The notes beneath the pieces are model-generated. The model ran no database searches. It was not told where the DNA came from and saw nothing but the letters and a program-made list of their open reading frames with translations. From Boothiomyces macroporosus (Eukaryota; Chytridiomycota; Chytridiomycetes; Rhizophydiales; Terramycetaceae), in the NCBI GenBank assembly GCA_027604185.1, contig JADGKB010000189.1, positions 1-18,376 of the forward strand: DNA of 18,376 nt, read 5' to 3'. A program made the position numbers and the translations under genes. The stretch's first letter is position 1. Each line of letters starts with the position of its first letter. Below, piece by piece: positions 1-18,376 of this stretch.

Positions 1-75
1 TCTGATTACAAAGACTCTGACTTGCAAAACTCTGATTACAAAGACCCCAATTACAAAGACTCTGAATTCAATGAC
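1..75 (+). repeat. 15-bp coding tandem repeat, five degenerate units
   Basis: Five consecutive 15-nt units, such as tctgattacaaagac, run in frame and encode the pentapeptides SDYKD/SDLQN/SDYKD/PNYKD/SEFND. The first and third units are identical. The array is cut by the window edge and probably continues upstream. Confidence 0.8.
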
Positions 76-375
76 CCATGGGGAATTCTTCAAGCTACCA
101 GAGAAACAAAGACAGTATCAACTCCACAGAGTAAAGAGAAATCAGACAACGGTATCAGCACAGAAAAGGAATTCAAAGATGGTAGTGATACAGAGGAAAT
201 CAAAGACAAGTCTGTTAGTAGTCAGGAAATAAATGACAGCCCTAGAACGCAACAATCGAACGAGACTCGTAGTAGTAGTCCGGAATACATGGACAACTCT
301 GTGTTCAATATAATGAAAAGAGTCCAGGAAAATGTTGAACAGATACAACAAAAGCATAAAAAAAGGAGAAAATAA
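1..375 (+). CDS. C-terminal part of an unknown disordered, lysine-rich protein (5' end outside window)
   Basis: The frame is open from base 1 to the TAA at 373-375, so the gene starts before the window. The visible 124 residues are low-complexity and rich in Ser, Asp, Glu and Lys, and should be disordered. They begin with five pentapeptide repeats (SDYKD, SDLQN, SDYKD, PNYKD, SEFND), followed by DPWG. A DPW tripeptide can bind the AP-2 adaptor appendage in endocytic proteins, but one copy is weak evidence. The end (about 'IMKRVQENVEQIQQKHKKRRK') is a short amphipathic helix followed by a basic cluster that could serve as a nuclear localisation signal. I do not recognise the family. The next gene, PEX6, starts only 49 bp downstream on the same strand. 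Confidence 0.7.
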   Translation, partial: SDYKDSDLQNSDYKDPNYKDSEFNDPWGILQATRETKTVSTPQSKEKSDNGISTEKEFKDGSDTEEIKDKSVSSQEINDSPRTQQSNETRSSSPEYMDNSVFNIMKRVQENVEQIQQKHKKRRK

Positions 376-424
376 AATATCGTTTTTAACTACAAAGTGG
401 CTTTGATTTTGTTTTTAATCTGAA

Positions 425-2625
425 ATGCAATCACAAATACCAATTGAATCCATTTACACATTCAACCACAACGATTACTTGATTTCATATCCAATCCGAA
501 ATGGTGCAATCACGGAAAACACAAATATAATATTACTTGAACCTGAAATTGAAACAAAACATTCAATTGAACCTGCGTATAAATCCCAATCATTAAATCA
601 TTTATTGTTGGGATCAAAGGAAGCTTACGAACTGAAATTGTTTGAAAATGATTACGTAATGCTGCTACCAATCAAACTTGTAGTTCAAGTCAAAATAATT
701 GATTTTGGGATTTACTTGGATTACAATTACAAATTGGATTCTTTTCTTTATAAAAAGGTCTTGCATGAATTCAAAGAATGCGAAAAGATTCTTGTTTATT
801 CTTTAGCAAGAAACCCTGATTTACAAGAACTGTATAAAGAGATTTGTGGACAAGTTGTGTTTAATGGTGTAATGATATTCACTGGAAATAATGGATACAA
901 ATTGAAAACAAAGACCCAGTCGTTAGTAACTAGAAATACTGTATTGGAATACAAAGGGATTTTGAAGCCAGTAAAGTATTTGGGGCTACAGGTTGGTTAC
1001 TTGCAAGAACCAAAAAATGTTAATCTGATTTACAAAAAGGTAGGATTCATATTGAATTATTTCTATTAGAATTAATTCTATTTATATTGATTTTACTCTA
1101 GTACAACAGTTTTCTGCTTTTAAAAGATTCTATTCAAAAAACAGTGGAAAATTTGAAATCAATATTGCTTCCTAATCATTATATAGTGCTGGAGCATTTT
1201 GAAGCATTTCAAGAGTCTTGGAGCGGGTAATTATTTTTGACTATAGGAGTAAACTAGATGGAAAGTATCTCTTGGAAAAGGTGTTTGATGAAACACAAGC
1301 GCATGTAGTGTGCCATTTAGAAAGAATTGATTTGATTGAAAAAGAGTATTTGAGCCTGTTTGACGAAATCACTGAAACGGAAATTCCTAATCAAGAAAAA
1401 AGACAAGAAATTCTAAAGCAATTTATAGATCACGTGGATTATAAAAGGATTGCTGTTCAGACGGCAGGAATGACTGAAAAGGAACTAAAGAAACTGGTTG
1501 AAAATGCAAAGATTGATTTAAAGAAAAATATTTTAACCAAACACAAAACTATTGTAGACAAACTGTTCCCAGAACAACTGGACGATCCAATTGTAAAGCA
1601 TTTAAAAACAAATGAAAAGTACAATGAATTCATTGAAACAGTCGAGCCTGTATTACAAACTAATGATTTAATCTCATCAGCAATCCAACTTAAGCAATCC
1701 AGTCAAACAGCAAAAATTCCAAATGTACAGTGGAAAGATGTTGGTGGTTTAGAACATGTGAAAAAAACAATTATTGAAACCATAAAATTACCACTAGATA
1801 ACCCACATTTCTTTGATGGGATGCAAAAAAGAAGTGGTATTCTGCTCTATGGACCACCTGGAACTGGTAAAACATTAATTGCGAAAGCAGTAGCTACTAC
1901 CCTACAATTAAACTTTTTTTCTATCAAAGGACCACAGTTGTTGAATCAATACGTTGGTGAAAGTGAAAAGAACGTTCGGATGGTGTTTGAGAGAGCTAGA
2001 GAAGCCAAGCCGTGCATCATATTCTTTGACGAATTGGATTCACTAGCACCAAAAAGAGGAGGTAGTGGTGATGGCGGTGGTGTAATGGACAGAATCGTAT
2101 CTCAATTGTTAGCTGAGCTTGATGGGTGTGGGGGATCAGATGTATTTTGTATCGGTGCTACGAATAGACCAGATTTACTTGATAGTGCATTACTAAGACC
2201 TGGTAGATTTGATAAACTGGTATACCTAGGACCAAGTACAGACAAAGTATCACTCCTTAGAGCGTGCATAAACAAGTACATGTAATTAATGTAGATTCGA
2301 TGTAGGCGATTTCGATATAGAATCATTCACCAGTAAAATCCCAGATGGATTCACTGGTGCAGATTACTACGCCTTATCTTCACGCGCATTCATGAACGCA
2401 ATCAAGAGACGCATCAAAGTGATAGACCAAGAACGAGGTGACTTTTCACCTAAAAAGTACATGGAAAAAGTTGGAGATGAAGGAAAAGTTGTGGTTCACG
2501 AACAAGATTTTGCTGATGCACTTGTTGGGCTTGAGCCTAGTGTTGGTAGAGAAGAGATGAAGCGGTATGAGAGTATTCGCAGGCAGTTTGAGCCTGTCAA
2601 AGATAAAGGAAAGAAGCCAATGTAA
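425..2625 (+). CDS. PEX6: Peroxisomal AAA+ ATPase PEX6 (peroxin-6), four exons
   Basis: PEX6 works with PEX1 to pull the ubiquitinated import receptor PEX5 out of the peroxisomal membrane. I join 425-1039, 1102-1226, 1247-2275 and 2295-2625 (699 aa). The C-terminal AAA domain (D2) is clear: Walker A GPPGTGKT (about 449-456), '[20 protein letters not shown]', Walker B IIFFDEL (D508, E509), the PEX6-typical stretch '[20 protein letters not shown]', sensor GATN (N553) and Arg fingers in LLRPGR (564, 567). The last exon carries the lid '[12 protein letters not shown]' and the family ending '[20 protein letters not shown]'. D1 is degenerate: a poor Walker A (GNNGYK, 154-159), then [10 protein letters not shown] in the Walker B position. 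The length is short against about 980-1030 aa in human and yeast, mostly in the N-terminal region. The ATG at 425 is the first in a 49-bp spacer. Confidence 0.88.
1040..1101 (+). other. PEX6: PEX6 intron 1 (62 nt)
   Basis: Phase-0 intron starting GTAGGA and ending TTTTACTCTAG. The upstream exon runs into TAG at 1067 if unspliced, and the downstream frame opens immediately after the AG at 1101, giving ...[16 protein letters not shown]... It is the only longer coding intron seen on this strand. An inner TAG at 1067-1069 would give a 30-nt intron but leads at once to TAA. Confidence 0.7.
1227..1246 (+). other. PEX6: PEX6 intron 2, 20-nt mini-intron
   Basis: GTAATTATTTTTGACTATAG. Removing it joins ...[13 protein letters not shown] to [13 protein letters not shown] without a stop, in the D1 domain between Walker B and the sensor region. 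Without removal the frame ends at TAA (1228-1230). It contains TTGAC six nucleotides before the end, like the other mini-introns. Confidence 0.8.
2276..2294 (+). other. PEX6: PEX6 intron 3, 19-nt mini-intron
   Basis: GTACATGTAATTAATGTAG. Removal joins SLLRACINK to [19 protein letters not shown] and so to [11 protein letters not shown]6 proteins have about 19 residues between the RKF-like motif and TGAD; this join gives 18. Unspliced, the frame hits TAA at 2283. A shorter GTAATTAATGTAG (13 nt, 2282-2294) also keeps frame, but the 19-nt version starts GTACATG like the intron in the exonuclease gene. Confidence 0.75.
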
Positions 2626-2785
2626 TAAAGCCAATTGAAAGTCTTGAAGGATTGTTTACTCGTGATCGTGATAGGAGCGCAGGTACGAGTTGCTGGACCA
2701 AATGGATCAGTTGGTAACTAAGAGTATGGTTCATGAGAGACACTTGTTTAAATGTTTTGAGTGATCAAAATATTTTTCCCACGAA
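2626..2785. other. 160-bp spacer between PEX6 and the zinc-finger gene
   Basis: No coding frame or RNA gene is visible. It must hold the PEX6 3' end and the promoter of the next gene. The last 30 bp before the ATG at 2786 are AT-rich (aaaatatttttccc). I see no clear AATAAA on the + strand. Confidence 0.5.
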
Positions 2786-5252
2786 ATGGCGAGTTGCGCA
2801 ACGTGCTCATTCCCAATCCTGCACAAACCAGACTTGAATTGCTACGCATGCAAATACAACGTACTCTTTACTAACTCAGATTGATATATGCGACGTTTGC
2901 GGTGCTCTAGCAAGAATGACCAACGATCAGCCAGTAGAACTGTTATCCACACCTATAAAGCTATGTACGGACTGTATCCATGAAAAACAAGACCGCAAGT
3001 TTAGTGTATGGATAAATTCAGTTTCTGGATTGAAAAAAGAGCGGATTGAAAAGATATTACGAAATCCTCATGTAGTTTCGGTTTACCAGCAAGAGTTGTA
3101 TGAACAGATAAAAAGCAATTTTCAAGAAACCGAGTATGAAGAGTATAGCGGTAGTATTATCAAAGAGCTGCCCTTCCGGTACGCTGACGATGAACCAATG
3201 GACATTGATGAACCAGTAATACCGACAATCAGACCATCACCAGTTAAAAACAATACAGACACTTTAAACGAAATGGTTCATGAAAAAAATGTATCCCCAA
3301 ATAGCGAATTCCCTCTTGATATTGCACAAGAGTCACCTCAACTAGATTTGATACCAGATCAAAATAATGAAGGGGACGAAGATATGGATACATCTTCAGA
3401 TGAATTTAAAGAAACTGTTGCTCCTATCGAAATTCCTAGCACCAAACCATCGCCGATATTTGAAAACCTTTCGCTATCTCCTGAAAGTACTAGTAAAATT
3501 GCTGAAGATGAAAGTGATTTGGTGGTTAAAAAGGTTACGGAAGCCACGAATCTTGTGCAGGATATAGATAACGATGTCCAAGCACAAGACCAGGATGTTG
3601 TTGCGGTTACTAAAAATCAATTACTAGTTGAGGATAATGATGTTGCTGCAGTTGTTAGCAAGGAGCGTGCGCAAGTTGAATACAAGGATATTGTCGAGAT
3701 CGCAGATGACGAAACTGCTCTCTTATGCAAAGAAGATGTAAAAAATGATACACCGTTTGAACTGAAAGCTTCCTCGGTTGATAAAACAAGTGCACGAGAG
3801 ATGGAATCCAGAGTTTTAAAAGAAAACAAGCAGGGAGAAAAAGATATTTCTTTGCATAGCTCTGTTCAATCATCAGTGGAGGCTAGTGATAAAGCAGCTG
3901 GCAAAACGTTGGAAAAGGCAATCGAACAGAAAACAGAAATGCAAGTATCTCTTGAAAAACAAGATAATCCTCACTCCCCAAAACGACCTGTAGAAACAAC
4001 ACCAGTAAATGCACAAAAGAAATCAAAGGTAGAGCAGGCAGACAGTCCACCAGTTCCGGTTACTTTTGAAAATGAATGTCAAGTAGAAATGGAGCTAGAT
4101 GATGATTCAGACAACTCGCTCATAATTGAATTAGAAGAAACTACTAATCAAGTTCAGCCTCAGACAAATATCTCAAATGAAAAGTCTAGTGACAACCTGG
4201 AAAGCAAAAAGACTGCATTTGCTGAAAGTATTAATCAATCCAAAGGCACCGATTCCCCAACCAAAGCAAACACACTTGAAAGAGGAAAGCCAGCTCCTCT
4301 CACAACTATTACTGCTCCAGTAAGACCAAAGTCTTCGATTTTAGATGTAATCAACAAGAAAAAGGAATCCAAGGATATAATGTCTGTCCTTACATCCAAA
4401 TCCAGCTATCCATCGATTGCACCAAAAGAATCTGAAAATGAAATTGAATTCATCAAATCTGTACCAATAACCCCAGAATCAAAAGATAAAAAAGATAAAA
4501 AAGATGAATTCAATACCAGCCAAGAGTTTATCCAAATAGATGTAGGCGAGGATGATTTGAGAAAAATAATCAATCCAGCACGGAATGCTCAACGGTCTGC
4601 AACCGATTCTGTGAAAAGCTCTGTTGCCCCACCTCTAGATTCCGAACCAAAACAAAGCAGTGCAGTAAATGAAGCGAAAGTTGTAAACCAAAAAGCAAAC
4701 TATGCTTTTACACCAAACAAACCCTCTCTTCATCCTCAAGCTAATACACCCACTATGACTGTTCAAACAGCGAATGACAATACTCAATTAGTAAATACTG
4801 GCACACCCAATGCTCCAGTGCCAAATGTTACCCCTACAACTACTCCAAGAAACCCGGTGCCAGCTACGCCTGAATTACATACACCAAAGACTCCATTAGT
4901 TGGTCCGAAACCTACTTCCAAACCTGTCATAAAGCCAGTGAAAAGCCTATTCCCAATGCTTACCCCAACAAATATTCCCAGAGAAAAGAATCATGGCATT
5001 TGCTACTACTGTCAGGAATACGATTACTTGAAGTACACCAACATTGTTGAAAATCCAAACTTTAAGCTCATCCCAATTTGTAAGACCTGCCACAAAAGTA
5101 AAGGCAAACAACCCGTACTTTGGTGGGTAAAGTCGCTCCAAGCACAGCAACAGCACTTTATCTGGAGTTTATTTAATATGCCAGAAAACCAACTTTTGAA
5201 AACAGAAGCACTGAATGAGGCAGCTCAGTTCGAAAACAATAAAGCCCAGTGA
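2786..5252 (+). CDS. Cross-brace-like zinc-finger protein with long disordered acidic middle, two exons
   Basis: Exons 2786-2860 and 2880-5252 encode 815 aa. The N-terminus holds four CxxC pairs (C4/C7, C19/C22, C29/C32, C54/C57), spacing C-x2-C-x11-C-x2-C-x6-C-x2-C-x21-C-x2-C. This resembles eight-cysteine two-zinc folds such as FYVE or rabphilin-type fingers, but the FYVE basic R(R/K)HHCR motif is absent. The middle (about 90-700) is predicted disordered, rich in Glu, Asp, Ser, Pro and Thr, with degenerate repeats near 'DQDVVAVTKNQLLVE' and 'DNDVAAVVSKERAQVE' and a KDKKDKKDEF lysine patch. Near the end is a second CxxC-x22-CxxC site (C733, C736, C759, C762). I do not recognise the family. 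The layout suits a nuclear scaffold or adaptor, which is only inference. The ATG at 2786 is chosen because exon 1 supplies half the finger. Confidence 0.75.
2861..2879 (+). other. 19-nt mini-intron with perfect TACTAAC branch motif
   Basis: GTACTCTTTACTAACTCAG, phase 0. Removing it joins NCYACKYN to IDICDVCGALARM and completes the eight-cysteine finger. Unspliced, a TGA follows at 2883-2885. The TACTAAC is the canonical fungal branch sequence, five nucleotides from the AG end. Confidence 0.85.
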
Positions 5253-5310
5253 TTTTTTTCTGTGATCTGTGATCTATGTACAGACATCCGTGACCGAAAA
5301 CTTTTGATAA

Positions 5311-6537
5311 ATGTTTAGATCGATCGTCGCAGAAACATATATAATATCGCAGTACCTTTCGCTGGTCGACTACCACAACCTCCGCTTTGCCTCCATAGAA
5401 ATCAACCTTTCATCCTACCCGCAATTATCGTGGCAAGCTTACGTACTGTCATCAACGATTTCACACCAAGATATATCTGAATTTATGACTGTCTCATCGC
5501 TCTCAATAACAGACGAGAAATTCATGTACTTTGTTGATAAACGTCACATTCAGCAATTATCTAAATCGTTCACTCCTCAAGTATCTTTTAAAACTGTACT
5601 TCGAGTATTACGAAACAATTTGTATGACATTCACTCTTTTCAGCCTGAAATTGTATTGGAGCTGTTGAAGCATATAGATCTGACTCGAATAAGTGTTTGC
5701 GAGATTGATCGTCTTTGGCATAGATCTATCGATACTTGTAGTGTAGAAATTGTCGAATTGATGCTGGAAAGAAACTTGCTGCTGGATCTAGAGTATGGTA
5801 TGTTTACTGCTTGTCAAGAAGGCTCGTACGAACTTGTCGATTTGCTAATTTCTTTTGGAGTAGATCCAAGCGTAAACGATTCTGAATCTTTGGTGATTGC
5901 ATGCAGGTACGGATACGATAAGATTGTTCAGTTGCTGCTTGCTGATCCAAGAGTCAACCCAAGCGGCAAAAACAATCAGGGATTAGTGTGGGCATGTAAA
6001 AATGGAAATACAAAAATAGTATGTGGATTGCTGCATTGTTATAACATGAATGCGACTATTGAACTAAAGAATGAATGCTTTCTTTTGGCGGTTGTCCGTG
6101 GGCATGATGATATCGTGGGGTTATTGATGGACGATGGGAGAATAGATCCGTATGTCCAGTCGAGTGCCCTGCTACATGCCGCGAAATGGGGGCATTTGGC
6201 TGTTTTAGAACTGTTGGTACAGGTATACAAAGTAGATTTGATGCACTTTGGAAACTTGGCATTTACAGCAGCGTGTGCCAACGGCTATTACTTGGTAGTA
6301 GAGTATATGCTCGGAATACAAGGAATAGATCCAAATTTTGACGGCAGCAGACCATTGTATTTGGCTGCACAAAATGGACACCTCAAAGTAGTCGAAATTC
6401 TTGCCAAAGATAAAAGGGTTGACGTCTCACAAAGTGTAATTCGAAGTGCAAAGAAGAATCGACACTTGGATATCTACAAGATATTGACTAATAGAAGTAG
6501 TACATTCTTGTGCTGGTGGAATATGCTTGTTTTTTAA
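5311..6537 (+). CDS. Ankyrin-repeat protein
   Basis: Intronless, 408 aa. Residues 1-130 are a helical non-repeat region starting 'MFRSIVAETYIISQYLSLVD'; a faint F-box likeness (YLSLVDYHNLRFASIEI) is not convincing. From about 135 to 395 there are roughly eight ankyrin units of about 30-33 residues, for example 'LVIACRYGYDKIVQLLLADP', 'SALLHAAKWGHLAVLELL' and 'PLYLAAQNGHLKVVEILAKD'. The linkers DPRVNPS, DGRIDP and DKRVDVS are typical of large ankyrin families in chytrid fungi and some protists. The repeats mediate protein binding; the partner cannot be told. The start is the ATG at 5311, 58 bp after the previous stop. The last residues (FLCWWNMLVF) are hydrophobic and leave the repeat pattern. 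There is no enzyme domain. Confidence 0.85.
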   Translation: MFRSIVAETYIISQYLSLVDYHNLRFASIEINLSSYPQLSWQAYVLSSTISHQDISEFMTVSSLSITDEKFMYFVDKRHIQQLSKSFTPQVSFKTVLRVLRNNLYDIHSFQPEIVLELLKHIDLTRISVCEIDRLWHRSIDTCSVEIVELMLERNLLLDLEYGMFTACQEGSYELVDLLISFGVDPSVNDSESLVIACRYGYDKIVQLLLADPRVNPSGKNNQGLVWACKNGNTKIVCGLLHCYNMNATIELKNECFLLAVVRGHDDIVGLLMDDGRIDPYVQSSALLHAAKWGHLAVLELLVQVYKVDLMHFGNLAFTAACANGYYLVVEYMLGIQGIDPNFDGSRPLYLAAQNGHLKVVEILAKDKRVDVSQSVIRSAKKNRHLDIYKILTNRSSTFLCWWNMLVF

Positions 6538-6696
6538 TATATTAATTTGTTTATAGGATTCTTGAGTAGACATCTCTCGATTTCGTTAGTATGCAGTACT
6601 TTCAAGTGATAATTTACACTATTTGCGGGTTTCTCTATTCAGCTCTAAAATCCAAAACTGGTATCAATTTTTATTTTTAATGTGAATGTCGATTTA
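6538..6696. other. 159-bp convergent spacer
   Basis: Lies between the ankyrin gene (+) and the C2HC gene (-). It holds the AATAAA of the minus-strand gene (see separate entry). No gene is visible. Confidence 0.6.
6670..6675 (-). terminator. Poly(A) signal AATAAA for the C2HC zinc-finger gene
   Basis: AATAAA on the minus strand about 22 nt after the stop codon at 6697-6699, within an A-rich stretch. Confidence 0.5.
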
Positions 6697-7821
6697 TCAT
6701 ACAGTGTGTCTCCGATGCTTCCATTTGACTTTTGATTGCGAATTCAAAACTGAAAGTATGGTATCTTCAACTTGATCCAGCTGAGAGTCCAAAATACTCA
6801 GTCTTTGGTGCATTCCTTGAATATTATCTTTAATTGCTATCGCAGGTGGTATTAATCCATTATCAGTTAGATATTTCATGATATTTACTTCTACTTGATC
6901 TAAACATTTGTGTAGCAGTGGTATTTTGACACACATTGCTTTGATTTCCTGGTTAACAGCATCAACCAATTCAAAAGCAGCACTAGATTGATCTGTATTG
7001 AAAATATCTGTTTCAAGCAATCTGGAAATCTCCCCAGAATCTGAGAAATGCTCGAATATCTTTGTGTAGTGCTCTATTTCTTTGGCACTATGACAAGGCA
7101 TGCTACTAGAATGGTGAATCCAGTTTAATGGGATATTCTTTATCGAAAACACAGTATTTTCATCACTATCTGGGTGTGTCGGAAATGTATTAGCCGGTTC
7201 AATATATTCTGGGTGATGATGCTGGATATGTTTTGAAAATCCCTCTAGCTGTTCACTTTGAAATATGCGTTTTGGGTGTTCCAAGTCCTCCGGTAAATTA
7301 TTGGTATATTGTATATTTTCAAGGCCGTTGAAATATCTATTTACAATTCCATTATCATTTTGGTTTTCTCCAAGTTCACTTTGATCTAGCACTATTTCGG
7401 TGTCGAGATCTGTATTTTTCTGTGTTATGCTTTTGGAATTTGGATATTCCGTCTTACCAGAGTTACATGTATTCTCAAACTTGTCAGAGTCCAACTCTTC
7501 CATTTCATTTGCAATAGTGTTTAGTGTGTTTTCGTTCGAGTCTTGGTTTTCAGTCAAGTGCCCATCCACAACTTGCATAGGATCGGTATTCTCCATGTTG
7601 GCATCCATTGCACTATTATCCAGAGATTCATCAATCTCAATTCTGTTATCTGGTTTGCCCGCAGTTGATTCTGGTGTCTTTAGTTGAAGATATTGATCAA
7701 GCATCCTTTTGTCATTATCCAAGCTTATTGAATACTTTGGACGGTCAAGGCACTGGATTGAATGAGTGTAGAGTCCTGTTGGTGTATCAAAGTTTTCTCT
7801 GCATTTTCGACATTCAAACAT
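6697..7821 (-). CDS. C2HC zinc-finger protein with C-terminal coiled coil, unknown
   Basis: Starting at the ATG at 7821 gives 374 aa: MFECRKCRENFDTPTGLYTH..., a single finger C4-x2-C7-x12-H20-x3-C24. An in-frame ATG at 7839 would add MGHFFF. The open frame runs still further upstream through the homopurine tract (a Phe/Leu/Ser/Pro run), but I reject that part as low-complexity. The middle is acidic and Asn-rich and probably disordered. Residues about 300-365 (from 'LLHKCLDQVEVNIMKYL' to 'LDSQLDQVEDTILSVLNSQS') look like a coiled coil, and the end is basic (KWKHRRHTV). Similar single fingers head some fungal transposon proteins, and this gene lies next to a transposase-like gene on the same strand, so it might be an accessory protein of that element. 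That is inference. No family recognised. Confidence 0.65.
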   Translation of the reverse strand: MFECRKCRENFDTPTGLYTHSIQCLDRPKYSISLDNDKRMLDQYLQLKTPESTAGKPDNRIEIDESLDNSAMDANMENTDPMQVVDGHLTENQDSNENTLNTIANEMEELDSDKFENTCNSGKTEYPNSKSITQKNTDLDTEIVLDQSELGENQNDNGIVNRYFNGLENIQYTNNLPEDLEHPKRIFQSEQLEGFSKHIQHHHPEYIEPANTFPTHPDSDENTVFSIKNIPLNWIHHSSSMPCHSAKEIEHYTKIFEHFSDSGEISRLLETDIFNTDQSSAAFELVDAVNQEIKAMCVKIPLLHKCLDQVEVNIMKYLTDNGLIPPAIAIKDNIQGMHQRLSILDSQLDQVEDTILSVLNSQSKVKWKHRRHTV

Positions 7822-7851
7822 GAAAAAAAAGTGGCCCATATGCCATGGTCT

Positions 7852-7950
7852 GGGAGGGGGAAAAGAGGGAAGGAGAGAGAAAGAGAGAAGAAAGGAAAGG
7901 GGAAGAGAGAGAAGGGAAGAAGGAAGAAAGAAAAGGAGAGGAAAAGAGAA
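7852..7950. repeat. 99-nt uninterrupted homopurine (G/A) tract
   Basis: Every + strand base from 7852 to 7950 is A or G (minus strand all pyrimidine). Such tracts can form triplex DNA, stall replication and break. The left end of the tandem triplication (7923) lies inside it. The last 28 bases of the tract are carried along at each repeat junction. Confidence 0.95.
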
Positions 7951-8001
7951 TTGCACTTACTTTTCAGAGTTTGAGTAGGAAAAGTAAAACAAATTGGGCT
8001 A

Positions 8002-8007
8002 TTTATT
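8002..8007 (-). terminator. Poly(A) signal AATAAA of exonuclease copy 1
   Basis: AATAAA about 15 nt downstream of the TAA on the minus strand. Identical sites lie at 11272-11277 and 14530-14535 in the other two units. Confidence 0.5.
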
Positions 8008-8021
8008 AATAAGCATGAAAC

Positions 8022-11000
8022 TTAGCGCCCCGAAGAAGGCTTTGCAGCTAGTCTTGGAGGGTTGTGTTTGAGATTCAACTGCTGTGATAGCTTTTTAACC
8101 TTGCAGTAGCTGCCTCCCCTACAGTTTTCCCTCTTGCAAGTTCTGCATTTTCGTTTTCTCTTTACTACGGTCGTATTACTATCGATTTGAGACAAAGAGG
8201 TCAGAACTGATTCAAAAGTCGGCAAAGGTTCTGATTCGACACGTTCAACTGGCGTTATAGGTTCAGGGGCTATTGTTACAACAGGTTCCACTGTGATACC
8301 GCCTATATTTGATGTTGGTATTGAATCTAGTCGGAAGTCTTCATTGTTTACATCATCAATATTAAAATTAATATCATTCTCCAAGATATCTACCATATTT
8401 TCCAAGGTGTCCCTTTGACTATCTGTACCAGTAGTAACAAAAGTAACTTCCTGGATTGTATCCTGAATATTAAAATCCCTAGCTGAAAGAACTAGATTCT
8501 GAACAGTGCTTAGTATATTTGCCTCATGAATCTCATAGTCATACCCAAGTATTGGTACAGGCTCTGCCACTCCAAACTCGTAATTTGAAATGTCAGCTTC
8601 AGTTAAATGATTCGTGCTGTGAATTCCGGACAATAGTACCTTTTTTTCCAAAGATCTTAAATAGAAAGTCTGGTATGTCTGTAAATGGGTATCCAGCTTC
8701 TTCCAAATATCATTGTGGCCAAGAGGTTTGAACTCGGACAAGTTTCTCCCTTCCAAACACTTTAATGTTCCTGCATTCCAATCTTCTGCCATTGCTTTAA
8801 AGTCTACCTTACTCCCTTTTATGTAGTAAGATTGGGAAGTCAGAAATAGCCTTCTTTCCTTTTTTGTAGCGACCCGAAGATAAGGCACGTTGGTTTTTGT
8901 TCGCCGTGCCAAATACTTCATTGAAGGGGAATACTTGGCAATTGCGTGTTCATTTATGGTTTCATGCTGCTCTTTAGGCAGAATAGGCGCAATTCCAAAA
9001 CTTTCATTTGTAACAGTTAACCCTTTTGCAACCGGCCACCAATTGTATCGTCTTTCTCTAAACAAATGATAGTTGAGCTCCTCAATATCATCCAACAGGT
9101 TATGCGAATAGTGTCCAAGTCTTGGAAAGTTGGGTCTATTTCTTTCAGAAGCCCGTATATTCCGTCTGTGCCGAAGAATTGTCATGCAGCAATTTGCGAA
9201 TTTTACCCCCGAATTCCATGATTGAAAATGCATTTCAAGATATTGGTGGAATAGTTCCACTTCATTTGTCCCCCGAATGCATCTGTACAGCGTCAAAGAA
9301 TTTGCGTCCGTTCCTTTTTTGTAATACACTTCCAAATCTTCTGGATCTCTGATACAACCTTTTTCAACATGGGCCAACAAATTTTTAAACTGCTTTTTTG
9401 TTTCTGCAGAGAGTAATTCGCCATACCTACCTATTTTATACTTGGATTTTGAATATTCACAAAGTAGGTTTTGAATATTGGCTTTTAAAAGTCCCTTTGG
9501 ATAGATTTTCCGTCTTACCCTAGCCAATATCCATCTAGGATCTGCAAGATACTTGTCTTCAAATTCCATTCCAAATTTTTCTTTGAGGACAGTCGTCACG
9601 CTATTGACGTCCGCCTCGTTCATAAAGAAGAATGATTTACTAAGTGCCCTACAAAACTTGAAATTAAAGGGGTGCTTCACTGAAACGGTATCTGTTATCC
9701 TTTTCATAGCATGAAAAACATCCAGCAATACAGCAGACTTTATATCACCTGGGTCAATCGGTGGTGAGGGGCTTTCATCAACGTTCGACAGCAAGGATGG
9801 AGATATTTCGTCTGAAGTTAATGACGGAGAATAATCAGTAAAATTATCTTCCATTGTGTCCTGATAAACATAGTTTGGGTCTTTTTCCTTTTCACTTTTA
9901 ATAGCCATTAACTTGTTGTATATCAAAATTGACGCCCAAGCATCCCTAGCTGCATATGCAATCTGAATTTGACTTAGAGGTGTTTTCCAATTAGACTTCC
10001 TACGTAAATCATCCTTTTCCAGTGTTCTAAACAATATCTTTTCACAGTATGCCTTTAAACTCAGATTGCCAGGCAAACCTAAAACTTGCTTTGCTAGTTT
10101 TTCTAGTTTTACGCAGGTATTCCTTGGAATGCTACATTTCCACATTTTTAAATGTTTGACGTCTGCCGAAATAATGCTCCGTCCTACTTTGATAACTTTT
10201 GGCGACTCCAGAATCTGTTTTAATATATCAGGAAAGGTCTGGAGATTTGCTATGTGTATAACATAAATAATTGGAAACGGATGGCTAAGCGCAATCTGAA
10301 CAACTTCCGGCTTTGGTTCAATCCCATCAATTACAGTCCACTCTGTATCTAGTCCAATTACTATTTCGTCTTCACTTTTAATTAGATTGTTTAGATTATA
10401 TAAACTGGATAAAATGGTTTCATGAGTGCTGCAGTGAATAATCAAGTTCATCTGAGGTAGAGGCAATAGTGAGAAAGGATACATATTTCTGGTGATTGTA
10501 GGAAGGCACTTTTCATAAAATGCCCGATCGGAGCAGCAATTATCTGTATATACATACTTGACATTTGTATTGTAGAGTTCTTGTGTTTCCCGAAAAGCAT
10601 TTACTGCGCATTCTAATTCGCCAAGGCTGCTAGATTGAACACACAGTGATAATCGTATTTCCGAGAATTCGTTTAATGCAGTGAATTTGCCTTCAACTAA
10701 TTTGACACCATTATTCTGCATGATGTGGTTTCCCACCTGAAATAAACTCGATAATACCTTGTAGCTGTGGTCAACCCGTAAAACGGTTGTTGTTCTGCGT
10801 TGCATTTCTAATTCATAGTATTTCATTTTCTTTTCTACTTCATCTTGGAAAATGGTCGTGAGGTATTTTTCTGAGTCAATCAATCATGTACCACTTGGCA
10901 CCTTTCCCATATACTGCTCCTTATCTGTAAAGGTAGAGAACTTTGGCAACTGTTTCAACTTTGCTAGAGTAAATCCAAAGTGAGAGCTCTTTTCTGCATC

Positions 11001-11188
11001 GGTTAGAGAGTCGTAATGCACTTTCAGAGTTTGAAGTAGGGACAAATACTTTAGTTCCAACTCATGATGTCTCTCGGCTGACAGTTCAAGCAGTTGCTTG
11101 CGTACAGCAGAGATTCCAAAGGAGTTCTCGATCGACGAAAAAAGGAATTTCAACAGATCCTTGTCTATTGCTGCTCGATGAGTTAAAA
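8022..11188 (-). CDS. Transposase-like/3'-5' exonuclease gene, copy 1: 5'-truncated, lacks DUF6729 domain
   Basis: Exon C remainder (11188-10892), a 21-nt intron (10891-10871) and exon D (10870-8022). All downstream motifs match copy 3: DDE-like aspartates in RVDHSYK and YTDNCC, exonuclease DTEW, SADVKHL and YAARD, then LLDVFHAMKR, RGTNEVE and the C-terminal Cys cluster. The duplication junction at 11192 replaced the DUF6729 exons with homopyrimidine sequence and the 3' UTR of copy 2. The frame is open upstream across the junction to the TAA of copy 2, but the first in-frame ATG is MGKVPS, just before the intron, after an out-of-frame ATG. Translation of a full product is therefore doubtful. 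If made, it would lack the N-terminal zinc-binding domain. I treat it as a recent partial duplicate, intact in its body. Confidence 0.75.
10871..10891 (-). other. 21-nt mini-intron, copy 1
   Basis: Starts GTACATG, holds TTGAC and ends TCAG (minus strand). Removal joins GKVPS to EKYLTTIFQDEVEKK. It contains an in-frame TGA (10884-10886), so the unspliced message would end. Confidence 0.82.
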
Positions 11189-11230
11189 CTGCGAAGAAAG
11201 AAAAGGAGAGGAAAAGAGAATTGCACTTAC
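11189..11230 (-). other. Chimeric 42-nt intron-like sequence at repeat junction 1/2
   Basis: On the minus strand it reads GTAAGTGCAATTC, a pyrimidine run, then CTTCGCAG. It was formed by the duplication: the left part comes from the C2HC-gene leader region and GCAG comes from the coding sequence FPAVLTHR. It looks like a usable intron but lacks the branch motif of the other introns. The same sequence is at 14447-14488. Confidence 0.3.
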
Positions 11231-11291
11231 TTTTCAGAGTTTGAGTAGGAAAAGTAAAACAAATTGGGCTATTTATTAATAAGCATGAAAC

Positions 11292-14200
11292 TTAGCGCCC
11301 CGAAGAAGGCTTTGCAGCTAGTCTTGGAGGGTTGTGTTTGAGATTCAACTGCTGTGATAGCTTTTTAACCTTGCAGTAGCTGCCTCCCCTACAGTTTTCC
11401 CTCTTGCAAGTTCTGCATTTTCGTTTTCTCTTTACTACGGTCGTATTACTATCGATTTGAGACAAAGAGGTCAGAACTGATTCAAAAGTCGGCAAAGGTT
11501 CTGATTCGACACGTTCAACTGGCGTTATAGGTTCAGGGGCTATTGTTACAACAGGTTCCACTGTGATACCGCCTATATTTGATGTTGGTATTGAATCTAG
11601 TCGGAAGTCTTCATTGTTTACATCATCAATATTAAAATTAATATCATTCTCCAAGATATCTACCATATTTTCCAAGGTGTCCCTTTGACTATCTGTACCA
11701 GTAGTAACAAAAGTAACTTCCTGGATTGTATCCTGAATATTAAAATCCCTAGCTGAAAGAACTAGATTCTGAACAGTGCTTAGTATATTTGCCTCATGAA
11801 TCTCATAGTCATACCCAAGTATTGGTACAGGCTCTGCCACTCCAAACTCGTAATTTGAAATGTCAGCTTCAGTTAAATGATTCGTGCTGTGAATTCCGGA
11901 CAATAGTACCTTTTTTTCCAAAGATCTTAAATAGAAAGTCTGGTATGTCTGTAAATGGGTATCCAGCTTCTTCCAAATATCATTGTGGCCAAGAGGTTTG
12001 AACTCGGACAAGTTTCTCCCTTCCAAACACTTTAATGTTCCTGCATTCCAATCTTCTGCCATTGCTTTAAAGTCTACCTTACTCCCTTTTATGTAGTAAG
12101 ATTGGGAAGTCAGAAATAGCCTTCTTTCCTTTTTTGTAGCGACCCGAAGATAAGGCACGTTGGTTTTTGTTCGCCGTGCCAAATACTTCATTGAAGGGGA
12201 ATACTTGGCAATTGCGTGTTCATTTATGGTTTCATGCTGCTCTTTAGGCAGAATAGGCGCAATTCCAAAACTTTCATTTGTAACAGTTAACCCTTTTGCA
12301 ACCGGCCACCAATTGTATCGTCTTTCTCTAAACAAATGATAGTTGAGCTCCTCAATATCATCCAACAGGTTATGCGAATAGTGTCCAAGTCTTGGAAAGT
12401 TGGGTCTATTTCTTTCAGAAGCCCGTATATTCCGTCTGTGCCGAAGAATTGTCATGCAGCAATTTGCGAATTTTACCCCCGAATTCCATGATTGAAAATG
12501 CATTTCAAGATATTGGTGGAATAGCTCCACTTCATTTGTCCCTCGAATGCATCTGTACAGCGTCAAAGAATTTGCGTCCGTTCCTTTTTTGTAATACACT
12601 TCCAAATCTTCTGGATCTCTGATACAACCTTTTTCAACATGGGCCAACAAATTTTTAAACTGCTTTTTTGTTTCTGCAGAGAGTAATTCGCCATACCTGC
12701 CTACTCTATACTTGGATTTTGAATATTCACAAAGTAGGTTTTGAATATTGGTTTTTAAAAGCTCCTTTGGATAGATTTTCCGTCTCACCCTAGCCAATAT
12801 CCATCTAGGATCTGCAAGATACTTGTCTTCAAATTCCATTCCAAATTTTTCTTTGAGGACAGTCGTCACGCTATTGACGTCCGCCTCGTTCATAAAGAAG
12901 AATGATTTACTAAGTGCCCTACAAAACTTGAAATTAAAGGGGTGCTTCACTGAAACGGTATCTGTTATCCTTTTCATAGCATGAAAAACATCCAGCAATA
13001 CAGCAGACTTTATATCACCTGGGTCAATCGGTGGTGAGGGGCTTTCATCAACGTTCGACAGCAAGGATGGAGATATTTCGTCTGAAGTTAATGACGGAGA
13101 ATAATCAGTAAAATTATCTTCCATTGTGTCCTGATAAACATAGTTTGGGTCTTTTTCCTTTTCACTTTTAATAGCCATTAACTTGTTGTATATCAAAATT
13201 GACGCCCAAGCATCCCTAGCTGCATATGCAATCTGAATTTGACTTAGAGGTGTTTTCCAATTAGACTTCCTACGTAAATCATCCTTTTCCAGTGTTCTAA
13301 ACAATATCTTTTCACAGTATGCCTTTAAACTCAGATTGCCAGGCAAACCTAAAACTTGCTTTGCTAGTTTTTCTAGTTTTACGCAGGTATTCCTTGGAAT
13401 GCTACATTTCCACATTTTTAAATGTTTGACGTCTGCCGAAATAATGCTCCGTCCTACTTTGATAACTTTTGGCGACTCCAGAATCTGTTTTAATATATCA
13501 GGAAAGGTCTGGAGATTTGCTATGTGTATAACATAAATAATTGGAAACGGATGGCTAAGCGCAATCTGAACAACTTCCGGCTTTGGTTCAATCCCATCAA
13601 TTACAGTCCACTCTGTATCTAGTCCAATTACTATTTCGTCTTCACTTTTAATTAGATTGTTTAGATTATATAAACTGGATAAAATGGTTTCATGAGTGCT
13701 GCAGTGAATAATCAAGTTCATCTGAGGTAGAGGCAATAGTGAGAAAGGATACATATTTCTGGTGATTGTAGGAAGGCACTTTTCATAAAATGCCCGATCG
13801 GAGCAGCAATTATCTGTATATACATACTTGACATTTGTATTGTAGAGTTCTTGTGTTTCCCGAAAAGCATTTACTGCGCATTCTAATTCGCCAAGGCTGC
13901 TAGATTGAACACACAGTGATAATCGTATTTCCGAGAATTCGTTTAATGCAGTGAATTTGCCTTCAACTAATTTGACACCATTATTCTGCATGATGTGGTT
14001 TCCTACCTGAAATAAACTCGATAATACCTTGTAGCTGTGGTCAACCCGTAAAACGGTTGTTGTTCTGCGTTGCATTTCTAATTCATAGTATTTCATTTTC
14101 TTTTCTACTTCATCTTGGAAAATGGTTGTGAGGTATTTTTCTGGTCAATCAATCATGTACCACTTGGCACCTTTCCCATATACTGCTCCTTATCTGTAAA

Positions 14201-14446
14201 TGTAGAGAACTTTGGCAACTGTTTCAACTTTGCTAGAGTAAATCCAAAGTGAGAGCTCTTTTCTGCATCGGTAATGCACTTTCAGAGTTTGAAGTAGGGA
14301 CAAATACTTTAGTTCCAACTCATGATGTCTCTCGGCTGACAGTTCAAGCAGTTGCTTGCGTACAGCAGAGATTCCAAAGGAGTTCTCGATCGACGAAAAA
14401 AGGAATTTCAACAGATCCTTGTCTATTGCTGCTCGATGAGTTAAAA
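11292..14446 (-). pseudogene. Transposase-like/3'-5' exonuclease gene, copy 2: truncated and frameshifted
   Basis: Same layout as copy 1: exon C remainder 14446-14161, intron 14160-14141, exon D 14140-11292. An 11-bp deletion at about 14272 (minus-strand frame ...LQTLKVHY) shifts exon C into a stop after about 23 codons, so exon C cannot join exon D. Exon D itself is fully open (from the intron to 11292) with all catalytic motifs. It has four amino-acid changes near 464-484 of the long open frame (G to E, A to T, K to R, I to V), all in one dense patch of substitutions. The mini-intron is 20 nt here, having lost one T near its 3' end, yet the flanking exon sequence is unchanged. It could still yield a protein starting at the internal ATG at 14096 (MKYYELEMQRR), which would keep the DDE and exonuclease parts. 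Confidence 0.75.
14141..14160 (-). other. 20-nt mini-intron, copy 2 (1-nt shorter allele)
   Basis: GTACATGATTGATTGACCAG on the minus strand. Copies 1 and 3 have one extra T (GACTCAG against GACCAG). The indel falls inside the proposed intron and leaves the splice boundaries intact, supporting intron status. Confidence 0.82.
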
Positions 14447-14549
14447 CTGCGAAGAAAGAAAAGGAGAGGAAAAGAGAATTGCACTTACTTTTCAGAGTTT
14501 GAGTAGGAAAAGTAAAACAAATTGGGCTATTTATTAATAAGCATGAAAC

Positions 14550-17500
14550 TTAGCGCCCCGAAGAAGGCTTTGCAGCTAGTCTTGGAGGGTTGTGTTTGAG
14601 ATTCAACTGCTGTGATAGCTTTTTAACCTTGCAGTAGCTGCCTCCCCTACAGTTTTCCCTCTTGCAAGTTCTGCATTTTCGTTTTCTCTTTACTACGGTC
14701 GTATTACTATCGATTTGAGACAAAGAGGTCAGAACTGATTCAAAAGTCGGCAAAGGTTCTGATTCGACACGTTCAACTGGCGTTATAGGTTCAGGGGCTA
14801 TTGTTACAACAGGTTCCACTGTGATACCGCCTATATTTGATGTTGGTATTGAATCTAGTCGGAAGTCTTCATTGTTTACATCATCAATATTAAAATTAAT
14901 ATCATTCTCCAAGATATCTACCATATTTTCCAAGGTGTCCCTTTGACTATCTGTACCAGTAGTAACAAAAGTAACTTCCTGGATTGTATCCTGAATATTA
15001 AAATCCCTAGCTGAAAGAACTAGATTCTGAACAGTGCTTAGTATATTTGCCTCATGAATCTCATAGTCATACCCAAGTATTGGTACAGGCTCTGCCACTC
15101 CAAACTCGTAATTTGAAATGTCAGCTTCAGTTAAATGATTCGTGCTGTGAATTCCGGACAATAGTACCTTTTTTTCCAAAGATCTTAAATAGAAAGTCTG
15201 GTATGTCTGTAAATGGGTATCCAGCTTCTTCCAAATATCATTGTGGCCAAGAGGTTTGAACTCGGACAAGTTTCTCCCTTCCAAACACTTTAATGTTCCT
15301 GCATTCCAATCTTCTGCCATTGCTTTAAAGTCTACCTTACTCCCTTTTATGTAGTAAGATTGGGAAGTCAGAAATAGCCTTCTTTCCTTTTTTGTAGCGA
15401 CCCGAAGATAAGGCACGTTGGTTTTTGTTCGCCGTGCCAAATACTTCATTGAAGGGGAATACTTGGCAATTGCGTGTTCATTTATGGTTTCATGCTGCTC
15501 TTTAGGCAGAATAGGCGCAATTCCAAAACTTTCATTTGTAACAGTTAACCCTTTTGCAACCGGCCACCAATTGTATCGTCTTTCTCTAAACAAATGATAG
15601 TTGAGCTCCTCAATATCATCCAACAGGTTATGCGAATAGTGTCCAAGTCTTGGAAAGTTGGGTCTATTTCTTTCAGAAGCCCGTATATTCCGTCTGTGCC
15701 GAAGAATTGTCATGCAGCAATTTGCGAATTTTACCCCCGAATTCCATGATTGAAAATGCATTTCAAGATATTGGTGGAATAGTTCCACTTCATTTGTCCC
15801 TCGAATGCATCTGTACAGCGTCAAAGAATTTGCGTCCGTTCCTTTTTTGTAATACACTTCCAAATCTTCTGGATCTCTGATACAACCTTTTTCAACATGG
15901 GCCAACAAATTTTTAAACTGCTTTTTTGTTTCTGCAGAGAGTAATTCGCCATACCTACCTATTTTATACTTGGATTTTGAATATTCACAAAGTAGGTTTT
16001 GAATATTGGCTTTTAAAAGTCCCTTTGGATAGATTTTCCGTCTTACCCTAGCCAATATCCATCTAGGATCTGCAAGATACTTGTCTTCAAATTCCATTCC
16101 AAATTTTTCTTTGAGGACAGTCGTCACGCTATTGACGTCCGCCTCGTTCATAAAGAAGAATGATTTACTAAGTGCCCTACAAAACTTGAAATTAAAGGGG
16201 TGCTTCACTGAAACGGTATCTGTTATCCTTTTCATAGCATGAAAAACATCCAGCAATACAGCAGACTTTATATCACCTGGGTCAATCGGTGGTGAGGGGC
16301 TTTCATCAACGTTCGACAGCAAGGATGGAGATATTTCGTCTGAAGTTAATGACGGAGAATAATCAGTAAAATTATCTTCCATTGTGTCCTGATAAACATA
16401 GTTTGGGTCTTTTTCCTTTTCACTTTTAATAGCCATTAACTTGTTGTATATCAAAATTGACGCCCAAGCATCCCTAGCTGCATATGCAATCTGAATTTGA
16501 CTTAGAGGTGTTTTCCAATTAGACTTCCTACGTAAATCATCCTTTTCCAGTGTTCTAAACAATATCTTTTCACAGTATGCCTTTAAACTCAGATTGCCAG
16601 GCAAACCTAAAACTTGCTTTGCTAGTTTTTCTAGTTTTACGCAGGTATTCCTTGGAATGCTACATTTCCACATTTTTAAATGTTTGACGTCTGCCGAAAT
16701 AATGCTCCGTCCTACTTTGATAACTTTTGGCGACTCCAGAATCTGTTTTAATATATCAGGAAAGGTCTGGAGATTTGCTATGTGTATAACATAAATAATT
16801 GGAAACGGATGGCTAAGCGCAATCTGAACAACTTCCGGCTTTGGTTCAATCCCATCAATTACAGTCCACTCTGTATCTAGTCCAATTACTATTTCGTCTT
16901 CACTTTTAATTAGATTGTTTAGATTATATAAACTGGATAAAATGGTTTCATGAGTGCTGCAGTGAATAATCAAGTTCATCTGAGGTAGAGGCAATAGTGA
17001 GAAAGGATACATATTTCTGGTGATTGTAGGAAGGCACTTTTCATAAAATGCCCGATCGGAGCAGCAATTATCTGTATATACATACTTGACATTTGCATTG
17101 TAGAGTTCTTGTGTTTCCCGAAAAGCATTTACTGCGCATTCTAATTCGCCAAGGCTGCTAGATTGAACACACAGTGATAATCGTATTTCCGAGAATTCGT
17201 TTAATGCAGTGAATTTGCCTTCAACTAATTTGACACCATTATTCTGCATGATGTGGTTTCCCACCTGAAATAAACTCGATAATACCTTGTAGCTGTGGTC
17301 AACCCGTAAAACGGTTGTTGTTCTGCGTTGCATTTCTAATTCATAGTATTTCATTTTCTTTTCTACTTCATCTTGGAAAATGGTCGTGAGGTATTTTTCT
17401 GAGTCAATCAATCATGTACCACTTGGCACCTTCCCCATATACTGCTCCTTATCTGTAAAGGTAGAGAACTTTGGCAACTGTTTCAACTTTGCTAGAGTAA

Positions 17501-18376
17501 ATCCAAAGTGAGAGCTCTTTTCTGCATCGGTTAGAGAGTCGTAATGCACTTTCAGAGTTTGAAGTAGGGACAAATACTTTAGTTCCAACTCATGATGTCT
17601 CTCGGCTGACAGTTCAAGCAGTTGCTTGCGTACAGCAGAGATTCCAAAGGAGTTCTCGATCGACGAAAAAAGGAATTTCAACAGATCCTTGTCTATTGCT
17701 GCTCGATGAGTTAAAACTGCAGGAAATTCTAAATTCAGCCAAGTTAAAAATATGCTACAAAACATGGCAAAGCTTCCATTACTTCATCAGAGATAGAGCT
17801 CAACTTCTTGGTACAGCCATCTTTCCTGCAGAGGTACATTTGAAATATCAAAAAGTAATAGTCACCCAATCCATACACAATCCTGGGTCTGTCTCCCCAG
17901 CCAGAAGTTGTAAACGATTTTGCATCCACTTTCCCTCGGTTACCACACTTTGGGCAACTCAAGACTAGTGCTGGCAGAATTAAGTGTGGGGCCCAAACAT
18001 ACACTCTTCTGCGATAATAGTGCTTGGGATCTGGGGCTTTTCCAGATTGATAACCATTCCAAATTTTGATATTTGGGTTTGGAGGGTCAATCCAGAAACG
18101 ATTTAATCCACCATTGAAAGAAATCTTGGCGTTGACTTCGGTCTGAGCATTAATAATTGATACCTGTACAGATTTTAAATAGTCCGTCATATTTGGATTC
18201 AAGTCATACCATCGAAGTGGTTTTGGAGTTGAATTGCTATGTCTTCCATCCTCGTCATCGTCCGTGCAGATAATATCATCTGCAGTTACAATATATAAGT
18301 ACCACAATCCAGTGAATCCAGGTTTTCATTGTTGAACAAATCCTCAGGAATCACTTCTTCCTCTGGCTCGCTTGAG
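14550..18376 (-). CDS. DUF6729 + DDE transposase-like + DEDDy 3'-5' exonuclease protein, copy 3 (5' end outside window)
   Basis: Exons on the minus strand: A 18376-18303 (partial), B 18279-17759, C 17738-17420, D 17398-14550; 1253 residues visible. Residues about 85-260 match a DUF6729-type zinc-binding domain: CPKCG (133-137), C175/C180, then the family ending FPAVLTHRAAIDKDLL. Next is an RNase H-like DDE core: RVDHSYK (D338) and YTDNCCSDR (D414). A WRN/RNase D-like DEDDy exonuclease follows at about 470-630: DTEW (D479, E481), SADVKHL (D541), YAARD (Y610, D614). LLDVFHAMKR (D688) and RGTNEVELFH (E841/E843) then resume a transposase-like pattern. A C-x2-C-x4-C-x5-C cluster (C1213-C1227) lies near the end. 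It is most likely a DNA transposon protein or a domesticated derivative. The acidic start (SSEPEEEV) shows the true N-terminus is upstream. One intron ends GG, so function is uncertain. Confidence 0.75.
17399..17419 (-). other. 21-nt mini-intron, copy 3
   Basis: Phase 1, starts GTACATG, holds TTGAC, ends TCAG. Removal joins GKVPS to EKYLTTIFQDEV and removes an in-frame TGA (17412-17414). Confidence 0.82.
17739..17758 (-). other. 20-nt mini-intron ending in GG instead of AG
   Basis: GTAGCATATTTTTAACTTGG on the minus strand. Removal joins VMEALPCF to LNLEFPAVLTHRAAIDK in frame and gives six residues between LP and FP, as I recall for DUF6729 proteins. TTAAC sits five nucleotides from the end, exactly as in the AG-ended introns. 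No GT...AG pair nearby restores both frame and the FPAVLTHR motif. Confidence 0.6.
18280..18302 (-). other. 23-nt mini-intron
   Basis: Starts GTACTTAT, holds GTAAC and ends TGCAG (minus strand), phase 1. Removal joins ENLDSLDC to DDIICTDDDEDGRHS, both acidic. The unspliced sequence is also open (it would add residues such as YLYIVTA but shift frame), so exon A is connected only if the intron is removed. Confidence 0.65.

Follow-up and report, generated by a model that had tools for sequence, protein, structure and literature searches.

Predicted 19–22-nt spliceosomal introns throughout a nuclear genome of likely fungal origin

Introduction

Are six short interruptions of protein-coding frames, found in one 18,376-nt stretch of DNA (the window), members of a family of extremely short spliceosomal introns, and does such a family extend through the genome? 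The original prediction described six loci of 19–23 nt that restore frame, with donor, branch site and acceptor packed together. DNA and protein evidence, from which every splice is deduced, shows these tiny introns to be a real family that extends over the whole genome. The preferred reading is that U2-type (GT-AG) spliceosomal introns have shrunk to 19–22 nt across the nuclear genome of a fungal or near-fungal lineage, with about 13,000–14,000 such introns by extrapolation; its probability is put at roughly 0.93. Introns of this size are close to the shortest known in any organism.

Sites in the window

The Pex6-like AAA ATPase gene (425..2625, plus strand, span by the trained predictor) has an AAA domain of 157.6 bits, and its matches are named peroxin-6. 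It contains two tiny introns and a candidate intron of 62 nt (1040..1101, plus strand), the latter called by the trained predictor. The first tiny intron, GTAATTATTTTTGACTATAG (1227..1246, plus strand, 20 nt), joins two open frames and ranks in the top 0.4% of GT..AG pairs. The second, GTACATGTAATTAATGTAG (2276..2294, plus strand, 19 nt), also joins frames; its removal brings ACIN directly to KFDVG, flush with [R/K]-K-F in all 15 aligned Pex6 homologues (120 fetched). Intron GTACTCTTTACTAACTCAG (2861..2879, plus strand, 19 nt, top 1.3%) lies close to the beginning of a gene coding for repeated cysteine pairs and joins the cysteine-pair stretches; a Pfam search of this gene gave no family above cut-off.

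The other sites lie on the minus strand, in a gene with DUF6729 and 3'-5' exonuclease domains (14550..18325), which domain matches and repeat comparison place as the first of a three-copy tandem array. Intron GTACATGATTGATTGACTCAG (17399..17419, minus strand, 21 nt) contains an in-frame TGA and joins frames. Of the copies claimed for it, one is an exact repeat (10871..10891, minus strand); the middle one (14141..14160, minus strand) is one base shorter, 20 nt. The repeats holding them are 99.2 and 99.8% identical, and the copies are not independent. Intron GTACTTATATATTGTAACTGCAG (18280..18302, minus strand, 23 nt), near the start of the gene, joins frames; it lies outside the Pfam match and is thus without homology support. 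The intron-like stretch GTAGCATATTTTTAACTTGG (17739..17758, minus strand, 20 nt), of the form GTAG...TTGG, joins frames but ends in GG, not AG. Its predicted excision rebuilds the DUF6729 domain best among the options compared: 72.5 bits with the stretch cut out, 50.3 bits with the shortest GT-AG alternative (47 nt), and 40.9 and 19.4 bits from the two unjoined frames.

Five of the six loci (1227-1246, 2276-2294, 2861-2879, 17399-17419, 18280-18302) are GT..AG stretches joining frames, as had been proposed for all six, and rank in the top 0.4–4.6% of 6077 GT..AG pairs of 19–23 nt. A GTAC start in four of the six was confirmed by reading all six. The gap from branch site to AG, given as 3–5 nt, measures 2–3 nt in the five GT-AG sites. 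The trained predictor picks only two of the six sites (1227-1246, and 17399-17419 with its exact copy). Other pieces are chosen at the remaining four, among them a 13-nt sub-piece at 2276-2294 and, at 2861-2879, a 166-nt intron that shares the acceptor.

Length class and consensus

A 200-kb sample of the same genome was searched for gene structures with a method blind to motif and length, GT-AG being compared with seven control end pairs. In this motif-free search 74 of 179 GT-AG introns fell at 18–24 nt; the controls gave 9, 10, 12, 13, 15, 20 and 21, and among the eight end pairs run the peak occurred in GT-AG alone. In longer bins GT-AG counts showed no excess over the seven controls: 13 vs 22–30 at 25–40 nt, 9 vs 17–29 at 41–60 nt, 9 vs 13–21 at 61–100 nt and 59 vs 52–66 at 101–300 nt. 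After motif training, introns of 19–22 nt made up 189 of 257 predicted in the 200 kb (221/351, 189/257 and 151/201 at three intron costs), which is not an independent test of the length peak, since the motif was trained on the motif-free peak. The other 68 of the 257 lie outside 19–22 nt, 37 of them at 101–300 nt, where calls are unreliable. A consensus count blind to coding gave 141 matches at 19–22 nt vs 16 in reversed sequence. A strict coding-score scan, of low power, gave 7 GT-AG cases at 19–24 nt vs 0 or 1 in each of eight controls; in a relaxed scan 89 of 622 GT-AG cases fell at 18–24 nt, with 13–68 for 21 control pairs (highest AA..AG, 68 of 1457).

Over 15.2 Mb the strict consensus GTAA-N6..9-YTAAYNYAG (19–22 nt) occurs 2853 times vs 190 for the backwards control, a 15-fold excess. 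No excess is found in the 15.2 Mb at 15–18 nt (102 vs 180 in the control) or at 23–52 nt (982 vs 1286), 52 nt being the upper length of the pattern search.

The predicted introns have a GTAATTT-like donor, a YTAAY-like branch site and a YAG acceptor. They are 70.6% AT. The length histogram and motif consensus suggested with the original prediction, run on predictions from DNA, gave a peak at 19–22 nt, mode 20, and a position-wise consensus. In 68 of the 72 motif-free introns a T.A core occupies either of two fixed registers; full YTRAY is present in 47 of the 72, with the A 5–7 nt from the end in 45 of these. The branch A, taken as the best match, lies 5 or 6 nt before the intron end in 185 of 189 trained introns.

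Several further features were rejected. A second class at 31 nt (15 vs 4) was dropped: 11 of the 15 had an inner GT giving 19–24 nt, and the sequences were diverse. Enrichment of GATC in tiny introns, hinted at by the CCT genes, did not hold in the 200-kb set (2 of 189 vs a shuffled mean of 4.9). A rule against introns of 3n length was likewise rejected: an in-frame stop is present in all 36 predicted 21-nt introns, which proves nothing about 3n, since stop-free ones are invisible to the search and one was found via homology.

Junctions in conserved proteins

The chaperonin search gave nine regions, five of which (C64, C75, C18, C25, C17) were set against solved structures; among 39 predictions that have at least three introns, two (RPC1, MSH2) were treated likewise. 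In alignments of these seven conserved proteins, read by eye, 28 of 29 alignable tiny-intron junctions close without a gap: CCT theta 6/6, CCT alpha 3/3, CCT delta 5/5, CCT gamma 2/2, HSP60 2/2, RPC1 4/5 (a 2-residue gap at one junction) and MSH2 6/6. Left out of the counts are one intron each of CCT gamma (27 nt) and RPC1 (19 nt), both outside the alignments, the C18 introns predicted at or after residue 524, which run into a neighbouring gene, and the two longer introns (44 and 111 nt). One 21-nt intron that contains no stop, GTAATCTTGATTTCATTGTAG, appears as an exact 7-residue insertion against all five CCT gamma chains among the alignments listed, and the finding applies to these five; three other CCT gamma chains, 5gw4, 4v81 and 6ks6, span as many residues there as the query.

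This 21-nt in-frame insertion, exact and of the same build, speaks against the reading that assembly or base-call indels, together with in-frame stops, mimic tiny introns. Any single site taken alone is a frame change or one stop, and 17739-17758 lacks AG and contains a run of five T; errors would not, however, produce a sharp 19–22-nt class that begins with GT, ends with AG and has its branch motif at a constant position. The probability of such an origin is close to negligible. The motif-free peak, the 15-fold consensus excess and the flush junctions bear out the claim of a population of spliceosomal introns of about 20 nt with packed donor, branch and acceptor.

Two CCT genes give support for introns of 44 and 111 nt, so the splicing machine would not be locked to 20 nt. 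Folding z values for the 111-, 44- and 62-nt introns were -1.6, -2.0 and -1.9 (three cases only). Together with the 62-nt window candidate, the 44- and 111-nt introns allow the tiny introns to be one class among several, with many ordinary-length introns missed: calling long introns without RNA is difficult, and 52 nt was the upper limit of the search by pattern. Against this stand the motif-free counts, not above the seven controls in any bin beyond 24 nt, and the strict consensus at 23–52 nt; the several-class alternative is very unlikely.

Spliceosomal components

U2 (twice) and U6 RNAs were found over cut-off, and SF1 is present. A U1-like match of 68.8 bits lies just below the cut-off of 69.5. 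The U5 RNA search of the genome gave no match, and the controls in that search gave none either. A U2AF-large-like match of 230.7 bits lies below the cut-off of 310.3, in a family that also weakly matches 2 of 14 bacterial and archaeal controls. By size alone, AT-rich in-gene inserts of one short length would also fit removal at the DNA level, as of the internal eliminated sequences of ciliates, or translational bypassing. Such a process is extremely unlikely, given the GT..AG ends with a YTAAY-like site 5–6 nt upstream, as splicing needs, the 44- and 111-nt introns framed by the same build, and the presence of U2, U6 and SF1 in the genome.

Host placement

The host is likely, not proven, to be a fungus, as judged from its gene sequences. 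In a tree of one gene, Pex6, it groups with fungi at 94/92, below the star mark of the tool, on a long branch (4.39) whose placement the tool marks as unsure. For HSP60, two chains that we take to be fungal reach 844 and 804 bits, and the rest of the list at most 647. Chains presumed to be from yeast give the top scores for CCT alpha, CCT delta and full-length RPC1; CCT theta and CCT gamma score higher against presumed vertebrate chains than against presumed yeast ones. The last result and the unsure Pex6 placement favour real tiny introns in some other fast-evolving eukaryote; the Pex6 grouping, the HSP60 scores and the three best yeast chains speak against a non-fungal host, which is unlikely.

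Comparison with known short introns

Microsporidian introns are known from 23 nt upward. Chlorarachniophyte nucleomorph introns are of 18–23 nt, GT-AG, 793–1,028 per genome; ultra-short GT-AG introns in numbers are a feature in common, and two odd introns, of 40 and 41 nt, are reported from nucleomorphs as well (PMC4494063). The nucleomorph is a relict algal nucleus, whereas the present case is a 15.2-Mb nuclear genome with at least 13,000 tiny introns by extrapolation, a well-defined YTAAY-like branch site, and genes for SF1 and a U2AF-like protein. Introns of Stentor, a heterotrich ciliate, are of 15–16 nt, without a strong branch consensus and with a 10–11-nt loop; they share the narrow length class and, because their branch A lies roughly 5 nt before the end of the intron, a nearly identical 3' tail (PMC9505925). 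The Cwc25 plug and the beginning of Isy1 are reported to differ in Stentor (PMC9505925). They differ from the present 19–22-nt introns, which have a clear branch consensus and a 14–16-nt loop. Mikrocytids, rhizarian parasites, have 224 introns of 16–17 nt and a strongly reduced spliceosome, and are alike in the narrow length class and conserved intron sequence (PMC10245619). Paramecium and Nyctotherus are alike in genome-wide ultra-short introns, theirs of about 25 bp, for which pressure on 3n introns was shown (PMC5014332). Microsporidia, relatives of fungi, have short introns, few per genome (PMC10245619). Cryptococcus-type introns are likewise many and short in a fungus, with a mean of 63 bp, three times longer than here (PMC8476143). 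A literature search of partial coverage found no fungal counterpart with introns this short.

Proposed splicing geometry

U1 would pair with the donor and U2 with the branch site. The first splicing step would close a loop of about 14–16 nt, and the first AG, 5–6 nt past the branch A, would then be used. An AG at this distance would leave no room there for a polypyrimidine tract. The abrupt lower limit of 19 nt may mark the shortest spacing of donor and branch site with which this spliceosome can work; the sharp upper edge may reflect a bias towards deletion, or selection that favours a single fixed geometry. Probably the host is a fungus, flagellated or early-branching, whose nuclear introns were independently brought down to a floor of 19–22 nt while SF1 and a U2AF-like protein were retained, and a single fixed geometry (donor, 14–16-nt loop, 5–6-nt tail) acts as a ruler.

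Significance

If this is true, the introns are the shortest population known in fungi, and few ultra-short sets of any origin are larger. How small an intron the spliceosome can still excise is an open question of structure, and such a genome would be a test of that size limit. In the papers cited here, the extremes belong to ciliates, relict algal nuclei and reduced parasites. A fungal host, related to the model yeasts and having a clear branch motif and conserved housekeeping genes, would allow the limit to be tested by means of yeast structures and genetics.

Putative population of very short introns

As the original prediction held, putative introns of about 20 nt form a population that extends beyond the window in the Boothiomyces macroporosus genome (15.2 Mb, 216 contigs, of which C189 is the window; GC 38–39% in the stretches examined).

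The sample comprised twenty 10-kb stretches, made up of the first 100 kb of each of contigs C1 and C2. The motif-free gene model used codon scores and allowed introns of 10–300 nt; separate runs took GT..AG ends and each of seven control end pairs. The model gave 179 GT–AG introns, 74 of them at 18–24 nt (9–21 in the same bin for the control pairs), including 15 of 19 nt, 33 of 20 nt, 13 of 21 nt and 11 of 22 nt. No GT–AG excess over the seven control pairs was found in longer bins. A looser scan agrees in direction for the 18–24-nt class. The 72 introns of 19–22 nt start with GTA in 90%, followed by A and T; the 3′ part is T-T-A-rich, carries an A 5–6 nt before the intron end and closes with YAG. 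The trained model was built on these features and run at three intron costs. At the middle cost 189/257 introns are 19–22 nt long (19 nt, 40; 20 nt, 92; 21 nt, 36; 22 nt, 21), one is of 18 nt and three are of 23–24 nt; the other two costs gave 221/351 and 151/201 at 19–22 nt. A coding-blind count gave 141 at 19–22 nt, where the reversed sequence had 16; between 14 and 40 nt the remaining lengths were mostly near control, with higher values at 16 nt (7 against 3) and 31 nt (15 against 4).

Over the whole genome, the pattern GTAA-N6..9-YTAAYNYAG (19–22 nt) occurs 2853 times, its backwards form 190 times. No genome-wide excess was present at total lengths of 15–18 nt (102 vs 180 in the control) or 23–52 nt (982 vs 1286). 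Of the 189 tiny introns predicted, 39 fit the strict pattern, which therefore scales to about 13,000 per genome; 189 per 200 kb scales to about 14,000, both values being extrapolations. The former is slightly inflated because of apparent large duplications in C2 and C20. Matches there repeat at constant offsets of 42,596 (C2) and 45,067 bases (C20), both outside the 200-kb sample, pointing to assembly duplicates or to large duplications of recent origin.

Putative introns and other features of the window

Six sites had been proposed as frame-joining introns. Five are bounded by GT..AG and join open frames on removal: 1227–1246 (20 nt) and 2276–2294 (19 nt), both in a Pex6-like gene on the forward strand; 2861–2879 (19 nt); 17399–17419 (21 nt) and 18280–18302 (23 nt), both in a DUF6729/3′-5′ exonuclease gene on the reverse strand. 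The sixth, 17739–17758 in the latter gene, ends in GG. The distance from branch motif to AG is 2–3 nt, not 3–5 nt as proposed. Pex6 joined over 2276–2294 reads ACIN|KFDVG, flush with homologues (15 chosen out of 120 fetched). The 20-nt gap at 17739–17758 suits the DUF6729 domain despite its non-AG end, because the joined frame scores 72.5 bits, against 50.3 for the shortest GT–AG option there (47 nt) and 40.9 and 19.4 for the two frames unjoined. The GG may be a decayed acceptor, a non-canonical acceptor or a base error. Site 2861–2879 connects cysteine pairs; a Pfam search of its gene found no family above cut-off. Site 18280–18302 falls outside the DUF6729 match. On the window, the trained predictor picked 1227–1246, 17399–17419 and an exact copy of the latter, and none of the other four sites.

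The exonuclease part of the DUF6729 gene is arrayed in tandem at 7923–17726 (reverse strand) as three nearly identical units, each about 3.26 kb long (99.2 and 99.8% identity in the two BLAST pieces). Two of the copies are without the first part of the DUF6729 domain, and the middle one has an extra frame change. An ankyrin-repeat gene (5311–6537) is predicted to be intron-free. A 419-residue open frame (6697–7956, reverse strand) has no Pfam match.

Conserved proteins and identity of the host

Solved structures served as the reference for the predicted spliced proteins, with junctions judged by eye in printed alignments. In the seven proteins, 28/29 alignable tiny-intron junctions are without gap: CCT theta (C64; 20, 20, 19, 23, 20 and 20 nt), 6/6; CCT alpha (C75; 20, 20 and 21 nt, plus one intron of 111 nt), 3/3; CCT delta (C18; 22, 21, 20, 21 and 20 nt), 5/5; CCT gamma (C25; 20 and 19 nt, plus one of 44 nt and one of 27 nt outside the alignment), 2/2; HSP60 (C17; 23 and 21 nt, the 23-nt intron taken from the motif-free run, since the trained run started the gene later), 2/2; RPC1, 4/5, with a 2-residue gap at one junction and one intron outside the alignment; MSH2, 6/6. 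For CCT gamma, the model kept a segment of seven residues, GNLDFIV, as coding; exactly these are absent from 5/5 printed chains. Three further chains are shorter by seven residues there; chains 5gw4, 4v81 and 6ks6, with alignments unprinted, equal the query in length. The underlying DNA, GTAATCTTGATTTCATTGTAG, is a candidate stop-free 21-nt intron. The longer introns of C25 (44 nt) and C75 (111 nt) and the candidate at 1040–1101 in the window fold slightly more stably than shuffled sequences (z −2.0, −1.6 and −1.9), with the donor end paired; in these three cases folding might bring donor and branch close.

By its protein sequences, the host is likely, not certainly, a fungus or a near relative. 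In a tree, Pex6 forms a long branch that clusters with the fungal sequences (94/92), and the shortest paths from it lead to Homolaphlyctis and Paraphysoderma. The best HSP60 scores are with a chain annotated as glomalin (844 bits) and one annotated as mitochondrial HSP60-like (804 bits), both presumably fungal; all others score at most 647. CCT theta and CCT gamma score highest with one group of chains, which we take to be vertebrate, and CCT alpha and CCT delta with another, taken to be yeast. Two predicted proteins of C2, by eye flagellar-protein-like and cyclic-nucleotide-gated-channel-like, give the impression of suiting a swimming fungus.

Known short introns, splicing components and proposed mechanism

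Ultra-short introns as such are already known outside fungi. Published lengths are 18–23 nt for nucleomorphs (PMC4494063), 15–16 nt for Stentor (PMC9505925), 16–17 nt for mikrocytids (PMC10245619) and about 25 nt for Paramecium (PMC5014332); Cryptococcus introns, of mean 63 bp, are termed relatively short (PMC8476143). No fungus with introns of about 20 nt turned up in the literature looked at, a partial coverage that does not establish absence from print.

The genome search found U2 RNA at two loci, U6 RNA and an SF1 gene. A U1-like RNA lies slightly below cut-off, and U5 RNA gave no match in the whole genome, in a search in which no control gave a match either; divergence could account for the U1 and U5 results. 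A U2AF-large-like gene matches below its family cut-off, in a protein search that works one exon at a time; the family also matches weakly in two controls. The component matches found do not suggest a spliceosome as small as the one described for mikrocytids (PMC10245619).

Recognition would involve U1 at the GTAA donor and U2 at the YTAAY site, spaced about 13–15 nt apart. Branching would give a loop of 14–16 nt and a tail of 5–6 nt up to the first AG. Stentor has a 5-nt tail as well, and a loop of 10–11 nt (PMC9505925). A pyrimidine tract would not fit between branch and acceptor; therefore U2AF, if active, would have to use the T-rich stretch upstream of the branch or else function in the longer introns.
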